Shown here in pieces: positions 1-64,000 of a DNA stretch of 64,000 bases. Where the stretch lies: the NCBI GenBank assembly GCA_017619715.1, contig JAFZRS010000021.1:1-64000 (forward strand). Reading direction: 5' to 3'. Source of the stretch: Oscillospiraceae bacterium (lineage in GTDB: Bacteria; Bacillota; Clostridia; Oscillospirales; Oscillospiraceae). The position numbers were made by a program, and so were the translations under genes. The notes beneath the pieces were generated by a model. It worked only from the letters and a program-made list of their open reading frames with translations, did not search any database and was not told the origin of the DNA. Each line of letters begins with the position of its first letter. Position 1 is the stretch's first letter.

Positions 1-360
1 GGACCTGTTGGTGAAACCGGCCCCGTTGGCCCGCAGGGACCTGTTGGTGAAACCGGCCCCGTTGGCCCGCAGGGACCTGTTGGTGAAACCGGCCCCGTTG
101 GCCCGCAGGGTCCCGCCGGTGAGACAGGTCCAGCAGGTCCCCAGGGGCCTGTCGGCGCAACCGGTCCCACCGGTCCGCAAGGTCCGATTGGCGCAACCGG
201 TCCGGTTGGCCCGCAGGGTCCTGCCGGTGAGACAGGTCCGGCAGGTCCCCAGGGTCCGATCGGCGCAACCGGTCCCACCGGTCCGCAGGGGCCTGCCGGC
301 GCAACCGGTCCTGTCGGTCCTCAAGGACCTGTCGGTGAAACCGGCCCCACCGGTCCGCAG
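1..360 (+). repeat. ten tandem 36-bp collagen-coding repeats
   Basis: Ten in-frame 36-bp units run without interruption. The first three (1-36, 37-72, 73-108) are identical at the nucleotide level. Later units differ mainly at third positions and by E/A and V/A/T/I swaps. Such identity suggests recent unit duplication. Confidence 0.95.
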
Positions 361-798
361 GGTTCTGCCGGCGGAGTTCTGAACTATGCGGATTTTTATG
401 CGTTAATGCCGCCTGACAATGCGGCGACAGTCGCCCCCGGCACGGATGTCAGTTTTCCTCAAAACGGACCAAACAGCGGTGCGGGAATTGCCCGAACAGG
501 AGCCAGTTCCTTCAATCTGTCGCTGATTGGAGTTTATCAAATCCTTTTTGAGGTAAGCGTTGATGAAGCTGGCCAACTATTGCTGACACTAAATGGTGCA
601 GATTTGGCATATACAGTCGTAGGAAGAGCGACAGGCGCATCTCAGATTGTGGGCATGGCAATAATAGAAACTACGACGGTTGATTCTATTTTGACTGTCC
701 GCAATCCTGCCGGCAGCGCGGCGGCGCTTACCATAACGCCGTTAGCGGGAGGAACACGTCCGGTTTCCGCGCACCTTGTCATTATTCAGATTCAGTAG
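1..798 (+). CDS. collagen-like repeat protein with BclA-type C-terminal domain (5' end outside window)
   Basis: The open frame enters from the left edge, so the N-terminus is missing. Residues 1-120 of the visible part are pure Gly-X-Y collagen repeats, ten 12-residue units of the form [12 protein letters not shown] with variants. Residues from about 121 form a compact beta-rich C-terminal domain of 140-odd residues, with blocks such as [14 protein letters not shown] and PVSAHLVI. These match the trimerising C-terminal domain of BclA-like exosporium and surface proteins. By family knowledge the collagen part forms a triple-helical filament and the C-terminal domain forms its tip. In a spore former, display on the spore surface is likely but inferred. 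Two hairpin terminators follow. Confidence 0.9.
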
Positions 799-811
799 CT
801 AAAGTATAAAA

Positions 812-850
812 GACGCCGGCTTCCGGACATTCCGGGAGCTGGCGTCCTTT
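812..850 (+). terminator. rho-independent terminator of the collagen-like gene
   Basis: The 15-bp arms at 812-826 and 832-846 pair with one mismatch around a 5-nt loop and are followed by CTTT. It lies 13 bases past the stop codon. Confidence 0.7.
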
Positions 851-869
851 GGTACTTCCGAAGAACTGG

Positions 870-900
870 AAAATCGACGTGTCAAAACACGTCGATTTTT
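870..900. terminator. bidirectional hairpin terminator
   Basis: A perfect AT-tailed inverted repeat built on AAAATCGACGTG and its complement ends in a T run on the + strand and an A run at the other side. It lies between the collagen-like gene and the convergent tRNA-Gly, so it can serve both. Confidence 0.75.
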
Positions 901-902
901 CA

Positions 903-976
903 TGGAGCAGGGTACGGGAGTCGAACCCGCCTTAACGGCTTGGGAAGCCGCTGTAATACCGATATACCAACCCTGC
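903..976 (-). tRNA. tRNA-Gly (anticodon CCC)
   Basis: The minus strand folds into a full cloverleaf. The acceptor stem is GCAGGGT/ACCCTGC, the anticodon loop is TTCCCAA giving CCC, the T-loop is TTCGACT, and the 3' CCA is encoded. Confidence 0.93.
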
Positions 977-986
977 AAGTGAAGCT

Positions 987-1015
987 ATTATAGCACGGCT
1001 TTTTGCGCTTTGCAA
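987..1015 (-). promoter_or_regulatory. sigma-A promoter of tRNA-Gly
   Basis: On the minus strand TTGCAA and TATAAT are separated by 17 bp, ending 11 bases before the tRNA 5' end. Confidence 0.75.
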
Positions 1016-1090
1016 CTGAAAAATCCGCTGCCGCCGGCATGAAATTCCCCGGGCGTTCATACCATGAAAAAAACGAGCGGGAGGCGCGGT

Positions 1091-2245
1091 ATGAAACGTT
1101 TTGTATATGGACTTATGACGCTATGCCTGTTGGCGGCGCTGTTGCCCGGACGGGCGGAGGCGGTGGATCTGCCCATTGAATCCCGTGCGGCGATCCTGAT
1201 GGAGAAAAAAACAGGAGAGATTCTGTACGCCAAAAACGAGCATGAGCCGCTGGAACCGGCAAGCGTCACCAAGATCATGACGCTGCTTTTGACCATGGAG
1301 GCAATCGACAGCGGTGCGCTCCGCTATGACGATGTGGTCACCGCCAGCGACTACGCCAGCTCCATGGGCGGCAGTCAGATCTTTCTGGCGGCAGGGGAGC
1401 AGATGACGGTGGAGGATCTGCTCAAAGGCGTGTGTGTAGCGTCGGGCAACGATGCGTCGGTGGCGCTGGCGGAGCATTTGGCAGGTGTGACGGAGCTGTT
1501 TGTGACGCAGATGAACAATCGCGCCAAGGAGCTGGGTATGAACGACACCCACTTTGTCAACTGCAACGGTCTGCCTGCCGAGGGTCATGTCACCAGCGCC
1601 TACGATATCGCCCTGATGAGCCGGGAGCTGATTTTGCACCACCCGGATATCCGCCGTTTCACCACCATCTGGATGGATACACTGCGCGGCGGCGCTTCGG
1701 AGATCAGCAACACCAATAAACTCATTCGCTTTTACGACGGCGCCACGGGCTTAAAAACCGGTTCTACCAGCTCGGCTGGCTATTGCATCAGCGCTACCGC
1801 CGAGCGCGACGGCATGGAGCTGGTCGCTGTCATACTTAAAGCCGACACCAGTGACAAGCGGTTTGCCGACGCCAAAACACTGCTCAACTATGGCTTTTCC
1901 ACCTACGGGTTGTTTGACGCGTCAAAGGGATTGGAAACAGATGATGTGCCGGTAAAAATGGGCACCGCGCCGTCGGTGCGCCCGGTACTCTGCGGTGACG
2001 CCGCGCTTCTGGTGGAGCGCGGACAGATGGCGGGCGTGGAGCGCACAATCACGCTGGCGGAGTCGGTAGACGCACCGGTGGAGGCAGGCGACGTACTGGG
2101 TGAGGTGACGGTCACAGCCGGTGACACGGTGTTGGCGCGCCTACCCCTTTGCGCGGCGGAGTCTGTACCCCGGCTCACCTGGGGGCAGATGCTGGGTCGA
2201 ATACTGCGCATGGCGCTGATGGCGGAGCAAAAGAACGGCTTTTAA
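1091..2245 (+). CDS. D-alanyl-D-alanine carboxypeptidase (PBP5/DacF type, S11)
   Basis: A penicillin-binding serine peptidase that trims the terminal D-Ala of peptidoglycan stem peptides outside the membrane. The first 24 residues form a signal peptide ending in RAEA. The active-site triad is complete: SVTK at residues 58-61 (Ser58, Lys61), SGN at 118-120 and KTG at 222-224. A C-terminal beta domain and a short hydrophobic/amphipathic tail follow, as usual in this family, and the length (384 residues) is normal. I chose the ATG at 1091 because GGGAGG sits 6 bases upstream. An in-frame ATG at 1064 has no ribosome-binding site. DacF-like members act in spore cortex formation, but the vegetative DacA role cannot be excluded. 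Confidence 0.93.
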   Translation: MKRFVYGLMTLCLLAALLPGRAEAVDLPIESRAAILMEKKTGEILYAKNEHEPLEPASVTKIMTLLLTMEAIDSGALRYDDVVTASDYASSMGGSQIFLAAGEQMTVEDLLKGVCVASGNDASVALAEHLAGVTELFVTQMNNRAKELGMNDTHFVNCNGLPAEGHVTSAYDIALMSRELILHHPDIRRFTTIWMDTLRGGASEISNTNKLIRFYDGATGLKTGSTSSAGYCISATAERDGMELVAVILKADTSDKRFADAKTLLNYGFSTYGLFDASKGLETDDVPVKMGTAPSVRPVLCGDAALLVERGQMAGVERTITLAESVDAPVEAGDVLGEVTVTAGDTVLARLPLCAAESVPRLTWGQMLGRILRMALMAEQKNGF

Positions 2246-2256
2246 CGATTTTCCCC

Positions 2257-2285
2257 TTGTATTTTTACCGAAATGGATTTATCAT
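2257..2285 (+). promoter_or_regulatory. possible promoter of pgi
   Basis: TTGTAT and TATCAT are spaced by 17 bp, about 40 bases before the pgi start. Only a moderate match to the sigma-A consensus. Confidence 0.4.
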
Positions 2286-2325
2286 ACTATATAGTGTGAT
2301 ATAGATACAAGGGGGAGGACATATC

Positions 2326-3663
2326 ATGATGCAGGTTCAGTTGTCCAACGTTCGTTCCTTTTTACCCCTGCCCTACGAAGCGGCGCTTGCACCCCGTCTG
2401 CGCCATGCCCATCGTCACCTGCGCCGGCATGACGGCGCAGGGAGCGATTTCACCGGTTGGGTGGAACTGCCCCGGGACTATGACCGGGAGGAGTTTGCCC
2501 GGATCAAGGCGGCGGCAAAGAAGATTCAGGGGGATTCCCGGGCGCTGGTGGTCATCGGTATCGGCGGATCATATTTAGGCGCCCGCGGTGTGATTGAGTG
2601 CCTGTGTTCGGCCAACTACAACCTGAAAAAGAAGGATACCCCTAATATCTATTTTGTAGGAAACGGTTTGAGCTCCGATTATCTCAGTGAAATCATGGAG
2701 CTGTTGGACGGCGTGGATTTTTCCGTAAACGTGATTTCGAAGTCCGGCACGACTACTGAGCCGGCGGTAGCGTTTCGTTTCTTCCGCCGGGCGCTGGAGG
2801 AGCGCTACGGCGCAGAGGGTGCGGCGAAGCGAATCTACGCCACCACGGATCGTGCCCGCGGCGCGCTGAAAACGCTGGCGGACAGCGCCGGGTATGAGAC
2901 GTTTGTGGTGCCGGACGACGTGGGCGGACGGTACAGCGTTTTAAGCGCGGTGGGACTGCTGCCCATCGCCGTAGCCGGCGTGGATATCGACGAGCTGATG
3001 GCAGGCGCGGCGGAGATGATGGAGGTATGCGCCGCTGAGTCCATGGAGCAAAACCCCGCCTGGCAGTATGCCGGGGCGCGGTATGAGCTGTATCGCCACG
3101 GAAAACGCATCGAGATTCTGGCGGCGTACGAGCCCAATTTCCGCTTCATGGCGGAGTGGTGGAAACAGCTGTACGGCGAGTCTGAGGGCAAGGAGAACAA
3201 GGGACTGTTCCCCGCCAGCGTGGAGTTTACCGCCGATCTACACTCCATGGGGCAGTATATCCAGCAGGGCGAACGGAATCTGTTGGAGACGGTGGTGCGT
3301 TTTGGCGCATCCCGGCATGAAAATCCCGTACCCTTTGATGAGCAAAACGGGGACGGTCTCAATTTCCTGGCGGGGAAACCCATGGACTTTATTGCCCGTC
3401 AGGCGATGGACGGCACACTGTTGGCACACGTGGAAGGCGGCGTTCCCAACATCATTTTGCAAATGGGGGAGCTCAACGCCCATACACTGGGTGAACTGAT
3501 TTACTTCTTTGAATACGCCTGCGGTTTGAGCGGCTATCTGCTGGACGTGAACCCCTTTGATCAGCCGGGCGTCGAGGCGTATAAGAAAAACATGTTTGCG
3601 CTGTTGGGAAAGCCCGGTTATGAAGAACGGCGGCAGGAGCTGCTGGACAAGCTGAGTCGGTAA
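2326..3663 (+). CDS. pgi: glucose-6-phosphate isomerase
   Basis: Cytosolic interconversion of glucose-6-phosphate and fructose-6-phosphate in glycolysis and gluconeogenesis. Two SIS folds are visible. The sugar-phosphate loops [11 protein letters not shown] and [14 protein letters not shown] are in the first half. The family signature around [20 protein letters not shown] lies near residue 300. The 445-residue length fits the compact Firmicute form. GGGGGAGG lies 9 bases before the first of two consecutive ATG codons; either may be used. The gene stands alone with its own putative promoter. Confidence 0.96.
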
Positions 3664-3694
3664 AATTCACAAAAAAGACTTCCGTTTTTCTCCA

Positions 3695-3723
3695 TTGCCA
3701 TTTCCGCCGCAGCATGGTATCTT
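3695..3723 (+). promoter_or_regulatory. promoter of the P-loop gene at 3775
   Basis: TTGCCA and TATCTT with a 17-bp spacer, about 50 bases before the start codon. Confidence 0.5.
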
Positions 3724-3774
3724 ATAAGCAGAGAGCGGATTCGCCTCTTACTATTGCAAAGGGAGTGATTTCTT

Positions 3775-4185
3775 ATGGTTCGTTTGATTATGGGCGCCAA
3801 GGGTGCCGGCAAGACCAAACAGCTCATTGAAAAAGTGCATGAGGCGGTGAAGTCCGAGAGCGGCAGCGTGGTATGCATTGAACCCAGCGCCGATATGCGA
3901 TATGACATCAGTCACGATGCCCGCCTGGTGAACGCCAGCGAATACCGGTTGGATTCTTATGAGTGTCTGCGCGGTTTTATTTGCGGTTTATACGCGGGCA
4001 ATTACGATATTTCCCACGTTTTTGTGGACAACCTCATGAAGATTGTCGGCGACGAGGATCTTCATCAGGTGGAAAAGCTCCTGGACTGGCTGGACCGGTT
4101 CAGCGAGAAAAATGCCGTGAAGTTTACCGTCACCATCAGCGGCGAGACCGACATGGCGACAGAAGGTATGCGGCGTTATCTATAA
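3775..4185 (+). CDS. small P-loop ATP-binding protein of unknown function
   Basis: A 136-residue soluble protein. Residues 7-14 (GAKGAGKT) form a clear Walker A loop, and a hydrophobic strand ending in Asp (HVFVDN, near residue 82) could be Walker B. There is no further domain, so it is a minimal nucleotide-binding fold. GGGAGTGA 8 bases upstream supports the ATG. It has its own promoter and terminator, so it is probably monocistronic. I do not recognise a characterised family. The context (pgi on one side, DUF1846 on the other) does not give a role. Confidence 0.85.
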   Translation: MVRLIMGAKGAGKTKQLIEKVHEAVKSESGSVVCIEPSADMRYDISHDARLVNASEYRLDSYECLRGFICGLYAGNYDISHVFVDNLMKIVGDEDLHQVEKLLDWLDRFSEKNAVKFTVTISGETDMATEGMRRYL

Positions 4186-4201
4186 AAACTGCACAACAAA
4201 A

Positions 4202-4237
4202 GCCGGACAGGTAAACCAGTGTTCACCTGTCCGGCTT
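4202..4237 (+). terminator. rho-independent terminator
   Basis: Perfect 11-bp stem (4202-4212 with 4225-4235) closing the P-loop gene. The T tract is short. Confidence 0.65.
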
Positions 4238-4414
4238 GCTGTATATAAAAATAAAACGTCCTGCGGCGGCAGGATCGTCCTGTGCTGATCAAAACCGAAA
4301 ATAGAGAGGTACTTTATAGTATAGCCCACGAGCAAAGAAAAAGCAACGGTAGGTTTCACCAAAAAAAGAGGCGCTTTTTTGGTAAAAAATCGGGAGAAAA
4401 ATCGCAAAAAGTCC

Positions 4415-4443
4415 TTTTCCCTCCCGCTTGCGGGGTGTATAAT
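4415..4443 (+). promoter_or_regulatory. promoter of the DUF1846 gene
   Basis: A perfect TATAAT at 4438-4443 with a weak TTTTCC 17 bp upstream. It lies 37 bases before the GTG start. The remaining bases of the 4240-4480 gap show nothing else recognisable. Confidence 0.5.
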
Positions 4444-4480
4444 AAATCCAATATTTTTCACACGGGAGGGGAAGTTTGCT

Positions 4481-5965
4481 GTGAAAATCGGATTTGACAA
4501 TGAAAAATACATGAAATTGCAGGCAGCCCATATCAGAGAGCGGCGCAGCCAGTTTGGCGGCAAGTTGTATCTGGAGTTCGGCGGCAAGCTGTTTGACGAT
4601 TATCACGCCTCCCGCGTGCTGCCCGGCTTTCAGCCCGACAGCAAGATTCGCATGTTGGCGAAGATTCTTGACGAGGTAGAGATTGTGGTGGCGATCTGCG
4701 CCGGCGATATTGAGAAGAATAAGGTGCGCGGCGATCTGGGGATCCGTTATGACGAGGACGTGCTGCGCCTGATCGACGTGTTCCGTGAGTTGGGGTTCTA
4801 TGTGGGCAGCGTGGTGATTACCCAATATGCCGGACAGAGCGCCGCCGATGCGTTTATCAAACGGTTGACCGCGCTGGGTGTGCGCAGCTATAAGCACTAT
4901 CCCATTCAGGGGTATCCGTCCAATGTGGCGCACATTGTCAGCGATGAGGGTCTGGGCAAGAACGATTATATCGAGACAAGCCGCTCCGTGGTAGTGGTCA
5001 CCGCGCCCGGCCCCGGCAGCGGCAAGATGGCAACCTGCTTGAGTCAGCTCTATCATGAACATAAGCGGGGAATCCGTGCCGGCTACGCCAAGTATGAGAC
5101 GTTCCCTATCTGGAATCTTCCCTTGAAGCACCCGGTGAACCTCGCCTATGAGGCGGCGACCGCCGACCTCAACGACGTGAACATGATCGACCCGTTCCAC
5201 TTGGAGGCGTACGGTGAGACCACCGTCAACTATAACCGCGATGTGGAGATCTTTCCGGTGCTCTCGGCGATGTTTGAGAAGATTCAGGGAGAATGTCCCT
5301 ATAAATCCCCCACGGATATGGGCGTGAATATGGCGGGATTTGGCATCGTAGACGATGCGGTGTGTCAGGAGGCAAGCCGCATGGAGATCCTGCGCCGCTA
5401 CTATGCGGGCATGGTGAGCCGCGTGCAGGGTAAATGCGATGAGAGCGTGGTCACGAAGCTGGAACTGGTGATGCAGCAGGCAGGTGTCACGCCGGAAATC
5501 TGCCCGGCGGTGCAGGCAAGCCTCGATAAAGCCGCCGCAACCGGCGCCTCTGCCGGCGCTATGGTATTGCAGGACGGTGCGGTCGTCACCGGAAAAACCT
5601 CCTCGCTGCTCGGCCCCAGCGCGGCGCTGTTGCTCAACGCCATTAAACATCTTGCAGGGATCAATCATGATCTGGAGCTGATCCCCGCCTCGGTGATCGA
5701 GCCGATCAGCGCCATGAAGTTGGGCTATCTGGGGCATCACAATCCGCGGCTGCATTCCGACGAGGTGCTGATCGCCTTGACCATCTCCGCGTTGAGCAAT
5801 CCGCTGGCGGCGATGGTGCAAAAGGAGCTCAAGAATCTCCGGGGCTGTGAGGCGCATTTCAGCACGATTCTCTCGGAGGAGGACGCTAAGCTCTATAACC
5901 GATTGGGTATTCACGTGAGCTGTGAGCCGAAATATGAGGTCAGAAAGCTCTACCACAGGAGCTGA
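4481..5965 (+). CDS. DUF1846 domain-containing protein
   Basis: A 494-residue cytosolic protein covering the whole DUF1846 family from the N-terminal IGFDNEKYMKLQ. The loop APGPGSGKMATCLSQLY resembles a nucleotide-binding glycine-rich loop. Blocks such as YKSPTDMGVNMAGF and LGHHNPRLHSDEVL are conserved. The family is widespread in Firmicutes; a structure is known for a streptococcal member but the reaction is not settled. The start is GTG at 4481, with GGGAGGGG 9 bases upstream and homology beginning at once. An upstream in-frame ATG at 4379 would add 34 unsupported residues. Confidence 0.93.
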   Translation: MKIGFDNEKYMKLQAAHIRERRSQFGGKLYLEFGGKLFDDYHASRVLPGFQPDSKIRMLAKILDEVEIVVAICAGDIEKNKVRGDLGIRYDEDVLRLIDVFRELGFYVGSVVITQYAGQSAADAFIKRLTALGVRSYKHYPIQGYPSNVAHIVSDEGLGKNDYIETSRSVVVVTAPGPGSGKMATCLSQLYHEHKRGIRAGYAKYETFPIWNLPLKHPVNLAYEAATADLNDVNMIDPFHLEAYGETTVNYNRDVEIFPVLSAMFEKIQGECPYKSPTDMGVNMAGFGIVDDAVCQEASRMEILRRYYAGMVSRVQGKCDESVVTKLELVMQQAGVTPEICPAVQASLDKAAATGASAGAMVLQDGAVVTGKTSSLLGPSAALLLNAIKHLAGINHDLELIPASVIEPISAMKLGYLGHHNPRLHSDEVLIALTISALSNPLAAMVQKELKNLRGCEAHFSTILSEEDAKLYNRLGIHVSCEPKYEVRKLYHRS

Positions 5966-6005
5966 CCGGCGCGTCCGGGCAAAATGCTTTTTTGCCTGCG
6001 GGCGG

Positions 6006-6034
6006 TTGCTAAACGGCGATATTGATTGTATAAT
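6006..6034 (+). promoter_or_regulatory. promoter of the 60-residue gene
   Basis: TTGCTA-N17-TATAAT, a good sigma-A match, 31 bases before the ATG at 6065. Confidence 0.7.
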
Positions 6035-6064
6035 GAGGACAACATAGAAGCGGAGGTGACGGCG

Positions 6065-6247
6065 ATGAATCCCTATATGCAGCAACAGGTGGAGAACATG
6101 ATCGATCAGGTGGAGATGTTTGTCGAGGGCTGTCACAAGGCGGCTCTGAAGGACGACGGAACAAAAGATATTACCGAGCAGTACACCATCGCGGAGATCG
6201 ACCGGTTGAGCCAGGACTTTATCAAAGGACTGAAAAAGATCTATTGA
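6065..6247 (+). CDS. small acidic protein of unknown function
   Basis: A 60-residue protein, predicted helical, with no signal or membrane segment. GGAGGTGA ends 5 bases before the ATG, which is why I prefer it over the in-frame upstream codon at 6026. It has its own strong promoter and is followed by a structured region and terminator. I do not recognise the family. Helical content and charge suggest a small binding or coiled protein, but no function can be assigned. Confidence 0.75.
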   Translation: MNPYMQQQVENMIDQVEMFVEGCHKAALKDDGTKDITEQYTIAEIDRLSQDFIKGLKKIY

Positions 6248-6272
6248 TCCACACAGGCAAAGGCATAAAATC

Positions 6273-6380
6273 GTAATTTGCCGCGGCGCGTACGTGGCAA
6301 ATTACACATATCAGACCACGAAGTGTGCGAATTGTCCGCCGGAAGCGGACAATGAGTGCGCGTAGTGGGCTGTAATTTCA
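6273..6380 (+). other. structured intergenic region with nested hairpins
   Basis: A 10-bp perfect stem (6273-6282 with 6296-6305) is followed by a 9-bp perfect stem (6331-6339 with 6345-6353), then a third GTAATTT copy near 6372 and a strong terminator. It could be a long 3' untranslated region, a small RNA or a repetitive extragenic element. A weak TTGATC-N16-TAAAAT lies just before it. Confidence 0.45.
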
Positions 6381-6383
6381 CTT

Positions 6384-6410
6384 AAAAAAAGTGGCAGCGC
6401 CACTTTTTTT
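6384..6410. terminator. bidirectional rho-independent terminator
   Basis: GTGGC and GCCAC pair around a 3-base loop, flanked by seven A and seven T, giving a 12-bp stem with a T7 tail. Confidence 0.85.
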
Positions 6411-6416
6411 GATGGT

Positions 6417-6449
6417 AAAAAGGCAGGGCTTCAAAAGCCCTGCCTTTTT
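6417..6449. terminator. terminator of spoIIID, usable in both directions
   Basis: A 10-bp GC-rich stem (6422-6431 with 6435-6444) flanked by A and T runs. The spoIIID stop codon lies at its edge. Confidence 0.8.
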
Positions 6450-6765
6450 ATTCTCCCTTGTATTTTCTTCGGGTTGCCATACCGCCGCGGATATGTCGCT
6501 GTGCCTTGTTCTCATCGAGGATTTCCTTTACCTGCAGCCAAAGTCCGCGGTTATACAGCGGCAGTCGCTCGGAAAGATCCTTGTGTACGGTGGATTTGCT
6601 CACGCCGAATTTCTTGGCGGCGGAGCGCACAGTTGCGCGGTTTTCTATCAGGTAAAGAGCCAGATGTTCAGCTCGCTGTTCCAGATTCCCTTTGATCGCA
6701 CACCACTCCCTACATCTGCATTTGGCAGTACATATATATGCCGATTGTGGTGGCGATAGACGCAA
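6448..6765 (-). CDS. spoIIID: sporulation transcription factor SpoIIID
   Basis: A mother-cell DNA-binding regulator of the sigma-E stage. The helix-turn-helix core VRSAAKKFGVSKSTVHKDLS is followed by a basic C-terminal tail with RHIRGGMATRRKYKG, both diagnostic. The coordinates use the only canonical in-frame initiator, TTG at 6765. Family homology, however, starts about 23 codons later, at IKGNLEQR. AGGGAG lies 9 bases before that ATC codon (6696), so the true product is probably 82 residues begun at a non-standard codon. It ends in a strong terminator and diverges from the small gene at 6830. Confidence 0.9.
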   Translation of the reverse strand: MRLSPPQSAYICTAKCRCREWCAIKGNLEQRAEHLALYLIENRATVRSAAKKFGVSKSTVHKDLSERLPLYNRGLWLQVKEILDENKAQRHIRGGMATRRKYKGE

Positions 6766-6829
6766 AAATACGCATAGAGCGCGGAAAAAGTGCGGCGTCG
6801 GGCATACTATTTTCGGAGGTGAGACTTCA

Positions 6830-7036
6830 GTGAAGGGAAAATTGCCTCATGACGCCACGCCGGACGTGCACGCTTTTTTTGGTGATCCGGACAACTGCTT
6901 TGACGTAATCAATAAGTTTGGCACCTATAATATCCAACCCACCGCCGAGGCGGATAACTTATTTCCGTTGATCGGACACGGTTTGCCCCGCCGTTGGCGG
7001 GACATGGAGCTGGACAAGTACGACTTGGAGCAGTAG
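6830..7036 (+). CDS. small conserved-looking protein, unknown function
   Basis: A 68-residue protein starting at GTG, chosen because GGAGGTGA lies 7 bases upstream. No signal peptide or membrane segment. It is rich in Asp, Pro and aromatic residues (for example DNCFDVINKFGTYNIQPT), which suggests a folded domain. It is divergent from spoIIID and separated by 64 bases, so a sporulation link is possible but unproven. I cannot name the family. A hairpin follows the stop. Confidence 0.7.
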   Translation: MKGKLPHDATPDVHAFFGDPDNCFDVINKFGTYNIQPTAEADNLFPLIGHGLPRRWRDMELDKYDLEQ

Positions 7037-7045
7037 GCGGCAAAA

Positions 7046-7073
7046 GACCTCCGGCGTAAGGCCGGAGGTCTTC
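7046..7073. terminator. hairpin terminator between convergent genes
   Basis: Perfect 10-bp stem GACCTCCGGC/GCCGGAGGTC with a 5-base loop, between the 68-residue gene and the convergent cysE. Confidence 0.65.
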
Positions 7074-7092
7074 AAACAAATCACGCAGCTTC

Positions 7093-7947
7093 TTACTTAA
7101 AAGTGAGTTCCGGCGCGTGAAGAACCACCCGCGTTCCAGCCGGAACGGAGCGGGTTAAAAAAGCGTTGCCGCCGATCACGGCATTTTCGCCGATCACGGT
7201 GTCGCCGCCGAGAATGGTGGCGCCGGAATAGATAGTCACGCCGCTTTCCACGGTGGGATGGCGCTTTCCGGGGAGACTGGTATGTCCGCCCCGCGGCGAC
7301 AGTGCGCCCAATGTCACACCCTGATAGAGCTTTACGTGGTCGCCGATCACGGAGGTTTCGCCCACCACTACGCCGGTGCCGTGGTCGATGAAGAAATACG
7401 AGCCGATGGCGGCGCCGGGATGGATATCAATGCCGGTACGGCTGTGGGCATATTCCGACATGATGCGAGGGATCGTGGGGATCTTGCGCAGATACAGCTC
7501 ATGCGCCACCCGATAGACAAAGATGGCAAACAGACCCGGGTAGGAGAAAATGATCTCCTGCTTGTTCTGGGCGGCGGGATCACCCTCAAAGAGCGCGTCC
7601 ACGTCGCTCATCAGAAGCTGATGTACCCGGGGAAGCTGTTTTACAAAATCCTGTGCCAGCGCCACGGGGTCGCCGCCGCTGTCTTCAGGCAGTGCCAGCG
7701 CGATCTGCGCGCCAAGCTGTGCCTCAATGGGTTCTAACAACAGCGCGGCGTAATCTTCCGGTGACAGGGACATCAGCGCGCTGTCTCCGAAATAGGCGGG
7801 GAAAAACAGCTTGCGCAGGTCGCCGAGAAGGGAAATAATCGTTTGCCGATCCGGCAGGCGCAGACGCTTGCCATATACCTGCGTCTGCGCCGCGGCGATA
7901 TTCGTCGCAAGCTGCGACGCCACAGATTGAATATGTTGATCGTACAT
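7093..7947 (-). CDS. cysE: serine O-acetyltransferase
   Basis: Transfers acetyl from acetyl-CoA to serine, giving O-acetylserine for cysteine synthesis in the cytosol. An N-terminal helical region of about 165 residues is followed by the left-handed beta-helix with IDIHPGAAIG, IDHGTGVVVGE and VTLGALSPRGGHTS. His in the DHGTG block is the conserved catalytic position. The C-terminus is short (ending near APELTFK), a plant/Firmicute EpsC-like form. The ATG at 7947 follows GAGGAGGTC by 6 bases. It has its own promoter and no cysK beside it. Confidence 0.92.
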   Translation of the reverse strand: MYDQHIQSVASQLATNIAAAQTQVYGKRLRLPDRQTIISLLGDLRKLFFPAYFGDSALMSLSPEDYAALLLEPIEAQLGAQIALALPEDSGGDPVALAQDFVKQLPRVHQLLMSDVDALFEGDPAAQNKQEIIFSYPGLFAIFVYRVAHELYLRKIPTIPRIMSEYAHSRTGIDIHPGAAIGSYFFIDHGTGVVVGETSVIGDHVKLYQGVTLGALSPRGGHTSLPGKRHPTVESGVTIYSGATILGGDTVIGENAVIGGNAFLTRSVPAGTRVVLHAPELTFK

Positions 7948-7989
7948 ATGAGACCTCCTCATGGGGAAAGTAATTCTTATACACATGAC

Positions 7990-8018
7990 ATTATAAGAGT
8001 TTCCCCGGGAGAATGCAA
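7990..8018 (-). promoter_or_regulatory. promoter of cysE
   Basis: Minus-strand TTGCAT-N17-TATAAT, 43 bases before the cysE start. Confidence 0.7.
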
Positions 8019-8061
8019 CCGGGAAAACACAGGCGGGAGAAAGAGCGCCGCGTGCAAAGCA

Positions 8062-8090
8062 AAAGCAGACGCCCTTTCAGCGTCTGCTTT
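8062..8090 (-). terminator. terminator of the DegV gene
   Basis: Minus-strand 9-bp stem AGCAGACGC/GCGTCTGCT followed by TTTT. Confidence 0.75.
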
Positions 8091-8128
8091 CAACGGATCA
8101 AATGCAAGCCGTGATGCGGCTCTCCCAT

Positions 8129-8974
8129 TCACTTTTTAAAGAACAGCACGCCCAGACAATCCGGACCGCAATGGCTGGAGATGGTACTGCCGGCATGGGT
8201 CTCAATAACCTCGCGGAAGGGCTGGAGCTCCTTGACCAGCGCCGTTACCTTCTCCGCAATCTCCGCCGGAACACCGGAGTGAGTGATAAAGATGCGTCCG
8301 GGATCTATATCGTCCCGTTCCGCCAGACGGCCGCGCACATAGTCGCAGATGGAACGCTCCATACTGCCCCGGTATTTGGTGCCTACGCTCATCTTGCCGT
8401 CTTGCATCCGGATCTCCGGCCGCAGCTTCAACAGATTGGCACCCAGCACCGCGATGCCCGAGCAACGTCCGCCCATACGCATATAGTCCAGATGCTGCAA
8501 CACAAAACTCACGTCGAGCTTCTCTTTGCGCTCGTTAAGCGTATCTACGATCTCCTGAACACTCTTGCCCTGCCGCGCCAGCTCCACCGCCAACAGCGCC
8601 AGATGGCCTGAGCCGCTGGACAGGCTTAGACTGTCAATGGGGTAGACCGCCCCCACTTCCTCCGCCGCCAGACATGCGTTCTGATAGCAGGAGGAAATCT
8701 CCGAGGAGAGGCTGATGTGGATCACCGAATACCCCTGCTCCACGTATTTGCCGAACACCTCCATGTACCTGCTGGGCGCAACGGCGGATGTCTTTGGCAG
8801 CTCGCCCGTACGATCCGCGTAATCATAGAGATCCTGCGCGGTGATGTCCACTCCGTCATAATACAGTGTCTCGCCCAAGGTAACACCGATCGGGACCGTT
8901 TCAATATCATAGCTGTGATACAGCTCCGGCGTCAGATCGCAGGTAGAGTCACAGGTCACTTTGATTTTTTCCAT
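8129..8974 (-). CDS. DegV family fatty-acid-binding protein
   Basis: A 281-residue cytosolic protein of the DegV/FakB family. By family knowledge such proteins hold a fatty acid for phosphorylation by the FakA kinase. The hallmarks are VTCDSTCDLTPE at the N-terminus, KTSAVAPSRY near residue 60 and SSGSGHLALLAVELA after it, with a C-terminal HAGSTISSHCGPDCLGVLFF block. AGGAGG lies 8 bases before the ATG. No fakA gene is nearby, so which lipid it serves cannot be told here. Confidence 0.92.
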   Translation of the reverse strand: MEKIKVTCDSTCDLTPELYHSYDIETVPIGVTLGETLYYDGVDITAQDLYDYADRTGELPKTSAVAPSRYMEVFGKYVEQGYSVIHISLSSEISSCYQNACLAAEEVGAVYPIDSLSLSSGSGHLALLAVELARQGKSVQEIVDTLNERKEKLDVSFVLQHLDYMRMGGRCSGIAVLGANLLKLRPEIRMQDGKMSVGTKYRGSMERSICDYVRGRLAERDDIDPGRIFITHSGVPAEIAEKVTALVKELQPFREVIETHAGSTISSHCGPDCLGVLFFKK

Positions 8975-9044
8975 GAAAAAACCTCCTGTCGCGCGCCGTA
9001 TTCCTCGCCGCGCTTTTCCTCAATCCAATAAGGATACTCATAAT

Positions 9045-9073
9045 ATTATATCTTATTTTGACACAAATTTCAA
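9045..9073 (-). promoter_or_regulatory. promoter of the DegV gene
   Basis: Minus-strand TTGAAA-N17-TATAAT, 70 bases before the start codon. Confidence 0.65.
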
Positions 9074-9132
9074 TATACAGTTCCTGCGCCCGGTTGAAAT
9101 TTACACCTATCGCAAATATTGTAAAAAACTAC

Positions 9133-9161
9133 TTGACAAAAAGAACGCAGGTCACTATAAT
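9133..9161 (+). promoter_or_regulatory. strong promoter of the feo operon
   Basis: A perfect TTGACA-N17-TATAAT. The predicted start of transcription falls a few bases before the first TTAG-N6-CTAA site, so a bound repressor would block initiation. Confidence 0.88.
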
Positions 9162-9171
9162 GAACTTGCAG

Positions 9172-9185
9172 TTAGGCAAAACTAA
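9172..9185 (+). promoter_or_regulatory. operator-like site 1, TTAG-N6-CTAA
   Basis: TTAGGCAAAACTAA, an interrupted palindrome directly downstream of the -10 box. It resembles DtxR/MntR/IdeR-type operators in half-site sequence. The identity of the regulator is inferred. Confidence 0.6.
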
Positions 9186-9207
9186 TTCTTTTATTTTTTG
9201 CCCTTGG

Positions 9208-9221
9208 TTAGTGAAAACTAA
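9208..9221 (+). promoter_or_regulatory. operator-like site 2, TTAG-N6-CTAA
   Basis: TTAGTGAAAACTAA, 36 bases after site 1 in the feoA leader, with the same half-sites and spacing. Confidence 0.6.
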
Positions 9222-9257
9222 TTTATTGCCAACCGCTGAAAGGAATGTGGAACGTAT

Positions 9258-9470
9258 ATGATGCCATTAACGCTGTTGCAGGAAAACGAAGAAGCGATTA
9301 TCAAACGGATCGGCGGCAACCCGGAGGTCAAGAAGCATTTGGAGGATCTGGGTTTTGTCGTAGGCGGCGCGGTAACGGTGGTCACACAGATGGGCGGCAA
9401 TGTAATCGTAAATGTAAAAGGATCCCGGATTGCCATCAGCCGTGAGATGGCGCAAAAGATTTTTGTTTGA
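9258..9470 (+). CDS. feoA: FeoA domain protein (first copy)
   Basis: A 70-residue SH3-like FeoA protein, a small cytosolic partner of the FeoB iron(II) transporter. The core LEDLGFVVGGAVTVVTQMGG followed by the IVNVKGSRIAISREMA strand is typical. The ATG at 9258 is followed by a second ATG. The nearest AAAGGA is 13 bases upstream, rather far, so initiation may be weak or regulated. First gene of feoA-feoA-feoB-Cys-rich protein, behind the TTAG-N6-CTAA sites. Confidence 0.9.
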   Translation: MMPLTLLQENEEAIIKRIGGNPEVKKHLEDLGFVVGGAVTVVTQMGGNVIVNVKGSRIAISREMAQKIFV

Positions 9471-9510
9471 TTCGATAAGATTATATAAACGCTATGGAAG
9501 GAGGAGCGAG

Positions 9511-9741
9511 ATGATTACGAATCTGAAAGAAGTCAAGGTGGGCGGCACAGCTAAAGTCGTGCGGCTGCACGGTGAAGGCGCCGTTAAGCGCCGGATTATG
9601 GATATGGGTATCACCCGCGGCGTGGAGATCTACGTGCGCAAGGTGGCGCCGCTGGGCGATCCCATTGAGGTGACTGTGCGGGGCTACGAGCTCTCTTTGC
9701 GCAAGGCGGACGCCGAGATGATCGAGGTGGAGGCGGAATAA
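9511..9741 (+). CDS. feoA: FeoA domain protein (second copy)
   Basis: A 76-residue FeoA protein with the typical RIMDMGITRGVEIYVRKVAP core and the GYELSLRKADAEMI end. It differs strongly from the copy just upstream, so the pair is an old duplication or distinct subfamilies. The ATG at 9511 follows GGAAGGAGG by about 7 bases, a much better ribosome-binding site than that of the first copy. By family knowledge FeoA stimulates FeoB transport. Confidence 0.93.
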   Translation: MITNLKEVKVGGTAKVVRLHGEGAVKRRIMDMGITRGVEIYVRKVAPLGDPIEVTVRGYELSLRKADAEMIEVEAE

Positions 9742-9780
9742 GCGCAAAGTAATAAAACGGTTATTTGTTTTCACTATGTG

Positions 9781-9794
9781 TTAGTTTTCACTAA
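9781..9794 (+). promoter_or_regulatory. operator-like site 3, TTAG-N6-CTAA
   Basis: TTAGTTTTCACTAA between feoA and feoB. A degenerate copy sharing TTTTCACTA lies 18 bases upstream (about 9766-9776). An internal operator suggests separate control of feoB. Confidence 0.55.
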
Positions 9795-9816
9795 CAATTA
9801 GAAAGGAATGTTTGCA

Positions 9817-12282
9817 ATGGATATACGAATCGCCCTGGCAGGCAACCCCAATAGCGGCAAGACGACGCTGTTCAACGCACTGACCGGCTCTAATCAGTTT
9901 GTAGGCAACTGGCCCGGCGTGACTGTGGAGAAAAAGGAAGGGCGGCTGAAAAAACGGGACGGCGTGATTATTACCGACCTGCCCGGCATCTATTCCCTCT
10001 CCCCCTACACGCTGGAGGAGGTGGTGGCGCGCAACTATCTGATCGGCGAGCGGCCTGATGCTATTTTGAACATCATCGACGGCACCAATCTGGAGCGCAA
10101 TCTGTATCTGACCACGCAGCTGACGGAGTTGGGGATTCCCGTGGTAATTGCCATCAACATGATGGACGTGGTAAAGAAAAACGGCGATATCATTCATACC
10201 GCCGAGTTGAGCCGACAGCTTGGCTGTCCGGTGGTGGAAATCTCCGCACTGAAGGGTACCGGCGTGGCAGAGGCGGCGGAAGCCGCCATTGCCGCCGCCA
10301 AAGGTGCCAAGACCGTACCCATGCACACCTTCTCCGGTCCGGTGGAGCACGCACTGGCGCACATTGAGGAGGCGGCAGTGCACGGTTTGCCGGAGGAGCA
10401 GCAGCGCTGGTACGCCATCAAGATCTTCGAGCGGGACGACAAGGTGCTCTCCAAACTGGATATTCCCGCCGCCACGTTGGAGCATATCGAGGCGGATATC
10501 CAAGCCACGGAAAAGGAACTGGACGACGACGCCGAATCCATCATCACCAATGAGCGGTACATATACATCGGCACGGTACTCAAAGCCTGCTACAAGAAAA
10601 AACTGGCAGGACACCTGTCTCCCTCCGACAAGATTGATAAAATCGTGACCAACCGCTGGTTGGGACTGCCCATCTTTGCCGCGGTCATGTTCTTAATCTA
10701 CTACATCTCCATGGTCACCGTAGGCGCCGCCGCTACCGACTGGGCAAACGACGGACTTTTCGGCGACGGCTGGCATCTGCTGGGCATCGGCTCTACTGCC
10801 GCTGAGCAGGCGGGGGACGACTATGCCGCCGCCGTGCAAGCTGTGACCGCCTTTATGGGCGATACAGTGGATTGGGAAGATGAGGAGGCGACGCTTTCCG
10901 GCATTCGCTCGTTCTCCGGCTCCGGCACCGCCGTGTTTGAGGGGGAGGACGAGGAAACGCTGGAACCCTATGTCCTAACCGTCTATTACGATGCCGTTCC
11001 CGATGGCGCCGATGAGGAGACGACCAACGCCATGTCCTTTACCGACGCGGTCGCCTACTTTGAACAAAACGGCTTTGAGGAGCCGAATCCTGCCGACTAC
11101 GGCGTGTGGGTACCCGGCGTGCCTGTTCTGGTGGAGGGGCTGCTGGATGGCATTGGCTGTGCCGACTGGCTGAAGGGTCTTGTGCTGGACGGCATCGTGG
11201 CGGGTGTTGGCGCGGTGCTGGGCTTTGTGCCGCAGATGCTGGTGCTGTTCTTCCTGCTGGCGTTTGTGGAGGCGTGCGGCTATATGGCGCGTATTGCCTT
11301 CGTGCTGGATCGTGTATTCCGCCGTTTCGGTCTGTCCGGTAAGTCCTTTATCCCCATTCTGATCGGCACCGGTTGCGGTGTTCCGGGCATTATGGCGTCC
11401 CGCACCATTGAAAACGAACGGGATCGCCGCATGACCATTATGACCACCACCTTTATTCCCTGCGGCGCCAAGGTGCCCTTTATAGGCATGATCGCCGGCG
11501 CTATCTTCGGCGGCAGTGCGTGGATTGCTACCAGCGCCTATTTTGTGGGGCTTGCCGCCATCATCGTGTCCGGCATTATTCTGAAGAAGACCAAGATGTT
11601 TGCCGGAGAACCCGCGCCCTTTGTCATGGAGCTGCCCGCCTATCACTGGCCTACGCTTGGCAACGTGCTGCGCAGTATGTGGGAGCGCGGTTGGAGCTTC
11701 ATTAAGAAAGCCGGCACCATCATTCTGCTGTCCACCGTCGTGATCTGGTTCCTCACCTACTTTGGCACCGTGAACGGCACGTTCCGTATGCTCAGTGAGG
11801 ACGAGATCAATCACAGTGTCCTTGCCACCATCGGCAGCATGATTGCCTGGATCTTTACGCCTCTGGGTTGGGGCAACTGGCAGGCTGCCGTGGCGTCCAT
11901 CACGGGTTTGGTCGCCAAGGAAAACATCGTGGGTACCATGGGCGTTCTCTACGGCGCCGGCGGTTCCTCCTGGACCGGTATGGCGGCGGCATTTACCGCC
12001 GTGAGCGCCTACTCTTTCCTGGTATTTAACCTGCTGTGCGCCCCCTGTTTTGCGGCAATGGGCGCAATCCGCCGGGAGATGAACAACCCCAAATGGACGG
12101 CATTTGCCATCGGCTATCAATGCCTGTTTGCGTATCTGGTTGCCATGTGCGTCTATCAGATCGGGCGCGCCTTCACGGGCAATATGAATGTAATCGGTTT
12201 GATCGTCTCGGTGTTGGTGATCGTTGCCGCCGCGTATCTGTTGGTGCGTCCCTACAAGGAATCTGTCAAGTTGAAGGTGTGA
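9817..12282 (+). CDS. feoB: ferrous iron transporter FeoB (large form)
   Basis: Membrane Fe(II) importer with an N-terminal GTPase. The G1 loop is GNPNSGKTT, the G3 motif is DLPG and the G4-like motif is NMMD. The transmembrane part has the family blocks GTGCGVPGIMASRTI and IPCGAKVPFIGM. Residues from about 304 to 430, between the first and second membrane helices, form an unusually long acidic extracellular stretch rich in Asp and Glu. I chose ATG 9817 because AAAGGA lies 9 bases upstream; the ATG at 9808 abuts that site. The protein is 821 residues. It follows two feoA genes and an operator-like site, so iron-controlled expression is likely. Confidence 0.96.
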   Translation: MDIRIALAGNPNSGKTTLFNALTGSNQFVGNWPGVTVEKKEGRLKKRDGVIITDLPGIYSLSPYTLEEVVARNYLIGERPDAILNIIDGTNLERNLYLTTQLTELGIPVVIAINMMDVVKKNGDIIHTAELSRQLGCPVVEISALKGTGVAEAAEAAIAAAKGAKTVPMHTFSGPVEHALAHIEEAAVHGLPEEQQRWYAIKIFERDDKVLSKLDIPAATLEHIEADIQATEKELDDDAESIITNERYIYIGTVLKACYKKKLAGHLSPSDKIDKIVTNRWLGLPIFAAVMFLIYYISMVTVGAAATDWANDGLFGDGWHLLGIGSTAAEQAGDDYAAAVQAVTAFMGDTVDWEDEEATLSGIRSFSGSGTAVFEGEDEETLEPYVLTVYYDAVPDGADEETTNAMSFTDAVAYFEQNGFEEPNPADYGVWVPGVPVLVEGLLDGIGCADWLKGLVLDGIVAGVGAVLGFVPQMLVLFFLLAFVEACGYMARIAFVLDRVFRRFGLSGKSFIPILIGTGCGVPGIMASRTIENERDRRMTIMTTTFIPCGAKVPFIGMIAGAIFGGSAWIATSAYFVGLAAIIVSGIILKKTKMFAGEPAPFVMELPAYHWPTLGNVLRSMWERGWSFIKKAGTIILLSTVVIWFLTYFGTVNGTFRMLSEDEINHSVLATIGSMIAWIFTPLGWGNWQAAVASITGLVAKENIVGTMGVLYGAGGSSWTGMAAAFTAVSAYSFLVFNLLCAPCFAAMGAIRREMNNPKWTAFAIGYQCLFAYLVAMCVYQIGRAFTGNMNVIGLIVSVLVIVAAAYLLVRPYKESVKLKV

Positions 12283-12305
12283 GACAAAGAAGGGAGTGAC
12301 GCTGT

Positions 12306-12479
12306 ATGCTGCTGTGGCTGCAAACAAATATAGGAACGCTTTTGGTCACTCTGGCGCTGATCGCCGTTGTGGGAGCCATTGTTGGAAAAATACTGCGCGA
12401 CAGGCGCGCCGGACGCCGCTCCTGCGGCTGTGGAAGCTGTGCTGACTGTGCCGCGTGCGGACAATGCCGGGGTGAATGA
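12306..12479 (+). CDS. FeoB-associated Cys-rich membrane protein
   Basis: A 57-residue protein in the spacer after feoB. One N-terminal membrane helix (about residues 9-27) is followed by a basic stretch RDRRAGRR and a cysteine cluster CGCGSCADCAACGQC holding six cysteines. Size, topology and place match the FeoB-associated Cys-rich family (PF12669), thought to assist Fe(II) transport. GGGAGTGA lies 8 bases upstream of the ATG. A GC-rich hairpin follows. Confidence 0.88.
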   Translation: MLLWLQTNIGTLLVTLALIAVVGAIVGKILRDRRAGRRSCGCGSCADCAACGQCRGE

Positions 12480-12505
12480 CCCGAACGGTTGACAAAAACA
12501 ACGAA

Positions 12506-12532
12506 GGGGGGACGCGCAGAGCGCGTCCCCCC
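12506..12532 (+). terminator. GC-rich hairpin ending the feo operon
   Basis: Perfect 12-bp stem with an AGA loop. No T tract follows, so termination may be inefficient or factor dependent. Confidence 0.5.
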
Positions 12533-12580
12533 CCCTCGCTATCGTGCTGTTTGACCGGGGGAAGTTATGCAAAATAGTGC

Positions 12581-12609
12581 TTGCTATTTTATAAAAACTG
12601 ATATATAAT
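12581..12609 (+). promoter_or_regulatory. promoter of the tRNA-Met/Ile2 and tRNA-Trp pair
   Basis: TTGCTA-N17-TATAAT, 35 bases before the first tRNA. Confidence 0.75.
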
Positions 12610-12644
12610 AGCGGAGCGCGGTACGTCCGCGTCACGCCGTACAT

Positions 12645-12721
12645 GGGCCTTTAGCTCAGTTGGTTAGAGCAGACGGCTCATAACCGTCCGGTCCCGGGTT
12701 CGAGTCCCCGAAGGCCCACCA
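12645..12721 (+). tRNA. tRNA with anticodon CAT (Met, or Ile2)
   Basis: Full cloverleaf with encoded CCA. The acceptor stem is GGGCCTT/AAGGCCC and the anticodon loop is CTCATAA. The body and anticodon arm resemble the lysidine-modified tRNA-Ile2 of Firmicutes as much as elongator tRNA-Met; it is not the initiator. The T stem contains one C-C mismatch. Confidence 0.88.
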
Positions 12722-12763
12722 GAAAAAAAGCACGGGCGATTCCGCCTGTCGGCTTTCATATAT

Positions 12764-12839
12764 AGGGGTATAGCTCAGTTGGTAGAGCAGCGGTCTCCAA
12801 AACCGCGTGTCGAGAGTTCGAGCCTTTCTGCCCCTGCCA
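12764..12839 (+). tRNA. tRNA-Trp (anticodon CCA)
   Basis: Cloverleaf with acceptor AGGGGTA/TGCCCCT, anticodon loop containing CCA and an encoded 3' CCA. Its last bases are duplicated at 12992-13013. Confidence 0.93.
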
Positions 12840-12858
12840 AATAAAGACGGCACCCTGA
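12836..12858 (+). repeat. left copy of a 23-bp direct repeat flanking the AT-rich island
   Basis: Spans the end of tRNA-Trp and the start of its terminator. The identical 23 bases recur at 15960-15982, 3.1 kb away, at the other edge of the island. Confidence 0.8.
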
Positions 12859-12876
12859 TGGGAGCCGTCTTTATTT
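12840..12876 (+). terminator. terminator of the tRNA-Trp operon
   Basis: Stem of AATAAAGACGGC with GCCGTCTTTATT, extended by CCC/GGG inside the loop. A near copy sits at 15963-16000. Confidence 0.8.
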
Positions 12877-12886
12877 CATTTGAAAA

Positions 12887-13013
12887 GAAAGGCTCGAAAA
12901 GGAGGGAGCCCGCGAAGCGGGCGGAAGAAAAACAGTCCGGGGGACTGTTTTTCGCCGACGAGTGCGTGCCGGAGAACGACAGTTCTCCGGGCGAGCCTTT
13001 CTGCCCCTGCCAA
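12887..13013 (+). repeat. hairpin-rich element carrying a second copy of the tRNA-Trp 3' end
   Basis: Begins with GAAAGGCTCG and ends with its inverted copy at 12992-13001. Three further perfect hairpins lie inside (12908-12922, 12928-12952, 12971-12988). Bases 12992-13013 repeat the last 22 bases of the tRNA-Trp region (12819-12840) exactly. From 13014 to about 13200 I see only a short GGCCA/TGGCC hairpin. Possibly a small non-autonomous element or an att remnant. Confidence 0.6.
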
Positions 13014-13202
13014 CAAAAGGCCACAAAAAGATATGGCCATGGAAAAACTCTGTTTTTCAGTTTTTTCTGCTTTTATGGGCAAAATTTTAGTCTTTGGTTT
13101 GCGCGCACAAAAATGATTTTTTCTCAGACCAGATTTGAACCCTTACGGCATCTCCATATTTAAGGAGCATAGAACGAACTATGTTCCCTTTTTCAAAAAG
13201 GA

Positions 13203-13253
13203 TTGACTTTCTTCCCAAATACTGATATCATTATATCAAGATATTATGATATC
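13203..13253 (+). promoter_or_regulatory. promoter overlapped by a 30-bp palindromic operator
   Basis: TTGACT-N17-TATCAT (13203-13231) is overlapped by a dyad at 13224-13253, whose halves match at 13 of 15 positions (GATATCAT ... ATGATATC outer arms). The layout is that of an autorepressed promoter. The likely binder is the ribbon-helix-helix-like product of the next gene. Confidence 0.65.
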
Positions 13254-13270
13254 GAAAAGGGGGCGGGATT

Positions 13271-13465
13271 GTGAACAAAACTAACATCCCGACATACGAG
13301 AAAATAATGATTCCACTGCGTCTACCACCGGAGATTTACAACCGAATGATGGATAAGGTGCAAAAGAAGAAAAAGGACGAACGCGGATATAGCGTCAATC
13401 AATATTTGACTGATATACTGACAAAAGATTTGGAGGATAAATGTTGTGAAAAAAAATGTAAGTGA
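13271..13465 (+). CDS. putative ribbon-helix-helix DNA-binding protein
   Basis: A 64-residue basic protein starting at GTG with a GGGGGCGGG-type ribosome-binding site. A short strand (KIMIPLRLPPEIY) is followed by two helices (RMMDKVQKKKKDE and SVNQYLTDILTKDL), the order seen in Arc/CopG-type ribbon-helix-helix repressors. The match is structural by eye and not a certain family hit. It overlaps the restriction-modification gene by 20 bases and is preceded by the 30-bp palindrome. It may therefore act as a control protein for that gene, or as an orphan antitoxin-like regulator. Base composition is AT-rich, like its partner. Confidence 0.65.
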   Translation: MNKTNIPTYEKIMIPLRLPPEIYNRMMDKVQKKKKDERGYSVNQYLTDILTKDLEDKCCEKKCK

Positions 13466-15683
13466 AACAAAAACAGAAAACATATTTCGTGATTTTTATG
13501 GTTCAACTACTTTTATAGAGAAGTCTGCAATTCCTGCTGAGTACGGATTTAAGAGTAAAAAGGGAACAGAATACAACGGTTATCCGGATTTTTTTATTGA
13601 CAGAGGTCTTTATGCAATAATTGTAGAGGCAAAGGCCCTTCTTCATGATAAAGCACGGGAAGAAATAAAATATTATCTATTCAACAATAAATTGAGAAAT
13701 AAAAAAGACTTGATAGGTATTGCCATTTCTGGGCAAAATAAAAATAGTTTAAATGTCACATATTATTGTTTGTTTAAGGGTAAATCAGAAATTGTTGAGT
13801 TAGTGTCGACAAAACTCCTCAAAATTGAAAATATCGAAAAGTTATATTTAAGTAAGAAGAATGGTGATCAAATCTCGGATGCTGAATTGAACACAATCTT
13901 AATAAGTTTAAACCAAACTTTTCACGACAATAATGTTCGCGATACAGATAGAAGTTTGCTTTTTTCAGGAATAATGATTGCGCTAAAAAACCCTAATTTT
14001 AGGAACACCTATAAAAGTATACAAGCGCCTTCTGACGAAGAAAGAGCAAATGTGGGAATTAATCTTTTAGACGCCCATTATATGAACGACGCGATATTAA
14101 AGGCTGTCGACATTGAATTAAAGGGAAAAATAAACAACTTATCGAAAGAGTTTTCGTGGAGAGATAGGTTCTCCTTTATTAAAACAATAGATATTCCGCT
14201 TTTAAAGTACATAGAAATCATTGAAATCGTTGAATCAAAGATTTTCATGCCTTTTAGATGTGATGAGAAATTAGATATATTAGGAAGAGCATACAAGACC
14301 TTCTTGAAAAGGGCAGGCAAAGTTGATAACAAAAATATCATATTAACACCAGACCATGTAAAAAATCTCATGGTGAAACTAGCTCGTGTTTCCGTAGATG
14401 ATGTTATATTGGATACATGCACTGGATCTGGTGGTTTCTTAATGCAAGCCATGGAAGCTATGATTAAACAAGCCAACGGGGATGCAACGAAAATCGAAAG
14501 CATAACAGAAAAACAATTAATTGGATTTGAAATAGATCCCGTTTTGTTTTCTCTAGCATGTTCAAATATGTTCCTCCATGGCGATGGACGGACAAATATG
14601 CTTTATAGAAGCAGTTTGTTAGATCTTTCTATTAAACAAGATATATTAGTTTTTGAAGAAATTAGAAAACTGAAACCAACAAAAGCGATTATTAATCCAC
14701 CTTATGAAAATGGAAATCCAATTAAATTCACAAAGCAAGCACTTGATTATTTGGAGCCTAATGGAACCTTGATTACAATTATGCCGAATCCCACATTGTC
14801 ATCTAATGTAGGCAAATTAACTGATGATATATTAAGAATTGCAAAATTGGATTTTGTAATAAAAATGCCTGTTGCAATTTTTAAGGAACAAGACAGAACC
14901 GTATATACTTCTATTTTTGGATTTACAAAAACCCCTCATAGAAAAGATGATGAAGTGGTTTTCTATGAATTAAAAGAGGATGGCTTGGTATCGGTTCAAC
15001 ACAAAGGCCGTGTTGATAAATACAATAAATGGAGTGAGATTGAATCTGATATACTTGATTGTGTTCTAAACAAAAAAGAAAAAGGTGGATTTTGCGAAAA
15101 AAGACGCATTTATGTTGAAGACAAGATTGTGTTGGCAGGCGTAAAAAAACAAATATTGGACTTACCAAATTTAGTAAAGTTTTCTGACATCTTTGACACA
15201 AGCACTTCTGGCACTTTACAAAGCGAAGACAACAACCCGGAAGGAGAATATGATTTCATAACAGCAGCTGAAAAATGGAAAAAACATGATTCGTATTCAC
15301 ACGATCAAGAAGCAATAATTTATGCAGTGGGTGCTGAGGGCTCCTTAGGAAGGGCGCACTATGTCAAAGGGAAATTTATTGCGAGCACGCTGTGCTTGAT
15401 TTTAACGCCAAAGAATCCGAAAAAGTATCCTGTAGATCTAGAATTCTATGCCCATTATTTGATGGCTATACGCGAGAAAATAGTTGTTGCTTTGCGAAAT
15501 GGAACTTCTAAATTAACTATTAAGCCAGAAGAGTTAGATGAATATCCGATTGAGTATTTCGATATTATTGAACAGAAAAACAAAAAGAAAAAAATAATTG
15601 AACGTATAGAAACTCTCAAGGAATTGCAAGAAAAACTTAATCAGGCAGAAAATAATATATACAATGATGTGTCTTTAATGTGA
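13446..15683 (+). CDS. single-chain restriction-modification enzyme (type IIG-like, nuclease + N6-adenine methylase + specificity domain)
   Basis: A 745-residue AT-rich gene starting at GTG, overlapping its upstream partner. Three parts are visible. Residues 1-120 hold a PD-(D/E)xK nuclease signature, PDFF at 47-50 and EAK at 61-63. Residues about 290-520 are a gamma-class N6-adenine methylase with TPDHV, the SAM loop DTCTGSGGF from 323 and catalytic NPPY at 417-420. Residues about 575-725 resemble a type I HsdS half (target recognition), with NGTSKLTIKPEELDEYPI near the end. Such fusions cut and methylate through one target domain. At 745 residues it is short for the class. No separate HsdR or HsdS gene is present. 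Confidence 0.85.
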   Translation: MKKNVSETKTENIFRDFYGSTTFIEKSAIPAEYGFKSKKGTEYNGYPDFFIDRGLYAIIVEAKALLHDKAREEIKYYLFNNKLRNKKDLIGIAISGQNKNSLNVTYYCLFKGKSEIVELVSTKLLKIENIEKLYLSKKNGDQISDAELNTILISLNQTFHDNNVRDTDRSLLFSGIMIALKNPNFRNTYKSIQAPSDEERANVGINLLDAHYMNDAILKAVDIELKGKINNLSKEFSWRDRFSFIKTIDIPLLKYIEIIEIVESKIFMPFRCDEKLDILGRAYKTFLKRAGKVDNKNIILTPDHVKNLMVKLARVSVDDVILDTCTGSGGFLMQAMEAMIKQANGDATKIESITEKQLIGFEIDPVLFSLACSNMFLHGDGRTNMLYRSSLLDLSIKQDILVFEEIRKLKPTKAIINPPYENGNPIKFTKQALDYLEPNGTLITIMPNPTLSSNVGKLTDDILRIAKLDFVIKMPVAIFKEQDRTVYTSIFGFTKTPHRKDDEVVFYELKEDGLVSVQHKGRVDKYNKWSEIESDILDCVLNKKEKGGFCEKRRIYVEDKIVLAGVKKQILDLPNLVKFSDIFDTSTSGTLQSEDNNPEGEYDFITAAEKWKKHDSYSHDQEAIIYAVGAEGSLGRAHYVKGKFIASTLCLILTPKNPKKYPVDLEFYAHYLMAIREKIVVALRNGTSKLTIKPEELDEYPIEYFDIIEQKNKKKKIIERIETLKELQEKLNQAENNIYNDVSLM

Positions 15684-15739
15684 TGGTTCGAATTCATATG
15701 CAAAATTGTCAAAAATATCTTTTCGTATCCATTTGCCAC

Positions 15740-15776
15740 GTTGTCGCAAGCGGTATACCGTTTGCGACAACTTTTT
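15740..15776 (+). terminator. terminator of the restriction-modification gene
   Basis: Ten-bp perfect arms GTTGTCGCAA/TTGCGACAAC around a further paired core, followed by T5. Confidence 0.85.
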
Positions 15777-15959
15777 CGCTTCGCATACAAAGTCATCTCT
15801 CACTCACTCCGTCGCTCCTCCTCTCCGCAAAAAGTCACGCTCGGCTCGCCTGCTCGCTTGTAAACGCCCTTGCGACAGCTCGCTGTCGCTGCCAACTTTT
15901 TGTGGGGGGGGTTGAATCCATCTGTCAAAAACGCAAATTCATCTTTTTCGTACCCCATA
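15777..15959. other. intergenic stretch without a recognisable gene
   Basis: Part of the 346-base gap between the restriction-modification gene and azlD. Short repeated motifs such as CTCGCCTGCTCGC and a G8 run are present, but no convincing open frame with a ribosome-binding site and no cloverleaf. Confidence 0.5.
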
Positions 15960-15982
15960 GCCAAATAAAGACGGCACCCTGA
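15960..15982 (+). repeat. right copy of the 23-bp direct repeat
   Basis: Identical to 12836-12858 at the tRNA-Trp end and terminator. Marks the right edge of the AT-rich island and leads into a second copy of the terminator stem. Confidence 0.8.
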
Positions 15983-16000
15983 CGGATGCCGTCTTTATTT
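15963..16000. terminator. second copy of the tRNA-Trp-type terminator, now serving azlD
   Basis: Fourteen-base arms (15963-15976 with 15987-16000) flanked by A/T runs. In the minus direction it closes the azlCD operon. Confidence 0.75.
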
Positions 16001-16029
16001 AGTATCCGGCGCAATCGGCACGGCGCGAC

Positions 16030-16359
16030 TTATACGAGCGGCAGGATAAAGCTCATCACCGCCTGTGCCGCCAATACGCCGGCTACTGCGCCGACTGCCA
16101 CCGTCAGGAGACTTTTACGATACCATGCCAGCACCAGCGCTACTGCCAAACCGACGACGGCGGTGATCATATTGCCTGTGGCGTAGAGTGCGGCGGGCAC
16201 GGTCATCACGCTGAGCACGGCATAGGGGATATAGTAGAGGAACGAGAGGATAAAACGGTTGGTGATCTTCTTCTTGATCAGCACCAGCGGCAGCATACGT
16301 ACCAGATACGTTACGCCTGCCGTTACGATGAGATAGAACCAGAAACTGTATTCACGCAT
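16030..16359 (-). CDS. azlD: AzlD branched-chain amino acid export subunit
   Basis: A 109-residue, four-helix membrane protein with YLVRMLPLVLI near the N-terminus, the AzlD hallmark. With AzlC it forms a two-component exporter for branched-chain amino acids. The ATG at 16359 follows GGAGGAGGT and overlaps the azlC stop region by 8 bases, indicating translational coupling. The C-terminal terminator is shared with the island edge. Confidence 0.9.
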   Translation of the reverse strand: MREYSFWFYLIVTAGVTYLVRMLPLVLIKKKITNRFILSFLYYIPYAVLSVMTVPAALYATGNMITAVVGLAVALVLAWYRKSLLTVAVGAVAGVLAAQAVMSFILPLV

Positions 16360-17080
16360 GGTCGTCCACCTCCTCCGGCTGCTCAACGGGTGCAACCAGC
16401 GCCAGCACGGCGCTGGCGGTCACGGCGCAGAGAATGATGACGAAGCCCTGCGGAACGGCTTGCAGCGCCGGCAGATAGTGGAAAAGACAGCTCATCACCA
16501 CAGCCAGCAGCACGCACAGCGCAGTGGGACGTTCGCTTCGTGCCTTGGGGATCACGATGGCGATGAACATACCGTAGATGGCGATACCCAGCGCGGCGGT
16601 CACAACGGCGGGCAGCAGATCGCCCATGATGCCGCCCACCAGCGTGCCGAGGCTCCAACCGAAAAAGGGCGTCAGAATCAGACCGTAGAGATACCGCCTT
16701 CCCACCGTTCCCGGACGGGAAGATGCCACGGCGAACACCTCATCGGTGTTGACGAAGGAGATCGCCAGACGGTGGGGGACGGTCACGGTGCCGTCCAGCC
16801 GCTGGGACAGCGACACGGACATGAGCGCGTAGCGCAGATTGATTACAAGCTGTGATGATGCCAGTTCAATCAGCGAACCGCCGGCGGCAATGATGGGGAC
16901 TGCCGCCAACTGTCCGGCGGAGGTCACGTTTGTCATAGACAGCAGCACCGCCTGCCACACCTGCAAGCCGCTGTTTACCGCGAAAATGCCGAAGGCAAAG
17001 GAAACGGAAAGATACCCCAGGCAGATGGGCAGTCCGTCGAGAATACCGGTTATAAATGGAGATCGCTTTTTCACACGCAC
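16352..17080 (-). CDS. azlC: AzlC branched-chain amino acid export subunit
   Basis: A 242-residue multi-helix membrane protein of the AzlC family. The region GLPICLGYLSVSFAFGIFA opens the first repeat and TNVTSAGQLAAVPIIAAGGS the second. Start is GTG at 17080; another in-frame GTG lies two codons later. It has a strong own promoter and overlaps azlD. No AzlB or Lrp-type regulator is adjacent. Confidence 0.92.
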   Translation of the reverse strand: MRVKKRSPFITGILDGLPICLGYLSVSFAFGIFAVNSGLQVWQAVLLSMTNVTSAGQLAAVPIIAAGGSLIELASSQLVINLRYALMSVSLSQRLDGTVTVPHRLAISFVNTDEVFAVASSRPGTVGRRYLYGLILTPFFGWSLGTLVGGIMGDLLPAVVTAALGIAIYGMFIAIVIPKARSERPTALCVLLAVVMSCLFHYLPALQAVPQGFVIILCAVTASAVLALVAPVEQPEEVDDHA

Positions 17081-17107
17081 ACTTCTTTTCTCCCAAAAAC
17101 TGACAGC

Positions 17108-17136
17108 ATTATATAGCAGAATCCGTCCGTTGGCAA
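17108..17136 (-). promoter_or_regulatory. promoter of azlCD
   Basis: Minus-strand TTGCCA-N17-TATAAT, 28 bases before the azlC start. Confidence 0.78.
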
Positions 17137-17159
17137 TGGGCGGGAGGAATTCCGGAAAA

Positions 17160-17199
17160 GAAAAAAGGCTGGTGCAAAACTTTCGTTTTGCACCAGCCT
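17160..17199 (-). terminator. terminator of the TIGR00266 gene
   Basis: Minus-strand 15-bp stem GGCTGGTGCAAAAC/GTTTTGCACCAGCC with a GAAA loop and a T6 tail. Confidence 0.88.
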
Positions 17200-17212
17200 C
17201 GCGCAGTACGAA

Positions 17213-17896
17213 TCAGTCGCTCTTCGTGGGGATAAAACGGGCAATCTGCTGGGCAAATTTGGACAGCGGCATAGTTTGCAGCGTGATGTGGCCGGGACCG
17301 TTTACGACGGTGTGAAACAGTCCGTTGCCGCCGAGCAGTGCGTTCTTTACGCCGGAGACAGCTTTGATGTCCATAGCGCAGGTAGCGTCCATGATGGCGA
17401 CCTTGCCGGTATCTACCACCAACTGCTGACCGGCCGTCAGGTCATAATCCACGGCGGAGCCGTCGATCTCCAAAAAGGCGATGCCGTTACCGGAGATCTT
17501 CTGCATGATGAATCCCTCGCCGCCGAAAAAGCCTGCGCCAAACTTCTTCTGGAAGAAGGTAGACAGCTCCACGCCGGACGTAGCAGCCAGGAAAGCGGAC
17601 TTTTGCGCCACAACGGGCTTGTCGGGCGTAATCTCCACCGCCTTGATTGCACCGGGGAAACTGGAGGAGAACGCGATCACGCCGGGACCACCCTGTGCGG
17701 TGTAGATGTTCTGGAAAATGGATTCACCGGAAAACAGGCGTCCCAACGCCTTGCCGATGCTTCCGCCGCCGGAGGTAGTCATTTGCATGTTGGGGCTCAT
17801 CCACGCCATGGAACCGCCCTCGGTAATCATTTGCTCACCAGCCTCCAGTTGGCAGATGACAACGGACATGGGTTCGCCACGGATCTCATATTTCAC
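17213..17896 (-). CDS. TIGR00266/AIM24 family protein
   Basis: A 227-residue soluble protein built of glycine-rich beta segments. Family marks include MITEGGSMAWMSPNM near residue 25 and GLFHTVVNGPGHITLQTMP near residue 195. The family is common in Firmicutes and related to yeast AIM24; its biochemical role is not established. The start at MKYEIRGEPMSVV has AAAGGAG upstream. It is monocistronic, with a clear promoter and terminator. Confidence 0.92.
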   Translation of the reverse strand: MKYEIRGEPMSVVICQLEAGEQMITEGGSMAWMSPNMQMTTSGGGSIGKALGRLFSGESIFQNIYTAQGGPGVIAFSSSFPGAIKAVEITPDKPVVAQKSAFLAATSGVELSTFFQKKFGAGFFGGEGFIMQKISGNGIAFLEIDGSAVDYDLTAGQQLVVDTGKVAIMDATCAMDIKAVSGVKNALLGGNGLFHTVVNGPGHITLQTMPLSKFAQQIARFIPTKSD

Positions 17897-17930
17897 TGTT
17901 GACCGCTCCTTTCAAGTATCGGATATACAT

Positions 17931-17959
17931 ATTGTATCAGTGACTGCGATACACGTCAA
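17931..17959 (-). promoter_or_regulatory. promoter of the TIGR00266 gene
   Basis: Minus-strand TTGACG-N17-TACAAT, 35 bases before the start codon. Confidence 0.72.
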
Positions 17960-18048
17960 TCCATTTTTTGGGATTTCCACCGAATTGCGGGAATTGCCCG
18001 GCTTCACCATTTTTGCAGTACGCGTTCGAAAAAACCGCTTTTTCAGTA

Positions 18049-18077
18049 TTGACAAGGGCAGATGTTTCTGTTATAGT
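18049..18077 (+). promoter_or_regulatory. promoter of the tRNA-Asp/tRNA-Thr pair
   Basis: TTGACA-N17-TATAGT, 34 bases before tRNA-Asp. Confidence 0.82.
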
Positions 18078-18110
18078 GAATGAGCTCGATTTTATACACA
18101 AAGCGACTGT

Positions 18111-18187
18111 GGCCAAGTAGTTCAGTTGGTTAGAACGCCAGCCTGTCACGCTGGAGGTCGTGGGTTCGAGCCCCATCTTGGTCGCCA
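18111..18187 (+). tRNA. tRNA-Asp (anticodon GTC)
   Basis: Cloverleaf with acceptor GGCCAAG/CTTGGTC, anticodon GTC in a CTGTCAC loop and an encoded CCA. Confidence 0.94.
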
Positions 18188-18190
18188 TAT

Positions 18191-18266
<76 letters not shown>

Positions 18267-18269
18267 AGT

Positions 18270-18303
18270 AATAAACACCCGCCTGAGAAGGCGGGTGTTT
18301 ATT
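18270..18303 (+). terminator. terminator of the tRNA pair
   Basis: Perfect 14-bp stem AATAAACACCCGCC/GGCGGGTGTTTATT with a 6-base loop. Confidence 0.8.
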
Positions 18304-18326
18304 GTCGCGCGCACAAACGGTCGAGC

Positions 18327-18617
18327 TTATCGCAGCAGCGTGACCGCAAGCCACACGGCGGCGATGGCCGCCGCGCCGGACACTGCCGCCAGCAACGGTG
18401 TGAAGCGGAGGCGACGCTTGGGGATAGAGTGGCATCGGGCGTAGCTTTTGGCAACGTGCACTGCCTGATCCACCAACTGTTGGGAGCTGACGCCGCCTCC
18501 GGCGGATTCGTTGCGGATAATGAAGATCGCCTGTTCAAAAATACGCGGATCGGGAGAGTCCACTACGATGACCCGCCGGGAAACACCTTTTACCAACGCT
18601 CTGTCCTCCTTTGCCAT
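18327..18617 (-). CDS. small membrane-anchored protein downstream of spoIIE
   Basis: A 96-residue protein with a soluble N-terminal two-thirds (for example VKGVSRRVIVVDSPDPRIFE) and one C-terminal membrane helix of about 20 residues ending in VTLLR. It lies 33 bases after spoIIE on the same strand, so it may be cotranscribed and expressed early in sporulation. The ribosome-binding site is weak. I do not recognise a characterised family; a helper of spoIIE is only a guess from position. Confidence 0.75.
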   Translation of the reverse strand: MAKEDRALVKGVSRRVIVVDSPDPRIFEQAIFIIRNESAGGGVSSQQLVDQAVHVAKSYARCHSIPKRRLRFTPLLAAVSGAAAIAAVWLAVTLLR

Positions 18618-18650
18618 GTATAGATCCAGTATGGACAGTGTGCCGGAAAA

Positions 18651-20651
18651 TTATACCTGCCGCTTATGATTTTCCTCACCGGGCAGTTGCAGGATCAGCA
18701 CGGCACGGTCGTCGTCTCCGCCCTTGCGGTTTCCGGATTCCTGCAAAATGAGCGACACCAGCGCATGGACATCGTTTCCTCGCCAACCTGCCAAGAGGTC
18801 CTGCAGCCACTCATCGTTAGTCTCGTCTGCCACGCCGTCGGAGATCATCACGAAATAACTGTTAGGCAGCAGGGACAGCCGCGTCACCTCCGGCGGTTCA
18901 TTTTGCAAACCGGCAGGGAGGCTTTGCCCGGTAATGCGGCTGACAGTTCCGGTACGCTTGATGTAGGAGGGTGCCGCGCCATATTTATATACCGTTGCCG
19001 TTCCGTTGCCCCGCTGCAATGCCAGAAGATCAATGGTGGTAAAGCTGCCCACGTCGTCACCGCGCAGACGCAGCGCGGAGTTAAGCGTTTTGAGTGCCGG
19101 AGCCGGTTCAATGCCTGCCTGCAAAAACTGCTGCAGCAGGCGCACCGTCATGGCGGATTCCCCGTGAGCTGTCTCGCCGCTGCCCATGCCGTCGGAGAGC
19201 AGCAAATACAGCACAGACCCAACTTCAAAAACAGCGAAGTGGTCGCCGCAGAGCTGTTCACCTTCTTTGGGGCACAGTGTAGAGCCGATCCGATATCCCA
19301 TGGGAGCGCCGACATTGCTGACCGCGTGGACGGCGGAGCTTGCCAGCGCCTCGCCCAACTGCTGATACTGCTCCTGGGCCTGTTGACGCACGTCCAACAG
19401 CCGCTGGTGATACTGGCGCCGCAGCAGATACGATCGCAGTTCACCGTTCACTGCGCTGAGAAAGTCGCTAAAGCGCACACAGCGGGAGGAAAAGTAGACG
19501 GGAAAATCGCCCGGAACAGCCTGTCCGCGGCGGAGCATGGAGGGGCAGGCATCATTGAAGGCGTTATAGGTGCTGTTGTAATTCTGGTGCCAACAGTTGC
19601 CGCATAAAACGCAGCCCCGGCACACCTGCTCCGCCGCCCGGTCAAAAAGAACGGCGGGATTTTCCGGTGCGGGTGCAGGTGCGCCGCGAAAGAAGGAATC
19701 GTACAGCTCCCGCAGCGCGGCGGCAGAGCGCTTGAGATATGGCTCTTCGGGTACCGGTAGTTTTGCCCCGGCGTGAGCGGCCAGACGGGCCGGCTTTGCC
19801 CTCCGCCGCAGAACATAAAAGCCGCCTGCCGCCACAACGGATTCATACAGCAGTGCCGCAGGGACGTCCGCACGAAACAGGATCGCCGCCGCCCAGATCG
19901 CCAAACAGAAAACGGCGGAGAACGCCGCGCGATGCCATGTGCGGCACAAAGAAGCCAGTGCCGCTGCGCAAACGTATACCGCACCCAGCACGACACCGCC
20001 TCCGCCCGGGGACAGATCCAAAAGCAATCCGATGGCGGCGCCCCATGAGACGCACCGTGCAGGAGGTTCTTCCGCCGCAATCCACAGCAGCAGCGCCGCC
20101 GCAATCAGACGCCCCAGTGAAATGTCTCCCAACAGCGCCACAGGCTGCATAGCGGCGGCTGCCGCCATCACCAGAGGAATTGCGGCATTTTTGTCCAGCT
20201 TACTCCATAGCGCGCGCCAGCACCAGACGCAGCCTGCCAGCACAGCGGCGGCGGCGAGACATTGCATCCACTGCTGTGCACTGCGATGGATTAGGTAGAC
20301 GGACTGCACCAGCATCATCACGAAAACGGACATAACGGGACGAAATGCGGCGCGCCGGTATAATCGGGAGTCGTAGAAAGCGGTGTTGGCGGCGAAAATC
20401 AAAACGGCGGCGCCGAATTGCCGCAGACCCACCTGAAAGTCCAGAAAAAGCAGTGCGCCGGCTCCCGCGCCGGACAGGGCGAGCAGTCCCGGCAGCTTTG
20501 GACCGGCGGCCGCCACCATTGCCAGGGCAAAGGGCGCGTAGCCGCCGGACAGTTGTGCGGCGGTCAACACAGCGGGCAGCACCAACTGGGTAAGCGGCGT
20601 TACCAATGGCTTTACACGCCGCAAAAAACGCGGCGACGCAAGACGTTTCAT
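18651..20651 (-). CDS. spoIIE: stage II sporulation protein E (PP2C phosphatase)
   Basis: A membrane-bound serine phosphatase. By family knowledge it dephosphorylates SpoIIAA to free sigma-F in the forespore, and it associates with FtsZ. The N-terminal half holds about ten membrane helices. A linker with the cysteine cluster CRGCVLCGNCWHQNY follows. The PP2C domain begins near residue 450, with the metal-binding DGMGSGETAHGES near 487 and SDGVADETND close to the end. At 666 residues it is shorter than the Bacillus protein (about 827). The ATG at 20651 follows AAGGGGGA; upstream codons have no support. Confidence 0.94.
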   Translation of the reverse strand: MKRLASPRFLRRVKPLVTPLTQLVLPAVLTAAQLSGGYAPFALAMVAAAGPKLPGLLALSGAGAGALLFLDFQVGLRQFGAAVLIFAANTAFYDSRLYRRAAFRPVMSVFVMMLVQSVYLIHRSAQQWMQCLAAAAVLAGCVWCWRALWSKLDKNAAIPLVMAAAAAMQPVALLGDISLGRLIAAALLLWIAAEEPPARCVSWGAAIGLLLDLSPGGGGVVLGAVYVCAAALASLCRTWHRAAFSAVFCLAIWAAAILFRADVPAALLYESVVAAGGFYVLRRRAKPARLAAHAGAKLPVPEEPYLKRSAAALRELYDSFFRGAPAPAPENPAVLFDRAAEQVCRGCVLCGNCWHQNYNSTYNAFNDACPSMLRRGQAVPGDFPVYFSSRCVRFSDFLSAVNGELRSYLLRRQYHQRLLDVRQQAQEQYQQLGEALASSAVHAVSNVGAPMGYRIGSTLCPKEGEQLCGDHFAVFEVGSVLYLLLSDGMGSGETAHGESAMTVRLLQQFLQAGIEPAPALKTLNSALRLRGDDVGSFTTIDLLALQRGNGTATVYKYGAAPSYIKRTGTVSRITGQSLPAGLQNEPPEVTRLSLLPNSYFVMISDGVADETNDEWLQDLLAGWRGNDVHALVSLILQESGNRKGGDDDRAVLILQLPGEENHKRQV

Positions 20652-20783
20652 AGGCTTGTCCCCCTTTTTGCCACATTGTAGCGCAAAGAGGAGGACGAAA
20701 ACCGTCGGGGAATAAGAGGGGAAAAGTACAGCGCCGGACTTTGAGGCGGTGCGGCAACAGAAAAAACACTCACCGCATAGCGA

Positions 20784-20813
20784 AACGCCGGGATCTGGCA
20801 CGATCCCGGCGTT
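20784..20813. terminator. hairpin terminator after ribF
   Basis: Perfect 12-bp stem AACGCCGGGATC/GATCCCGGCGTT, 4 bases beyond the ribF stop codon. The T tail is short on the minus strand. Confidence 0.6.
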
Positions 20814-20816
20814 CTT

Positions 20817-21734
20817 TTATATAGATTTATTTTCAGAGAAATAGCGTTTGGCGTCTTCTGTGTCTTGCCGGATCTGCCGGCGCAAAGCGTCCAGCGAGGG
20901 GAATTCCCGTTCCGGTCGCAGATAGCAGCAAAAATCCAATCGCAGATGCTGACCGTACAGTTCGCCGGAAAAATCAAAGAGATACGTCTCCACCGACACC
21001 ACGCCGCTCCGATCCACCGTGGGACGCACGCCCACGTTGGTTACGCCCTCACGGCAGCGCCCGTCCGGCAGATACGTCCGTGTGGCGTAAACGCCCCGGG
21101 CGGGGAGCAGCACTCCGGCAGGCGGGAGAAAATTGAAGGTGGGCGTACCAATGGTACTGCCGATGCGCCTGCCGTGGGTTACGGTTTGGCTCATGCAGTG
21201 GGGATGCCCCAGAAAATCCGCCGCCTGCTCCACGTCGCCTCGATCTATCAGAGAGCGGATATGGGTGGAGCTGACGGTGACCCCGTGCAGATCGACCCGG
21301 GGAATGATATCGCAGCCCAGTCCCAGCTCGGCACAGTGCCGCTGCAGCAGCTCCGGCGATCCCTCGTTGCGATAGCCGAAGCGGTAGTCGTGTCCCGCCA
21401 CCAGATGTACCGCGCCGTACCGCTGTGTTAAAAGGGAGATAAAATCCTGCCAATCCATGGTCATCATCGCCCGATCAAAGGGCGCAAGGATCACTTGCTC
21501 AATGCCGTACAGACGGCGGATCAGGTCGCACCGATCCTCCGCCGTGTTAAGAAGGGGAACAGGGCAACCGGTTACCACCTCCTTGGGCGGACGGTCAAAG
21601 GTAAATACGGCAGGTGATACACCGAGGCGGACGGACTGTTCCCGGGTGCGGCGCAGCAGTGCGCCGTGTCCCCGGTGTACGCCGTCGAAAAAGCCCAGGG
21701 CAATCACGCTTCCATGGCTATTCAATGTGGTCAC
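20817..21734 (-). CDS. ribF: bifunctional riboflavin kinase/FAD synthetase
   Basis: Makes FMN from riboflavin and FAD from FMN. The N-terminal nucleotidyl-transferase half opens with GFFDGVHRGHGALL. The C-terminal kinase half carries GRRIGSTIGTPTFNFLPP and TNVGVRPTV. 305 residues, normal. The start is GTG within a GTGA overlap with the truB stop, so translation is coupled. Last gene of the nusA-infB operon. Confidence 0.95.
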   Translation of the reverse strand: MTTLNSHGSVIALGFFDGVHRGHGALLRRTREQSVRLGVSPAVFTFDRPPKEVVTGCPVPLLNTAEDRCDLIRRLYGIEQVILAPFDRAMMTMDWQDFISLLTQRYGAVHLVAGHDYRFGYRNEGSPELLQRHCAELGLGCDIIPRVDLHGVTVSSTHIRSLIDRGDVEQAADFLGHPHCMSQTVTHGRRIGSTIGTPTFNFLPPAGVLLPARGVYATRTYLPDGRCREGVTNVGVRPTVDRSGVVSVETYLFDFSGELYGQHLRLDFCCYLRPEREFPSLDALRRQIRQDTEDAKRYFSENKSI

Positions 21735-22600
21735 GCTCCAAAAAAGTTTTTAACGGAGGTCATAACGCCGTTTTTCAGTTGGCTCAGGCATAAAAATGTG
21801 CCGTCCATGCTGTAGACCCGGTACGTCCCGGGCACGGCGTCGTGTGCCTCAAAAGAGTTTCCGTTGCGGCACAGGGCTTCCGTGCGAGCACGGGCGATGC
21901 GGTAGGCGGGGTATTGGGCAAAGAGGGAATCCAGCGGACGCAGCAACGCCGCGCCCTGCGATTGCACGTCTTCCAGCGTATAGCTGTCGGACAGAGTAAA
22001 CCCGGCTGCCATGGTGCGCCGCAGCGATGCCATACAGCCGCCGCAGCCCAGTGCCTGTCCGATGTCATGGCACAGCGTGCGCACGTAAGTGCCTTTGGAA
22101 CAGAGAATACGGAGCGAAAAGTCGGTGGGGGAGATCTGCTCCGTCAATTCCAACGCGTAAACGGTCACGGCGCGGGGCGTACGCTCCACGTTTTGCCCCT
22201 TCCGTGCCAGATCATACAGCTTTTGTCCGTTGATCTTAATGGCGCTGTACATAGGCGGAAGCTGGAAAATCTCCCCGGTGAAACGTGGAAGTACCGCCGC
22301 CACGTCGGATGCTGTAACGGATATGCGTTGCTGTGACAGCACCGTGCCGGTGATATCCTGCGTATCGGTGACAAGACCTAAACGCAGTACCGCCGCGTAT
22401 TCTTTGCTGCCGTTTTCGGCAAAGGTGACGGCGCGTGTGGCGCGCCCCACAAATACAGGGAGTACGCCTGTTGCCATGGGATCCAACGTGCCGGCGTGTC
22501 CGACCTTCCTGGTTTGCAGAATCCCGCGCAGCTTGGCGCACACATCCATGGAGGTCCAGCCGGCAGGCTTGTCAATGACAATGATCCCGTCCGCCATCAT
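21731..22600 (-). CDS. truB: tRNA pseudouridine-55 synthase
   Basis: Converts U55 in the T-loop of tRNAs to pseudouridine. The catalytic aspartate is Asp40 in GHAGTLDPMATGVL. RNA-contact and C-terminal PUA-like parts follow, with CSKGTYVRTLCHDIG near residue 175. 289 residues. It starts at the first of two ATG codons, overlapping the nrnA stop (ATGA), with GGAGG upstream. Confidence 0.96.
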   Translation of the reverse strand: MMADGIIVIDKPAGWTSMDVCAKLRGILQTRKVGHAGTLDPMATGVLPVFVGRATRAVTFAENGSKEYAAVLRLGLVTDTQDITGTVLSQQRISVTASDVAAVLPRFTGEIFQLPPMYSAIKINGQKLYDLARKGQNVERTPRAVTVYALELTEQISPTDFSLRILCSKGTYVRTLCHDIGQALGCGGCMASLRRTMAAGFTLSDSYTLEDVQSQGAALLRPLDSLFAQYPAYRIARARTEALCRNGNSFEAHDAVPGTYRVYSMDGTFLCLSQLKNGVMTSVKNFFGA

Positions 22601-23550
22601 CGTTCCTCCGTCACTTCTGCCACCGCACGCAGTACGGCAACTTTCGCTTCGTCCATACTGCCCTCCACTGTTGCGCCGGCGGCGCCTTTATGCCCGCCGC
22701 CGCCCAACCTGGCGCAGACGGCGCTGGCATCTATCCGCGAACCGGAACGCACGGAGATCTTCACGGTGTCTTCCTTGAGCTGGCGCAGTGTGATGCCGCA
22801 GTCCGAACCCTCTACCAGAGCCGCCAGCGAGGAAAGCTCCTCGATATCCGCCTCCGCGGCGTGCATTTCTGTCCGCAGGGATAGAGGAATTTTCATCACC
22901 ACGATACGCCCGTCGTCATACACCTCCATGTCCGCCACCATACGGCTCTCCATGGCAAGGCGCGCGCGGCTTTTGGTGCGAAAGAGCGCTTTATTGACCG
23001 ACGCCACCTTTGCCCCGTCCAGCACCGACAGAAGCTCTGCGGCAATGCGGTGGGTGCGATCGGTGGTATTGGCATAGACGAAACAGCCCGTATCGGTGGC
23101 GATCGCCACATATAGCGGCAGAGCGATGGCAGGCGTCAGCGTCGTCAGATCCCGTATGATATCGTAGACAACTTCGCCTGCGGCAGCCGCTTCGGCGTCG
23201 AGACACACGTTGGGAGCAAAAAAGCGGTGCGAGCCGTGGTGATCGATCGCCAGATCGATGGCGGCGGCGTAAGGGGCGGCATTGCCCGGCAACAGCTTTT
23301 TGTCGGCAACGTCTACCGCAACAACGTGCTCCGGTTTCCAGCCGTCCGGCGCCCAATAGGGGGCGGCGTAGGGAGCGTAGGTGGCGGTAATCTCCGGATT
23401 AGGGAGCATATACGCCTGCTTGCCCAGATCCCGCAACGCCTGACACAGCGCTGCGGCGCTGCCCACGGTGTCTCCGTCCGGCCGCGCGTGGGTGAGGATC
23501 AATACGCGATCTATTCCTTTGAGATAGGCGGCAGTTTCGCAGGTCGTCAT
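22597..23550 (-). CDS. nrnA: oligoribonuclease/pAp phosphatase NrnA (DHH family)
   Basis: Degrades short RNAs and 3'-phosphoadenosine 5'-phosphate in the cytosol. The DHH metal motifs are complete: HARPDGDTVGS near residue 20, VAVDVAD, IDHHGS and ATDTGC. The C-terminal DHHA1 glycine motif is GGGGHKGAAG. 317 residues. The ATG overlaps the rbfA stop by 4 bases, a tight operon. Confidence 0.94.
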   Translation of the reverse strand: MTTCETAAYLKGIDRVLILTHARPDGDTVGSAAALCQALRDLGKQAYMLPNPEITATYAPYAAPYWAPDGWKPEHVVAVDVADKKLLPGNAAPYAAAIDLAIDHHGSHRFFAPNVCLDAEAAAAGEVVYDIIRDLTTLTPAIALPLYVAIATDTGCFVYANTTDRTHRIAAELLSVLDGAKVASVNKALFRTKSRARLAMESRMVADMEVYDDGRIVVMKIPLSLRTEMHAAEADIEELSSLAALVEGSDCGITLRQLKEDTVKISVRSGSRIDASAVCARLGGGGHKGAAGATVEGSMDEAKVAVLRAVAEVTEER

Positions 23551-23936
23551 TTTTCCTGATCCTCCGGCAGTACGATGTCCGCATTGGCGGGATTGGCTGG
23601 TTTAACGTGGTGGAGCAGCTCCAGAATATGCGCGCCGTGGGCGATGGAATCGTCGGCAAAGAATTGCAGCTCCGGCGTGTAGCGCAGGCCGAGCCGACTG
23701 CCCAGTTCCCGGCGCAGATAGCCGGCGGCGGATTTGAGTCCGCGCATCAGTTCTTTTTCATCGGTGCGATCCAATGCGCTGATATAGACCCGTGTATAGC
23801 GCAGATCGTTGGTAGTGTCCACATGGGTCACGGTGAGCATGGCGTCGCTTACCCGGGGGTCCTTTACGGTGTGCAGCAGAGCGGAGAGCTCTTGTTGAAT
23901 CTCAGCATTGATGCGTCCGATACGGTTGGAAGCCAT
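23547..23936 (-). CDS. rbfA: 30S ribosome-binding factor A
   Basis: Late 30S assembly factor. The KH-like fold has the family blocks RIGRINAEIQQELSALL at the N-terminus and LRRELGSRLGLRYTPELQF later. 129 residues. A hairpin with T6 lies between infB and this gene, so its level may be set by partial termination. GAAAGGAG precedes the ATG. Confidence 0.95.
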   Translation of the reverse strand: MASNRIGRINAEIQQELSALLHTVKDPRVSDAMLTVTHVDTTNDLRYTRVYISALDRTDEKELMRGLKSAAGYLRRELGSRLGLRYTPELQFFADDSIAHGAHILELLHHVKPANPANADIVLPEDQEK

Positions 23937-23963
23937 AGTCGTTGCTCCTTTCTTCGCTTAGAG

Positions 23964-23999
23964 TAAAAAACAATGGGCAGGCGTACACGCCCGCCCATC
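23964..23999 (-). terminator. terminator-like hairpin between infB and rbfA
   Basis: Minus-strand 11- to 12-bp stem with one G-U pair, followed by TTGTTTTTT. It lies inside the operon, where only partial termination would be compatible with rbfA expression. Confidence 0.65.
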
Positions 24000-24003
24000 G
24001 GTG

Positions 24004-26376
24004 TTATTGGGGAATCTCCTCCATGGTAAATGCTTCCACGATATCGCCTTCCTTGACATCGTTGAACTTCTCAATGGACAGACCGCATTCGTAGCCGGAG
24101 ACCACCTCTTTCACGGCGTCCTTAAACCGCTGCAAGGAGGCGAGAATGCCCTCGTGGACCACGATGCCGTCGCGCACCAGACGCACCTGGCAGTCCTTGC
24201 GCTGGAGTTTGCCGTCGGTCACGTAGCAGCCTGCCACCGTACCAACGCCGGAGACCTTGTACGTCTGGCGCACCTCGGCGTGACCCAGCAGTACCTCGCG
24301 GAACTTGGGTGCGAGCATACCCTTCATGGCGGCTTCGATTTCGTTGATAGCGTCGTAAATCACGCGGTACATTCGCATATCCACGTTGGCGCGTCCGGCG
24401 CTGTCCCGGGCGGCGTTGTCCGGGCGGACGTTGAAGCCCACGATAATCGCCTGTGACGTGGCTGCCAGCATCACGTCGGATTCGTTGATAGCGCCCACGC
24501 CGCTGTGGATCACCCGCACGCGCACTTCCTCGTTGCTGAGCTTCTCCAAAGAGGCTTTGACAGCCTCCGCGCTGCCCTGCACGTCTGCCTTGACGATCAG
24601 ATTCAGGTTCTTCATCTCGCCTGCCTGAATCTGGCTGAACAGATCCTCCAGCGAGACTTTGGCGACGGGGGCGTTTGCCTTGGCTTTTTCCTCCGCCTTG
24701 CGCTGTTCCACCAGTTCGCGCGCCAGCTTCTCGTCCGCCACGGCGTTGAAGGTGGCGCCGGCAGAGGGCGCCTCGCTCAAGCCGGTGATCTCCACCGGGA
24801 CGGAAGGACCTGCGGAGGTAATCCGCTGACCCTTGTCGCCGACCATGGCGCGCACACGACCCACGCCGGTGCCGGCAATGATAATGTCGCCCTGCTTGAG
24901 CGTACCGTTTTGCACCAGCAGCGTAGCAACGGGACCGCGTCCCTTGTCCAGCCGCGCCTCGATCACCGTACCCTGAGCGGCGCGGTTGGGGTTGGCTTTC
25001 AGCTCGCCCACCTCGGCGGTAAGGGTCAGCATCTCCAGAAGAGTATCGATGCCCATGCCGGTTTTGGCGGAGATGGGACACACGATGGTGTCGCCGCCCC
25101 ATTCCTCGCACACCAGACCGTATTCGGTGAGCTGCTGCTTAATGCGTTCGGGATTCGCCTCGGGCTTATCCATTTTATTGATCGCCACGATAATGGGAAT
25201 CTCCGCCGCCTTGGCGTGGTTGATGGATTCGACTGTCTGCGGCATAATGCCGTCCTCGGCGGCAACCACCAGAATGGCAATATCCGTGACCATGGCGCCG
25301 CGGGCGCGCATGGAGGTAAACGCCTCATGACCGGGGGTATCCAGGAAGGTGATGGGCTTGCCGTTCACCTGCACCTGATAGGCGCCGATGTGCTGGGTAA
25401 TGCCGCCGGCTTCGCCGGACGCCACATGGGCGTTGCGAATATAGTCCAACAGGCTGGTCTTACCGTGGTCTACGTGACCCATGACCACCACCACGGGGGC
25501 ACGGGGCAGCAGATCCTCTTCGGCGTCCTGATGATCGTCGATGAGCTGTTCCTCAATGGTGACAACGACCTCTTTTTCCACCCTGCAGCCCATTTCCTCA
25601 GCGATGATGGCGGCGGTATCGAAGTCGATCATCTGGCTCAGAGATGCCATTACGCCGTTCTTCATCAGGCACTTGACTACCTCTGCGCCGGTTTTCTTCA
25701 TGCGGCTTGCCAGCTCGCCCACGCTGATCTCATCGGGGATCTGCACGGTGAGAGGGGTCTTTTTGATAATCTCCAGCTGCAGCCGACGCATACGGTCCGC
25801 CTCTTCCTGGCGGCGCTTATTGGCGCCGAAATTGCCCTGCTGGCGCTGCCTGGTGTTGCGGAACTTCTCCTTGCCCTGCACCTGTTGATCCCGGCGACCG
25901 CCGCCGGCGCGGGCGTTGCGGCCCTCCGCCATATCCTGCAGCTTCTCATCGTACTTATCCAGATTCACATTGGCCGCCTTGCGAGTATCCACCACTTTGG
26001 TCTGGGGTACGCGGGACGCCGGTTTCGACGCCGTCTGCTGCTTGGCGCTCTTGGTGTCGGCATTTTTAGCCGGCGCGGCGGACGATGCCTGCTTTTTGGG
26101 CGTCGCGTCGCTCTTTTCCTCCTTGGCGCTCGGCGTGTCGGCGGCTTTCTTCTCTCCGGGTTTGACGCCCTCGGCAAAAATCTCCACAATGCTGGCGATC
26201 TGGTTGTGCTGCGTCAGATATTCAAAGATCAATGACAATTCTCCGTCTTCGAGCACCTGCATGTGGTTTTTCGGCGTTTGGGCGTACTGGGTCAGGATTT
26301 CCGTGATCTGTTTAGTGGGCAGACCGAAATCCTTGGCGACCTCGTGTACTCTGTATTTGTTGCCTGCGATAGCCAA
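24004..26376 (-). CDS. infB: translation initiation factor IF-2
   Basis: A GTPase that places initiator tRNA on the 30S subunit. An N-terminal IF2_N domain is followed by a charged, Lys/Ala-rich linker of about 160 residues and then a second IF2_N domain. The G domain has GHVDHGKTS near residue 300, DTPGHEAF and NKMDKP. Domains II-IV follow and end near the stop. 790 residues, normal. The linker varies widely in the family, so its low complexity is not unusual. Confidence 0.97.
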
Positions 26377-26433
26377 ATAAAGCCACCTCCATCTTTGTGA
26401 TACGACTGTGCGCCATGCGCACGGAATGTACGG

Positions 26434-26856
26434 TTATTTCTTTTTTCCCCGGCGCGCGTTTTTCTCGTGGCGACGCTGTTCTTCTCTGCGCTGTTGCGCC
26501 CGCCGCGCCTTGAGCGCCAATTGCTCCGCTGCCGGCCCGTAAGCGTTCGGATCCAGCGATGCCAGTTTTTGAACAATCGAGCCGGCAAGACCTATGTCCG
26601 TCACGGCGGCCATTGCCACACTGGTGCGACCCAAAGCCCTGCCCAGCGACTCCTTGGAGGCGGGAACGGTCAGTAAAATGCACGCGCCTGACTGAGCAAA
26701 GGACGCTGCCCGGCGTGCAGAGGCGGGAGCGGCGTCGGACGCCACCAAAATAACTCGCGCTTTTTTTGCCCGAGCGGCGGCGCCCACCGGCTCTTCGCCG
26801 ATTTCAACGCGGCCGGCTTTCAAGGCCAGTCCGATCATGGAAAGCACCTTTTCCAT
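26434..26856 (-). CDS. ylxQ: L7Ae-type RNA-binding protein YlxQ
   Basis: A 140-residue protein with the L7Ae/L30e fold (GLALKAGRVEIGEE at the N-terminus, RVILVASDAAP next). The tail after residue 100 is very basic (RRAQQRREEQRRHEKN), longer than usual for the family. It sits between ylxR and infB as in other Firmicutes. The ATG at 26856 starts one base after the ylxR stop and has AGAGG upstream. Confidence 0.9.
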   Translation of the reverse strand: MEKVLSMIGLALKAGRVEIGEEPVGAAARAKKARVILVASDAAPASARRAASFAQSGACILLTVPASKESLGRALGRTSVAMAAVTDIGLAGSIVQKLASLDPNAYGPAAEQLALKARRAQQRREEQRRHEKNARRGKKK

Positions 26857-26857
26857 C

Positions 26858-27130
26858 TCAAACCTCTTGCGCCATCTGGGCTTCCAGCGCGTCGTAAACC
26901 GCCTCGGGAATCTCCAGCGCAAAGGTGCGCTCCAATGCCCGGGATTTACGCGCTTTTTTCAGACACGCCGGGTCGGGACACACATACGCGCCGCGTCCGG
27001 CGCGCTTGCCGGTGCCATCCAGCACGATACTGCCGTCAGTGGTACGCACCACCCGGATCAGCGCCTTTTTATCCTTCATCGTGCGGCAGCCCACGCATTG
27101 CCGCTGGGGAATCTTTTTTGGCTTTTGCAC
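26858..27130 (-). CDS. rnpM: YlxR/RnpM, RNase P modulator
   Basis: A 90-residue protein with the YlxR signature RQCVGCRTMKDKKALIRVVR and a GRGAYVCPDPACL zinc-like cysteine block. Recent work on the family links it to RNase P RNA binding. Start is GTG with AAGGAGG upstream. Lies between nusA and ylxQ in the conserved order. Confidence 0.92.
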   Translation of the reverse strand: MQKPKKIPQRQCVGCRTMKDKKALIRVVRTTDGSIVLDGTGKRAGRGAYVCPDPACLKKARKSRALERTFALEIPEAVYDALEAQMAQEV

Positions 27131-27154
27131 GGTTGCCGCCTCCTTGAAACAGAA

Positions 27155-28210
27155 TTATTCGTGGTAGGACGCAGGTTTAATATCAATCTTATAGCCGGTG
27201 AGCCGGGCGGCAAGACGGGCGTTCTGTCCCTCCTTGCCGATGGCGAGGGAGAGCTGATCATCCGGCACGATGACGCGGCAGCTCTTGCCATCCTCCGCCA
27301 GAACCACGTCCTCCACGTCCGCCGGCGCCAGCGCGGCGGCAATGAACTGGGCGGGATCCTCCGACCAGCGGATCACATCAATCTTCTCACCGTGCAATTC
27401 GTCCACAATGGCGTTGACGCGCTGTCCGCGCGGACCGATGCACGCGCCGATGGGATCTACATTTGCGTCCTCGGACCACACCGCCATCTTGGTGCGGCTG
27501 CCCGCTTCACGGGCGACGCTGCGGATCTCCACCGTACCGTCGTAAATCTCCGGCACTTCCAGCTCAAAAAGACGCTTGACAAGACCGGGGTGTGTGCGGG
27601 AGATCAGCACCTGCGGACCGCGGGTGCTGCGGCGCACCTCCACCAGATAGACCTTGACCAGTTGACCTTCCCGCAGTGTTTCGCCGTCCACCTGCTCACC
27701 CAGCGTCAGCACGGCTTCGGTGGATTCGTTCCCGGTGCCGATACGCAGAATCACGTTGCCGGTGCGCGGGTCGATCCGTGTTACCGTGCCGGTGAGGATC
27801 TCGTGCTGCTTGGAGTTGAACTCGTCATATACCATGCCGTGCTCTGCTTCCCGGAGACCCTGAATAATCACCTGCTTGCCGTTGCCGGCGGCGATGCGAC
27901 CGAACTCCACGTTGTTCACGGGGAGGTTCACGGTGTCGCCCACCTGATACGCGGCGGAAAGCTCCCGTGCCGCTTCCAGAGAGATCTGGGTGCCGGGGAA
28001 CTCCACCTCCTCTACCACTTCCTTCTGGACGTACATTTTCAGATCGCGCTTTTCCTCGTCCACGTCCACGATCACGTTTTCCACACCCTCGTGGTCGCGC
28101 TTATAAGCCGTTGTCAGCGCCTGAATGATTTTGCCCATCATGAAGCTCTCGGGGATGCCGCGTTCCTTTTCCAGCATGGCAAGCGCGGCGAAGATTTCAT
28201 CACATTTCAT
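27155..28210 (-). CDS. nusA: transcription termination/antitermination protein NusA
   Basis: Binds RNA polymerase and nascent RNA. An N-terminal polymerase-binding domain, an S1 domain (RITRTGNVILRIG-like region after residue 140) and two KH domains (CIGPRGQRVNAIVDELHGEK and AIGKEGQNARLAARLTGYK) are present. 351 residues, without the C-terminal acidic repeats of proteobacteria, as usual in Firmicutes. AAGGAG precedes the ATG. A leader hairpin upstream of rimP may be a target for its own regulation. Confidence 0.97.
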   Translation of the reverse strand: MKCDEIFAALAMLEKERGIPESFMMGKIIQALTTAYKRDHEGVENVIVDVDEEKRDLKMYVQKEVVEEVEFPGTQISLEAARELSAAYQVGDTVNLPVNNVEFGRIAAGNGKQVIIQGLREAEHGMVYDEFNSKQHEILTGTVTRIDPRTGNVILRIGTGNESTEAVLTLGEQVDGETLREGQLVKVYLVEVRRSTRGPQVLISRTHPGLVKRLFELEVPEIYDGTVEIRSVAREAGSRTKMAVWSEDANVDPIGACIGPRGQRVNAIVDELHGEKIDVIRWSEDPAQFIAAALAPADVEDVVLAEDGKSCRVIVPDDQLSLAIGKEGQNARLAARLTGYKIDIKPASYHE

Positions 28211-28244
28211 GGTTGTATCTCCTTATCTAATTTCCCGTGATCTG

Positions 28245-28703
28245 TCAGAATTCAATGCGCAGGCGTACCAGCGCAAGCTCATTTTTCTCAAAACGGATCG
28301 GCGCGCCGCCACCCGTATCCAGCAAAACGGCGCCGTCATCATATCCTGCCAGCATTCCGGCGAATTCCTTGCGTCCGTCCCAGGGCTTATAGGTCTTTAC
28401 CAGTACGGGGCTACCCATGAACCGGGCAAAATCGGAGGGACGCTTCAGCGGCCGTTCCGCTCCGGCGGAGGACACCTCAAACATATAGCTCCCCTCGATG
28501 GGATCCGCCTCGTCTAATAAATCGCTGACACGGCGGCTAACCGCCTCGCAGTCCAGAATATCCACGCCGCCGTCCTTATCCAGGTATATCCGCAGATACC
28601 ACTGTCCCGCTTCCCGGACGTACTCCACGTCCCACAGCTCACAGCCGTGTTCCGCCGCCACGGGGGCGGCAAGCTCCGTCACGATCTCCGTTACCTTACT
28701 CAT
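28245..28703 (-). CDS. rimP: ribosome maturation factor RimP
   Basis: Assists 30S assembly. The 152-residue protein has the two RimP domains, with CELWDVEYVREAGQWYLRIY, DCEAVSRRVSDLLDE and YMFEVSSAGAERPL. First gene of the operon. I took the ATG at 28703; codons further upstream would run through the leader hairpin. Confidence 0.94.
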   Translation of the reverse strand: MSKVTEIVTELAAPVAAEHGCELWDVEYVREAGQWYLRIYLDKDGGVDILDCEAVSRRVSDLLDEADPIEGSYMFEVSSAGAERPLKRPSDFARFMGSPVLVKTYKPWDGRKEFAGMLAGYDDGAVLLDTGGGAPIRFEKNELALVRLRIEF

Positions 28704-28754
28704 GCCGTATCTCCGCTGTTTTCCTAAAATTTTAAGGAGGCAAAATTGCCCAAC

Positions 28755-28780
28755 AAAAAGAGCGGACGTCATGTCCACTC
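28755..28780 (-). terminator. leader attenuator/terminator of the rimP-nusA operon
   Basis: Minus-strand stem GAGTGGAC/GTCCGCTC with one G-U pair and a 5-base loop, followed by T5. It lies between the operon promoter and rimP. Confidence 0.65.
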
Positions 28781-28808
28781 TCACGTACAACCTACCTAAC
28801 TGCGTAGC

Positions 28809-28837
28809 AGTATATCATACAAATGCACGCATGGCAA
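28809..28837 (-). promoter_or_regulatory. promoter of the rimP-nusA-infB-ribF operon
   Basis: Minus-strand TTGCCA-N17-TATACT, 106 bases before rimP, leaving a long structured leader. Confidence 0.72.
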
Positions 28838-28940
28838 GACTTTTTTGCCAAAAAAAGGCGCCAATTTCCACATTTTATAAATGCCGCAGGGCAAAACGGG
28901 AGCAAAAACAGCGCCCGGCATATGTCCTGCGGCAATCCAC

Positions 28941-29834
28941 TCACGCATCGGCAGGCAAAAGGAGCTGCACCGCACCGGGAATATTGCGGATCTCCACGCG
29001 CTGTGCGCCGGGGGCGTATTCGCCGTCCAGCGACCAGGGAAGCTCCTCCTCTGTCTCCACGGAGACCTCCCGCACGTGGCGGAAATACACGCCCGGATAA
29101 TCGTATTCCATGGAGGTCAGCGCCACGATCAGGTTTTGCACCTCCAGCGCCGTTTTGGGACTTTGCAGCAGCAGCAGTTCAAACTTACCGTCGTTCATAT
29201 CTACCCGGGCAGGGTTCAGCTTCACCATGCCCGCCAGCGACGTGGTGTTGCACACCGCGCCGAAAATAAAGTCTCCCTCGATGATCTCACCGTCGGCAAT
29301 CACGCGGCAGCGGTAGGGACGCAGGGTATCGAGGCTGTTGAGTCCTTCCAATACGTAGGCAAAATGACCGAGGGTGTTCTTCGTGCTTTGGGAGGCGGTA
29401 TAGGACGCCCTGGTGAATGCGCCAAAGGATGCCACATAGGCAAAATACCGCCCGTTGTGCAATCCGATATCGAGCGGATACGGCACACCGTCCACCACCG
29501 CCTCCGCCGCCTTTTCAATCCGGACAGGGATCCGGAGACTGGCGGCAAAATCATTCGTGCTGCCGCAGGGCAGATACCCTACGGGCGGACGCTCCGGAAG
29601 CGTCATCAGCCCGGCAACGGTCTCGTTGAGCGTGCCGTCGCCGCCGGCGCACACCACCGCGTCAAACTGTCCGCCCAGCTTCGCGGCGGCGGCTGTGGCG
29701 TCTCCGCGCTTTTGGGTAGTGTAGACATGTACCAGATAACCGGCGGCGGAAAAACGGCTTACGGCATCGAAAAGCGGCGCGCGGGACTTGTTCTTTCCGG
29801 CGCGGGGATTGACGATAAAAAGGAGCTTTTTCAT
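28941..29834 (-). CDS. diacylglycerol/lipid kinase (DagK/YegS family)
   Basis: A 297-residue cytosolic-face lipid kinase. N-terminal IVNPRAGKNKS and the ATP-binding CAGGDGTLNETVAGL define the DAGK catalytic fold. A beta-sandwich C-terminal domain ends with SLDGEYAP. By family knowledge it recycles diacylglycerol to phosphatidic acid. The ATG at 29834 was chosen because family homology begins there. It stands alone. Confidence 0.92.
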   Translation of the reverse strand: MKKLLFIVNPRAGKNKSRAPLFDAVSRFSAAGYLVHVYTTQKRGDATAAAAKLGGQFDAVVCAGGDGTLNETVAGLMTLPERPPVGYLPCGSTNDFAASLRIPVRIEKAAEAVVDGVPYPLDIGLHNGRYFAYVASFGAFTRASYTASQSTKNTLGHFAYVLEGLNSLDTLRPYRCRVIADGEIIEGDFIFGAVCNTTSLAGMVKLNPARVDMNDGKFELLLLQSPKTALEVQNLIVALTSMEYDYPGVYFRHVREVSVETEEELPWSLDGEYAPGAQRVEIRNIPGAVQLLLPADA

Positions 29835-29964
29835 AGGCGGCTCACGTCTCCTGTCATCGAATAGTATATTGTTACCGCCATTATATATGGTGCGGAACTG
29901 TTTTACAACCCTGTGCGCCGCCGGGAATGTGAACAAAGCGTTAATTCCGCGCCGCAGAAAGCTG

Positions 29965-29993
29965 TTGCAAATCCGGGAATAATCCGTTATGAT
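29965..29993 (+). promoter_or_regulatory. promoter of the AI-2E family gene
   Basis: TTGCAA-N17-TATGAT, 24 bases before the start codon. Confidence 0.65.
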
Positions 29994-30016
29994 GATAAAG
30001 CAAAGGAGGGATCGTC

Positions 30017-31267
30017 TTGAGTGAGCGCAAAAGATACTGGCGTCTGGGTCTGACGCTGTTTCTGACGGCGTGCGCCGTCTTGATCTTTTACGATACGTTT
30101 TACATGGGCGGCACCTTGCAGAGCTTTGTCACCAAGCTGGTGGCGACGCTGGCACCTGTGTTATACGGCTTTGTGATGGCGTATCTGTTGGCGCCGATTG
30201 TCAATCTGGCGGAACGGCTGCTGCGCCGGGGCGCGGGGCGCGTCAAGGCATGGCAGGGCAAGAAGATCACCCGTTCCAACGGGTGGGTGCGCGCCGTGAG
30301 TATTTTGCTGGCGTGGCTGTTTGTGGGGCTTTTGATCTACATTTTGATGGCGTTGCTGATTCCGGAGTTGGTAGAGAGTATTAAATTGCTCATCAGCAAT
30401 GCGGAGACCTACTACGATAAAGTATACAACTGGATCAACGGCTTTTTCAACGGGGAAAGCGGGTCAAAATCCGCGGCGAAGGAGTTGCTCGACCGCTATT
30501 ACGACGATGCGCTGAACATACTGGAGCAGCACGTGCTGCCTTGGGCGCAGTCCACCCTGACCAGTCTGACGGACGGGATCTGGACGGGGATATGGAGTGT
30601 GGTGAGCTTCTTCAAAAATTTCATCATCGGCGTAATCGTGTCGGTCTACATGCTGGCGATGAAGGAAAAGAGCGCTGCCCGCTGCCGCAAGATGATCTAC
30701 GGTCTGTTCACCCGGGAACATGCGGCATGGATTATGCGTGCCACCCGGCGGGTGGACGATATTTTCTCCGGCTTCGTGCGGGGTAAACTGCTTGATTCGC
30801 TGATTATCGGGGTTTTGTGCTTCATCGGCTGTTCTATTTTGCGTATGCCGTATACGCCGCTGGTCAGTGTGATCGTGGGCGTGACAAACGTGATCCCTTT
30901 CTTCGGCCCGTTCCTCGGGGCGGTTCCCAGTGCATTTTTGATTTTGCTGGTCAGTCCCGTCAAGTGCCTCTATTTTGTGATTTTTGTCTTCGCCCTTCAA
31001 CAGCTGGACGGCAATGTGATAGGGCCTAAGATTCTGGGCGGCTCCACCGGCATTTCCAGCTTCTGGGTGGTGGTGGCAATTCTGGTAGGCGGCGGCTTCG
31101 GCGGTGTGCCGGGTATGTTCCTGGGTGTGCCGATCTGCGCGTGTTTACAGGCGCTGCTGAAATATCTGGTCGACGGGCGTCTTCGCAAACGGAATATGCC
31201 CACGGAGGCGTATTATTATACGGGGCAGGCTGATCCGCCGGCTGAAAGTGAAAAGAAAACAGAATAA
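30017..31267 (+). CDS. AI-2E family transporter (PerM-like)
   Basis: A 416-residue membrane protein of about eight helices. The central soluble loop (residues about 130-200) and the following RRVDDIFSGFVRGKLLDSLIIG and NVIPFFGPFLGAVP blocks are family marks. Start is TTG at 30017, with GGAGGG 6 bases upstream. Members export diverse solutes, including autoinducer-2 or Na+/Li+; the substrate here is unknown. A GC-rich hairpin follows. Confidence 0.92.
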   Translation: MSERKRYWRLGLTLFLTACAVLIFYDTFYMGGTLQSFVTKLVATLAPVLYGFVMAYLLAPIVNLAERLLRRGAGRVKAWQGKKITRSNGWVRAVSILLAWLFVGLLIYILMALLIPELVESIKLLISNAETYYDKVYNWINGFFNGESGSKSAAKELLDRYYDDALNILEQHVLPWAQSTLTSLTDGIWTGIWSVVSFFKNFIIGVIVSVYMLAMKEKSAARCRKMIYGLFTREHAAWIMRATRRVDDIFSGFVRGKLLDSLIIGVLCFIGCSILRMPYTPLVSVIVGVTNVIPFFGPFLGAVPSAFLILLVSPVKCLYFVIFVFALQQLDGNVIGPKILGGSTGISSFWVVVAILVGGGFGGVPGMFLGVPICACLQALLKYLVDGRLRKRNMPTEAYYYTGQADPPAESEKKTE

Positions 31268-31276
31268 CAAAAACAC

Positions 31277-31306
31277 GCGCAAGCGCGGCGGGAGCCGCGC
31301 TTGCGC
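31277..31306 (+). terminator. GC-rich hairpin after the AI-2E gene
   Basis: Perfect 13-bp stem with a 4-base loop but no T tract. Confidence 0.5.
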
Positions 31307-31336
31307 GCATGACAGGAGAAAATCCCTCCTGACCCC

Positions 31337-31365
31337 TTGCAATCGGGCGGGAAATATGGTATAGT
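31337..31365 (+). promoter_or_regulatory. promoter of the peptide ABC importer operon
   Basis: TTGCAA-N17-TATAGT, 73 bases before the binding-protein gene. A small hairpin lies in the leader around 31402-31422. Confidence 0.72.
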
Positions 31366-31438
31366 GCGCCCGGACAACTGAATACTAAAACCATTATTTC
31401 TGTTGCCGCCGAAAGGGCGGCAAGAAAAGGAGAAGACG

Positions 31439-32989
31439 ATGAAAAGGAAGATGTCTCTTTTCCTGGCGCTGGTGATGGTCTGCGCTGTACTCGGCGGATG
31501 CGGAGGCGGCAGCGGGCGCAAGGGCGCTGAAGGAAGTAACGGCTTGAATGCTGAGCGGAAAGCCAACAACGAGATCGTGGTGGCGATCCCTCAGGACCTG
31601 GAAGAAAGTCTTGACCCGCACGGAAGTGTGTCGGCAGGAACCAGAGAGGTCTTATTCAACATCTATGAGGGTCTGGTGAAAACCGGACCTGACGGTGGAT
31701 TGATCCCTGCGGTTGCCGAGAGCTACCACATCTCCGAGGACGGTCTGACTTATACGTTCAAGCTGCGCGAAGGAGTGAAGTTCCACAACGGCGAGCCGGT
31801 AACTGCGGAGGATGTGATCTATTCTATCCAACGCTGTATCGATAACGCCGGCAACACGGGCGATTCCGCCCTTGTGTCGGCGCTTTCTGCTATCGAGGAT
31901 CTGACCGCGGGGGCTGACGGCACCGTTTCGTTCCGGATTGGCGCGCCCAACGCGGAGCTGATCTATTTCCTGACCGTTGCCATCATTCCGGCGGACTATG
32001 ACGCAGTAGATACCGTCCCCTGCGGCACCGGACCGTTCCGCTATGTATCCCGCTCTCCCCAGGAGAACGTGGTGGTAGAGAAGTTCGATGCGTACTGGGG
32101 TACCCCCGCGTCCATCGACAAGGTGACCTACCGGATTTATACCGATCCCACCGCCATGATACTGGCGGTCAAGGCGGGCGCGGTGGATCTTTGTCCCCAT
32201 CTGACGGCGGCGCAGGTCAAACAGATCGGGGAAGAATATACCGTTGCGGAGGACACCATGAATCTGGTGCAGGCGGTGTATTTGAACAACGCCGTGGCAC
32301 CGCTGAATAATGAGAAGGTGCGTCAGGCGATGAGCTGCGCCATCAACCGGCAGGAGATTATGGACATGGTAGCGGACGGACACGGCGTGGCGGTGGGCAG
32401 CAGTATCTATCCCAAGTTGACACGGTACTTTCTGCCGGAGCTGGTGGACTACTACACCTACGATCCCGAAAAAGGGAAGGCGCTTCTGACCGAGGCGGGC
32501 TACGGCGACGGCTTCGATCTGACCATCGCCGTGGTATCCAGCTATCAGCCCCATATGGATACCGCCGAGGTGGTGGTGGAGCAGTTGCGCGCCATAGGGA
32601 TCAACGCCTCCGTGCAGCCTATGGATCTTGCCACGTGGCAGAGCGAGGTGTACGTGGGGCGGAACTATCAGGCGACGGTCATGGGTGTGGACGCTAAAAA
32701 CGTCACCGCCCGCGCCATGCTGGAGCGGTTCGTATCCGACAACGGCAAAAACTTCATCAACTATGCCAACAGCGAATACGACGCGCTCTATATCCGGGCG
32801 CAGGAGTGTACCGATGAAGACGAGCAGACCGCCGTCTATCAGCAGATGGAGCGGCTCTTGACGGAGACTGCCGCTAATTTGTATATTCAGGATCTGGCGG
32901 ATCTGGTGGCGATCCGCTCCGATCTGACGGGATTGCAATTCTATCCCATCTACGCGCTGGATCTGCAAACGGTGCATTACACGGATTAG
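31439..32989 (+). CDS. peptide/nickel-type ABC substrate-binding lipoprotein
   Basis: A 516-residue extracytoplasmic binding protein of family 5. The signal peptide ends in the lipobox LGGC, so Cys21 would be lipid-anchored. The family block around EDGLTYTFKLREGVKFHNGE is present near residue 95. AAGGAG precedes the ATG at 31439. It opens the operon with two permeases and two ATPases, so it supplies the substrate, most likely oligopeptides. Dipeptides, nickel or other small solutes are possible. Confidence 0.93.
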   Translation: MKRKMSLFLALVMVCAVLGGCGGGSGRKGAEGSNGLNAERKANNEIVVAIPQDLEESLDPHGSVSAGTREVLFNIYEGLVKTGPDGGLIPAVAESYHISEDGLTYTFKLREGVKFHNGEPVTAEDVIYSIQRCIDNAGNTGDSALVSALSAIEDLTAGADGTVSFRIGAPNAELIYFLTVAIIPADYDAVDTVPCGTGPFRYVSRSPQENVVVEKFDAYWGTPASIDKVTYRIYTDPTAMILAVKAGAVDLCPHLTAAQVKQIGEEYTVAEDTMNLVQAVYLNNAVAPLNNEKVRQAMSCAINRQEIMDMVADGHGVAVGSSIYPKLTRYFLPELVDYYTYDPEKGKALLTEAGYGDGFDLTIAVVSSYQPHMDTAEVVVEQLRAIGINASVQPMDLATWQSEVYVGRNYQATVMGVDAKNVTARAMLERFVSDNGKNFINYANSEYDALYIRAQECTDEDEQTAVYQQMERLLTETAANLYIQDLADLVAIRSDLTGLQFYPIYALDLQTVHYTD

Positions 32990-33025
32990 TCAAATAATGT
33001 TTTTCGCACAGAGGAGGCGAGGATC

Positions 33026-33967
33026 ATGCGATATGCGGCAAAAAAACTCGGATGGATGCTGCTGACCATGGTCATCGTCTCCTTTTTTGCGTTCCTGGCG
33101 TTTCAGATCATTCCGGGCGATCCTACCGCCAAGCTGCTCGGCAGCGATGCCACGGCGGAATCCGTGGCGGCGCTTCGGGCGCGACTGGGGCTGGATCAGC
33201 CGTTTTTCACCCGGTATTTTGATTGGGTTTACCACGCGCTGCGGGGCGATTTCGGCACTTCGTACAGCTATTTGATCCCCGTGTCATCTCTGCTGGCGGG
33301 CAAACTGGGCGTGACGGGGCTGTTGACCGCCCTTGCATTTGTAATCATCACGGTTGTGTCGATTCCCCTGGGTCTGGCGCTTTGTACGTATGACCGTCCG
33401 TGGCTTCGCCGCCTGGGCGCTGCGGTGGAGCAGATCATCATGGCGGTCCCCGCCTTTTTCACCGGGATCTTGATGACGCTGCTGTTCGGCCTGGTGCTGC
33501 GGTGGTTCACGCCGGGCGGATTTGTTGCGCCGGAGGCGGACCTTGCACGCAGCGTCGGGTATCTCTTTTTCCCGGCGCTGTCCATTGCCCTGCCCCGCAT
33601 TGCTATGACGGTGAAGATGCTGCGAAGCTCCGTGTCAAAAGAGATGGAGAAGGACTATATTCTCACCTCCTATAGCCGCGGCAATGGCCGCCGCGCCACG
33701 CTCTACCGCCATGTACTGCGCAACGCGGCAGTGCCTGTGGTGGCATTTTTCGCCATGACCGTTGCCGATATCGTGGCGGGAAGTATCGTCATGGAGCAGG
33801 TGTTTGCCGTGCCGGGTCTGGGTCGGCTGTTGCTCCACTCCATTGCCAACCGGGATTATCCGGTGGTGCAGGCGATTGTGGTGATTTTAGCTTTGTGGGT
33901 GGTGTTGGTAAACGGCGCGGCGGATCTTCTCAATCAGCGGCTGGATCCCCGGCTGCGTCTTATGTGA
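33026..33967 (+). CDS. peptide ABC transporter permease (DppB type)
   Basis: A 313-residue membrane subunit. The N-terminal helix and FQIIPGDPTAKLLG are typical of DppB/OppB, and the RGNGRRATLYRHVLRNAAVP loop is the EAA motif contacting the ATPase. Six helices expected. GAGGAGG precedes the ATG. Pairs with the next gene to form the pore. Confidence 0.94.
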   Translation: MRYAAKKLGWMLLTMVIVSFFAFLAFQIIPGDPTAKLLGSDATAESVAALRARLGLDQPFFTRYFDWVYHALRGDFGTSYSYLIPVSSLLAGKLGVTGLLTALAFVIITVVSIPLGLALCTYDRPWLRRLGAAVEQIIMAVPAFFTGILMTLLFGLVLRWFTPGGFVAPEADLARSVGYLFFPALSIALPRIAMTVKMLRSSVSKEMEKDYILTSYSRGNGRRATLYRHVLRNAAVPVVAFFAMTVADIVAGSIVMEQVFAVPGLGRLLLHSIANRDYPVVQAIVVILALWVVLVNGAADLLNQRLDPRLRLM

Positions 33968-33979
33968 GGGGGTGGGTGC

Positions 33980-34789
33980 ATGCGAAGAGGAAAACGCTTG
34001 AACGCAACAGAGTTGACAGGACTGATCCTGACGGTCTGCATGGTGCTTCTGGCTGTGATGGGCAGCATTTGGACGCCCTATTCCCCCACCGCTATGTCCG
34101 CTGCGGCAAAATTTGCACCACCCGGCTGGCTGCACCTGTTCGGCACGGATCAGTTCGGACGGGACATTTTCAGCCGCGTTTTGTGCGGCATGCGCACCAC
34201 CGTTTTTATCGCCCTGTGCGCCGTCGCCATCGGCGCGCTGGCAGGCATATCCATCGGTGCGCTCACCGGCTATTTCGGCGGTTGGGCGGACGAGCTGCTC
34301 ATGCGTTTCAATGACGCGCTTACCGCGTTTCCCAGTATTTTGTTGGCGCTGGTATTCATCGCCGTGTTAGGGTTTGGGAAATACAACGTGATCCTGGCGC
34401 TGGGAGTGGCGTTTATTCCCAGCTTTGCCCGGGTATCCCGGGCGGAATTTGCCAGGCACCGGGAGATGACCTATGTGAAATCGGCGCGTCTGATGGGCGC
34501 GTCCCACGGGCGGATTATGTTCCGCCATATCCTGCCCAACACAGGTTCCGTATTGTTGCCGGCGCTGGTGATCGGTTTTAATAACGCGGTGCTGGCGGAG
34601 GCGGGTATGAGCTATTTGGGCATCGGTGTCAAGGCGCCGGACGTGTCGCTGGGCTATATGCTCTCCGAGTCCCAGAGCTATATGATGACCGCGCCATGGT
34701 ACGTGCTGTGTACCGGACTTACGATCGTACTGCTGATTTTAGGCGTGAGCCTGATCGGCGAGGGTCTGCAAAAAAGGGGGAGAGCATAA
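33980..34789 (+). CDS. peptide ABC transporter permease (DppC type)
   Basis: A 269-residue permease. LFGTDQFGRDIFSRVLCGMRTT is the DppC/OppC signature, and the EAA loop is ARLMGASHGRIMFRHILPNT. It starts 12 bases after dppB, with GAGGGGGTGG upstream, and ends one base before the next gene, so expression is coupled. Confidence 0.95.
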   Translation: MRRGKRLNATELTGLILTVCMVLLAVMGSIWTPYSPTAMSAAAKFAPPGWLHLFGTDQFGRDIFSRVLCGMRTTVFIALCAVAIGALAGISIGALTGYFGGWADELLMRFNDALTAFPSILLALVFIAVLGFGKYNVILALGVAFIPSFARVSRAEFARHREMTYVKSARLMGASHGRIMFRHILPNTGSVLLPALVIGFNNAVLAEAGMSYLGIGVKAPDVSLGYMLSESQSYMMTAPWYVLCTGLTIVLLILGVSLIGEGLQKRGRA

Positions 34790-34790
34790 G

Positions 34791-35579
34791 ATGCTGGAAA
34801 TACAGGATCTGCACGTGCGCTTCCACGGCGTTGATCACGAGGCGGTACGAGGGATTGATCTGCAGGTGGCAGACGGCGAGATCGTAGGGCTGGTAGGCGA
34901 GTCCGGTTCGGGAAAAACCGTCACTGCCATGGTCATTGCAGGACTTCTGGGCGCAAGCCGGGCGGAGATACGCGGCAGGATTCTGCTGGACGGCGCAGAT
35001 CTGCTGCGCTCGGGCGTAGCCACAATCCGTGAGGTGCAGGGCAGGGACATCTGCGTGGTATTCCAAGAGCCCATGAGCGCCATGGATCCGGTCATGCGGA
35101 TCGGACCGCAGGTGGAGGAGTGTCTGCGCGTGCACACGAACATGAAAAAGAAAGAGCGCCGGGAGCTGGCGCTGCAAGCCATGCGCGATGCGGATTTACC
35201 AAATGCGGAGGAACTGTGGAACAAGTATCCCCATGAGCTCTCCGGCGGCATGCTGCAGCGGGTGATGATTGCCGCGGCGATTTTGCCCCGTCCGAAGCTG
35301 TTACTGGCGGACGAACCGACCACCGCGCTGGACGTGACCATACAATCGCAGATTTTGGCGCTTTTGAAGCGGCTGAGCCGGGAGAGGGGCATGTCCGTTC
35401 TCTTTATCTCCCATGATCTCAACGTGGTGCGAAAGCTCTGCTCTCGGGTGGCGGTGATGGAGAAGGGACGGATAGTGGAAACGGCGGACACGGAGCAGGT
35501 ATTCTATCACCCGCACTCGGAGTATACCAAGCGGTTGATTGCCGCCATCCCCACAAGGAGGAAGATCCATGCCGAATAA
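34791..35579 (+). CDS. peptide ABC transporter ATPase (DppD type)
   Basis: A 262-residue ATPase. Walker A GESGSGKT near residue 40, the signature LSGGMLQRV, Walker [13 protein letters not shown] and the H-loop ISHD are intact. The OppD-specific [13 protein letters not shown] stretch is present. It is shorter than full DppD (about 330 residues), lacking most of the C-terminal oligopeptide-transporter extension. Overlaps the next gene by 11 bases. Confidence 0.94.
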
Positions 35580-36303
35580 AGAAAAGGTGTTAGAGCTATG
35601 CCATGTGTCGGCAGGCTACGATTTGCCGGGCGTGGGCAAGAAAGCCGGTGCAGACGTGATCCACGACGTGAGCTTTGAGCTGTACCGGGGCGAGATATTG
35701 GGGCTCGTGGGCGAATCCGGCTCGGGAAAATCTACGCTGGCAAGGGTGATTTTAGGCATGCTGCCGCCAAGCACAGGTACGGTGAGACACTATACCAAGC
35801 GTCCTCAGATGATTTTTCAGGACACGGCAGGCAGCTTGAACCCCGGTCATACGGTGGGCTGGATTCTCGAAGAACCGCTGCGCATCTACGGTAAATACGA
35901 CCGTGCCGAGCGGGTGCGAAGAGTACAGGATATCATGGATCTGGTGGGGTTGCCCCGGAGCTACTATGACCGCTTGCCCCGGGAGCTGTCCGGCGGACAG
36001 CGGCAGCGGGTCTGCATCGGTACGGCGCTGATCCAGCGTCCGGGACTGATCGTTGCCGACGAGCCGGTGTCCGCGCTGGACGTGACCATTCAATCGCAAA
36101 TTCTCGAACTCATTGACAGGCTGCGGCGGGAGCTGGGTCTATCGTACCTTTTCATCTCCCACGATTTGAACGTGATCTATGAGATCTGCGAGCGGTGTCT
36201 GGTGATGTATCAGGGACGGATTGTGGAGCAGGGCACGGTGGAAGAGTTATTTGATCACCCCCGGGAGGAATATACCCGCTGTCTTCTGGAGGCGGCGGAA
36301 TAG
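35569..36303 (+). CDS. peptide ABC transporter ATPase (DppF type)
   Basis: A 244-residue ATPase partner of the previous gene. Walker [10 protein letters not shown], signature LSGGQRQRV, Walker [13 protein letters not shown] and H-loop ISHD are all present. AAGGAGGA precedes the ATG at 35569, inside the end of the upstream gene. The C-terminal extension common in full-length DppF is short. Confidence 0.94.
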
Positions 36304-36373
36304 AGTGCGGCGCCTGTGTATGGGAGAGGAAAACCGTGGCATGATAAGAGAAAACGATGATCGGAGGCAGTCC

Positions 36374-37468
36374 ATGGAGCGTTGGTGGAACCGCCATAGA
36401 AAACTGCATCTCTGGCTGCTGACGGATCTTGTATTGCTGGCGGCTTTCTTTCTGTTGCGCTCTAATAAAACGCTGATGAACGCGCTGGCAGATCACGTCA
36501 CCACGCCGTTGAAGACGGCGCTGGCGGTCTTTTGGAGCCATATTCCCGTCTCGGCGGCGGAGATGATGTATCTCACCGCTGTGGCGGCGGCGATCTTCTG
36601 GGGGGCGAATCTGATCCGCGCACTGGTGAAAGAACCCCACCGGGGTCGGACGGCGTATCGGTATTTGCTGAGCGCGCTGTGCGTTGTGCTGACGGTCTGG
36701 GCAGGCTTTTGCCTAATGTGGGGCGTCAACTACCACACGGATACCTTTCAGGATCGCTCCGGCGTCACCGCACGGCAGGGTACGGTGGAGGAACTGACGG
36801 CGCTGACCGCTTATTTTGCCGAGGGAGTGAGCCGCACCGCATCGGAAGTGCCGCGAGATGAAAACGGGCTTTTTGCCGGTGATCGCCGCATCATACTTGA
36901 CCGTGCCGTGACAGTGTATGAGAGCGGGTGGGAGCGGTTTCCCTCGTTGCGTATCCGGTCGGTGCGTCCGAAGGAGTTTGTCTGTTCCGAGGCGATGAGC
37001 GCCATGGATTTTACCGGATTTTACTGGCCCTTCACGGGCGAGGCCAACGTGAATATGGACAGCCCTGCCGCGTTTTTGCCCTCCACCGTCATTCATGAGA
37101 TGGCGCACCAGCGCCAGATTGCCTCGGAGCAGGAGTGTAATTTTGTGGCGATTGCCGTGTGCCTCGGAAGCGACGATCCGCTCTATCAGTATTCCGGCTG
37201 GCTGATGGGATACGTCCACGTATCCAACGCATTGTATCGGGCGGATCGGGAGGCGTGGCAACGCTTTCGGGAGAGTCTGCCTGAGACGGTACGCAGGGAT
37301 ATCCAAAGCAACAACGATTACTGGAACAACGTACACACCTCCTTTACGGACGCCTCCCAGAGTGTGTACGATTCGTTCATCAAGGTCAACGGAGACTCCC
37401 ACGGCGTGCAAAGCTACGGTATGGTGGTGGATTTGCTGCTGACTTATTACAAACCGTTTTGCGTATAA
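36374..37468 (+). CDS. DUF3810 membrane metallopeptidase-like protein
   Basis: A 364-residue DUF3810 protein. About three N-terminal membrane helices (residues 15-115) are followed by an extracytoplasmic domain containing HEMAHQRQIASEQECN, the HExxH zinc-peptidase pattern with a downstream Glu. Peptidase activity is inferred from the motif. I chose ATG 36374 because GGAGG lies 6 bases upstream; in-frame ATGs at 36320 and 36341 are weaker. It follows the ABC importer by 70 bases and may be cotranscribed. Confidence 0.85.
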   Translation: MERWWNRHRKLHLWLLTDLVLLAAFFLLRSNKTLMNALADHVTTPLKTALAVFWSHIPVSAAEMMYLTAVAAAIFWGANLIRALVKEPHRGRTAYRYLLSALCVVLTVWAGFCLMWGVNYHTDTFQDRSGVTARQGTVEELTALTAYFAEGVSRTASEVPRDENGLFAGDRRIILDRAVTVYESGWERFPSLRIRSVRPKEFVCSEAMSAMDFTGFYWPFTGEANVNMDSPAAFLPSTVIHEMAHQRQIASEQECNFVAIAVCLGSDDPLYQYSGWLMGYVHVSNALYRADREAWQRFRESLPETVRRDIQSNNDYWNNVHTSFTDASQSVYDSFIKVNGDSHGVQSYGMVVDLLLTYYKPFCV

Positions 37469-37507
37469 AATACGCCGCAGAGCTGCTGGCTCTGCGGCGT
37501 ATTTTTC
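37467..37507. terminator. bidirectional terminator between DUF3810 and deoD
   Basis: Fifteen-bp stem AAAATACGCCGCAGA/TCTGCGGCGTATTTT with flanking T/A runs, starting in the DUF3810 stop codon. Confidence 0.85.
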
Positions 37508-37533
37508 CTTTCGGGGAATAGAAGATTTGCCTG

Positions 37534-38247
37534 CTACCGATCCGCCATTTTTACGGCAAGGCGCAAGCCGATTTTCATCATGTTGACAAAGGAATTCTGA
37601 CGCTCCTCGGGGGATAGCTCCGCACCGGTGACAAGATTGTCTGAGATGGAGCAGATGGCAAGCGCCCGTTTCCTCAGATAGGCGGCGGTGCAGTAGAGAG
37701 CGGCTGCCTCCATCTCCACCGCCATCACGCCCATCTTGGCAAACCGCGCGTTCCGTTCGGCGGCGTCGTAGAATGTATCGCTGGAAAAGAGATTCCCCAC
37801 CGGCATCTTTACACCCAACTCCCGGGCGGCTTCCACCGCCGCCATCAGGAGATCAAAGTCACAGATGGGGGCAAATGTGCCGCCCAGCTCGTACTGCTCG
37901 GCAAAGGCGGAATTGGTACATGCGCCCATACCCGCCACAACACTGCCCAGCTCCATATCCTCCCGCATGGCGCCGGCGGATCCTATGCGAATGATGTTTT
38001 CCACGCCGTAGTGGGTGTATAGCTCATGGGCATAGATGGCGATGGACGGCATGCCCATGCCGCTTGCCATCACGCTGACCGGCACGCCCTCATAGGAGCC
38101 GGTATAGCCCTGTACACCCCGTACGTTGTTCACCAGCGCCGGGTCTTTGAGGAATGTTTCCGCGATAAACCGGGCGCGCAGGGGATCTCCCGGCATGAGA
38201 ACGGTTTTGGCAAAAGCGCCTTGCGGCGCGTTGTTATGAGGCGTCAT
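37534..38247 (-). CDS. deoD: purine-nucleoside phosphorylase (DeoD type)
   Basis: Cleaves purine (deoxy)nucleosides with phosphate, giving free base and (deoxy)ribose-1-phosphate. The hexameric-class marks MPGDPLRARFIAETFL, IRIGSAGAM and VEMEAAALY are present. 237 residues, normal. It lies 14 bases after deoC on the same strand, forming a deoxynucleoside catabolic operon. Confidence 0.95.
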   Translation of the reverse strand: MTPHNNAPQGAFAKTVLMPGDPLRARFIAETFLKDPALVNNVRGVQGYTGSYEGVPVSVMASGMGMPSIAIYAHELYTHYGVENIIRIGSAGAMREDMELGSVVAGMGACTNSAFAEQYELGGTFAPICDFDLLMAAVEAARELGVKMPVGNLFSSDTFYDAAERNARFAKMGVMAVEMEAAALYCTAAYLRKRALAICSISDNLVTGAELSPEERQNSFVNMMKIGLRLAVKMADR

Positions 38248-38261
38248 ATGCTTCTCTCCCT

Positions 38262-38924
38262 TTACTCACCCATCGCCTTGACCGCCTTGACAATTCGACT
38301 GGTGCCCAGCCGATCGGCGCCCAATGCAAGGAAATCCGCGGCGTCCTGCAGATCGGCAATGCCGCCGGCTGCCTTGACCTTCAGATGCGGCGCCGCGTGC
38401 GCTTTGAGAAGCGCCACGTCCTCCCGTGTAGCGCCGCCGCCGGCAAATCCGGTGCTGGTTTTAATAAAATCGGCGCCCGAGCGGCTGACTACCCGGCACA
38501 GCTCCATCTTCTCCTTGTCGGTGAGCAGACACGTCTCGATAATGACCTTCAACGGCTTGCCGCCGCAGCTCTCCTTCACCGCGCGGATCTCCGCTTCCAC
38601 GTCGTCATACCGGCCGTCCTTGACCCAGCCGATGTTGACGACCGTATCTATTTCGGCGGCGCCGTTTTTTACCGCATCTGCCGCCTCAAAGCATTTGGCG
38701 GCGGTGGTATTGTAGCCCCGGGGAAAACCTGCCACCGTGCAAACGGGGACTTGATCCGCCACATATTCCGCCGCCCGGCGGACGTAGGACGGAGGGATGC
38801 ACACCGTGGCACAGCCGTACCGAATGGCGTCGTCACAGGCGGCGCGGATCTCATCCCACGTGGCAGTCTGACTTAAAACGGTATGATCCACTTTGGATAG
38901 GATCGCTTGCAGTTGCGTGTTCAT
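38262..38924 (-). CDS. deoC: deoxyribose-phosphate aldolase
   Basis: Splits 2-deoxyribose-5-phosphate into acetaldehyde and glyceraldehyde-3-phosphate. The Schiff-base lysine is in VKAAGGI near residue 180, and a second key lysine is in ADFIKTSTGF. 220 residues. Two ATG codons (38930 and 38924) follow AGGAGA. I chose the second for its 9-base spacing. A phosphopentomutase gene, needed to link deoD to deoC, is not in the window. Confidence 0.94.
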   Translation of the reverse strand: MNTQLQAILSKVDHTVLSQTATWDEIRAACDDAIRYGCATVCIPPSYVRRAAEYVADQVPVCTVAGFPRGYNTTAAKCFEAADAVKNGAAEIDTVVNIGWVKDGRYDDVEAEIRAVKESCGGKPLKVIIETCLLTDKEKMELCRVVSRSGADFIKTSTGFAGGGATREDVALLKAHAAPHLKVKAAGGIADLQDAADFLALGADRLGTSRIVKAVKAMGE

Positions 38925-38960
38925 GTGCATATTCTCCTTTTGGGCATGAGAAGTGGTTTT

Positions 38961-38990
38961 ATTATAGCACGCCGTGCAACTCTTTGTCCA
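38961..38990 (-). promoter_or_regulatory. promoter of deoC-deoD
   Basis: Minus-strand TGGACA-N18-TATAAT, 36 bases before deoC. Confidence 0.65.
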
Positions 38991-39033
38991 CCGCAATAAA
39001 AATTGGGAGAGCTTCAAAATAAGAGCCTTCAGG

Positions 39034-39062
39034 TTGACAGAATTAACTTTTAGATTTATAAT
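39034..39062 (+). promoter_or_regulatory. strong promoter of the CAP lipoprotein operon
   Basis: Perfect TTGACA-N17-TATAAT in an AT-rich stretch. The predicted transcript starts about 20 bases before the 44-residue frame. Confidence 0.8.
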
Positions 39063-39088
39063 TTTTATGTAGATAAACTTGCGATTAA

Positions 39089-39223
39089 GTGCAAAAAAGC
39101 GCAAAATTACCAAAAATTGGTGTCGGCAGGTTTTACAACACAGAAAAAGATGCTCATTACATTTGGGATTCTGCAATGGAAGGTCTGGGCGACTATGAAT
39201 ATACCGGCCTTGATAAGGAGTGA
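39089..39223 (+). CDS. 44-residue open frame upstream of the CAP lipoprotein
   Basis: Starts at GTG and ends at TGA 4 bases before the next gene, whose ribosome-binding site it contains. The peptide looks protein-like (for example GRFYNTEKDAHYIWDSAME) rather than random, but I see no ribosome-binding site for it. It may be a translated leader coupling expression of the lipoprotein. It may also be the C-terminal remnant of a larger gene lost when the DNA was acquired. Confidence 0.4.
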   Translation: MQKSAKLPKIGVGRFYNTEKDAHYIWDSAMEGLGDYEYTGLDKE

Positions 39224-39227
39224 TATA

Positions 39228-40304
39228 GTGAAACTGCGGAACAAGGAAATGGCGGCTGTTGTTCTTTTGTTTTCATTGATAATAGGTTGCCTTGTCGGTT
39301 GCGGTGAGAATGAACCTGCCATAGATTCTTCTGAAACAATCACCGGTTACTATGTTGATGAAGAAAGCGGTAAAATCATTGATGCCGAAACAGGTGAGGA
39401 AACAAAAGACGAAACACTTGCCGTTGACACGGAAACAGGAAACATTGTAAATACCGAAACGGGCGAAACCGTTCAAACAAAAGAAGAAACGAATGCTGTT
39501 ACAGAAAAAGTAACAAGCGAAATAAATCCGCCCGTAACAAATCACACACATTCCTATGTCTCTGAAACTGTCGCACCGACCTGCACAGAAAAAGGATACA
39601 CAAAACTCACATGCAAATGCGGAGATGTTAAAAAAGAAAACTACACCGAAGCACTCGGACACAGTTACGGCGATTTTATAACGATTGATGAAGCGAACTG
39701 TTCCAAAACAGGCGTTCAGGAAAGGAAGTGTTCCCGTTGCGGCAAGACTGAAAGAAAGGATATTGCCAAAACAGAGCACACTTTTTCTGAATGGCGTGTA
39801 ACAAAACAGCCAACAACGACTGCCGAAGGAGAAAGAGCAAGAACCTGTTCTTACTGCGGATATTCCGAAAAGCAATCTGTTGCAAAACTTACCTATACGC
39901 CGCACACAATAACCGCGGCAGAACAAAAAATGCTTAATCTAATCAATCAGGCAAGAGCAGAGAATAGTCTTAATGCTCTCTCATTTAACTATTACGCTTA
40001 CGATTTTGCCGTAATACGTGTAAATGAGTCCGCAGTAAGTTTTTCGCACACCAGACCAAACGGAAAAGATTGTGTTACTGTATTGGAAGGTTCAGGTGTA
40101 GTTTATAATGTATTTGCAGAAAATCTTGGTGCAGTCGGTCCTGAAGATAAAATTGATTTAGATACCGTTGGAGAAATACACGAAGCGCTAATGAATTCAC
40201 CGGATCATAGGGCAAATATTTTAAGCGCAAAAGTCACATCCGTTGCCATAGCTTTTTGCATAGGTCCCTACGGCCTTTATGTTGCTGAATTGTTTTTCGG
40301 CTAA
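39228..40304 (+). CDS. CAP-domain lipoprotein with cysteine-rich repeats
   Basis: A 358-residue secreted lipoprotein. The start is GTG at 39228, with AAGGAG 7 bases upstream. The signal peptide ends in the lipobox LVGC. A Thr/Glu-rich linker with imperfect ETG repeats follows. Then come three short cysteine-containing repeats (CKCG, CSRCGK, CSYCGY) of the kind common in ruminococcal surface proteins. The C-terminal CAP/SCP-like domain begins at MLNLINQARAENSLNAL. Base composition is AT-rich, unlike deoC or rubrerythrin beside it, so transfer is likely. CAP proteins have varied roles; none can be assigned. Confidence 0.9.
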   Translation: MKLRNKEMAAVVLLFSLIIGCLVGCGENEPAIDSSETITGYYVDEESGKIIDAETGEETKDETLAVDTETGNIVNTETGETVQTKEETNAVTEKVTSEINPPVTNHTHSYVSETVAPTCTEKGYTKLTCKCGDVKKENYTEALGHSYGDFITIDEANCSKTGVQERKCSRCGKTERKDIAKTEHTFSEWRVTKQPTTTAEGERARTCSYCGYSEKQSVAKLTYTPHTITAAEQKMLNLINQARAENSLNALSFNYYAYDFAVIRVNESAVSFSHTRPNGKDCVTVLEGSGVVYNVFAENLGAVGPEDKIDLDTVGEIHEALMNSPDHRANILSAKVTSVAIAFCIGPYGLYVAELFFG

Positions 40305-40346
40305 AACAATCTTTGGTTGCTTGGCAGGCACACAGTTAATAATGCG

Positions 40347-40376
40347 AAAAACCGAACCCACACGGGTTCGGTTTTT
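40347..40376. terminator. bidirectional terminator
   Basis: Perfect 13-bp stem AAAAACCGAACCC/GGGTTCGGTTTTT, loop ACAC, between the CAP gene and convergent rubrerythrin. Confidence 0.88.
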
Positions 40377-40418
40377 CTTGTGCATTTTATAAACGAATCA
40401 GGCGTTTTTTGCGTAGGT

Positions 40419-40985
40419 TTATTTGAAATACCGCTCCAAAAGACCCTTGAACGCCTTGCCGTGGCGTGCTTCGTCGCGCGCCATCTCGTGAATGGTGTCA
40501 TGCAGCGCGTCGAGATTGTACTTCTTGCACAGCTTGGCAAGATCCGTCTTGCCCGCGGTGGCGCCGTTTTCCGCGTCCACGCGCAGTTGGAGGTTCTTTT
40601 TGGTGGAGTCTGTCACTACTTCGCCCAGCAGCTCGGCAAACTTGGCGGCGTGCTCGGCCTCCTCCAAACCCGCCTTCTCCCAGTACATGCCAATCTCGGG
40701 ATAGCCCTCACGGTAGGCAACACGTGCCATAGCCAGATACATACCCACTTCGGAGCACTCACCGTTGAAATTGGAGCGCAGACCCTCGATAATCTCCTGC
40801 TGTACATCAGCGGGTACGTCGGCGCCAAAGCTTTTGCCTACGCCCACCACGTGTTCTGCCGCCCAGCTCATCTCGCCGGCCTGCTCCACAAACTTCTCTG
40901 CGGGCACCTTGCACACCGGACACTGTGCCGGAGGCGTATCACCCTCATGTACGTAACCGCATACGGAACATACCCACTTTTTCAT
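40419..40985 (-). CDS. reverse rubrerythrin (NADH peroxidase component)
   Basis: Reduces hydrogen peroxide (and oxygen) in anaerobes. The rubredoxin-like FeS4 domain is at the N-terminus (C6, C9, C22, C25), opposite to classical rubrerythrin, and the four-helix diiron domain follows with [27 protein letters not shown] and [15 protein letters not shown]. 188 residues. AGGACAG-type ribosome-binding site and a strong own promoter. Confidence 0.94.
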
Positions 40986-41046
40986 ATTCTGTCCTCCAAT
41001 TCTCGTTTATTGCAGCGGTCATTAACCGCCTGTGCCTACGAATGCC

Positions 41047-41075
41047 ATTATAACATATGCTGTCACGCTTTGCAA
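41047..41075 (-). promoter_or_regulatory. promoter of the rubrerythrin gene
   Basis: Minus-strand TTGCAA-N17-TATAAT, 61 bases before the start codon. Confidence 0.72.
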
Positions 41076-41089
41076 AGAGGAAATTTTTC

Positions 41090-41118
41090 TTGCGTAACCG
41101 CCGCCGAATATCTATAAT
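41090..41118 (+). promoter_or_regulatory. promoter of the carbonic anhydrase gene
   Basis: TTGCGT-N17-TATAAT, 38 bases before the ATG and divergent from the rubrerythrin promoter. Confidence 0.7.
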
Positions 41119-41155
41119 GGGGATATAGGAAACCGGAGAAAAGAGGAGATCTGCC

Positions 41156-41656
41156 ATGCCTAAAAAACCTTGTATCCACCCGTCTGTTTTTATCGCGCCC
41201 AACGCCACCGTACTGGGCGATGTGACACTGGAAAAAGACTGCAGCGTATTCTTCGGCGCGGTGATCCGGGGTGACAGACAGCCGATTTCCATCGGGTGCG
41301 GCAGCAACGTGCAGGACAACTGTGTGCTCCATGTGGACCCGGACTGGGCGCTGTGCCTCGGCGAGAACGTGACTGTGGGACACGGTGCAATTCTCCACGG
41401 CTGCACCGTAGGCGACGGTACGCTGATCGGTATGGGCGCCATCGTACTCAACGGCGCGATGATCGGTAAAAACTGTCTGGTAGCGGCGGGGGCGCTGGTA
41501 TCTCCAAACACGGTGATCCCGGACGGCTCGCTTGTGGTAGGCGTTCCGGGCAAGGTGCGCCGGGCGCTGACGGAGGACGAGATTGCCGCCAATTTGCAAA
41601 ATGCCGCCGCCTATGTGGAAGAGGGAAGGGAATACCGCTTGGCGCTGCAACAATAG
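41156..41656 (+). CDS. gamma carbonic anhydrase family protein
   Basis: A 166-residue left-handed beta-helix trimer protein. VIRGDRQPISIG, DNCVLHVD and GHGAILHGCTVGDG carry the histidines and RGD of the gamma-class metal site. Members hydrate CO2, though many bacterial relatives have unproven activity. GAGGAG precedes the ATG; monocistronic. Confidence 0.92.
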   Translation: MPKKPCIHPSVFIAPNATVLGDVTLEKDCSVFFGAVIRGDRQPISIGCGSNVQDNCVLHVDPDWALCLGENVTVGHGAILHGCTVGDGTLIGMGAIVLNGAMIGKNCLVAAGALVSPNTVIPDGSLVVGVPGKVRRALTEDEIAANLQNAAAYVEEGREYRLALQQ

Positions 41657-41677
41657 GCGCGCATGGAAAAAACGTGG

Positions 41678-41711
41678 AAAGAGCCGACCGCTCAAATGCG
41701 GTCGGCTCTTT
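41678..41711. terminator. bidirectional terminator
   Basis: Perfect 14-bp stem AAAGAGCCGACCGC/GCGGTCGGCTCTTT, between the carbonic anhydrase and the convergent phosphorylase. Confidence 0.83.
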
Positions 41712-41728
41712 GCATCGCAAGAGGAGTA

Positions 41729-42496
41729 TTATTTTTCACGATCAGCCGCGATGAGCCGTTTCAAAGCATCCACACCGATGGCGATGGCGGAGGCGGTATT
41801 CTCCGACATCGTTTGATCCAGCCCCGCCGCTTCGCGCTCCTGGTTCCAGACCACGTGGAAGCACGAGCCGCACCGACAGCCCAGCGCATGGGCAATGACG
41901 AACAGCGCCGCGCTCTCCATCTCACTTGCTTTAACGCCCAACCGTTTCCACGCATCCCATTTTTCCAGCAGTTCGCCGCCTACCGGCATGCGTTGCGGCT
42001 CATGCTGCCCGTAAAAAGAATCCTTGCATTGCACCACGCCCGTGTGATACGGCATGCCAAGGGCTTTTGCCGATTGCACCAGCGCCGTTGTCACGTCAAA
42101 ATCCGCCACAGCAGGATATTCAAGGGGTGCATATTCCCGGCTGGTATGCTCAAACCGCACAGCGCCGGTGGCAATCACCACCTGTCCGCTGCGCACGTTC
42201 AGGTCAATGCCGCCGCAGGTACCCACCCGGATAAACGTGTGGGCACCCAGATTGTGCAGCTCCTCCATGGCAATAGCCGCCGAAGGACCGCCGATCCCCG
42301 TGGAGCAGACGGACACCTTCTCGCCCAGAAGTGAGCCGGTGTAGACGGTAAATTCCCGGTTGCTTGCTACGAAACGGGCGTCGTCAAACCGCTCGGCGAT
42401 GGAGGCGCAGCGACCCGGATCGCCGGGAAGAATGCAGTAGCGCCCCACGTCGCCTTCTCCGCAGCGGATATGAAACTGCTTTTCCGATTTTTGCAT
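41729..42496 (-). CDS. nucleoside phosphorylase (uridine-phosphorylase-like)
   Basis: A 255-residue member of the nucleoside phosphorylase superfamily, closest by eye to uridine phosphorylase. [16 protein letters not shown] binds phosphate, [10 protein letters not shown] is the central loop and [13 protein letters not shown] the nucleoside-binding helix. Insertions around [16 protein letters not shown] suit the uridine subgroup. Purine activity is not excluded, but deoD nearby covers that. Of two ATGs (42502 and 42496) I chose the one 9 bases from GGGAGG. Confidence 0.9.
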
Positions 42497-42544
42497 AATC
42501 ATACGCCTCCCGATCCGGCAAAAATAATAGCAACAAGTGTTTTT

Positions 42545-42573
42545 ATTATAGCCGCGCAAATCAAAAGATGCAA
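42545..42573 (-). promoter_or_regulatory. promoter of the nucleoside phosphorylase gene
   Basis: Minus-strand TTGCAT-N17-TATAAT, 48 bases before the start. Confidence 0.7.
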
Positions 42574-42711
42574 TAAAAACAGACGGCATGATTTCCCCGC
42601 CGCGCCAGAACTTGCCTTGGCTAACGCGGAAAAAACCGCCCATGCTATGAATGATGCGGCTGCCGCCGCGGACGCATCGTTTATTCTTGGACGAGGCAGG
42701 AGGAAACCGCT

Positions 42712-42996
42712 ATGGGACAAAAACTGGCAGCTTTTGCGCTGACGGCGTTGCTGGCTGTGGGCATGACGGGCTGCGCCAGCGGCAACAACGCCACCGTGGA
42801 TCGCTATAACGACCGAAGCTGGAACGCGCCGGGCAGCAACATCATCGACGGCATGGAGGATACGATGGAAAACGCTGTCGATGACGCCGGAGATATGCTC
42901 CGAGGCGACACCGACCGCTATCAGGAGATGGTGGAAAACGGACGCGTGCATGACTCCGACGGCAACTTGTGGGACGGCGAAAACCGCCACGACTGA
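42712..42996 (+). CDS. small lipoprotein of unknown function
   Basis: A 94-residue precursor with a clear lipoprotein signal ending GMTGCAS (lipidated Cys near residue 21). The mature part is short, acidic and predicted helical (GMEDTMENAVDDAGDML). GGAGG precedes the ATG. It faces feoB2 end to end, and no partner is evident. A surface or spore-associated role cannot be told from sequence. Confidence 0.82.
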   Translation: MGQKLAAFALTALLAVGMTGCASGNNATVDRYNDRSWNAPGSNIIDGMEDTMENAVDDAGDMLRGDTDRYQEMVENGRVHDSDGNLWDGENRHD

Positions 42997-43021
42997 TTTT
43001 GCGGCGGGGCATTTGCCCCGC

Positions 43022-44950
43022 CTACATACCAAGAAGCGCCGCCACGCCGTTTACCATCATACACGCGGCGATTCCCATCAGCGTGGGCAAAAGGAAACCT
43101 ACCGCCGTCCAGCGCCAGCTTCCGGTTTCGCGCCGGAGCGTCAAGCACGTGGTGCCGCAGGGGAAGTGCATGAGGCACATCAGTACGGCGCAAAGCGCCG
43201 TGACCCACGTCCAGCCGTGGGAGAGCAAGATGGCGTGGAGCTGAGACAGCCCTTCGTAATCCGTCAGAGTACCCGTTTGCAGATATTCCATCAGCAAAAT
43301 GGGCAGTACAATCTCGTTGGCGGGAAATCCCAGTATAAAGGCAAGCAGGATCATGCCGTCCAATCCCATCAGCCGCCCCAAAGGATCCAGCGCGTCGCTG
43401 ATGAAATATAAAACCGTTGTTTCCCCCACGGCAACGTGGGATAAAATCCAGATTACCAGCCCCGCCGGCGCCGCCACCGTCACCGCCCTGCCCAGTACGA
43501 ACAGCGTCCGATCCAGTACGGAGCGGATCAGTACCTGTCCCCATTGGGGCATACGGTATGGCGGCAGTTCCAGAGAGAAGGAAGATGATTGTCCCCGCAG
43601 CAAGGTAGATGACAAAAGCCGGGACGCCACCCACGTCATCGCCACGGAGAAGACGATTACACCCACAAATACCCCCGTGGCGGACAGCGCCTGCGCCCAA
43701 GAGGCGGTACCCACGGCAAAAAACAGGGAGATCAGGGCAATGAGCGTAGGGAACCGCCCGTTGCAGGGGACGAAGGCATTGGTCAGCATGGCAACCAACC
43801 GTTCCCGGGGACTGTCAATGATCCGGCAGCCCGTCACGCCGCAGGCGTTACAGCCCAACCCCATGCACATGGTCAGACTTTGGCGCCCGTGGGCGCCGGC
43901 GGTGCGGAAAAAACGATCCAGATTGAACGCCACCCGAGGCAGGAACCCCATGTCCTCCAACAACGTAAACAGGGGAAAGAAGATTGCCATGGGCGGCAGC
44001 ATGACCGCTACCACCCACGCCACCGTGCGGTATACGCCGTCCACCAGCGCACCCTGCAGCCACCACGGCGCGCCGCGCAGCAGCGTCCGCAGCGGCTCCT
44101 GCCAGCCCAGCAGGAGATTGCTCAACAGTTGGGAAGGAACGTTGGCGCCTTGGATCGTCAGATAAAATACCAGCGCCAACAGTCCCAGCATGGCGGGAAT
44201 TCCCGTGGCGCGGGAGGTCAATAGCCGATCTAAAAACCGATCCCGGCGATCCGACCGGCTGGGCTCTTTTCGCACCGCCGCCCGGGCAATGTCCTCCGCC
44301 CGACGCATCTGCGCGGCGATTATCTGATCTTGAAGGTGTGCACCGCCAGTCGCCGCATGCAGCAGCGCCCGACCGCGCCCCAACGGAGATAGCCGCGCAA
44401 TGTATTCTTCCACCTCCGTGGGGTACTCTACGCGCCAGCGATCTTCACCGGGCAATTGGGACGCCGTCTCGATGAGCGTGCGGCACAGGTCCGATACGCC
44501 TTCGCCGCTGCGGGCGGATACGCCCACTGCCGGCGCGCCCAGCGCACAGCTGATGAGGCGCAGATCCACGCTGATCCCGCGCCGTTTCGCCTCGTCCATC
44601 AAGTTGACGCACAGCACCATTCGGGGTGTCAACTGCCGCACCTGCACCGCAAGGCGCAGACTCCGGCGCAGACTGGTGGCGTCCGCCACCACCAGCGTCA
44701 CGTCCGCCGCGCCGCCGGCAATGAAATCCCCCGCCACCTGTTCCTCCGGCGAGTCCGCCTGTAGGGAATATGTGCCCGGCAGGTCGATAAGGCGCAGCCG
44801 GGAATTGCCGTCGCTCCACGTCCCCTGCGCCAGCTCCACCGTCTTGCCGGGCCAGTTGCCCGTGTGCTGACGCAATCCGGTCAGCCGGTTGAACAGCGTG
44901 GATTTTCCCACGTTGGGATTGCCCGCCAGCGCCACCGTGTATTCCTCCAT
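43022..44950 (-). CDS. feoB: ferrous iron transporter FeoB (second, short form)
   Basis: A 642-residue FeoB with G1 GNPNVGKST, G3 DLPGTYSL and a membrane part carrying GLGCNACGVTGCRIID and VPCNGRFPTL. It lacks the long acidic loop of the FeoB at 9817 and has a shorter linker. No feoA, Cys-rich gene or TTAG-N6-CTAA site lies beside it, so it is probably regulated differently. Possible substrates are iron or another divalent metal. AAGGGGGA precedes the ATG. Confidence 0.92.
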   Translation of the reverse strand: MEEYTVALAGNPNVGKSTLFNRLTGLRQHTGNWPGKTVELAQGTWSDGNSRLRLIDLPGTYSLQADSPEEQVAGDFIAGGAADVTLVVADATSLRRSLRLAVQVRQLTPRMVLCVNLMDEAKRRGISVDLRLISCALGAPAVGVSARSGEGVSDLCRTLIETASQLPGEDRWRVEYPTEVEEYIARLSPLGRGRALLHAATGGAHLQDQIIAAQMRRAEDIARAAVRKEPSRSDRRDRFLDRLLTSRATGIPAMLGLLALVFYLTIQGANVPSQLLSNLLLGWQEPLRTLLRGAPWWLQGALVDGVYRTVAWVVAVMLPPMAIFFPLFTLLEDMGFLPRVAFNLDRFFRTAGAHGRQSLTMCMGLGCNACGVTGCRIIDSPRERLVAMLTNAFVPCNGRFPTLIALISLFFAVGTASWAQALSATGVFVGVIVFSVAMTWVASRLLSSTLLRGQSSSFSLELPPYRMPQWGQVLIRSVLDRTLFVLGRAVTVAAPAGLVIWILSHVAVGETTVLYFISDALDPLGRLMGLDGMILLAFILGFPANEIVLPILLMEYLQTGTLTDYEGLSQLHAILLSHGWTWVTALCAVLMCLMHFPCGTTCLTLRRETGSWRWTAVGFLLPTLMGIAACMMVNGVAALLGM

Positions 44951-45055
44951 GGTATGTAGTCCCCCTTTTCCCGGTATCGCGCCATTCTATGACGGTGCGC
45001 CGCCGTTCGTTCTGTTTTGTATCGCGGGAGCATAGGTTTGCATGAGGTGTTGCAT

Positions 45056-46330
45056 ATGACGATCCACATAGTATCCACCGGTGAGACGGTACAGTCCATC
45101 GCTCAGCAATACGGCGTATCTCCATGGCTGCTGGCGCAGCAAAATCAACTGCCTGAGGACAGCGCGCTGGCAGTGGGGCAGGCGCTGATCGTTCAATTCC
45201 CCGTGCAGACCCACACGGTATCCCGGGGCGAGTCCCTCTACGGTATTGCCCGGCGGTACGGCGTCACGGTGCAATCGCTTTTGCAGAATAACTATTTTCT
45301 TTTGGGACATTCTACGGTACGGCCGGGGCAGGAGCTGATTATCTCGCTGCGTGAACCCACCGGCGGCAAAATGGAGGTAATCGGCTACGCCTATCCTATC
45401 ATCGCGCAGGAGGTGTTATCCCAACAGCTTCCCTATCTGCACGCGCTGCTCCCTTTTACCTACGGTATAACTGCGGAGGGCGGACTGATCCCGCCGGGGG
45501 ACGAGCGGCTGGTGGAAAGCGCGCGATCGTACGGCGTGGCGCCGTGGATGAGCCTGTCAACTTTAACGGAGATGGGAAACTTCAGCAGTCCCCTGGCACA
45601 GCGGCTTTTGACCAGCCCCGCCGCCCGGGAGCGGTTGGTGCAGGCGGTGGCGGATACCATGCAGCATAAGGGTTATCGCGGCTTGGGCGTGGATTTTGAA
45701 TATCTGCCTGCCGTGCTGGGGTTGCCATACGCCACTTTTATCGCAGATCTGCGCCGGCGACTGGCGCCGTTGGGGTATCCCGTCATGGTGGCGCTGGCGC
45801 CTAAAACTGCCGACAATCAGCCGGGCATACTCTATGAAGGACACGATTATGCCGCACTGGGCGCCGGCGCCGATCTTGCGCTGCTGATGACCTATGAGTG
45901 GGGCTATACCTACGGTCCGCCCATGGCAGTGTCCCCGTTGCCTCAGGTGCGCCGCGTGGTGGAATATGCCCGATCCGTGATACCGCCGGAGAAAATTCTG
46001 CTGGGCATGCCCACCTACGGCTACGATTGGACGCTGCCCTATGAACGAGGTGAGACACGCGCCCAATCCCTTTCCCCCCAGTCGGCGCTGGCATTGGCGA
46101 GGCAGTACGGCGTGGCGATCCGGTATGATGAGACGGCGCAATCGCCGTGGTTCCGCTACGAGGACGGACAGCGTCAGCATGAGGTTTGGTTTGAGGACGC
46201 CCGCAGCGCCCAGGCGAAGCTGGCGCTGGTGCCGCAGTACGGCTTGCGCGGCGTGGGACTGTGGAACCTGACGCGCCTTTTCCCCCAACTCTTTGTGACC
46301 CTTAACGATCAGTACGTTCTTCGTCCGTAA
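45056..46330 (+). CDS. LysM-GH18 spore cortex-type hydrolase (YaaH/SleL family)
   Basis: A 424-residue protein with two N-terminal LysM repeats (IVSTGETVQSIAQQYGVS and TVSRGESLYGIARRYGVT) that bind peptidoglycan. A glycosyl hydrolase 18 domain follows from about residue 105. GVDFEYL places the catalytic acid at Glu215. No signal peptide is present, as in SleL, which is packed into the coat and degrades cortex fragments at germination. The ATG at 45056 follows GAGGTG. Confidence 0.93.
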   Translation: MTIHIVSTGETVQSIAQQYGVSPWLLAQQNQLPEDSALAVGQALIVQFPVQTHTVSRGESLYGIARRYGVTVQSLLQNNYFLLGHSTVRPGQELIISLREPTGGKMEVIGYAYPIIAQEVLSQQLPYLHALLPFTYGITAEGGLIPPGDERLVESARSYGVAPWMSLSTLTEMGNFSSPLAQRLLTSPAARERLVQAVADTMQHKGYRGLGVDFEYLPAVLGLPYATFIADLRRRLAPLGYPVMVALAPKTADNQPGILYEGHDYAALGAGADLALLMTYEWGYTYGPPMAVSPLPQVRRVVEYARSVIPPEKILLGMPTYGYDWTLPYERGETRAQSLSPQSALALARQYGVAIRYDETAQSPWFRYEDGQRQHEVWFEDARSAQAKLALVPQYGLRGVGLWNLTRLFPQLFVTLNDQYVLRP

Positions 46331-46344
46331 GCAACAGAAAATCC

Positions 46345-46390
46345 GCACAGCGCCGCCGCTTCGCCTGTTGACGCAGCGACGGCGCTGTGC
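46345..46390. terminator. hairpin after the LysM-GH18 gene
   Basis: Eleven-bp outer stem GCACAGCGCCG/CGGCGCTGTGC with an internally paired loop, followed by TATTCTTT. Confidence 0.6.
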
Positions 46391-46444
46391 TATTCTTTAT
46401 CCATATTGAAAAACGGCACAGAATCTGCGGCAGGAGGCGACGGA

Positions 46445-48181
46445 ATGATACGAAAGCTGCTTCCTTATACGAAGGGATACAGGCTTTGGATATTGGGCGG
46501 CATACTGTGTTCGGCGTCGGAGTCGGTGCTGGAGCTGATGCTTCCCAAGGCGATGAGTGACATTGTGGACGTGGGCATTGCCAACGGAGACAGAGCTTTT
46601 ATCCTCATCACAGGGATTAAAATGGTTCTTATGGCGCTGTTGGCACTGGCAGGCGGCGTGGGCGCGGCGCTCTTTGCCGCCAAAGCCGGCATGGGCTTCG
46701 GCGCACAGCTGCGACAGGCGGAATATGAGCAGGTACAGCGCTTCAGTTTCTCCAATATCGAGCATTTCTCCACGGCTTCGCTTATCACACGGCTGACCAG
46801 CGACGTGGCGTCCATGCAGATGACGCTGATGATGAGTATGCGCATTTTCGTGCGTGCGCCAGTGATGCTCCTTACCGCGCTGGTGATGGCGCTGACCATC
46901 TCTTTGAGCTTGAGCCAGGTGTTTCTGGTGTCCATTCCGCTTTTGATGATGGCGGTAGCGCTGGTGATTACCCGGGTAGGCCCGTTTTTCACCGCGCTGC
47001 AAAAGAGCACGGATGACGTGAATCTGGTGGTGCAGGAGGATCTCAACGCTATTCGCGTGGTCAAGTCCTTTGTCCGCGAGGAGGAGGAGAAGGAGAAGTT
47101 TGCCCGGCGCAACGAGCATCTGCGCGATACCGCCATGCGGGCATTCGGCTTCGTGGTGACATTCATGCCCATCATCACGCTGATTATGGGCAGCACCATG
47201 GTGGCGATCATGTGGATCGGCGGACACTACGTCTATGGCGGAACGATGCTCTCGGGCGATCTCATTGCCTTTTTCACCTACGCCGGGGAAATCCTCGTAA
47301 GCCTGATGATGGTATCCATGGTGCTGATGATCCTCACCCGCTCCATTGCCTGCGGCAAGCGTATCGTGGAGGTTCTGGACGAAAAGCCGGAGATCACCGA
47401 CGTGCAGGCGGATTCCGCACTGAAAGTGGGAGACGGCTCTATCACCTTTGATCATGTATATTTCAAATACCACCCCACCGCGGAGGGCTGGAACCTTACG
47501 GACGTGAGCTTACAGATCCGCAGCGGCATGACCGTGGGCATTATAGGCGGCACGGGCAGCGCGAAGACCACACTGGTGAGCCTGATCCCAAGGCTTTACG
47601 AGGTCAACGACGGCGCCGTATACGTGGGCGGACACAACGTAAAGGATTACACCATGGAGACGCTGCGTGAAGCTTGCGCCATGGTACTGCAAAAGAACAC
47701 GCTCTTTTCCGGCACCGTGGCGGAAAACCTCCGTTGGGGCAGAGCAGACGCTACGGACGAGGAGCTGCGCGAGGCGTGTAGAATTGCCTGCGCCGATGAG
47801 TTTATCAGTGCCATGCCGGACGGCTACGACAGCCGTATTGAGCAGGGCGGCACCAACGTCTCCGGCGGGCAGAAGCAGCGCTTGTGCATCGCCCGGGCGA
47901 TCCTCCGCAACCCCAAGATACTCATTCTCGACGACAGCACCTCCGCCGTGGATACGGCGACCGATGCCCGTATCCGGGAGGGACTGCGCCATGCGCTGCC
48001 GGGCGCTACCAAGCTCATTATCGCCCAGCGCATTGCCTCCGTCATGGACGCCGATCTGATTGTGGTGATGGACGACGGCAAAATCTCCGGCGCAGGTACC
48101 CATGATGAACTGATGGAGAGCAATCACATTTACCGTGAAGTCTACGAATCACAGCAGGAGGGGGTGGGCATAGATGGCTGA
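46445..48181 (+). CDS. ABC exporter subunit with degenerate ATPase site
   Basis: A 578-residue half transporter with six N-terminal membrane helices and a C-terminal ATPase. The nucleotide site is unusual. Walker A reads GGTGSAKTT (Ala for the last Gly), the catalytic base after Walker B is Asp (LILDDSTSAVD), and the H-loop reads AQR in place of AHR. The signature VSGGQKQR is intact. This is the pattern of the degenerate partner in heterodimeric exporters. It overlaps its partner gene by 8 bases. Drug or lipid export is likely by family; the substrate is unknown. Confidence 0.92.
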   Translation: MIRKLLPYTKGYRLWILGGILCSASESVLELMLPKAMSDIVDVGIANGDRAFILITGIKMVLMALLALAGGVGAALFAAKAGMGFGAQLRQAEYEQVQRFSFSNIEHFSTASLITRLTSDVASMQMTLMMSMRIFVRAPVMLLTALVMALTISLSLSQVFLVSIPLLMMAVALVITRVGPFFTALQKSTDDVNLVVQEDLNAIRVVKSFVREEEEKEKFARRNEHLRDTAMRAFGFVVTFMPIITLIMGSTMVAIMWIGGHYVYGGTMLSGDLIAFFTYAGEILVSLMMVSMVLMILTRSIACGKRIVEVLDEKPEITDVQADSALKVGDGSITFDHVYFKYHPTAEGWNLTDVSLQIRSGMTVGIIGGTGSAKTTLVSLIPRLYEVNDGAVYVGGHNVKDYTMETLREACAMVLQKNTLFSGTVAENLRWGRADATDEELREACRIACADEFISAMPDGYDSRIEQGGTNVSGGQKQRLCIARAILRNPKILILDDSTSAVDTATDARIREGLRHALPGATKLIIAQRIASVMDADLIVVMDDGKISGAGTHDELMESNHIYREVYESQQEGVGIDG

Positions 48182-49322
48182 ACCGAGAACAGCGCCCCGT
48201 CCTCAGCGCGGCCCCGGCGGACGGCAGGCGCACGGCTATCAGCGCCCGCAGGATCTGGCGGGTACCGTGCGCAAGCTGCTGCGTTACGTGTCGCACTATA
48301 AGTTATTGCTGCTGCTGGTGATGCTGTGCCTGCTTATAAGCTCCCTGGGCAGCGTGGCGGCGAACTATCTTGTCAAGCCGCTCATCAACGACTATATTCT
48401 GCCGGGCGACTTTGCCGGACTTTTCAAAATGCTGGTAATCATGGGCGGCTTATTCGGCATGAGCGCGCTGTCGTCCTTTGCCTATGCCCGGGTCATGGTG
48501 CGTATCTCCCAGCGCACGGTGGCGGCGCTGCGGCAGGATCTGTTCGATAAGCTGCAAACCCTCCCCCTGCGGTACTTTGACACCCACCAGTCCGGCGATC
48601 TCATGAGCCGCTTCACCAACGATATCGACACGGTCAGTGAGCTGATTAACAGCAGCCTCGCCAGTATTCTCACCAATGTGCTGACCTTTGTCGCCACGTT
48701 TATCATGATGCTGATACTCAACTGGCAGTTGACGCTCATCACCGTCTTCTTCCTGATGATGATGGGCGTGGTGGTGATGGTGATCGGCGGACGCAGCCGC
48801 ACCAATTTCCAGACCCAGCAGAGTGCGTTGGGCGCCGTGAACGGCTACATTGAGGAGATGATCGAGGGTCAGAAGGTCATCAAGGTTTTCCACCATGAGG
48901 AAAAAGCGATCGCCCGGTTTTCCGAGCTGAACGTTGCCTACCGTGACGCCGCTACCCGCGCCCAGTCCTATGCCGGCTCCATGATGCCCGCTATGGGCAA
49001 TTTAAGCCGCATCAACTACGCCGTTACCTGCTGTGTGGGCGGTCTGTTGGCAATCGGCGGCATATTTGACGTAGGCTCTCTGGGCGCGTATCTGGTCTAT
49101 GTGCGGCAGGTGAGCCAGCCGGTGGCACAGATCAGTCAGCAGGTGAACGTGATCCTCGCCGCCATGGCAGGCGCGGAGCGGATTTTCGCCGTGATGGAGT
49201 CCGAGCCGGAGACAGACGAGGGCAAAACGGTACTGGTTTGTGTGGAAAAGACGGCGATAAGCTCACCGAGACGGCGCGGCGCACCGGCTATTGGGCGTGG
49301 AAGCACCCGGACGGAACGCTGA
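48174..49322 (+). CDS. ABC exporter partner subunit, N-terminal part (frameshifted gene)
   Basis: The transmembrane half of the partner exporter. Six helices span residues about 40-330 and coupling-helix regions (YFDTHQSGDLMSRFTND) are normal. After about residue 357 the frame runs into unrelated residues and stops. The correct continuation lies in the -1 frame, starting around 49246-49250. A single missing A in the AAAA run at 49246-49249 explains the break. Counted together with the next entry, the gene is a complete exporter subunit. Confidence 0.85.
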   Translation: MAEPRTAPRPQRGPGGRQAHGYQRPQDLAGTVRKLLRYVSHYKLLLLLVMLCLLISSLGSVAANYLVKPLINDYILPGDFAGLFKMLVIMGGLFGMSALSSFAYARVMVRISQRTVAALRQDLFDKLQTLPLRYFDTHQSGDLMSRFTNDIDTVSELINSSLASILTNVLTFVATFIMMLILNWQLTLITVFFLMMMGVVVMVIGGRSRTNFQTQQSALGAVNGYIEEMIEGQKVIKVFHHEEKAIARFSELNVAYRDAATRAQSYAGSMMPAMGNLSRINYAVTCCVGGLLAIGGIFDVGSLGAYLVYVRQVSQPVAQISQQVNVILAAMAGAERIFAVMESEPETDEGKTVLVCVEKTAISSPRRRGAPAIGRGSTRTER

Positions 49323-50062
49323 CGCAGCTGCGTGGCGACGTGCGTTTCCACCACGTCAACTTCGGCTATACCGAGGAAAAGACCGTGCTGCACGACGTGT
49401 CCCTCTGGGCAAAGCCGGGTCAGAAGATCGCCTTTGTCGGCTCTACCGGCGCGGGCAAGACCACTATTACCAACTTAATTAACCGCTTCTACGACGTACA
49501 GCAGGGTGAGATCACCTACGACGGAATCGACGTCAAGGAAATTCAAAAGGCTTCTCTTCGCCGCTCGCTGGGCATTGTGTTGCAGGAGACACAGCTCTTT
49601 ACCGGCACCGTTGCCGAGAATATCCGCTACGGCAAGCCCGACGCCACCGACGAGGAGGTGCGCGCCGCGGCGCGTCTTGCCAACGCCGATACCTTTATCA
49701 GCCACCTGCCCCACGGCTACGACACGGTACTCACCGGCAACGGCGAGTCATTGAGCCAGGGCGAGCGGCAGCTCCTTGCCATCGCCAGGGCGGCGGTGTC
49801 CGATCCCCCGGTGCTGATTTTGGACGAGGCAACCTCCTCCATCGACACCCGCACGGAAAAGCTCATCGAGCGCGGCATGGACTCGTTGATGGAAGGCCGC
49901 ACCGTGTTCGTCATCGCCCATCGCCTCTCCACCGTCCGCAACGCCCATGCCATTTTGGTGCTGGAGCGAGGCGAGATCGTGGAACGCGGCGACCACCAGC
50001 AGCTTTTGGAGCAAAAGGGACGCTATTACCAGCTCTATACCGGTCAGGCGGAGCTGGGCTGA
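49238..50062 (+). CDS. ABC exporter partner subunit, ATPase part (frameshifted gene)
   Basis: Continuation of the preceding gene in another frame. The ATPase is consensus: Walker A GSTGAGKTT, signature LSQGERQLL, Walker B LILDEATSSID with catalytic Glu, and H-loop AHR. It would provide the active site complementing the degenerate subunit upstream. Alone it lacks membrane helices and has no good ribosome-binding site, so a functional product needs the frame restored. The break may be a sequencing error or real. Confidence 0.85.
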   Translation: MCGKDGDKLTETARRTGYWAWKHPDGTLTQLRGDVRFHHVNFGYTEEKTVLHDVSLWAKPGQKIAFVGSTGAGKTTITNLINRFYDVQQGEITYDGIDVKEIQKASLRRSLGIVLQETQLFTGTVAENIRYGKPDATDEEVRAAARLANADTFISHLPHGYDTVLTGNGESLSQGERQLLAIARAAVSDPPVLILDEATSSIDTRTEKLIERGMDSLMEGRTVFVIAHRLSTVRNAHAILVLERGEIVERGDHQQLLEQKGRYYQLYTGQAELG

Positions 50063-50090
50063 TACGCGAGAAAAGGGAGGGACGTTTTTC

Positions 50091-50480
50091 GTGACGAGGC
50101 AGGAGCTTTGCCAAGCGGCTGTGCATATGATGGAGCGCGCCTATGCGCCCTATTCCCGGTTCCCCGTGGGCGCGGCGCTGGAGTGCGCCGACGGCACGGT
50201 GTTCACCGGCTGTAACGTGGAAAACGCCGCCTACGGCGATACGATATGCGCCGAGCGCACTGCCATCTGCAAGGCGGTCAGCGAGGGACACCGGGATTTT
50301 GTCCGCATCGCCATCGCCGGGAAGGGCGACGACTTCTGCGTCCCCTGCGGCACCTGCCGGCAGGTGATGCAGGAATTCGCGCCGGATATGGAGATCATCT
50401 GCCTCAACGGAGCGGGGGAGAGCCGTACGTTTTCTCTCCGGGAGCTGCTGCCCTTTGGCTTCGACAGCCGCCGGTTGTAA
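50091..50480 (+). CDS. cdd: cytidine deaminase
   Basis: Converts (deoxy)cytidine to (deoxy)uridine. It is the tetrameric form, with CAERTAI as the zinc/Glu motif and PCGTCRQV the second zinc pair. 129 residues. Start is GTG at 50091, with GGGAGG 10 bases upstream. It lies 28 bases after the exporter and before an orphan feoA. Uridine made here could feed the phosphorylase at 41729. Confidence 0.94.
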   Translation: MTRQELCQAAVHMMERAYAPYSRFPVGAALECADGTVFTGCNVENAAYGDTICAERTAICKAVSEGHRDFVRIAIAGKGDDFCVPCGTCRQVMQEFAPDMEIICLNGAGESRTFSLRELLPFGFDSRRL

Positions 50481-50532
50481 CGGCGGCACTGTGCCGGGCA
50501 TAGACTGGCACAGCCAAAGGAGGTCGCCTCAC

Positions 50533-50757
50533 ATGGCAAGAACGCTCGATCAGCTTCCCGTGGGGCAAAGCGCCTGCGTCACGGCGGTATCGCTCGGCGG
50601 CGCCAAACGCGCACGCATGCAGGAACTGGGCTTTCTGCCCGGTGCGGTCGTCACCGCCTTGCAGGAGAGCCCCTTCGGTGATCCTGTCGCCTATGGGGTG
50701 CTGGACACCGTGATCGCCCTGCGCCGCAGCGACGCCGGGAGCATAGAAATAGAATAA
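50533..50757 (+). CDS. feoA: FeoA domain protein (third copy, orphan)
   Basis: A 74-residue FeoA-fold protein with MQELGFLPGAVVTALQESP in the core. No feoB is adjacent. It is more than 5 kb from the second feoB, and the intervening genes are unrelated. GGAGGT lies about 9 bases before the ATG. It may serve the short FeoB, or a free SH3-like domain may act in regulation. A hairpin follows the stop. Confidence 0.88.
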   Translation: MARTLDQLPVGQSACVTAVSLGGAKRARMQELGFLPGAVVTALQESPFGDPVAYGVLDTVIALRRSDAGSIEIE

Positions 50758-50759
50758 AC

Positions 50760-50783
50760 GGGAGCCATCAGACGATGGCTCCC
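50760..50783. terminator. hairpin terminator between feoA3 and the COG0523 pair
   Basis: Perfect 10-bp stem GGGAGCCATC/GATGGCTCCC with loop AGAC and a short T tail. Confidence 0.7.
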
Positions 50784-50802
50784 ATTTGGAAATTCTTGCG
50801 CG

Positions 50803-51732
50803 TCAGAACGACACGACCTCCTGCTTGGGCTTTTCGCAGTAGCCGATTTTGCTGACGTACAGCACGGGTCCCTCGCCCTGATAGGCGGGGGATTTTTCTT
50901 TTTTCACCGTGGCGGTAATCTCTACCCAGTCACGGTCCTTGAACTTGTCGAGACCCTTGCCCTTCGCTACCAACGCCAGAAACTGCATGTCGTTGGCACA
51001 GCACACCATGGCGAAGCGTCCCGGCACGTCGATGCCGCGAAACTTTTTGGAGTGGCACATCAGCGCCTTGAAGGTCACGTTTACGCCGTCATAGCGATCC
51101 GGGTGATCCATCAAATCCACGTACCAAATGCCGTAATCCTCGTCCGGCACGGACAGCTTGCCGTCGGTAATGTCAAAGGGACGCATATCCTCGGTGACGT
51201 ATTCCTCGCTGGTGCCGTCGGTGTTTTCGAGATAGATGTCCGCCCGGCGGTTTACCATGCGCAGATTGCGGCTGCGCAGCGCCGTGCGCAGCGTCTCGTC
51301 ACAGCGGTTGAACACCAGCATATCGGCGTTGGTGATCTTCTCCATCATGAGCTGTCCCATGTTCTTCACGTACGGCTCAAAGGTGTTGGCGTCCACCAGC
51401 GTCATGATCTGGTAGAGCACCCAGTTGGCGGGCAGACCCGTGCGGTAGAGGGGTTCGATCTGCCACATGCCGTTGTACTCGATGATGACCTGACGGGGAC
51501 GGTGTTCCTTTTCCAGCCGTTTGAGATACTCGGGGGTGAGCTGCTCAGGCGCGTCCACCGTAACCACGGTCACGTTTTTGAGCACGCGCTCATCGTATTC
51601 CTCCTCGCCCTCTTCACAGCACAGGAGAAGTGTCTTGTCGTCCTTGGCGAAGCCGTCTTTTAAGATGCCGTTGATGAAATTGGTCTTGCCGCCGTCTAAA
51701 AATCCGGCGATCAAATAGACAGGTATTTCCAT
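50803..51732 (-). CDS. COG0523-type GTPase fused to a DUF1980/TIGR03943-like domain
   Basis: A 309-residue protein. The N-terminal half is a CobW/COG0523-like P-loop GTPase (AGFLDGGKTNFINGIL, FNRCDE as G4-like). It lacks the usual CxCC metal motif. The C-terminal part (from about residue 180) resembles the DUF1980/TIGR03943 domain found with metal-related permeases. It is 13 bases downstream of the His-rich COG0523 gene, so they form an operon. A metal-handling role is likely; the metal is not known. Confidence 0.8.
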   Translation of the reverse strand: MEIPVYLIAGFLDGGKTNFINGILKDGFAKDDKTLLLCCEEGEEEYDERVLKNVTVVTVDAPEQLTPEYLKRLEKEHRPRQVIIEYNGMWQIEPLYRTGLPANWVLYQIMTLVDANTFEPYVKNMGQLMMEKITNADMLVFNRCDETLRTALRSRNLRMVNRRADIYLENTDGTSEEYVTEDMRPFDITDGKLSVPDEDYGIWYVDLMDHPDRYDGVNVTFKALMCHSKKFRGIDVPGRFAMVCCANDMQFLALVAKGKGLDKFKDRDWVEITATVKKEKSPAYQGEGPVLYVSKIGYCEKPKQEVVSF

Positions 51733-51745
51733 AGAATCTCCCTTT

Positions 51746-52861
51746 TTAGAGCTTGAAGAGCTCGCGCAGCTTGTCCTCATGCAGACCCGAACCGATCACG
51801 CACAGCCGCCCGGTGTAGTCCGCCGTGCCGTAGCGCACCTCCTGCTCCTCCGGCACGTAGTCGAAATGGAGCCAGCGTCCGTCCTCGGCGGGTACGATGC
51901 CCTTGGCGCGCAGGATCACGCCGCAGCGGCTGCCGTCCAGCTCATCGAGCATATCGTGGAGTTCTTCCTCGGTGTAGCGCCGCACCGTCTCCGCGCCCCA
52001 ACTGGTGAACACCTCGTCGGCGTGATGATGGTGACAGGAGCAGTTGGGGTCGTCGCACTCGCCGCCGTGGTGGTGATGCTCGTGTTCATCGTGATCGTGA
52101 TGATGGTGGTGGCAGGAGCAGTCGGGATCGTCGCACTCGCCGTCGTGATGATGGTGATGCTCATGTTCTTCATGGTCGTGGTCGTGATGATGGTGGTGAT
52201 GATGCTCCTCCTCGTCCGCCTCGTGTTCATCGCGCATTTTGGAGAGCATCTCGTCTGCCAGCGAGACCTTTTCCACGGCGGAGAGGATCACCTTGCCGTC
52301 CAGCTCGTCCCAAGGGGTGGTGAGAATGGCGGCGGTGGGATTTTTCTCCCGGAGCAGCGCCACGGCTGCCTCCAGCTTCTCCTGGGTGAGCTTCTGGGTG
52401 CGGGAGAGAATGATCGTGCCGGCGGACTCGATCTGGTTATTGTAGAACTCGCCAAAGTTCTTCATGTAGATTTTCACCTTACCGGCGTCCGCCACGGTGA
52501 CAAAGCTGTTCAAACGCATATCCGGTACGTCCCGGACGGTATTTTCCACCGCCACAATCACGTCGCTGAGCTTACCAACGCCGGACGGCTCTATGAGAAT
52601 GCGATCGGGCTGAAAGCGATCCTTCACGTCCTTGAGCGCTGTGGCAAAATCGCCCACCAGCGAACAGCAGATACAGCCCGAGGACATCTCGCTGATCTCC
52701 ACACCGGATTCTTTCAGAAATCCGCCGTCGATACTGATCTCGCCGAATTCGTTTTCGATCAGCACCAGCTTCTCGCCCTGATACGCCTCCGCCAGCAGTT
52801 TTTTAATGAGCGTGGTTTTGCCCGCCCCTAAAAAGCCGGAAACGATGTCAATTTTCGTCAT
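51746..52861 (-). CDS. histidine-rich COG0523 metallochaperone GTPase
   Basis: A 371-residue CobW-family protein. GFLGAGKTT is Walker A, and SSGCICCS carries the CxCC metal motif. Residues about 218-292 form a very His-rich region containing two copies of GECDDPxCSCHHHH, set among further His/Asp/Glu runs. A C-terminal CobW_C domain follows. Such His tracts mark zinc or nickel chaperones of the COG0523 class. Upstream sequence shows no clear Zur box, so the regulator cannot be named. Confidence 0.92.
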   Translation of the reverse strand: MTKIDIVSGFLGAGKTTLIKKLLAEAYQGEKLVLIENEFGEISIDGGFLKESGVEISEMSSGCICCSLVGDFATALKDVKDRFQPDRILIEPSGVGKLSDVIVAVENTVRDVPDMRLNSFVTVADAGKVKIYMKNFGEFYNNQIESAGTIILSRTQKLTQEKLEAAVALLREKNPTAAILTTPWDELDGKVILSAVEKVSLADEMLSKMRDEHEADEEEHHHHHHHDHDHEEHEHHHHHDGECDDPDCSCHHHHHDHDEHEHHHHGGECDDPNCSCHHHHADEVFTSWGAETVRRYTEEELHDMLDELDGSRCGVILRAKGIVPAEDGRWLHFDYVPEEQEVRYGTADYTGRLCVIGSGLHEDKLRELFKL

Positions 52862-52915
52862 ATATTACTACCTCTTCTCCAACCGCCGCACAGCGGTGCA
52901 AATGATTTCGCTTTT

Positions 52916-52943
52916 ATCATAGCCGTTTTTTCAAAAAATGCAA
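52916..52943 (-). promoter_or_regulatory. promoter of the COG0523 operon
   Basis: Minus-strand TTGCAT-N16-TATGAT, 54 bases before the start codon. Confidence 0.5.
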
Positions 52944-53003
52944 GGGAGGCAGGCACGAAATTCGTTATAATTCACACTTTGGTAAAAACTGTATGTTTTC
53001 CGC

Positions 53004-53032
53004 TTGCATTCGGAAGGAAAGTAGTGTATCCT
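53004..53032 (+). promoter_or_regulatory. promoter of the AGCS symporter gene
   Basis: TTGCAT-N17-TATCCT, 35 bases before the start. A TATAAT at 52966-52971 has no matching -35. Confidence 0.5.
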
Positions 53033-53067
53033 ATGGGAAATACTTTTATAAAGGGAAGTGTTTTTTC

Positions 53068-54480
53068 ATGGATTCCTTTGTTCAGTGGATCGCCGATGCC
53101 AACAGCTGGCTAAATGATCTGGTGTGGGGTGTACCCTCCATGGTGCTGATTCTGGGCACCGGACTGCTGCTGACCATTGCTACGCGGTTCACCCAGTTCA
53201 CGCATTTCGGTCATGCTATGAAATGCACCTTCGGCAAGATGGGGCAGAAGCGCACCGCCGATAAGGGCGCAGTCACGCCTTTCCAGGCGGTCTGCACCGC
53301 GCTGGCAGCCACCGTGGGTACCGGCAACATTGCCGGCGTGGCAGGCGCTATCGCATTGGGCGGACCCGGCGCTGTATTCTGGATGTGGGTTGCCGCTCTG
53401 GTGGGTATGGTTACCAAGTACGCCGAGGTAGTGCTGTCCATCAAGTATCGCCAGCGCAATGAGAAAGGCGACTGGGTGGGCGGCCCCATGTACTACATTA
53501 AGAACGGTCTCGGCAAGAACTGGAAATGGCTTGCCGGCGTGTTTGCCGTGTTGGCGGTGCTGGCGTCCTTCGGTATCGGCAACATGACCCAGATCAACTC
53601 CATCGCCGGTTCCGTTACCGGCGCGGTACAGGTGTTTAATCCGGGCGTGAAGACTACCACGGTATGCCTCATTACCGGTATCGTGGTGATGGCGGTGGTG
53701 GCGCTGGTCTCCATCGGCGGCCTCAAGCGCATCGGCGCCGTGACGGAAATGCTGGTGCCGGTTATGTCCGCGCTCTATATCATCGCCTGCCTGGTGGTGA
53801 TCGGCTTTAACTTCGGCAATCTGGGCAACGTGTTCTCCATGATCTTCCGGGGCGCTTTCCGGCCCTCGGCTATATTGGGCGGCGGTCTGGGTATTACCAT
53901 TGTCACCGCTATGAAGCGCGGCGTGTCCCGCGGTATCTTCTCCAACGAGGCAGGCCTCGGCTCGGCGCCTATTGCCCATGCCGCCGCTGATACCGATTCC
54001 CCCGTGCGGCAGGGAATGCTGGGTATTTTCGAGGTATTTGCCGACACGTTGGTGATCTGCACGCTGACCGCGCTGACCATTCTCTCCTCCGGCACCGCCA
54101 TTACCTATGGGGAAAAGGCGGGCGCGAACCTGACCACGGCGGCATTTTCCACTGTGTTTTCCGGGTCGGTGGCAAGCGTGGTCGTCGCTGTGGCGCTGAG
54201 CCTGTTTGCCCTGACCACGATCTTGAGCTGGAACCTCTACGGAAGCCGCTGCTGCGAATACCTGTTCGGTTCTACAAAGGCGGCGCTGGTCTATAAGCTG
54301 GTGTTCCTGCCCATGATCCTGGTGGGAGCCACCATGGATCTCCAACTGGCGTGGGACATTTCCGATACCCTCAACGGTTTGATGGCGATCCCCAACCTGA
54401 TTGGCGTGCTGCTCCTCAGCCCTGTGGTGGTCAAGCTGACCCGGGAGTATTTCGACCAGCGCCGCAAGCCCCGGGTATAA
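53068..54480 (+). CDS. alanine/glycine:cation symporter (AGCS family)
   Basis: A 470-residue membrane transporter with about ten helices. AATVGTGNIAGVAGAIALGGPG, FSNEAGLGSAPIAHAAAD and MKRGVSRG are family signatures. It co-transports alanine or glycine with Na+ (family knowledge). The ATG at 53068 follows AAGGGAAG; upstream in-frame residues are not supported. Monocistronic by position. Confidence 0.94.
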   Translation: MDSFVQWIADANSWLNDLVWGVPSMVLILGTGLLLTIATRFTQFTHFGHAMKCTFGKMGQKRTADKGAVTPFQAVCTALAATVGTGNIAGVAGAIALGGPGAVFWMWVAALVGMVTKYAEVVLSIKYRQRNEKGDWVGGPMYYIKNGLGKNWKWLAGVFAVLAVLASFGIGNMTQINSIAGSVTGAVQVFNPGVKTTTVCLITGIVVMAVVALVSIGGLKRIGAVTEMLVPVMSALYIIACLVVIGFNFGNLGNVFSMIFRGAFRPSAILGGGLGITIVTAMKRGVSRGIFSNEAGLGSAPIAHAAADTDSPVRQGMLGIFEVFADTLVICTLTALTILSSGTAITYGEKAGANLTTAAFSTVFSGSVASVVVAVALSLFALTTILSWNLYGSRCCEYLFGSTKAALVYKLVFLPMILVGATMDLQLAWDISDTLNGLMAIPNLIGVLLLSPVVVKLTREYFDQRRKPRV

Positions 54481-54491
54481 GCATATTTTAG

Positions 54492-54520
54492 TTGCCAAAG
54501 AGGGCAACCTGTAGTACAAT
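54492..54520 (+). promoter_or_regulatory. promoter of the SRP RNA gene
   Basis: TTGCCA-N17-TACAAT. Transcription is predicted to begin about 54527. Confidence 0.75.
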
Positions 54521-54526
54521 AGTTGC

Positions 54527-54672
54527 ATGAAAACCCTCCGCGGCTTGCTGCGGAGCCGGTCTCGCGCAATGGATACCCACGAATCATGTCAGGCGGGGAA
54601 CCGAGCAGCATTAAGAGGGATCGTCCATGTGCCGCGAGGGTGCCGGCTCCGCAGTGAGCCGCGGAGATATTT
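54527..54672 (+). ncRNA. ffs: signal recognition particle RNA
   Basis: The conserved helix 8 motif is present: ATGTCAGGC, a GGGGAACC tip region and AGCAGCATTAAG around 54586-54614. It is enclosed by a long stem pairing 54536-54560 with about 54642-54666. Position just upstream of dnaX is the usual Firmicute location. The total of about 145 bases exceeds the 4.5S form, but Alu-domain helices of the long Bacillus form are not obvious. Ends are approximate. Confidence 0.85.
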
Positions 54673-54718
54673 TGGCGCACACGGGGCGTTTTACACGTTT
54701 TTTTGAGGAGGTGGCGGT

Positions 54719-56326
54719 GTGTATCAGGCGCTGTATCGCAAATGGCGTCCCAAAACCTTTGAAGAGGTGGTGGGTCAACCTCATATCACCGATACGCTGC
54801 GGCGACAGGTAGCCGAGGGCCGCATTGCCCATGCGTATTTGTTCACCGGCACACGCGGCACCGGTAAAACCACCTGCGCCCGTATTCTTGCCAAGGCGGT
54901 GAACTGTCTTGAGCCGAGGGACGGCGATCCCTGCTGTCAGTGCCCGGCGTGCCGCGCCATCGACGAGGGGCGGGTACTGGACGTGACGGAGCTGGACGCC
55001 GCCAGCAACAACGGTGTGGATCAGGTACGTGCTCTGCGGGAGGAGGCGGCGTATACGCCGTCGGTTCTTCGCAAGCGGGTGTATATCATCGATGAGGTGC
55101 ATATGCTGTCCACCGCGGCATTCAACGCACTGCTGAAAATTCTGGAAGAGCCGCCGGAGCATCTTCTGTTTATTCTGGCGACCACAGAGCTGCATAAAGT
55201 GCCGGCAACCATTCTCTCCCGGTGTCAGAGGTTTTCTTTCAAGCGGATTCTGCCCGAGGACATGGAGCGGCATCTTCGTACGGTAGCGCAAGCAGAGGGA
55301 ATCGAGCTGACCGCAGACGGGGCGGAGATCCTCTCCCGCATGGCAGGCGGCGCGCTGCGCGACGCGCTGAGCCTGCTGGATCAGTGCCGGGTAATTGAGG
55401 GCACGCTGGACGCGGAGGCTATACTGCAGGTGCTTGGTCTGGCGGGCAGCATACAGACCGCCGAGCTGATGGAACGGATCCTTGTCCGGGATACCGCCGC
55501 CGTGCTGGCGCAGTTTGATGGGCTGTACCGCAGCGGCAAGGACGTGGCAGCCCTGCTGGGTGAGTTGAGCGATCTGGCGAGGGACCTCACCATTCTCAAA
55601 GCCGCCCCGGAGGGCGGCGCGGCGCTGCTGACCGGTCTATATGACCGCAAGAAGCTGCAGACGCTGGGGCAGGATCAATCCATGCGCCGCTTCCTGTATA
55701 TCACAGATACTTTGCAGTCAGGTCGCGCCGCACTGTCTGACAGTGTACAGCCCCGTATAGACGCGGAATTGACACTTTTGAGGCTTTGCGATGAGAGTCT
55801 CAGCGGCGATCTGACGGCGCTGGAAGCGCGAATTGCCCGGCTGGAGACGGAGAGGTGTGTTGCCGCACCGCCGCCACAGCCACAGGAACGAAAGATAAGC
55901 CGCGCCAAAGAGGACGAGCCTGCAGAGGAATCGCCCGTGCCGCAGGAAGCGGCGCCGTCCGCCCCTTCGCCTGCGCCGAAGCAGATGGGCGGTGAAACGG
56001 ACGGCGGCAACCTGTGGGAGCACTTGTTAGATCAGTACAAGGCGCGATTGGCGGTTAACCACCGGGTATTTTTGAACATGGCAAAGGGTGTTTTGCAGGC
56101 GGACACGCTGCGTGTATACTGCAACAACGACTTTGTGCAAACGTCACTGGACAACAACGATGTGCTGTCTGTGCTGCGTGAGGTCACCTCCGCCGCAGCG
56201 GGACGGGACGTGCGAGTAGAGCTGATTGCGGGAAAGCCGCCGGAGGGCGCTGCTTCTCCCGCTTCGGATCATCTGGACGAGTTGGTGCGCAGCGGCAGTC
56301 AACTGCAACAGTTTCGAATCAAGTAA
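54719..56326 (+). CDS. dnaX: DNA polymerase III subunit gamma/tau
   Basis: Clamp-loader ATPase of the replisome. Walker A is GTRGTGKTT, a four-Cys zinc knuckle begins at CLEPRDGDPCCQCPAC, and the sensor region is typical. A Pro/Glu-rich linker from about residue 380 is followed by a tau-like C-terminal domain. 535 residues. Start is GTG, with GAGGAGG upstream. It follows SRP RNA and precedes ybaB, as in many Firmicutes. Confidence 0.95.
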   Translation: MYQALYRKWRPKTFEEVVGQPHITDTLRRQVAEGRIAHAYLFTGTRGTGKTTCARILAKAVNCLEPRDGDPCCQCPACRAIDEGRVLDVTELDAASNNGVDQVRALREEAAYTPSVLRKRVYIIDEVHMLSTAAFNALLKILEEPPEHLLFILATTELHKVPATILSRCQRFSFKRILPEDMERHLRTVAQAEGIELTADGAEILSRMAGGALRDALSLLDQCRVIEGTLDAEAILQVLGLAGSIQTAELMERILVRDTAAVLAQFDGLYRSGKDVAALLGELSDLARDLTILKAAPEGGAALLTGLYDRKKLQTLGQDQSMRRFLYITDTLQSGRAALSDSVQPRIDAELTLLRLCDESLSGDLTALEARIARLETERCVAAPPPQPQERKISRAKEDEPAEESPVPQEAAPSAPSPAPKQMGGETDGGNLWEHLLDQYKARLAVNHRVFLNMAKGVLQADTLRVYCNNDFVQTSLDNNDVLSVLREVTSAAAGRDVRVELIAGKPPEGAASPASDHLDELVRSGSQLQQFRIK

Positions 56327-56338
56327 GGAGTGGAGATC

Positions 56339-56698
56339 ATGGCAAAGGGATACAGCGCAAGAGGCGGCTTCTCCGGCGGCGCCGGCATGATGCGCCAACA
56401 GCAGCAAATGCAGCAAAAGCTCCTGCAAATGCAGCAGGAGATGACACGGGCACAGGAGGAAGTGGAGAGCCGCAGTTTCACGTCATCGGTAGGCGGCGGC
56501 GCGGTGCAGGCGACCGTAAGCGGGAAGAAGGAGCTCACCGGTTTGGTGATCCGTCCGGAGGCGGTGGATACCGAGGATCTGGAGATGCTGCAGGACATGG
56601 TCATTTCCGCGGTGAACGAAGCGCTGCGGCAGGCAGACGAGGCGATGAACAGCTCTATGAGCGCCCTCACAGGCGGACTCAATATCCCGGGCTTTTGA
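56339..56698 (+). CDS. YbaB/EbfC nucleoid-associated protein
   Basis: A 119-residue dimeric DNA-binding protein. The N-terminal Gln/Met-rich helix (MQQKLLQMQQEMTRAQ) and the strand VQATVSGKKELTGLVI are typical. AAGGAG lies 8 bases before the ATG and 12 bases after dnaX, so the two are cotranscribed. The usual third gene of this set, recR, does not follow here. Confidence 0.94.
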   Translation: MAKGYSARGGFSGGAGMMRQQQQMQQKLLQMQQEMTRAQEEVESRSFTSSVGGGAVQATVSGKKELTGLVIRPEAVDTEDLEMLQDMVISAVNEALRQADEAMNSSMSALTGGLNIPGF

Positions 56699-56727
56699 TC
56701 GCACGGACAGATTGCGTGTAAGAGAAG

Positions 56728-56765
56728 AACCGCGCCGCTCCTGAAAGGAAGCGGCGCGGTTTTCA
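56728..56765 (+). terminator. terminator of dnaX-ybaB
   Basis: Perfect 12-bp stem AACCGCGCCGCT/AGCGGCGCGGTT with a TTTT tail. Confidence 0.85.
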
Positions 56766-56790
56766 TAGACAGCAAATTTCCCGTCCGGTC

Positions 56791-56819
56791 TTGTCACGGC
56801 GTTTTTTTCGTGGTAAAGT
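56791..56819 (+). promoter_or_regulatory. promoter of guaB
   Basis: TTGTCA-N17-TAAAGT, 45 bases before guaB. Confidence 0.6.
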
Positions 56820-56864
56820 ATAGGTCAAAATAACGACCGTGTTCTACATGAAAAGGAGGGCGTC

Positions 56865-58379
56865 ATGGCAACCTATATCAACGAGCAGTCCCATACGTTC
56901 AACGAATATCTGCTGATCCCGGGCTATTCCTCCGCCGACTGTACACCGGCAAACGTGTCGCTCAAAACACCCCTGACGAAGTTCAACAAACGTGCCGGAG
57001 CGCGTCCGGACATCGAGATGTCCATTCCCATGGTATCCGCCATCATGCAGGCGGTTTCCGGCGACCGCCTTGCCGTTGCGCTGGCGCGTTGCGGCGGCGT
57101 GTCCTTCATCTACGGCTCCCAGTCCGTGGAGGAGGAGGCGGCGATGGTGGCGCGGGTCAAGAGCTATAAATCAGGCTTTGTCCCGAGTGACTCTAACGTC
57201 TCCCCGGATCAGACGCTGGCGGATATTTTAGCGCTCAAGGAGCGCACGGGTCATTCCACTGTGGCGGTGACCGACGACGGTACGGTCAACGGCAAACTGG
57301 TGGGCATCGTGACCAGCCGGGATTATCGCGTCAGCCGCATGGCGCCGGATACCCGGGTGCGCACATTCATGACGCCGCTGGAAAACGTGATCTGCGGGGA
57401 AGACGGCATTACTCTCAGCGAGGCAAACGACATCATCTGGGAGAAAAAGCTCAATGCGCTGCCCATCGTCAACAAGGACGGTCGGCTGATGTCCTTCGTG
57501 TTCCGCAAGGACTATGATGCCCACAAGGCAAATCCCGATGAATTGCTGGATAGCGACAAACGCTATGTGGTCGGTGCGGGGATCAATACCCGGGATTATG
57601 AACAGCGTGTTCCGGCGTTGCTGGAAGCCGGAGCGGACGTACTGTGCATTGACTCCTCCGAGGGCTTTTCCGAATGGCAGAAGCGGACGATCGCATGGAT
57701 CCGGGAGCGGTACGGCGAGCGCGTGAAGGTGGGCGCCGGCAACGTGGTGGATCGGGACGGTTTCTTGTTTTTAGCCGAATGCGGCGCAGATTTCATCAAG
57801 GTGGGCATCGGCGGCGGCTCGATCTGCATTACCCGTGAGACCAAGGGTATCGGACGCGGACAGGCGACGGCGCTCATTGAGGTGTGCAAGGCGCGGGACG
57901 AGTACTATGAAAAGACCGGCATCTACATTCCCGTCTGCTCCGACGGCGGGATCGTTTACGATCACCACATTACGTTGGCGCTGGCGATGGGTGCGGATTT
58001 CGTTATGCTGGGTCGGTATTTTGCCCGTTTTGATGAAAGTCCCACCGAAAAACTGCTGGTGGGCGGTACGTTTGTGAAGGAGTATTGGGGCGAGGGTTCC
58101 AACCGCGCCAGGAACTGGCAGCGCTACGATCTGGGCGGCGCGGGACGGCTGACCTTTGAAGAAGGCGTGGATTCCTACGTTCCCTACGCAGGTCCTCTGG
58201 CGGAGAACGTGGCAAAGACCACGCTGAAGATCAAGTCTACCATGTGTAACTGCGGCGCACTGACGATCCCGGAATTGCAGGAGAAGGCGAAAATCACACT
58301 GGTGTCCGCCACCAGCATTGTAGAGGGCGGCGCCCACGATGTGATCCGCCGGGAAAAATCCGGCGGCAGCAGTCGGTGA
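56865..58379 (+). CDS. guaB: IMP dehydrogenase
   Basis: Oxidises IMP to XMP with NAD+, the committed step to guanine nucleotides. A TIM barrel is split by two CBS domains (about residues 95-220). The catalytic cysteine is Cys321 in [10 protein letters not shown], followed by the flap region. 504 residues. The N-terminus ([10 protein letters not shown]) is of the divergent Clostridial subtype and differs from the Bacillus GuaB opening. AAAAGGAGG precedes the ATG. Monocistronic, with its own promoter. Confidence 0.94.
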
Positions 58380-58581
58380 GTTTTGTGTTTCGAAGAGGGC
58401 GCAACGGAGAGGAAGCCAAGAGCTTTCTCTCCGTTTGCATATCAATGCAAGTAAATCAAGCCTTCGTTTGACAGCGCATATATGGCAGAAAATTCTGCCG
58501 TGCGGTATGGAAAAGCGCATACGCCTGTGGTATGATAATAAAAAGAAGAAACGGACAGAAAACACAGGGAGGCGCACCGCC

Positions 58582-59802
58582 ATGAGAGCGTATGAAAGAT
58601 TGATCCGCTATATCGCCTATGATACCGTCAGCGATGAAAACAGCACGCAAACGCCGTCTACAGCGTGCCAATGGGATCTTGCGCTGGCGCTGAAGGCGGA
58701 GATGCGGGAGATGGGCATGCAGGACGTGGGTGTGGACGATCACGCCTATGTGTACGGCCGTATCCCGGCCACACCCGGGTACGAAAACTGCACGAAGATC
58801 GGCTTTATTGCCCATCTGGATACGGTGAGCACCGGCAAGCGCGGCGCATCGCCCTACCGGATCGTTCCCGCTTATGACGGCGGCTCCGTGCCGCTGGGCG
58901 ACAGCGGCCTTTCACTGCAGCCGGAGATGTTTCCCCATTTGCATACGCTCGTGGGGCAGACGCTGATTGTCACCGATGGCACCATGGTTCTGGGCGCGGA
59001 CGACAAAGCGGGCATCGCAGAGATTCTGACCCTTTGCGAAAAGCTGCTGCAAAGCGACAAGCCCCACGGCAGTATCAGCGTGTGTTTCCCGCCGGACGAG
59101 GAAATCGGCCACGGCGCGGCGCTGATGGATCTGGAACGGTTTGACGCATCGCTCGCCTATACGCTGGACGGCTCGGCGGCGGGAGAGATTGAATACGAGA
59201 CGTTCAATGCCGCGCTCGCCAAGTGGGAGATCGAGGGCGTAGCCGTACACCCCGGCACCGCCAAGGACGTGATGGTCAACGCGGCGGCGGTGGCGGCGGA
59301 GATCGACCGTATGCTGCCGGAGGAGGAGCGTCCCCGCTATACGCAGGGTCACGAGGGCTTCTATCACCTCACGGATATAGGAGGCGACGTATCCCGCGCC
59401 TTTGCCCAATATATTATCCGCGACCACGACAGTGAGCGGTTTGCCCGGCGCAAGGAAACCATGCGCGCCATTGAGGGCAGGATCAACGAGAAATACGGCG
59501 CGGGAACCGCCAAGCTGACGCTTGCTGATCAGTACCGCAACATGGCGGAGGTGATTGCCGATCACCCCGAGACCATGGAGGCGGCGCGCGCCGCGATCAA
59601 GGCGGCGGGACTGACGCCGCACAGTGAGCCGGTGCGCGGCGGAACGGACGGCGCACAGCTTTCCTTCCGCGGTCTGCCCTGTCCCAATTTAGGAACCGGC
59701 GGTTATGCTTATCACGGTCCGTATGAACACGTCACCGTGGAGGGGATGGACAAGGCGGTGGAGATCCTGGAGGGGATCGTGGACTGGTTTGCCCGGCGGT
59801 AG
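58582..59802 (+). CDS. pepT: peptidase T (tripeptide aminopeptidase)
   Basis: Removes the N-terminal residue of tripeptides in the cytosol. M20B zinc-peptidase motifs: FIAHLDTVST, GADDKAGIAEIL, PDEEIGHGA and a C-terminal GGYAYHGPYEH. A lid domain lies between. 406 residues. The ATG at 58582 follows GGGAGG by 9 bases; earlier in-frame ATGs have no ribosome-binding site. It may use peptides brought in by the importer at 31-36 kb. Confidence 0.95.
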   Translation: MRAYERLIRYIAYDTVSDENSTQTPSTACQWDLALALKAEMREMGMQDVGVDDHAYVYGRIPATPGYENCTKIGFIAHLDTVSTGKRGASPYRIVPAYDGGSVPLGDSGLSLQPEMFPHLHTLVGQTLIVTDGTMVLGADDKAGIAEILTLCEKLLQSDKPHGSISVCFPPDEEIGHGAALMDLERFDASLAYTLDGSAAGEIEYETFNAALAKWEIEGVAVHPGTAKDVMVNAAAVAAEIDRMLPEEERPRYTQGHEGFYHLTDIGGDVSRAFAQYIIRDHDSERFARRKETMRAIEGRINEKYGAGTAKLTLADQYRNMAEVIADHPETMEAARAAIKAAGLTPHSEPVRGGTDGAQLSFRGLPCPNLGTGGYAYHGPYEHVTVEGMDKAVEILEGIVDWFARR

Positions 59803-59847
59803 AGATATTTTTATCGTATGGCAGATGCGTCAGTCGGTAAATTTTCT

Positions 59848-59875
59848 TTGCATTTTCGTCGATTTGTGGTATAGT
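59848..59875 (+). promoter_or_regulatory. promoter of the O-acylation cluster
   Basis: TTGCAT-N16-TATAGT, 58 bases before the first gene. Confidence 0.5.
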
Positions 59876-59933
59876 GACCATATAATATAGTGGAAGTGTA
59901 TTTTTACTCTACGATAAAAGGGTGAGAGGAAAG

Positions 59934-60389
59934 ATGAGACGTATCATTGCTGCGTTGTTGGTTGCCTGCCTTGCGCTGGTGAGCGTGGCATGCGGCGGCG
60001 AACAGCGGGACGTGGATATTGCGGCGCTTGCAGGGGAGCTGTGCCGGGAGGTAGCTTTTGAGTCGGAGCTGACGGAGTTGGCAGAGGGACAGCTTGAAAA
60101 CTATTTTACCGTACCGGCAGGTACGCAGAGCGCCGCCTATATGAGTAACGGCACAACGGCGGAGGAAGTCATTGCCGCCAAATGCGCCTCGGAGAGCGAT
60201 GCCCGTGCGCTGAAGGAAAGCATAGAACGATTCCTGGACGATCAACGCACGGAGATGGAGCGATATCTTCCCGAGGAGGCGGCGCGTTTAGAGCATGCGA
60301 TTCTGGCGCAAAAAGGTGTATATGTGGTGCTGTGTGTCACGGCGGATACGTCTGCGGCGGAGAGCATCATTAAGGAGCGTCTGGGATGA
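59934..60389 (+). CDS. DUF4358 lipoprotein
   Basis: A 151-residue precursor. The signal ends in the lipobox SVACGG (Cys near residue 20). The mature DUF4358 part has a central Gly/Ala-rich stretch and the VYVVLCVTADTSAAESIIKE end. By context the family often sits beside MBOAT and DHHW genes, as here. Start is ATG 59934, just after AGAGGA; GTG at 59922 is an alternative. Overlaps the next gene by 4 bases. Confidence 0.85.
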   Translation: MRRIIAALLVACLALVSVACGGEQRDVDIAALAGELCREVAFESELTELAEGQLENYFTVPAGTQSAAYMSNGTTAEEVIAAKCASESDARALKESIERFLDDQRTEMERYLPEEAARLEHAILAQKGVYVVLCVTADTSAAESIIKERLG

Positions 60390-61549
60390 GCGCAAGACGA
60401 TACAGGGGGCGCAAAAGAAGGCAAAGACTGCTTCTTTTGTTTGCCGCGCTTGTGGTGATCGCAGGAGCGGTCATAGCGGCGATACTGCACAATAATAAAC
60501 AGGATTCCGGCGTGCTGCCCACTCCGCCGGAGCAGGCTGATCCCGCCGGAGACGACCGACCGGATAACACGGACCCTGTCGATGGCGAAGGGAATACCGG
60601 CTCCGATGAAACGCCTGTTACCGAGGCGTACGATCGCATCGAACTGCAGGGCGATCAGCAGCAGTATGACGCGGTGTACCGTGTGGGGAACACAGGCTAT
60701 GAGATGTACACCTACGTCCCCGATGTCGCCCGGCGCTATGCCGAGGCGGTGACGGCAACGGCAAATGAATTAAGCGGCACAGCGGCGGTTTATGCCCTGG
60801 CGGTGCCGCTGTCCTCCGGCATCACACTGCCGGACGAGCTGACGGATATGGCCATCTTCGGAAATCAGCAGCGTGCGGAGGAGGATCTGGACGCCATGAT
60901 GGGCGAGAGCGTCCGCTTTGTGCCTCTGTATGATGCGCTGATGCGCCACCGCACCGAGTATGTCTATTACCGCACCGACCACCATTGGACGGGATTAGGC
61001 GCTTATTACGCCTACCGGCAATTCTGCCAGGCGAAGGGTATTGCGCCCCACGAGCTGACGGACTATGCGGTAAAGGATTTTCCCGGTTTTTTGGGCAGCT
61101 TCTATAACGATACCAACAGCTATCCGGGCATGAAGGACAATCCCGACACGGTGACCGCCTACTATCCTATTGCCGAAGCGCCCATGACCGTGACCGATCA
61201 AAAAGGCAATACCACCACCTTCCCCAGTGCCATCTGCGATGAGTCAACCGCGCCGGCGGCGTATAAGTACGGCGCCTATATCTACGGCGATAACACCTTC
61301 ACCGTGCTGCGCAACCAGTCGCTGCAAGACGGGAGCTGCTGTCTGGTGGTGAAGGAATCCTTCGGCAACGCGTTTGTGCCGTTTTTGGCGGATCACTATC
61401 AGACCGTCTATGTGGCGGATTATCGCTACTGGAGCGGCAGTATCAAGGCGTTTGTCCGGGAAAACGGCGTGCAGGACGTGCTGTTTATCAACAATCTGTC
61501 CGCTGTCCGTAACGGCTACTTGATCGGGAAACTGCAAGGCATTGCGTAA
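60386..61549 (+). CDS. DHHW family (AlgX/SGNH-like) protein
   Basis: A 387-residue protein with one N-terminal membrane anchor (about residues 14-33), a Pro/Asp-rich linker, then an SGNH-like extracytoplasmic domain. TDHHW at YYRTDHHWTGLGAYYAYR gives the family name; the nearby ESFGNAF is the other active-site block. By analogy to AlgX/AlgJ it would pass acyl groups to a surface polymer with the MBOAT gene downstream. A 4-base overlap with the DUF4358 gene indicates coupling. Confidence 0.88.
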   Translation: MSARRYRGRKRRQRLLLLFAALVVIAGAVIAAILHNNKQDSGVLPTPPEQADPAGDDRPDNTDPVDGEGNTGSDETPVTEAYDRIELQGDQQQYDAVYRVGNTGYEMYTYVPDVARRYAEAVTATANELSGTAAVYALAVPLSSGITLPDELTDMAIFGNQQRAEEDLDAMMGESVRFVPLYDALMRHRTEYVYYRTDHHWTGLGAYYAYRQFCQAKGIAPHELTDYAVKDFPGFLGSFYNDTNSYPGMKDNPDTVTAYYPIAEAPMTVTDQKGNTTTFPSAICDESTAPAAYKYGAYIYGDNTFTVLRNQSLQDGSCCLVVKESFGNAFVPFLADHYQTVYVADYRYWSGSIKAFVRENGVQDVLFINNLSAVRNGYLIGKLQGIA

Positions 61550-61557
61550 TAAAAACA

Positions 61558-61593
61558 GAAAAAGTGGGGCAGATCGGCTCTGCCCCGCTTTTT
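61558..61593 (+). terminator. hairpin terminator before the MBOAT gene
   Basis: Eleven-bp stem AGTGGGGCAGA/TCTGCCCCGCT (with flanking A/T) followed by TTTTT. It may limit but not abolish readthrough. Confidence 0.7.
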
Positions 61594-61612
61594 AGATAGA
61601 GAGGAGTACCCC

Positions 61613-63013
61613 ATGGTCTTTTCCAGCACCGTTTTTCTGCTGTTGTTCCTTCCGCTGGTGGCGGTCATATACTATGTATGCCCGCGCCGCGGCCGCAACG
61701 CGGTGCTGTTGATCGCCAGTTTGCTGTTTTACGGCTGGGGTGAGCCAAAATATATTCTCATCATGCTCTTTTCCACGGTATTTGACTATTGCAACGGTCT
61801 GGGTATCGGGTATTTCCGGCATCTGGGCAGGAACAAAGCCGCCAAAGCCGTGCTGATTGTGTCCGTGGTGGGGAATCTCTCCATTCTGGGCTTTTTCAAA
61901 TACACGGATTTTGCCGTTGACAACATCAATAGCCTCTTGTCCCTGGGACTTCCGGCGTTAGGTCTGGCGCTGCCCATCGGCATTTCCTTTTATACGTTCC
62001 AGACCATGTCCTACACCATCGACGTGTACCGCTGCCAGGTAGCGCCTCAGCGGAATATACTGGACTTTGCCGCCTATGTGACGCTGTTTCCTCAGTTGAT
62101 CGCAGGTCCCATCGTCCAGTATAAGACGGTGGAAAAGGACCTCCATACCCGGCAGGAGAACTGGTTGGAGGCCAGCCGCGGTATGCAGCGGTTTGTGGTC
62201 GGGCTGGGGAAAAAGGTGCTTCTTGCCAATCAGATGGGTGCGCTGTGGGAGAGTATTTCCGCCATGGAACACCCCGGCGTGTTGACGGCGTGGCTCGGCG
62301 CGTTGGCGTTTACGTTTCAGATCTATTTTGACTTTTCCGGCTATTCGGACATGGCGATCGGGCTGGGTCACCTGTTCGGCTTCACGTTTTTGGAGAACTT
62401 CCGCTACCCCTATGAATCCCGCAGTGTCACGGAGTTCTGGCGCCGCTGGCATATCAGTCTGGGCACGTGGTTCCGTGAATATGTCTATATCCCCTTGGGC
62501 GGCAACCGTCGGGGGTTATGGCGTCAGATGCTCAACCTGTTGATCGTGTGGTTCTTGACCGGACTCTGGCACGGCGCCAGTTGGAACTTTGTGCTGTGGG
62601 GACTCTATTACGCGGCATTGTTGATTCTGGAAAAAACGGTACTGCTGAAAGTTTTGAACCGTCTGCCGGCGGCAGTGGGACATCTTTATACCTGCCTGTG
62701 CTTCGTGCTGGGCTGGGTACTGTTTGCCGTCACGGATCTGGGTCGGCTGGGTCAGTATTTTGCCGCCATGTTTAGCGGCGTACTGATAGACGGCGGCACA
62801 TGGTATCTGCTGCGCTCCAACGCCGCATGGCTGGTGTTGGCGGCGGTGGGGTGTACGGCGCTGCCCGCCTCACTGTGGAAGCGTTGGGAAGAACGGCTGC
62901 CAAACGGCGCGGCAACGGCATTGCGCGCCGTGGGCGTCACGGCGGTTTTGCTGCTCAGCATGGCATTTTTGGTAGGTGACAGCTATAATCCCTTTTTGTA
63001 TTTCCGGTTTTAG
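61613..63013 (+). CDS. MBOAT family O-acyltransferase (AlgI/PatA type)
   Basis: A 466-residue membrane protein with about ten helices. FYGWGEPKYILIML at the start and GLWHGASWNFVLWGLYYA near residue 320 hold the catalytic His of the MBOAT fold. It moves acyl groups across the membrane for polymer O-acylation. GAGGAG precedes the ATG. Flanked by two DHHW genes. Confidence 0.94.
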   Translation: MVFSSTVFLLLFLPLVAVIYYVCPRRGRNAVLLIASLLFYGWGEPKYILIMLFSTVFDYCNGLGIGYFRHLGRNKAAKAVLIVSVVGNLSILGFFKYTDFAVDNINSLLSLGLPALGLALPIGISFYTFQTMSYTIDVYRCQVAPQRNILDFAAYVTLFPQLIAGPIVQYKTVEKDLHTRQENWLEASRGMQRFVVGLGKKVLLANQMGALWESISAMEHPGVLTAWLGALAFTFQIYFDFSGYSDMAIGLGHLFGFTFLENFRYPYESRSVTEFWRRWHISLGTWFREYVYIPLGGNRRGLWRQMLNLLIVWFLTGLWHGASWNFVLWGLYYAALLILEKTVLLKVLNRLPAAVGHLYTCLCFVLGWVLFAVTDLGRLGQYFAAMFSGVLIDGGTWYLLRSNAAWLVLAAVGCTALPASLWKRWEERLPNGAATALRAVGVTAVLLLSMAFLVGDSYNPFLYFRF

Positions 63014-63025
63014 GGGAGGGTGACG

Positions 63026-64000
63026 ATGAAAAGACGAGAATTACCGCCCCTGATCGCCATTGCGCTGATCCTGCTGGGACTGTCCGCCGGGTCTCTCGCG
63101 TTGCCGGATCGGGCGTTTTCCGACAACGAAAACCGCTATTTACAGCAGTCGCCTCAACTGACGGCGGATCACCTCTTTTCCGGGAAATTTACCCAAGAGG
63201 CGGAGAAATATGAGAGCGACCAGATCCTGCTGCGGGATTTCTGGATGGGTGCGGCGTCCACGTTGCAGCGTCTTTTGGGCAAGGGGGATATCAACGGCGT
63301 ATATCTGGGCGCGGACGGCTACTATTTTGCCCGCTTGACAGAGGACGAGTTTGACGATGCCTCCTATGAAAAGAATCTTCGCGCGGTGACAGCGTTTTTT
63401 GATACCCATACAGATGTTTCCTGCCGCTTGTTGCTCTCGCCTTCGCCGGGCACGTTGCTGTGGGACAAACTGCCCGTCGGCGCACCGATGTATGATGCCG
63501 CGCCGCGCAGGGAGCTTTTGCCCGCGCTGGTGGGACGGGACCGCGTGGTGGACGTGACGGACGCGCTGATGGCACTGGACGAGCCGTATTACCGCACCGA
63601 CCACCACTGGACCACTGTCGGCGCGCAGGCGGCGTATGAGGTATGGTGCGATTCCACGAACCGCGCGGTGCGCAATCAGGAGTTGACCGCCGTGACCGAC
63701 ACCTTTCGCGGCACGCTCTATTCCAAGGTTTTGTTGCCGGATAGCCCTCAAGACACGATTACCCTGCCCAAGGGCGTGACGATCCACTCTATGGACTGTG
63801 ACGGCAAGCTCACAGACAGCCTGTACGACTGGAGCCGGTTGCAGGAGAAGGACCAGTACACCGTGTTCATGGGCGGCAACTGGGCGCATACGGAGATTGA
63901 CACAGGCGCGGAGAACGGCCGAAGACTCCTGCTGGTGAAGGACTCCTTTGCCAACTGCTTTTTGCCGTTTTTGGTGGGCGATTTTGAGCACATCACCGTG
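63026..64000 (+). CDS. second DHHW family protein (3' end outside window)
   Basis: The frame runs open to the window edge, 325 codons, so the C-terminus is missing. The N-terminal helix is followed by ALPDRAFSDNENRYLQQSP, the AlgX-like entry. The YYRTDHHWTTVGAQ motif matches the DHHW gene at 60386, and LLVKDSFANCFLPF is the second active-site block. Together with the MBOAT gene it forms an O-acylation unit. GGGGAGGG lies 6 bases before the ATG, 12 bases after the MBOAT stop. Confidence 0.9.
   Translation, partial: MKRRELPPLIAIALILLGLSAGSLALPDRAFSDNENRYLQQSPQLTADHLFSGKFTQEAEKYESDQILLRDFWMGAASTLQRLLGKGDINGVYLGADGYYFARLTEDEFDDASYEKNLRAVTAFFDTHTDVSCRLLLSPSPGTLLWDKLPVGAPMYDAAPRRELLPALVGRDRVVDVTDALMALDEPYYRTDHHWTTVGAQAAYEVWCDSTNRAVRNQELTAVTDTFRGTLYSKVLLPDSPQDTITLPKGVTIHSMDCDGKLTDSLYDWSRLQEKDQYTVFMGGNWAHTEIDTGAENGRRLLLVKDSFANCFLPFLVGDFEHITV

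What the first reader, a model, noticed from the sequence alone, without database searches (positions are those of the whole stretch)
12819..15982. AT-rich restriction island bounded by copies of the tRNA-Trp 3' end and terminator
Three repeat signals surround the island. The last 22 bases of tRNA-Trp (12819-12840) recur exactly at 12992-13013. A 23-bp stretch covering the tRNA end and terminator (12836-12858) recurs exactly at 15960-15982, 3.1 kb away. The terminator stem is also copied. The DNA between is AT-rich and codes for a regulator-like protein and a restriction-modification enzyme. tRNA 3' ends are established integration targets, so this looks like a defence island whose integrase was lost or acts in trans.
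Basis: partly seen in the sequence, partly recalled or inferred. Interest (0 to 1): 0.65.

Follow-up and report, generated by a model that had tools for sequence, protein, structure and literature searches.

The report
tRNA-arm-matched mobile repeat beside restriction island
The repeats around this restriction island are mostly the work of a small folded DNA repeat that settles behind tRNA genes, carries a stem matching whichever tRNA it sits behind, and leaves a second copy of the tRNA's end in which restriction genes were later inserted.

Summary
In detail: the 22-mer and 23-mer repeats are exact, and the 23-mer occurs only twice in the 1.32 Mb genome. The 22-mer copy at 12992-13013 is the 3' end of a 116-bp structured element, E (12886-13001), from a family not in Rfam. 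A covariance model finds E in the own genome (6 copies), in other species of the genus and in 27 of 295 genomes of the order. Nearly every copy lies one terminator downstream of a tRNA or tmRNA gene (24 tRNA species), on the same strand. Its 5' arm is the inverted T-arm of that gene, and it is followed by a copy of the gene's 3' end from base C56. Bodies 90-95% alike sit behind different tRNAs with different arms. In about a third of loci the duplication runs on through the terminator. In the window, joining 12992-13013 to 15965-16000 restores such a duplication (55 of 58 bases). The restriction DNA (13014-15959, integrase-less) therefore most likely entered E's spare tRNA end at the CCA/terminator boundary. 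Two other islands (McrBC; a zinc-ribbon nuclease-like gene) sit the same way. How E moves is unknown.

The parts
12764..12839 (+). tRNA-Trp (cca), the target gene, intact
   Evidence: ARAGORN
12839..12876 (+). terminator 1 of tRNA-Trp (left copy)
   Evidence: inverted repeat I4
12819..12876 (+). left copy of the 58-bp tandem duplication (tRNA base C56 to terminator end)
   Evidence: 55/58 identical to 12992-13013 joined to 15965-16000
12886..13001 (+). element E: structured, tRNA-T-arm-matched repeat
   Evidence: fold z about -6; covariance model hit 12887-13002, 76.9 bits. That score is not independent: the window copy is one of the 18 seeds of the model
12886..12898 (+). 5' arm of E, 13 nt reverse-complementary to the tRNA-Trp T-arm
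12908..12922 (+). hairpin H1 of E (GAA loop)
12927..12953 (+). hairpin H2 of E
   Evidence: covariation
12969..12990 (+). hairpin H3 of E
12992..13013 (+). spare copy of the tRNA-Trp 3' end (also 3' arm of E, 12992-13001)
   Evidence: exact repeat
13014..15959 (+). AT-rich restriction island, no integrase gene
   Evidence: composition; ORFs; boundaries from the split duplication
13271..13465 (+). small ORF, 64 aa, function unproven (possibly ribbon-helix-helix-like)
   Evidence: only PHROG 13890, unknown function, 6e-5; low-confidence two-helix model
13446..15683 (+). type IIG-like restriction-modification protein, 745 aa (GYPDFF..VEAK nuclease motif, NPPY methylase motif)
   Evidence: PF02384 2e-23; PADLOC IIG 8e-47; sequence
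15717..15735 (+). inner copy of the island right-end motif
   Evidence: inverted repeat I3 with 13014-13034
15740..15771 (+). palindromic hairpin behind the restriction gene
   Evidence: I6
15941..15959 (+). outer copy of the right-end motif, abutting GCCAA
   Evidence: near-identical end in L034
15960..16000 (+). GCCAA plus terminator 2 (right part of the duplication)
   Evidence: D1

Best explanation
Two successive events. First, a small non-coding mobile repeat (E) inserted behind tRNA-Trp. E elements target the T-arm of tRNA and tmRNA genes. Insertion leaves the gene intact and tandemly duplicates the stretch from base C56 of the T-loop through CCA and the terminator; E lies at the junction. 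E's 5' arm is the inverted T-arm of the gene it sits behind, so E folds into a branched hairpin closed by target sequence (anatomy shown; mobility inferred from comparison). Second, integrase-less restriction DNA (13014-15959) entered the spare tRNA end at the CCA/terminator boundary. Inferred step for the arm: it is copied at each insertion by fold-back synthesis on the target strand, or corrected afterwards by template switching, and E is moved in trans by an unidentified enzyme (this step about 0.3). Consequence, inferred: E supplies a dispensable second tRNA end that islands can use without risk to the tRNA gene.
For: Family with strong covariation: 30 of 33 pairs doubly changed, 669 cells against 207 in shuffles. 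Of 85 copies examined, 60 lie 15-75 nt behind a same-strand tRNA; chance expects about 0.06. Three more loci lie behind tmRNA. Arms fit their own tRNA, 11.4 against 6.3 nt. Copy starts at C56 in 39 of 56. Terminator also duplicated in about a third of loci, e.g. 77/77 bases in L200. Bodies 90-95% alike behind different tRNAs. E in 2 of 15 tRNA-Trp loci of the genus. Rejoined window duplication 55/58. McrBC island in L159 and zinc-ribbon island in L167 sit in E duplications in the same way.
Against: No enzyme was found that moves E. No strain with the exact pre-island state was found. Many E loci keep only about 21 nt of copy and then a different terminator, which fits the reverse order too. 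The model's outer stem contributes to the hits, so copies without a matched arm would be missed and P1 covariation is partly ascertained. GCCAA (5 nt) at the island ends is short. tRNA arms are strictly the best match in only 25 of 68 because T-arms are shared.
Confidence: 0.62

Rival explanations
1. Reverse order: an integrative restriction island came first, using the tRNA-Trp CCA/terminator (41-bp repeat 12836-12876 / 15960-16000 as its attachment duplication), and E inserted later behind terminator 1 with only a 22-nt copy of the tRNA end. This is closest to the first reader's view.
For: The tRNA-Trp locus of G023 has a similar island end and a repeated terminator without any E. Many E loci have only a 21-nt copy followed by another terminator. 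The integrase island of G002 shows that tRNA ends in this genus are used directly.
Against: The rejoined 58-bp duplication matches the length and start point that E makes alone elsewhere. In L159 and L167 the cargo lies beyond E's copy with tRNA-end/terminator sequence after it. No integrase gene in the island.
Confidence: 0.27
2. E is an attC-like recombination site: folded single-stranded E is recombined into the T-loop by a tyrosine recombinase acting in trans, in the manner of integron cassettes, with the tRNA as the primary site.
For: Conserved fold with variable sequence, arrays, strand bias, precise C56 junction. Low excess of G.T over A.C compared with tRNA stems suits DNA pairing.
Against: The integron core GTTRRRY is not the T-loop GTTCRAN; no cassette integrase was looked for genome-wide or found beside E. 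It does not explain why arm and tRNA-end copy are re-matched for each tRNA.
Confidence: 0.15
3. E is a functional structured RNA made from the tRNA strand (a tRNA-linked small RNA), spread by ordinary duplication.
For: Strong covariation; all copies on the tRNA strand; a terminator often follows the tRNA-end copy.
Against: G.T to A.C ratio 57:29 (one conserved pair left out) against 84:3 in tRNA stems; absent from most relatives and from most tRNA-Trp loci; truncated and decayed copies are common.
Confidence: 0.12
4. The repeats are a common terminator repeat or chance.
For: tRNA terminators are often alike.
Against: Two places only in the genome with up to 3 mismatches, control zero.
Confidence: 0.01

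Closest known systems
REP/BIME elements and their RAYT (TnpA-REP) transposases
   Same: Short, non-coding, folded DNA repeats dispersed in one genome and presumably moved in trans.
   Different: E is about 80-130 nt with up to three hairpins, sits only behind tRNA/tmRNA genes, has target-matched arms and a long target duplication; Y1 transposases do not track it.
MITEs (miniature inverted-repeat transposable elements)
   Same: Non-autonomous, short, inverted terminal arms, duplication of target DNA.
   Different: Arms come from the target and differ at each site; duplication of about 60-80 bp rather than 2-10 bp; no cognate transposon found.
Tyrosine-integrase islands at tRNA 3' ends (e.g. T-loop class attachment sites)
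   Same: Same target region; gene left functional; repeated tRNA end.
   Different: E has no integrase and is an inverted-arm hairpin; a true integrase island in G002 coexists with E at the same tRNA as a separate insertion.
Integron attC sites and cassette arrays
   Same: Folded sites with conserved structure and variable sequence, one orientation, arrays at a fixed primary site.
   Different: No GTTRRRY core, no integron integrase shown, target-matched arms, copies usually without cargo.
Type IIG (single-chain) restriction-modification enzymes
   Same: Nuclease motif, N6-methylase and specificity-like region in one chain.
   Different: Nothing unusual in the enzyme itself.

Membership tests
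Tyrosine-integrase island at a tRNA (the window's restriction island) | integrase gene inside the element | tested here: not met
   ORFs of 13014-15959 give only a small ORF and the restriction gene
Tyrosine-integrase island at a tRNA (the window's restriction island) | direct repeats of the tRNA end at both boundaries | tested here: inconclusive
   Repeats exist but are best explained by E's duplication; only GCCAA is specific to the island edges
Tyrosine-integrase island at a tRNA (the window's restriction island) | empty site in a close relative | tested here: inconclusive
   No relative keeps tRNA-Trp beside azlD; restriction gene absent from the 31 other genomes of the genus
REP/RAYT elements | Y1 (HUH) transposase gene present with the repeats | tested here: not met
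   Absent from E-carrying G039, G100, G156, G002, G006, G022; only weak in G079
Retroelement | reverse transcriptase in E-rich genomes | tested here: not met
   No RVT_1 in G079 (12 copies, 99% complete), G000, G039
Known structured RNA family (Rfam 15) | match over the gathering score | tested here: not met
Integron attC | GTTRRRY core at the outer stem | tested here: not met
   Outer stem is GTTCRAN complement / C56 junction
Integron attC | integron integrase in the genome | not tested
MITE | short target duplication and constant terminal inverted repeats of a parent transposon | tested here: not met
   Arms vary with target; duplication up to 81 bp; no parent found
Type IIG restriction enzyme | nuclease, N6-methylase and specificity parts in one chain | tested here: met
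   PADLOC IIG 8.4e-47 over residues 5-561, specificity-subunit hits over 588-733, motifs; activity not testable

The most novel reading that the evidence does not exclude
E is a new class of bacterial mobile repeat that recognises the T-arm of any tRNA or tmRNA gene, copies part of that gene in inverted orientation to close its own fold at each new site, and so seeds spare tRNA ends that serve as safe landing sites for defence genes.
Probability: 0.4. Interest if true: 0.88.

Novelty: new variant of a known kind. Interest (0 to 1): 0.74.

Why it matters
tRNA 3' ends are the classic docking sites of bacterial islands, usually explained by integrases alone. Here a separate small repeat multiplies those sites without harming the tRNA, and carries a stem that matches each target. 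I know of no described repeat that does this, and the searches found none in the open-access library. If confirmed, it gives a route by which integrase-less defence genes accumulate beside tRNAs and raises a testable question of how a repeat can copy its target.

Tried and rejected
The first pattern for E in viral contigs gave only four unrelated GC-rich coding hits. Two further subtype patterns gave nothing and one host flank beside a provirus, so E is not shown to be phage-borne. Rfam at permissive threshold: chance hits only over E. Reverse transcriptase and Y1 transposase as movers: not supported. No conserved protein gene was seen to recur next to E, by eye on the first ORFs downstream. 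azlD neighbourhoods as empty site: no tRNA nearby in relatives. Shared island ends with the restriction-gene homologues in G205 and G037: none of note. The literature searches are limited to open-access text; one survey of thousands of candidate structured RNAs in human microbiomes (PMC8040213) could contain E unrecognised in its tables, which I could not read.

Full report
OBSERVATION. Both repeats are exact at the stated coordinates. The longer one is 41 bp at 93% and includes the whole terminator hairpin. In the 1.32 Mb genome the 23-mer with up to 3 mismatches occurs only there. The DNA between is AT-rich and holds a type IIG-like enzyme and a 64-aa ORF of unproven role.

WHAT THE 22-MER COPY IS. 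It is the end of a strongly folding segment, 12886-13001: an outer stem of 10-11 bp around three hairpins, z about -6. The 5' arm, AGAAAGGCTCGAA, is the reverse complement of the tRNA-Trp T-loop and T-stem. A sister lies behind tRNA-Pro on contig C20, with its stem matching tRNA-Pro instead. Another lies behind tRNA-Trp of a congeneric species. A pattern scan of 84,980 species found about 15 true members, in MAGs titled Oscillospiraceae, Ruminococcaceae, Clostridiales, Clostridia and similar. Where a tRNA is held in the stretch, the stem matches it.

FAMILY. An alignment of 18 copies (the window copy among them) gave a consensus with 21 of 33 pairs doubly changed. A covariance model built from it found copies in 27 of 295 genomes of the order (12 in G079, 6 in the own genome) and in 17 of the 40 relatives searched. 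On 90 distinct copies, 92% of cells pair and 30 of 33 pairs show changes on both sides, with 669 doubly changed cells against 207 +/- 16 in shuffles; sliding the partners destroys this. That alignment was fitted to the model, which favours the structure, but the margin is large. Related subtypes lack H1 or H3. Rfam has no match.

TARGETING. Of 85 copies, 69 have an upstream same-strand tRNA within 1 kb and 60 lie 15-75 nt behind it, usually with one terminator between; chance would give about 0.06. Twenty-four tRNA species occur. Three further loci lie behind tmRNA. Most of the others are at contig ends or beyond an island; one (L147) looks like a false hit in coding sequence. The tRNA is not part of the model, so this is independent evidence. 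The arm's longest match to its own tRNA averages 11.4 nt against 6.3 for other tails; it is strictly best in 25 of 68, limited because many tRNAs share T-arms. The copy after E starts at C56 in 39 of 56. In about a third of loci the duplication continues through the terminator: 77 of 77 bases in L200, 70 matches over 73 in L110, and L158, L162, L166, L133 and others.

MOBILITY. Bodies 87-91% alike occur behind Leu, Ser and Arg tRNAs in one genome, and 95% alike behind Tyr in one species and Ser in another, each with its own arm. Only 2 of 15 tRNA-Trp loci checked in the genus carry E; the other 13 show no E, no inverted T-arm match longer than 9 nt and no tRNA-end copy within 250 nt. Arrays of two or three and truncated last copies occur. 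Mobility is inferred from these comparisons, not observed.

RNA OR DNA. On the tRNA strand, G.T exceed A.C mismatches only 57 to 29 when one conserved G.T pair is left out (90 to 29 with it), while tRNA stems from the same loci show 84 to 3. This does not look like stems held by selection for RNA pairing, although decay of old copies could also produce it. The H1 loops are often GNA or GNNA, which suits DNA hairpins (own knowledge). The question stays open.

THE RESTRICTION ISLAND. Joining 12992-13013 to 15965-16000 restores a 58-bp duplication at 55/58, as E makes elsewhere. The island therefore most likely entered at the CCA/terminator boundary of the spare tRNA end, leaving GCCAA on both sides. 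Its right end has two copies of ATCTTTT(T)CGTAYCC...G before CCA (15717, 15941), and the inner one is inverted relative to the island's left end. A closely similar end lies behind tRNA-Trp of another species without E (L034), so these ends may belong to a recurrent island type. Two more islands sit in E duplications in the same way: McrB/McrC in L159 (tRNA-Leu, with tRNA end and terminator repeated 4.1 kb on) and a 654-aa zinc-ribbon protein in L167 (tRNA-Ser), right end AATCTTTAGCCA. By contrast an 8.5-kb element with a tyrosine integrase sits at tRNA-Pro in G002 with its own repeats of the tRNA end, and E lies beyond it; sister G024 has E directly behind that tRNA. Integrase islands and E are therefore separate things. 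The restriction enzyme itself is ordinary, with 53-56% identical homologues in two genomes of the order and two viral contigs.

MECHANISM. Shown: location, matched arms, duplication, shared bodies, presence/absence among relatives. Inferred: insertion with the 3' junction at C56; a second break behind the terminator giving the duplication; arm made by fold-back copying of the target strand, or kept matched by template switching. Neither reverse transcriptase nor Y1 transposase tracks E, and no gene was seen to recur beside it.

VERDICT. Observation confirmed; interpretation partly supported. The restriction island is a new member of a known kind. The E family appears undescribed within what I could search and is the interesting part.

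Noticed in passing
L159 5989-9430 (G079, behind tRNA-Leu(gag)): McrB/McrC restriction genes lie between E's tRNA-end copy and a further tRNA-Leu 3' end plus terminator 4.1 kb away; a second restriction island in the same kind of place.
   Followed up: partly
L167 (G039, behind tRNA-Ser(gga)): A 654-aa CapR/DUF4379 zinc-ribbon protein with a weak homing-endonuclease-like end fills a 2.1 kb island between E's copy and a second terminator and E.
   Followed up: partly
G002:C14:59685-68410 (L244, L198): 8.5 kb integrative element with a tyrosine integrase at tRNA-Pro(ggg), with E beyond its right end; sister G024 (L202) shows the site without it.
   Followed up: yes
L161, L129, L135: E elements also sit directly behind tmRNA (ssrA) genes, so the target is the T-arm rather than tRNA as such.
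   Followed up: yes
L034 1000-1270, L128 1640-1870, L056, L159, L160, L196: Arrays of tiny hairpins separated by ATGATG- or GATATA-like spacers follow the tRNA end or E's copy; in L034 the array ends in a motif very like the right end of the window island. Possibly another tRNA-linked repeat type.
   Followed up: partly
L225 4400-6664, L226 4962-7205: 55-56% identical homologues of the restriction enzyme in two viral contigs.
   Followed up: no
L170 6007-6316 (G156, behind tRNA-Ala): Three E elements in tandem with a spacing of about 115 nt, the last two nearly identical.
   Followed up: no
window 9808-12282: FeoB ferrous iron transporter upstream of the tRNA pair; ordinary chromosomal context.
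   Followed up: no
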